Shown one piece after another: positions 1 through 9,864 of a DNA stretch of 9,864 bases. Source of the stretch: Candidatus Omnitrophota bacterium (GTDB lineage Bacteria; Omnitrophota; Gorgyraeia; Zapsychrales; Fredricksoniimonadaceae); the NCBI GenBank assembly GCA_016206745.1, contig JACQQW010000275.1, positions 1 through 9,864 on the forward strand, written 5' to 3'. The notes beneath the pieces were generated by a model. That model ran no database searches. It saw nothing but the letters and a program-made list of their open reading frames with translations, and was not told where the DNA came from. Every line of letters begins with the position of its first letter. Within the stretch, counting starts at the first letter, position 1. The position numbers and the translations under genes are program-made.

Positions 1-891
1 AATCAAGGAAATTCCAGAAAAAACCTCTGTGCCGGCCAGCGGCAAAATTGATGTCTTTTCCGCCGGCACGCAAAAAATGTTTGAGGTGATCTTCTGGTTT
101 TGGTAAAGATCCAGTTCATATTCTTTGTCAAAAATACTAAACCGGTCCTGGCTATGCTCGTAGGTCAAGAGTTTGTAATCACGCTGTTCGAAAAATGCCT
201 CCAGTTGATCCATTAAATCCGGATTGTATTCGATCATAATCGGCGGCCGGCAGGATTCAATGGTTTTAACCAGGCCCAGCAACACTTCATAATCAAAACC
301 CTCGGTATCGATTTTAATAATATCCGGTTTTAAATTCAATTCATCCAGCGGCACAATGTCCACCCTGTATTCGACAATGACAATACTTTTGCCCTTGTGC
401 CCCGGTAAATGCTGTTCTTCCATGGTCCGCCGGACAAAATCTTCGCGCAGGGACGCCGCAGTATAAATGGGAACGCCGTTATAAATAGGGATATAAAGCG
501 TCATTTGCGCGCGGACGCGGCCGGCGCCCAGGAGCATATATTCAAAACGTTTCAATCTCCGTTTTAATTTACGCAAGGCGCGCTCGTGGCAAAGGTTGGG
601 TTCCAGCGACAGGATGCGGTAATCGCTGTGCACATGGCGAAACCCGATGGCGGAAATGCCGTCATTGGCGCCGATGTCCAGGAACAACCCGTCTCCTTCA
701 TGCACCAGATGGGCAAAGCCATAATAACTTTTATCGTGCGGCAGAACAAAGGGGATGTACTGAAACAACCGGCGGCCGATAAAACCGGTGTACGGGTTGT
801 AGCGCAAAAGCCGCGGCACCGCGGCGTTCAACCGCCACAGGCGGATGATCCGCCGGCGCATGCGCCTAAAAAGTGTTCTTAAACGCTCCAT
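1..891 (-). CDS. FkbM-family SAM-dependent methyltransferase, 3' end outside the window
   Basis: The frame is open for 297 codons and runs off the left edge without a stop, so the C-terminus is missing. SAM-binding motif I is visible as LFLDIGANDG (residues 69-78). An acidic strand end, SLEP, follows at 95-98, and the FkbM hallmark IIKIDTEGFDYEVLLG lies at 191-206. The first 35 residues are strongly basic (RRMRRRIIRLWR). The family methylates oxygen atoms, often on sugars of surface polysaccharides or on polyketides; the substrate here cannot be read from sequence. The ATG at 891 overlaps the end of the preceding 73-codon gene by 26 nt, in another frame, which suggests translational coupling. 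The nearby SD is weak (AAAGG about 13 nt upstream). An internal ATG at codon 11 is an alternative start. Being downstream of a YfhO-like membrane protein supports a surface glycan or lipid role. Family assignment is firm; substrate is unknown. Confidence 0.88.
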   Translation of the reverse strand, partial: MERLRTLFRRMRRRIIRLWRLNAAVPRLLRYNPYTGFIGRRLFQYIPFVLPHDKSYYGFAHLVHEGDGLFLDIGANDGISAIGFRHVHSDYRILSLEPNLCHERALRKLKRRLKRFEYMLLGAGRVRAQMTLYIPIYNGVPIYTAASLREDFVRRTMEEQHLPGHKGKSIVIVEYRVDIVPLDELNLKPDIIKIDTEGFDYEVLLGLVKTIESCRPPIMIEYNPDLMDQLEAFFEQRDYKLLTYEHSQDRFSIFDKEYELDLYQNQKITSNIFCVPAEKTSILPLAGTEVFSGISLI

Positions 892-1087
892 GGTCCGTGC
901 CGTGCCTTTTGAGGTAGTCCCGGTACACCAGGCCGTCGCGGGGATTTTGAAAGTGGCCGTTATAAAAAATCCCCAGCAAATAACGCCCGCGCTGGCGGAA
1001 ACACTTGTCCCAATCGACACTCACCAATAAAATCAGCATGAGACCAAGGTAAAGCCAAATATTGCGGGACAAAATTTGCTTGAGCAT
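866..1087 (-). CDS. Small membrane-anchored protein of unknown function (73 aa)
   Basis: I do not recognise the family. The start is chosen by a TGATG overlap: the TGA of the YfhO-like gene (1089-1087) shares its A with this ATG (1087-1085), a usual sign of translational coupling. A modest GGAAA lies a few bases upstream. Residues 9-24 form one hydrophobic segment (NIWLYLGLMLILLVSV). The tail is polar with aromatic and basic residues (WDKCFRQRGRYLLGIFYNG at 26-44, then NPRDGLVYRDYLKR). The protein is probably anchored in the inner membrane by its N-terminus. The last 26 nt overlap the start of the FkbM-type gene. Tight packing between two plausible surface-glycan genes suggests an accessory role, which is inference. 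A longer in-frame start at 1165 exists but would overlap the upstream gene by 79 nt, so it is less likely. Confidence 0.65.
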   Translation of the reverse strand: MLKQILSRNIWLYLGLMLILLVSVDWDKCFRQRGRYLLGIFYNGHFQNPRDGLVYRDYLKRHGTDHGAFKNTF

Positions 1088-3141
1088 CAACGTTTCCAAT
1101 ATAGCATAATACCGGCGTAAACTAAAAATACAAAAAGAAATATTGCCGTCAACACATACACCCATTGCCCGCCGAACGGTTGATAACGGAATTCAACCCT
1201 GTGTTCGCCCCGCGGCACCCATACGCCTTTAAACGCGCCATTGGCTATTTGGAGCTGTTGCAGATGGCCGTCCACATAGGCATGCCAGGCCCGGGTATAG
1301 GAATCGTTGTAGACCAAGAATTTACGCTGATCGAATTTGGTTTTGAACCCTACCCGGTTGACGTCAAAATGCGCGATGTCCAAAGCGTCCGACGGGCCTG
1401 TCACGGCAATCCCGGGCGCATTGGCATCATCGTAAAGGTATACCTTATACTGCGCGTAAGCGGCCAGTTGCGCCTCGCCCAAACGCTGGGACAAAGCAAA
1501 GGCCCAGCGGGCGGCGGCCTGCGGATAGCCCACCTTGGCCGGCGCGTCGGTCATGCTCATGGCGTACCAAAAATCTTCATACGGCACGAACTGATAAATG
1601 CGGCAGGAACTCACCGCCGGAACATCCGGGCGTATCCACGCGAAAACGGGGCGCACATGGTTGGATGGTAAAACGCATTTAAACTCCCCGGCATTGGCGC
1701 TGTAAGCCGCCATCACCGCAACCGGCTGAATGACCAACAATGCCGCCAACAACCATCCCCATACGTTCATACCCCAACGGAAAAAACCTGAATAGTATAT
1801 TGCGAACAGTGCCGCGCTTAAAGCCACCGTCACAAAAGACACGGCCATCACTCCCTCAAAACGCCGTAAAAATACCATAAATGCCCCATGCATAAGCAAA
1901 ATGCCAATGACCATGGCTTTCTTGCGGCTGATGTCCGACGGGCGGATGGCCAGCAATGCCTGCAGTTGTTTTAGGCCAAATAAAATAATCAATGGAATTA
2001 AAAACGCGCCCAGGAAAAACAGATTGCGGAAATACGCGAAGAAAAATAAATGGTCATATAAAAACCGGTGCACAGGCGTCGAGTCCCCCAAGGCGATCAG
2101 CCCAATTGCGATCATCACCGCGGCCAACAAAATGTTTAACCGGTCCACCTTCAAAAAAAACGACAAAATTACCAGCACATATATCCACACCGGCACAAAA
2201 AACAATGAGTCGGAACCATAAGTGATCTTGTCCAGATGCGCGAATAAATACCCAACATCCAGCCGTTCCCCTAAGCCCCCGCTGCGGGCGATTTCCTCAT
2301 AGAGCATGCCGCCCTTCCGGTCCATGGTGCGGTCATAACATTGCTCAACGGAGGAGTATTGGCAATGCCGCCCCGGGGACACGGAATCGCCGGAGGCATC
2401 CAGCATTTTATACGCCAGCAATGGCCCGGCCGCAATGATAATACCGGCGGCGCACACCAGTGAAAGCCTTTTATGGTCCAGCACAAAACGGCCGGTGTCC
2501 TTTAAGAAATCCCAGGTGGACGAAGGACACAGCAGGACACATAAGAGGACAAACACACAAAACACTGTTAAAAAATAAAATGGCAGATAAGCGCTTACAA
2601 TAATCATCACCGATAAACAAAGCCCTAAAAAATGGCCGGTCTTTTGTTCCCGGGCAAATGACAATAAGAAATAAAAAAACCAGATCGCCGGGACGGTAAT
2701 CTCCAAAAACGTCATCTGGGTGAACATCGACAAGCCTAAGCTGGAAAACATCAAACATAAATAGGCAAGATAGGCCAGGCGCGTGTCTCTCAACAACCGT
2801 TTGGCCAGGAAATAAAAACCCGAACACCCCGCAAAAAAATACAGGACCATATAAATGATAAAAGCGATATTGTAATCGACTCCCAAAATTTTAAGCAAAG
2901 GGACCACTTGTGTGACGGGATTAAATAAATTGCAGATGGAAATAGCGTAAAACGGCCGGCCCAAGGTGACAAAAGGGTCCCACAAAGGGACTACACCGTT
3001 TAAGAGGTTATTGAAATAATATTTGGCGACACCATAAATCGTATTGGTGTCCATGTTAAGGGGAATGGCGCCGGAGACAAAATCACGCAGGAGGAACACC
3101 CACAGCAGGCAGGGGCCAAGGAATTTAAAAACGCGAAGCAT
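1087..3141 (-). CDS. YfhO-like multi-spanning membrane protein (GT-C-like)
   Basis: This is a 684-residue polytopic membrane protein. Hydrophobic segments recur from about residue 5 to 480, and a last helix lies near 660-681. The first exported loop carries NMDTNTIYGVAKYYFNN and PLWDPFVTLGRPF (residues 29-64), like the PLWNP-type loop of YfhO and related GT-C-fold proteins. A family-like STPVHRFLYDHLFFFAYFRN stretch lies at 354-373. The C-terminal domain (608-655) reads FLVYNDSYTRAWHAYVDG, then ANGAFKGVWVPRGEHRVEFRY, closely matching the beta-sandwich tail typical of YfhO proteins. In Firmicutes this family is linked to glycosylation of teichoic acids and other surface polymers, probably using polyprenyl-phosphate sugars. 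The substrate here is unknown. The ATG at 3141 has no SD, and a strong -10 element ends 5 nt before it, pointing to a leaderless message. Its stop overlaps the next start. Fold family likely; exact activity unproven. Confidence 0.8.
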   Translation of the reverse strand: MLRVFKFLGPCLLWVFLLRDFVSGAIPLNMDTNTIYGVAKYYFNNLLNGVVPLWDPFVTLGRPFYAISICNLFNPVTQVVPLLKILGVDYNIAFIIYMVLYFFAGCSGFYFLAKRLLRDTRLAYLAYLCLMFSSLGLSMFTQMTFLEITVPAIWFFYFLLSFAREQKTGHFLGLCLSVMIIVSAYLPFYFLTVFCVFVLLCVLLCPSSTWDFLKDTGRFVLDHKRLSLVCAAGIIIAAGPLLAYKMLDASGDSVSPGRHCQYSSVEQCYDRTMDRKGGMLYEEIARSGGLGERLDVGYLFAHLDKITYGSDSLFFVPVWIYVLVILSFFLKVDRLNILLAAVMIAIGLIALGDSTPVHRFLYDHLFFFAYFRNLFFLGAFLIPLIILFGLKQLQALLAIRPSDISRKKAMVIGILLMHGAFMVFLRRFEGVMAVSFVTVALSAALFAIYYSGFFRWGMNVWGWLLAALLVIQPVAVMAAYSANAGEFKCVLPSNHVRPVFAWIRPDVPAVSSCRIYQFVPYEDFWYAMSMTDAPAKVGYPQAAARWAFALSQRLGEAQLAAYAQYKVYLYDDANAPGIAVTGPSDALDIAHFDVNRVGFKTKFDQRKFLVYNDSYTRAWHAYVDGHLQQLQIANGAFKGVWVPRGEHRVEFRYQPFGGQWVYVLTAIFLFVFLVYAGIMLYWKR

Positions 3142-3174
3142 GAGGCATTATAGCATATTAACTTTACTGCTCAA
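3139..3174 (-). promoter_or_regulatory. Extended -10 promoter for the YfhO-like/FkbM unit
   Basis: On the minus strand TTGAGC (3174-3169) is separated by 16 nt from TATAAT (3152-3147), which is preceded by the extended -10 dinucleotide as TGC. The -10 is a perfect consensus and the -35 matches 4 of 6 positions. The predicted start is 3140-3141, at the ATG itself, so transcripts would be leaderless. The element sits across the final codons of the 92-residue gene and the 22-nt gap, so read-through from the upstream unit is also possible. Confidence 0.6.
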
Positions 3175-3442
3175 CTTCCACTTCTATGCCCCCGCAGGAT
3201 GGGGTAAAAAAATTATAACAAATCGCGATCAATAACCCGGACAAAAAACCCACAATGCCGTTTAAAATAGGAAACAGCAACAAAGACCAGGCGCCTAAAT
3301 GCATCAACCCTTCTTCTTCCTGGGTCCCGGCCATGGAAGCGATGGTCACAATCAATCCCAAAACAAATCCAATCACGGCATGCAGACAACTGAGCATGGT
3401 GGCAAGCGGCAATGCCCTGATTTTCAATACCTTGACCGGCAT
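3164..3442 (-). CDS. Small two-helix membrane protein (92 aa)
   Basis: Two hydrophobic segments are clear, at about residues 11-38 and 51-76. They are joined by a short acidic loop (GTQEEEGLMH). The Gly-rich helix pair and the ending CYNFFTPSCGGIEVEVE resemble small uncharacterised bacterial membrane proteins that end in a YN...GGIE.E motif, some annotated as DUF3566-like. That likeness is from memory and moderate. No catalytic residues are evident. The ATG at 3442 is set by an excellent SD, GGGAGG, four to five bases upstream. It begins 12 nt after the stop of the giant gene, so the two are probably one transcript. The promoter of the next gene overlaps its last codons. A role as a helper of the giant membrane protein is possible but only inferred from position. 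Confidence 0.75.
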   Translation of the reverse strand: MPVKVLKIRALPLATMLSCLHAVIGFVLGLIVTIASMAGTQEEEGLMHLGAWSLLLFPILNGIVGFLSGLLIAICYNFFTPSCGGIEVEVEQ

Positions 3443-3454
3443 AAGGACCTCCCA

Positions 3455-6400
3455 TCAATTTAAATGCGGTTCTCCCAGCATGGATTTCAACATCAAAGGC
3501 GTGACCGGGACAACTGCAAACACCTGCGGCACAACCCCGTCGATGGGCATGGCCAGCATGGCTTGATCATCAAACACAATGCGGTTGACCTGGTCTTCCT
3601 TGACGTCCAAATCCATTAAACGGTTGTCCATATCGATGCCGCCTTTGCGAAGCGCCGAGGCAACAGAAGCAGCATCTATGGCAACGGCCGCTAATGCCGG
3701 TTCATCGTCATTGACCGCATCATTTGACTCATTCGACAAAATTTTGTAAATCACTGCATGGGGGGACACTGAACTGGGAGTGGAGTGCACACCGGTTTCC
3801 GAATAGGTCCTTTGAGGATCATGCAATATATAATTAAACGTGGCGGTCTTGACCAACTGCACGCCCAGTTCTTTAAAAAACAACATATTGGCAAAACCAT
3901 TAACGCTGAGATTATAAATTTCCTGTTCATCCTCATTTAAATCGGCAACCGGGGCACCTGCAATATCAATGTGGTAATTGCTGGCGGATTTATTTTTAAA
4001 TGGCCCTCTGCCGAAGGTCGTGACTTCGGCCCCGCTTTTTAACCGGTTTAATCCGAAAAAGGCCCCGGTTTTAGGGAATTTTAATTGCTGCAAGGCCATG
4101 TTCGTGCTGCTGCGTTCCACCGAATACCGGCCACTGTCATCGACAAAGGTACCGGGATTATCAGGATCAGCGGGGGCATCCTGTATAAAAGAAATGGTCT
4201 GATCACCCCTGACCGACCGGAATGCCAATTTTTTAATAAAATCGCTCCTGGGATCCGCGCCCCACACATCCATGCCGGTGGAAGCCAAACTGTTGGCCAT
4301 CAGTTTCGCAAAAAAATTCTCCTGGGTTTGATGGACCATGCGTGAAGCCCCCAGAAACATGTTGGGAGGCCCCAGCCTTCCCCACAAGGGACGCCCCAGC
4401 AATGGGCGGTACACCCAGTTGGTCAATAAAAAGGGCAGCAGATATTTAATGAATACAAAATCCAGGGAACGGATTGCAAATTTAAACAGAGTATCGGGCA
4501 AACCCCCTCCAGCCCCAAAAAGGTTTGTCAACGGGCCTCCAAACAGAAAAACCCCCCATACAATTAAATCCATGATCCTGCTAATGACAAAAGACTCGCG
4601 TTGGACTTTCCCTAAATATCTTGCCCTTTCAATGATGGTGTCGTGCACGCCGCTTTCGATTTTATTACCATCCTCATCAAAACCAGACATCCGTTGGGCA
4701 TCCTTCAAAGACATGGTCCTGAATATATACGCCAACCGGTCAATTTGCCTCTGCGTCAACTTCATTCCCAATGGATTATTTTCCTGAGGATACATTTCCC
4801 GTAAATGGGCGGCCAAATAAAAAGCCATTTGCATGTGATTATACGCCAGCAATTCTTCAGAAAGCACAGGCGCTTCCAGTGGATAGAGATTGCCGATCAC
4901 AAAAGCCTGCCGGTCAAAAGGCGCATCCGGGTATAGCCCCTGGCCTGATGAGCTGTTGAGTACAGAATCGATACGGGCGGTCATCCGGAACACATTCTTC
5001 CTGCCGGCCAATTTTTCCACCACGTCTTTGGACAAGCGGCTGGGGAATGTCGCGCCTGATTTACTGACCACCAGCACCACGGTCTGCGGGTCAATGCCGT
5101 ACTTTAACGGGTCTTTGATAAATTCATTGGCATCAATAATGTCCACCGACAAACCGGGGACCAGGCGGGACAAAATAAGCTTGGTGTTCTCGCTGACCCA
5201 TAAAGAATTCTCATAACCGATAATGACCAAACGTTTTTTTTCGGAAGCTTTTAAACGCTCTGCCAAATTGGCCGCCGATTGACGGTTAAAAGAATTCTTG
5301 TCGTCCCATTGCTTCTGGGCCTCATGCAACATGTGCGCGGTCATTTCTTTTTCCTCATCCAACATCCTTGCCCGGTCCTTGTACTTTACCAACGGGGTAT
5401 AATAGCGGTTCTTTTTGCCATTCACATACTCCTGATTGGGGTATATTCTCTTATCGCGCATGTCATTGACCGCTTCCTCATCACTATGGTCCACTTCTTC
5501 CCATTTGCCTTTGCGGCGCAAGGAAGATTTGATGCTCATTCCATTGCCCGGCAGAAACGAAAAATCAACCACCTCCCCGTCTTGCAAATGCATGATGTGT
5601 GCAATCTTCTTTCCGGTCTTGGTATCGCCTTTTAGCACCCGCGGGTCCGAGGCAGAAGCCACAATGCCTTCTTTCAGGTTAAACCCTACTCCGATGTCCT
5701 GATTTCTAGAAAGATACGTCACGCCGTCATCGTCTAAGGAGGTGCGCACAAAAATGCCGTATGTCCCTTCCGCGCGCTCATAAAATTCTTTGGTAGCGGT
5801 TTCTCTATCCCCGGTAAAAAACTTGGCCACGGCCAGGTCAACAAATTCCTCGCGCGCTTTTTTGGGATCACGCCCCTGGGCTGTCCATCGTTGTTCCCAG
5901 GAACGGAACACTTCTGCGGCCCCTGTTTGAAGGCGGGCTTCCTTTTCCATTTCGTCAACCAGCATCTCTTTAAAAATTTGTATCAGCCGGTATTGAAAAC
6001 GCAAATCGGGGTTTCGGGCCAGCATTTCTTCGCTTACCCACAAATCTTTAAATGATTTCGACGGGTCATTTAAATAGGGCCTGGCTAAAAGCTGGGCCAC
6101 CTTGCCGAATACTTCATCATATTTCCGGCCGACCGCGATTTCATTTTCCTCAGACAATACGTCCTGCATAGCCTCCTGGGCGCTTGTGTGGTTTGAAAAA
6201 AGATGGGCAAAGCGCATGGAGGCGCGGGCATTGCCTAAAGTCATGTGCAGGTGGAGCTGGAACGGAAGGACCGGAGAATCACCGGGGGGCAACGCATCTT
6301 TATAATGCAGCAAACGCGGAAAAAATTCCCGCATTTGCGTCACATTGAGCATAGTGTTAAATAACCTGTACCCATTATTATCTCCATTGTGGGCGATGAT

Positions 6401-9400
6401 GACGATCACATTTCTGACGAATGATTTTAGTTCTCCCTTTACCAATCTCCAGACAGTGGTCTTCTCGGCAGGGCCCGCATGCGGATGGGCCGCTTTACGG
6501 ACCAAATCTCCCCCGGTGGCAAAGCGCACATGCGCGACCACAGTGCGGACAGCGGCTTTGCCAAAATTATATACAGGCCTGAATACCTTGGGCAGGGACC
6601 TTCTGAATTTAGAATAAACTTTGGCTGTTAAGTTCGTATAAAAACCGTTTCTGGATATTCCTCGCTTGCTTTTGACCTCTTTCTTCTCAAGCAACCGGGT
6701 CTCTCCCTGCTCATCATCATACATGGTGGCAACGCCGACTTCCTGCCCGCCGCGGAAGGTCAAATCGACCGTCGCATCCTCAAACCAATCCACCCATTCA
6801 TTGAATTTATCTAAATCTTCTTCAGCATCTTCGGTATCAGCCCGCACGGAAAGCGTCTCTAGCCCGCACCCGAATTTACAATCTTCGATGGCCTTTTGAG
6901 GATCCCAATCATGGGGCCAGGCTTCTTTCAAAATAGCCCAGATACCGGCCGCCAAAGGCCCCAGTAAAGGCATCAATGATGTTCCCCAGGTCAGGGAGCC
7001 CAGACCTATCAAGCCGGCGCCTCCCAGAACGACCGTCGTGAACAATCCCATCCTGCTTATGAACTTAGCCGCGCCGGCTTGGCCTTGGACAGGAGGAAAA
7101 TACATATGAGGAAAGAAATCCTTGGGATTTTTAAAAGGTATTAATAACCCCAGCCATTGCCCCAAGCTAAGATTCGCCCGCAAATTATTAGGTTTGAACG
7201 CGGTTGTAAATGCTTTAGGATAACGCAGAAAAGCAGGCACGGAATGGCCCATAACCTCATGTTTCCATAATCCCAACATATACCCTATCCGCGTTAAAAA
7301 CGGCAAAGCCACCGCACTTATGATCAGGGCTGCCGGAGCCAATATTCCGAATGCCACGGCCCCACCTGCAAGCGCCATACCAGATAACCATCCCCAGATA
7401 TCCATCCCGCGCAAATTCCTCGCGCTGTTATACGAAAGCCTCGCCTGCGCCACAGCGCCGCTCCCCGTATCTGAAACCACATTTATTGTTCCCCCATTTT
7501 GTTTTAGCTGTTCTAATTGTTCAATCAATTGCTGACCCTGCTGTATTTCTTGCGATGTGGCTGGTGTTACTCCAAAAGAGCCAATCACCAATCCTGGGAT
7601 AGATTGCATCGGTGGGATTACAGAATCCGGTGGAGCGGCCACACTTCCTTGGTTACTCAAAGGAGGCGGCGGTGGAGGCGGCGCTGATCCATTGCGGCTG
7701 GAATTCAATGCGGATGATGCACCTGTTCCATTTGAGCCATTCCCTTTAAATTTAAACAATGCAAAAGTGAGACCAATGCCAAAAGCAACCGCTACTGCCC
7801 CCATTCCTATCCATGAAGACCATTTGGTAATTTTATTTGCAGTTAATGTAGCAGTATTTGTGCTGGGTGTAGATGTTGTTGGATTCTGCAGATGCGCCCC
7901 GGGTGTCATAGTTACTTTAGATAATGAGGGTGGTGCCGGAGGTTGTACAGCAGGAGCGTTCTGCGCGGCCCGATTTATGACCGGTTCTGCCTGCTGAACA
8001 GTTTCCATCGCTTTAGGGGAAACTGCGGGCATTTCAAATTTATCCCCGACTTTTATCCAATGCACGCTCTTGTCCACATTGCCCTGGACCCTCTTTACCG
8101 GGACCTTTTTTTCCATTCCATATTCACCCCAGAGTTCTCCTTTATAAGGAGACGTCCTGTGTCCATCCGGGTCAAGTTGTTCAAACATGTTACTGATACC
8201 GGCAAGCATATGCCCGTATGTCCTGTCATCCTTTGTCACCTCCACAATCATCTTTCCATTGTCCCCCGGTTTCAAACTATAACTCTCCGCATTACTGGCC
8301 CCCAATGAACTGAAACCCGCGACCGCCAACATACCAATAAGAAGTACTTTAGCTAAAAATCCCCTGAACTTTTTAGAGACCACCCTTTTATCCAGAACGC
8401 CAAGTATTGCCTTGTCATTAGTGGGAGATAAATTGACCACAGCCATGGCCAAATCCGATCCAAAAGACAATCGGCCCGCCAATAATGCCCAGTCCGTTTG
8501 TTCTTTGTAAAGCTCGCTTCCGACTTTTCCAAATGCCGTAAAATCCATGCCCCCGGACACATACTTGCGCGGGGTCACTTTCTGGGTAAAGGGATCATAG
8601 TCTTCCTTGATATAATTATAAACGTGCTTTTTAAACGCCTGTAAATACCGGTTGAATATTTTTTCTTTGACCGTCTTATCATCGACGTCCACCCCCGCCA
8701 CTTTATTTTTTCCGACATACATTCTCCCAAGCAGGCTGTCATGCAAATGGCGTTTATACCATGTGGCTAAAATCATCGCGTCGTAAACCTGGCGGACAAC
8801 AGCAAAGTTCTTGCCTTCATTGACCTCTTTGCGCAAGACCGGGATGAGGATTTCGCGGGCGACTTGGGAACCTAGGGCATTGGTATTTCTAAGCGTACCA
8901 CCCCGCTGCAATTTCTCTAAATATTGTTCGGATTTATCTGTGGAAATTGCTGGGGGCCATGCGCTCTTTCTATAATTCTGACTGAGCGCATGGTAATCCT
9001 CTTCCAACTTCACATCCAACTCACTGCGCGCCACAAAAGCGCTGCCGCCCCTGACATACACTTCCGCGGATTTGGGCACAATCCATACCTTATTAAAGGT
9101 ATTGACCGGAATATCCGTAGTCCCATATTTTTCATAGGCCTTTTGGTATATCTTTTGCCAAAAATTTTGCCCCACTGTTCGTTCAGGATAAGTCAAGGAA
9201 GCGGCGATTTGTTTAAGCAAATAATCCTGTTCCAGCAAATCTTTGCCCATTTGGGTGGTCCCAAAGCCCTCTGGGGCAATGCGGTCTTTTTCATACGGGG
9301 ACAAATTGACCCATAAATCAGTTTCCGGGACCGTCAGGCAGGTCAAAAAATACTTGGTCAAACGGGTGATTTCATCCTTTAAAGGCTGTCCCAAAAGCCT

Positions 9401-9622
9401 CGCATCCCCTTTGTCAACCAAAAAATCAAAACGCATAGGATTTTTAGAGTTAGATTGAATCCCTTTTAATTGCAAAGGCTTATATCCATAACTTGTATTG
9501 ACCATCATGCCCGGCGCAGGCAAATTAATGACCGTTTGAGCTTGAGATTGAGAGGGGAACGCAGAAGAAATAAAAAAAGTTATTAAAATAACCCAGACAA
9601 TGCTGTTGCGGGCCATGGCCAT
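3455..9622 (-). CDS. Giant exported membrane protein with GlmS-like class II amidotransferase and SIS domains (2,055 aa)
   Basis: One uninterrupted frame encodes, in order: signal peptide (1-28, ending SQSQA/Q); N-terminal Omnitrophota-type module (29-408); internal signal-like hydrophobic segment (about 413-445); weak LysM-like region (446-533); Pro/Thr linker; membrane helix (601-624); seven prolines (648-654); Gln-rich helix; membrane segments (742-783 and 858-900); class II glutamine amidotransferase (919-1363); SIS domain (1463-1613); membrane hairpin (about 1676-1740); and a C-terminal GGID module (1990-2048). GlmS makes glucosamine-6-phosphate from fructose-6-phosphate and glutamine. 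Here the second SIS domain is not clear and the usual GlmS tail (D-P-R-x-L-A-K-S-V-T-V-E) is absent, so ordinary GlmS activity is doubtful. I chose the ATG at 9622 because GGAGG lies 6 nt upstream and the signal peptide starts there. An in-frame ATG at 9733 would add 37 residues encoded by the leader hairpins. Function unknown; probably amino-sugar or envelope related. Confidence 0.85.
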   Translation of the reverse strand: MAMARNSIVWVILITFFISSAFPSQSQAQTVINLPAPGMMVNTSYGYKPLQLKGIQSNSKNPMRFDFLVDKGDARLLGQPLKDEITRLTKYFLTCLTVPETDLWVNLSPYEKDRIAPEGFGTTQMGKDLLEQDYLLKQIAASLTYPERTVGQNFWQKIYQKAYEKYGTTDIPVNTFNKVWIVPKSAEVYVRGGSAFVARSELDVKLEEDYHALSQNYRKSAWPPAISTDKSEQYLEKLQRGGTLRNTNALGSQVAREILIPVLRKEVNEGKNFAVVRQVYDAMILATWYKRHLHDSLLGRMYVGKNKVAGVDVDDKTVKEKIFNRYLQAFKKHVYNYIKEDYDPFTQKVTPRKYVSGGMDFTAFGKVGSELYKEQTDWALLAGRLSFGSDLAMAVVNLSPTNDKAILGVLDKRVVSKKFRGFLAKVLLIGMLAVAGFSSLGASNAESYSLKPGDNGKMIVEVTKDDRTYGHMLAGISNMFEQLDPDGHRTSPYKGELWGEYGMEKKVPVKRVQGNVDKSVHWIKVGDKFEMPAVSPKAMETVQQAEPVINRAAQNAPAVQPPAPPSLSKVTMTPGAHLQNPTTSTPSTNTATLTANKITKWSSWIGMGAVAVAFGIGLTFALFKFKGNGSNGTGASSALNSSRNGSAPPPPPPPLSNQGSVAAPPDSVIPPMQSIPGLVIGSFGVTPATSQEIQQGQQLIEQLEQLKQNGGTINVVSDTGSGAVAQARLSYNSARNLRGMDIWGWLSGMALAGGAVAFGILAPAALIISAVALPFLTRIGYMLGLWKHEVMGHSVPAFLRYPKAFTTAFKPNNLRANLSLGQWLGLLIPFKNPKDFFPHMYFPPVQGQAGAAKFISRMGLFTTVVLGGAGLIGLGSLTWGTSLMPLLGPLAAGIWAILKEAWPHDWDPQKAIEDCKFGCGLETLSVRADTEDAEEDLDKFNEWVDWFEDATVDLTFRGGQEVGVATMYDDEQGETRLLEKKEVKSKRGISRNGFYTNLTAKVYSKFRRSLPKVFRPVYNFGKAAVRTVVAHVRFATGGDLVRKAAHPHAGPAEKTTVWRLVKGELKSFVRNVIVIIAHNGDNNGYRLFNTMLNVTQMREFFPRLLHYKDALPPGDSPVLPFQLHLHMTLGNARASMRFAHLFSNHTSAQEAMQDVLSEENEIAVGRKYDEVFGKVAQLLARPYLNDPSKSFKDLWVSEEMLARNPDLRFQYRLIQIFKEMLVDEMEKEARLQTGAAEVFRSWEQRWTAQGRDPKKAREEFVDLAVAKFFTGDRETATKEFYERAEGTYGIFVRTSLDDDGVTYLSRNQDIGVGFNLKEGIVASASDPRVLKGDTKTGKKIAHIMHLQDGEVVDFSFLPGNGMSIKSSLRRKGKWEEVDHSDEEAVNDMRDKRIYPNQEYVNGKKNRYYTPLVKYKDRARMLDEEKEMTAHMLHEAQKQWDDKNSFNRQSAANLAERLKASEKKRLVIIGYENSLWVSENTKLILSRLVPGLSVDIIDANEFIKDPLKYGIDPQTVVLVVSKSGATFPSRLSKDVVEKLAGRKNVFRMTARIDSVLNSSSGQGLYPDAPFDRQAFVIGNLYPLEAPVLSEELLAYNHMQMAFYLAAHLREMYPQENNPLGMKLTQRQIDRLAYIFRTMSLKDAQRMSGFDEDGNKIESGVHDTIIERARYLGKVQRESFVISRIMDLIVWGVFLFGGPLTNLFGAGGGLPDTLFKFAIRSLDFVFIKYLLPFLLTNWVYRPLLGRPLWGRLGPPNMFLGASRMVHQTQENFFAKLMANSLASTGMDVWGADPRSDFIKKLAFRSVRGDQTISFIQDAPADPDNPGTFVDDSGRYSVERSSTNMALQQLKFPKTGAFFGLNRLKSGAEVTTFGRGPFKNKSASNYHIDIAGAPVADLNEDEQEIYNLSVNGFANMLFFKELGVQLVKTATFNYILHDPQRTYSETGVHSTPSSVSPHAVIYKILSNESNDAVNDDEPALAAVAIDAASVASALRKGGIDMDNRLMDLDVKEDQVNRIVFDDQAMLAMPIDGVVPQVFAVVPVTPLMLKSMLGEPHLN
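3479..3655 (-). other. C-terminal GGID module
   Basis: Residues 1990-2048 read ASALRKGGIDMDNRLMDLDV, then an acidic stretch and IDGVVPQVFAVVPVTPL. From memory, a GGID(F/L)...(G)FVPVI...I.P(V/M)T tail of this kind ends many large Omnitrophota proteins and pairs with the same N-terminal module seen here. It may be a sorting or secretion tail; no function is known to me. Confidence 0.55.
4403..4597 (-). other. Membrane hairpin following the SIS domain
   Basis: Residues about 1676-1740 hold two hydrophobic stretches, ISRIMDLIVWGVFLFGGPL and FVFIKYLLPFLLTNWVY, separated by a Gly-rich loop (LFGAGGGLPD). In GlmS this is where the second SIS domain would begin. Together with the helices before the amidotransferase domain, it would tether both ends of the enzyme-like part to the membrane. 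Confidence 0.6.
4784..5236 (-). other. SIS (sugar isomerase) domain inside the giant protein
   Basis: Residues 1463-1613. A Rossmann-like start, KRLVIIGYENSLWVSENTK, is followed by VDIIDANEF and the phosphosugar-binding loop VVLVVSKSGATFPS (1515-1528; GlmS has LSQSGETADT). A later helix, NHMQMAFYLAAHLREMY, matches the fold end. The Ser-x-Ser-Gly core is kept, but Glu of GET is Ala and the GTS loop is altered to GYENS. Phosphosugar binding is plausible; isomerase or synthase chemistry is uncertain. Confidence 0.7.
5534..6868 (-). other. Class II (Ntn) glutamine amidotransferase domain inside the giant protein
   Basis: Residues 919-1363. The candidate nucleophile is Cys919 in FGCGLETLSVRA. The family arginine block appears as HVRFATGGD (1031-1039; GlmS has HTRWATHG). 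The AHPH block is at 1045-1048, and the oxyanion residues are in IIAHNGDNNGYR (Asn1079, Gly1080). The closing strands are GTYGIFVRTSLDDD (1286-1299) and GIVASASDPRVL (1319-1330). Order and content match the glutaminase half of GlmS, which releases ammonia from glutamine. The domain is about 445 residues instead of roughly 240, from insertions after the Cys strand, between AHPH and HNG, and a helical block near 1130-1280. Class II enzymes need the Cys as free N-terminus, so cleavage before Cys919 is expected if it is active. Confidence 0.8.
8024..8287 (-). other. Possible divergent LysM-like region
   Basis: Residues 446-533 follow the internal signal-like segment. They open with YSLKPGDNGKMIVEV and close with VHWIKVGDKFEMPA, recalling the Y.V..GDTL start and PGQ.L.IP end of LysM peptidoglycan-binding repeats. 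The middle is longer than one LysM (about 44 residues) and lacks a clear core, so the match is weak. If real, it would place this part in the periplasm near the wall. Confidence 0.3.
8288..8386 (-). other. Internal signal-peptide-like segment
   Basis: Residues 413-445 of the giant protein show the three-part layout of a signal peptide. There is a basic stretch (KRVVSKKFRGFLAK), a hydrophobic core (VLLIGMLAVAGFSSLG) and a small-residue end (ASNA followed by ES). Being internal, it may act as a membrane anchor, be cleaved, or be a leftover from gene fusion. Confidence 0.55.
8399..9538 (-). other. N-terminal module typical of Omnitrophota exported proteins
   Basis: This covers residues 29-408 of the giant protein, just after the signal peptide. 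Visible blocks are LPAPGMMV (34-41), RFDFLVDKGD (64-73), DLWVNLSPYEKDRIAPEGFG (102-121), GTTDIPVNTFNKVWIVP (167-183), KVAGVDVDDKTVKEKIF (307-323), YNYIKEDYDP (335-344) and RKYVSGGMDF (352-361). From memory the same blocks, in the same order, open many otherwise unrelated large predicted proteins in Omnitrophota genomes. It is mostly helical, with few cysteines and no recognisable catalytic motif. It probably acts outside the cytoplasm, perhaps as a sorting or assembly domain; that role is a guess. Confidence 0.7.
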
Positions 9623-9628
9623 ATCCGT

Positions 9629-9633
9629 CCTCC
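9629..9633 (-). promoter_or_regulatory. Shine-Dalgarno site of the giant gene
   Basis: GGAGG lies 6 nt before the ATG at 9622 and directly precedes the signal peptide start. It decides this start over the in-frame ATG at 9733, which has only a weak GGA upstream. Confidence 0.85.
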
Positions 9634-9635
9634 GG

Positions 9636-9681
9636 AAAAAATAAAGCCCAATCATTTCCCGGCTTTGGGAAATAATTGGGC
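9636..9681 (-). terminator. Leader hairpin T2 with U-tract (intrinsic terminator-like)
   Basis: On the minus strand a 15-base arm GCCCAATTATTTCCC pairs with GGGAAATGATTGGGC across the 6-nt loop AAAGCC, all Watson-Crick except one U-G. It is followed by TTTATTTTTT (9645-9636). The tract ends two bases before the GGAGG site, so termination here would stop expression of the giant gene. The opposite strand also has a stem, but no T-tract follows it. Confidence 0.8.
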
Positions 9682-9694
9682 GTCGTCGTCCAAT

Positions 9695-9730
9695 AAAAAA
9701 CCCAATGTCTCTCACCTGAGAATCATTGGG
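9695..9730 (-). terminator. Leader hairpin T1 with U-tract (intrinsic terminator-like)
   Basis: CCCAATG (9730-9724) pairs with CATTGGG (9707-9701). The inner TCTC/GAGA stem carries an AGGT loop and a 2x2 internal loop separates the two stems. A run of six T follows (9700-9695). It lies about 40 nt after the predicted transcription start and 14 nt before T2. Confidence 0.75.
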
Positions 9731-9749
9731 CATCTATGTCCAAATTGCG

Positions 9750-9767
9750 CCTGACAACTTTGCCAGG
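9750..9767 (-). promoter_or_regulatory. 5' stem-loop of the leader RNA
   Basis: CCTGGCA pairs with TGTCAGG through a 4-nt AAGT loop, with one G-U pair. It would begin about 3 nt after the predicted start at 9770. It could protect the 5' end or form part of a sensor. Confidence 0.45.
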
Positions 9768-9776
9768 AACAATGAT

Positions 9777-9805
9777 AGTATAAACCAAAATATGCGCCTT
9801 GTCAA
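9777..9805 (-). promoter_or_regulatory. Sigma70-type promoter upstream of the giant gene
   Basis: TTGACA (9805-9800) is a perfect -35. A 17-nt spacer separates it from TATACT (9782-9777), a 5 of 6 match to the -10. The predicted start is a G at 9770. No better promoter was seen nearer the gene, so both terminator-like hairpins fall inside the leader. Confidence 0.8.
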
Positions 9806-9864
9806 TGCGCCACTTTAAAACAATCGATAATTGCCTAGACTTCAATGGGTTTCATCCCTAAAAT

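What the first reader, a model, noticed from the sequence alone, without database searches (positions are those of the whole stretch)
9623..9805. Consensus promoter followed by two tandem terminators, then the RBS of the giant gene
A strong TTGACA-N17-TATACT promoter predicts a start at 9770. Within 135 nt two hairpins with U-tracts follow, and only then GGAGG and the ATG. As drawn, most transcripts should stop before the gene, so read-through must be controlled (attenuation or an unrecognised riboswitch), or the main product is a small RNA of about 75 to 135 nt. I do not recognise a known riboswitch class. Doubling the terminator implies tight repression of a very costly 2,055-residue protein.
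Basis: partly seen in the sequence, partly recalled or inferred. Interest (0 to 1): 0.75.

Follow-up and report, generated by a model that had tools for sequence, protein, structure and literature searches.

The report
Double nitrogen antiterminator before giant gene
Ahead of a gene for a 2,055-residue protein in an uncultured bacterium, likely an Omnitrophota, lie a near-consensus promoter sequence and two terminator-type hairpins, each sharing an arm with a small hairpin of a kind that also precedes ammonium, nitrite and glutamine genes in its relatives, so the gene is likely switched on under nitrogen shortage by an ANTAR protein predicted to hold the small hairpins and block both stops.

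Summary
In detail: on the minus strand a TTGACA-17-TATACT promoter is followed by terminators T1 and T2, GGAGG and the ATG at 9622. Hexaloops with A1 and G4, one overlapping a terminator, define ANTAR antiterminator targets. All 11 giant-gene leaders found carry this design, 10 with two units. A covariance model of the unit, run on 384 phylum genomes, finds 58 leader places in the window's order; of 42 not used to build it, 38 have a nitrogen gene (amtB, glnA, nirB and others) as first recognised downstream gene. Two lie in the window's own genome. A GAF-GAF-ANTAR protein is encoded in 40 of 47 genomes searched, but not found in the window's own 69%-complete assembly. The giant protein contains a predicted glucosamine-6-phosphate-synthase-type glutaminase plus SIS domain. 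Best reading: the giant gene belongs to an ANTAR nitrogen regulon, gated by two attenuators in series. New member of a known kind, with a new sort of target. No binding or expression data.

The parts
9777..9805 (-). sigma-70-type promoter, TTGACA (9805-9800), 17 nt, TATACT (9782-9777); predicted start near 9770
9747..9770 (-). P1: recruitment-type hairpin, core CCUGGC-AAAGUU-GUCAGG (9767-9750), loop 9761-9756
9726..9743 (-). P2: UUGGAC-AUAGAU-GCCCAA, loop 9737-9732, A.C mismatch beside the closing C-G; alternative to T1
9695..9731 (-). T1: terminator-type hairpin 9731-9700 with U tract 9700-9695
9676..9694 (-). P3: AUUGGAC-GACGAC-GCCCAA(U), loop 9687-9682 (G at position 1, G at position 4); alternative to T2
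9636..9681 (-). T2: terminator-type hairpin 9681-9646 with U-rich tract 9645-9636
9629..9633 (-). ribosome-binding site GGAGG
3455..9622 (-). giant gene, 2,055 codons plus stop; N-terminal 360-residue family domain, C-terminal enzyme-like part
4523..6910 (-). residues 905-1700: predicted class-II glutaminase plus SIS domain (glucosamine-6-phosphate-synthase-type fold); Cys919 in the Cys1 position

Best explanation
The leader is likely a double ANTAR-controlled transcription attenuator: a promoter-like sequence is followed by hexaloop hairpin P1 and by two units in which a hexaloop hairpin (P2, P3) shares an arm with a terminator-type hairpin (T1, T2), so an ANTAR protein would have to stabilise both small hairpins before RNA polymerase could reach the giant gene. 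Shown by sequence and comparison: this anatomy; its presence in 11 giant-gene leaders; the hexaloop rule (position 4 G, position 1 A or G, closing C-G); covariation of P1 and of the terminator stems; the same leader class before amtB, glutamine synthetase, nirB, nitrate-transport-like, nitrate-reductase-like and ANTAR genes in the same order, with two more in the window's own genome; and a GAF-GAF-ANTAR gene in most relatives. Inferred: that this ANTAR protein binds the window's RNA; that binding is the on state, as for EutV, NasR and AmiR; that the GAF domains report nitrogen shortage; that P1 recruits the protein and P2, then P3, are its successive antitermination sites; and that two stops in series keep a costly protein tightly off.
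For: Eight giant genes with a GlmS-like part and their own 5' flank (window included: G000, G001, G007, G008, G011, G016, G029, G035) carry the leader; G036 has it before a two-giant operon, and G041 and G032 before an N-terminal part at a contig end. The unit pattern, written from 7 of these leaders, gives 31 hits in 23 of 81 order genomes (11 hits are in those 7 leaders, 20 new), reversed control 3 hits. Best hexaloop hairpin upstream of P2 has position 1 A/G and position 4 G in 16 of 22 leaders (shuffle mean 2.5, maximum 8 of 500 rounds) and in 29 of 42 others (mean 4.9, maximum 13). P1 covariation score 0.646 against 0.319 shuffled, terminator 0.587 against 0.223, 0 of 500 shuffles as high in each. 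Covariance model: 58 leader places in the order, 48 with a nitrogen gene as first recognised downstream gene, 6 giant, 4 unknown; of 42 not used in the model 38 nitrogen, 4 unknown (gene names). ANTAR gene on the same strand within 5.1 kb at 12 of 58; in G041 the order is ANTAR gene, tandem leader, giant gene. ANTAR domain over cut-off in 40 of 47 genomes, 0 of 14 controls; GAF-GAF-ANTAR in 4 of 4 scanned. Folding along the transcript: P1, then P2, then T1 replaces P2.
Against: No ANTAR gene in the window's own assembly, which is 69% complete; 6 other genomes of 47 also lack a match. P2 shows no convincing covariation: its core letters were fixed by my pattern or do not vary, so its pairing rests on the hexaloop rule. 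P3 has G, not A, at loop position 1; in EutV a change there weakened the response. The window's second unit has no P1 of its own and its loop lies 50 nt after that of P2; a 20-nt longer linker abolished EutV antitermination, so P3 leans on the single-hexaloop binding reported for EutV. G016 has one unit only. 6 of 22 and 13 of 42 leaders fail the P1 loop test. No expression, binding or ligand data.
Confidence: 0.87

Rival explanations
1. A riboswitch of an undescribed class senses a nitrogen metabolite directly and needs no protein.
For: Tandem units upstream of nitrogen genes could be small aptamers with expression platforms; no ANTAR gene seen in the own assembly.
Against: The conserved core is a simple stem with the ANTAR hexaloop rule, P1 follows the same rule, ANTAR genes lie beside leaders, and no Rfam riboswitch reaches gathering score.
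Confidence: 0.04
2. Another RNA-binding antiterminator (for instance of the BglG/SacY kind) uses the leader.
For: A sub-threshold match to bglG-cis-reg (18.1 bits, E 0.63).
Against: That match is far below its gathering score of 80; the hexaloop rule and the gene set fit ANTAR. BglG-type proteins in these genomes were not searched for.
Confidence: 0.04
3. The main product is a small RNA of about 76 or 135 nt, with the giant gene fed only by leakage.
For: Strong promoter sequence followed by two terminators.
Against: The leaders stay attached to particular genes across genera, with an RBS and start codon directly after T2; the loop rule explains the conserved letters.
Confidence: 0.03
4. Attenuation by translation of a short leader peptide.
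For: An in-frame ATG at 9733 exists, and a similar extension in G032.
Against: The sequence between the units varies freely and I saw no shared short ORF in the leaders read; this was not tested systematically.
Confidence: 0.02

Closest known systems
EutV-controlled eut leaders of Enterococcus faecalis (ANTAR dual-hexaloop antiterminators; PMC3369931, PMC8934654, passages read)
   Same: Hexaloops with A1 and G4, conserved closing pair, P2 arm shared with an intrinsic terminator, short P1-P2 linker.
   Different: EutV is a receiver-ANTAR phosphoprotein; the candidate here is GAF-GAF-ANTAR. In the window one P1 serves two hexaloop-terminator units in one leader.
NasR / nasF leader of Klebsiella oxytoca
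   Same: ANTAR antitermination in nitrate assimilation; here nirB and a nitrate-reductase-like operon carry the leader.
   Different: Here a scattered set of genes, including amtB, glnA and a giant gene. I compared no nasF sequence; what I say of it is from passages of PMC3369931 and the listing of PMC7496416.
ANTAR nitrogen regulons predicted in Desulfotomaculum acetoxidans and Pelobacter carbinolicus (PMC3369931, section 10 read)
   Same: ANTAR attenuators before PII, ammonium transporter, nitrite reductase, nitrogenase and glutamine synthetase genes; 13 attenuators in six transcription units in one genome.
   Different: Other phyla; no giant-protein target is named in that section.
Glucosamine-6-phosphate synthase (GlmS / GFAT), for the giant protein
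   Different: Part of a 2,055-residue protein; 11-19% identity in the structural matches; the Cys is internal; GlmS curated score far from met.

Membership tests
ANTAR target RNA (antiterminator) | Two hairpins with hexanucleotide loops and stems of at least 3 pairs | tested here: met
   P1 and P2 in the window; P2's core has 5 pairs and one A.C mismatch
ANTAR target RNA (antiterminator) | A at position 1 and G at position 4 of each loop | tested here: met
   P1 AAAGUU and P2 AUAGAU fit; the extra hairpin P3 GACGAC has G at position 1. In 13 units found by protein homology G4 in 13, A1 in 10, G1 in 3; in 42 model-found leaders A1 39, G1 3, G4 42, the model itself favouring G4
ANTAR target RNA (antiterminator) | Linker between the two hairpins 5-12 nt (eut) or 2-25 nt (actinobacteria) | tested here: met
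   6 nt between 6-pair cores in the window, 6-16 nt in the 7 leaders measured; does not hold for P2 to P3
ANTAR target RNA (antiterminator) | Second hairpin overlaps and excludes an intrinsic terminator | tested here: met
   GCCCAA is shared by P2/T1 and by P3/T2; termination itself not measured
ANTAR target RNA (antiterminator) | Genome encodes an ANTAR-domain protein | tested here: inconclusive
   40 of 47 genomes yes, among them G001, G007, G008, G011, G016, G032, G035, G041; own 69%-complete assembly no
ANTAR target RNA (antiterminator) | Bound by an ANTAR protein, binding relieves termination | not testable with these tools
   needs RNA-binding and transcription assays
Known Rfam riboswitch or leader families | Covariance-model match at gathering score | tested here: not met
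   0 matches in the window and in 17 related loci; weak matches only
Glucosamine-6-phosphate synthase fold (giant protein, residues 905-1700) | Class-II glutaminase fold with Cys nucleophile position, followed by a SIS domain | tested here: met
   predicted fold only, no activity shown
GlmS family by sequence | Curated family score | tested here: not met
   NCBIfam glmS 24.5 bits, cut-off 418; profile search of PDB sequences no match at E 0.01

The most novel reading that the evidence does not exclude
Nitrogen starvation licenses a giant exported glutamine-handling protein in Omnitrophota: a GAF-GAF-ANTAR sensor opens two RNA stops in series, making the giant protein part of the cell's nitrogen-foraging programme and giving the giant proteins of this uncultured phylum a first mapped control switch.
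Probability: 0.35. Interest if true: 0.75.

Novelty: new member of a known kind. Interest (0 to 1): 0.58.

Why it matters
Giant ORFs are common in Omnitrophota and their roles are poorly understood; PMC10066038 (passages read) links those over 20 kb to attachment or predation. Finding one large family member under the same RNA switch as ammonium, nitrite and glutamine genes gives a testable clue to its function: nitrogen acquisition or amino-sugar metabolism. It also outlines an ANTAR nitrogen regulon in this phylum, with serial attenuators in one leader, and a compact motif for finding further targets in uncultured genomes. My paper searches (listings) showed no report on ANTAR control in Omnitrophota; only 15 of 34 matching papers were listed, and 'antar' also matches 'Antarctic'.

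Tried and rejected
Leader shared by all paralogues of the N-terminal domain: rejected. Of 30 loci taken up, 23 had readable upstream sequence; the leader was seen at two, the window and G008:C158. In the own genome the covariance model finds no giant leader besides the window's. DNA search of the leader in the own genome gave only short weak matches.

Rfam: no family at gathering score; bglG-cis-reg at 18.1 bits is far below its cut-off of 80.

The idea that the A.C mismatch beside the closing pair is a required wobble: dropped. In 42 leaders not used to build the model that pair is G-C 15, G.U 12, A-U 10, A.C 5. A.C is typical of giant units and of many nirB units; it should weaken P2 against its terminator.

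P2 covariation was looked for and not found. Misses of the P1 loop test: 6 of 22 and 13 of 42; G073 was skipped at a contig end. P1 hairpins were picked by eye in 20 of 23 leaders; none was picked in G027, G015 and G073. Of the 20, the four with a bulge (G001, G016, G007, G029) were left out of the 16-row covariation alignment.

Likely false hits: G044:C123, and G040:C35 before ATP-synthase-like genes (by eye). Of 12 model hits outside the order, 6 have AmtB, PII or GlnA among the next four ORFs and 6 do not.

A genome-contig scan with the giant protein found no relative; a second, with the ANTAR alignment, gave 64 loci. Sequence search of the PDB with the giant's C-terminal part gave one weak match of no meaning and none by profile. 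In the VIA-align list only 50 entries are shown; families not listed are not excluded.

Full report
Observation. The minus strand of the window reads TTGACA-17-TATACT (9805-9777), a leader with two terminator-type hairpins, GGAGG, and ATG at 9622. The leader is more stable than all 200 dinucleotide shuffles. The gene has 2,055 codons.

What the leader is made of. Folded at successive lengths, P1 is formed by 24 nt, P2 is present from 44 to 64 nt, and T1 replaces P2 by 72 nt. Alone, P2 is -2.7, T1 -16.8, P3 -4.8 and T2 -25.8 kcal/mol. Each weak small hairpin can form first and loses to its terminator unless something holds it. Loops are AAAGUU (P1), AUAGAU (P2) and GACGAC (P3), all closed by C-G.

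Conservation. The closest giant homologues were found by protein search, not by the leader. The leaders of six of them share promoter, P1 and one or two P2-terminator units, although the C-terminal parts are only about 30-36% identical. With four more found by pattern or context, 11 giant-gene leaders are known, the window included; 10 have two units, G016 one. The pattern, written from seven leaders, gave 31 hits in 23 of 81 order genomes; 11 of these hits are in the seven leaders themselves and 20 are new. The reversed control gave 3 hits.

Hexaloop test. I took the best hexaloop hairpin of any sequence in the 70 nt upstream of P2. Loop position 1 is A or G and position 4 is G in 16 of 22 leaders (A1/G4 in 12); 500 shuffle rounds give 2.5 on average, at most 8. 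In 42 further leaders the count is 29 (A1/G4 in 16), shuffles 4.9, at most 13. Leaders are related, so they are not independent draws. P1 pairs covary in 16 rows (0.646 against 0.319 shuffled, 0 of 500 as high), and so does the terminator stem in 37 units, part of whose letters the pattern had fixed (0.587 against 0.223, 0 of 500). P2 shows no convincing covariation.

Regulon. A covariance model of 37 units was run on 384 genomes drawn from the phylum: 52 have a match at E 0.001, 40 in the window's order and 12 outside. I read the context of 58 leader places in the order, one per contig (further hits on the same contig not counted apart), and of all 12 outside. Each place was labelled by the first of the next four ORFs that matched a reference set made of nitrogen, ANTAR and giant proteins. 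In the order, 48 of 58 are nitrogen genes: ammonium transporter 25, nirB 12 (one at a contig end, by eye), glutamine synthetase 5, MobA-like 2, nirD-like 1, nrtA-like 1, an operon resembling nitrate reductase 1, and the ANTAR gene itself 1 (followed by an ammonium transporter). Six are giants (two by eye) and 4 matched nothing. Of the 42 places not used to build the model, 38 are nitrogen genes. No formal base rate was computed. Representatives were named with NCBIfam and Pfam: nirB 834.7 and 812.4 bits (cut-off 578), amt 476 (343), GlnA 655 (429), nifH 451 (394), and GSIII_N for the long glutamine synthetase. nirD lies at its cut-off (72.2 and 76.7 against 74.65); PII, MobA-like, nrtA-like and nitrate-reductase-like proteins stay below the NCBIfam cut-offs.

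Own genome. Besides the window, G000 has model hits before nirB (C230:460-516) and before the nitrate-reductase-like operon (C13:2575-2631).

The candidate regulator. ANTAR domains over the cut-off occur in 40 of 47 genomes, in one copy in all but two of these, and in none of 14 control genomes. Four of four proteins scanned are GAF-GAF-ANTAR. The gene lies on the same strand within 5.1 kb of 12 of 58 leader places; some stretches had been cut longer because I knew an ANTAR gene to be near. In G041 it directly precedes the tandem leader of the giant gene, in G049 that of nirB. It was not found in the window's 69%-complete assembly. Its GAF domains match PtsP and NifA models below cut-off, which makes a nitrogen signal plausible, not shown.

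Organism. Of 64 loci encoding relatives of the ANTAR protein, 56 record titles name Omnitrophota or Omnitrophica, and P0015, a giant homologue of the same lengths as the G041 gene and contig, is named from an Omnitrophica bacterium. So the phylum is inferred by kinship.

Known background. PMC3369931 (abstract, passages, section 10 in full) defines the ANTAR target as two hairpins with hexaloops, A1 and G4, a linker and an overlapping terminator, and predicts nitrogen regulons in other phyla. PMC8934654 (passages) reports that EutV binds isolated hexaloops and redefines the minimal site as one hexaloop, which could explain a second unit without its own P1. PMC8164766 (passages) gives a linker of 2-25 nt.

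Mechanism, steps marked. Transcription starts near 9770 (predicted). Without active ANTAR, T1 and then T2 stop it (predicted from structure). Under a nitrogen signal (inferred) an ANTAR dimer is recruited at P1, holds P2 and then P3, and polymerase passes both stops (inferred from EutV). Two gates in series would multiply repression of a costly gene.

Verdict. New member of a known kind. Serial units in one leader and a giant enzyme-like target are the new aspects.

Noticed in passing
window 6866-6868 (residue 919): The glutaminase-type Cys is internal in the giant protein and nearly invariant in the 22 aligned sequences; class-II glutaminases use it as N-terminal residue (recalled), so processing before Cys919 may be needed.
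   Followed up: partly
window 8528-9619; own-genome matches: The 360-residue N-terminal domain has 22 matched stretches in the own genome, some of them pieces of one gene, fused to different C-terminal parts: a large paralogous family; the giant protein as a whole has no Pfam match.
   Followed up: partly
P0027: A 1,620-residue protein from a eukaryote transcriptome set (mmetsp) aligns over 98% of the giant's residues 940-1800 at 22% identity.
   Followed up: no
L199 (G070:C25) and L202 (G046:C161): The leader class precedes an ORF of unknown kind, an ammonium transporter, PII and nifH-like genes, suggesting ANTAR-linked nitrogen fixation.
   Followed up: partly
L069, L071, L146 between the two units: Three giant leaders carry a further hexaloop hairpin (AAUGUU, ACGGAA, ACAGAA) before the second unit, i.e. 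a complete second P1-P2-terminator module.
   Followed up: partly
window 9733-9622: An in-frame ATG at 9733 opens the giant frame inside the leader; a similar in-frame extension is seen in G032. Possibly chance.
   Followed up: no
window 1-3442: After the giant gene on the same strand: a 92-aa ORF, a 684-aa hydrophobic ORF without NCBIfam match, and an FkbM-family methyltransferase.
   Followed up: no
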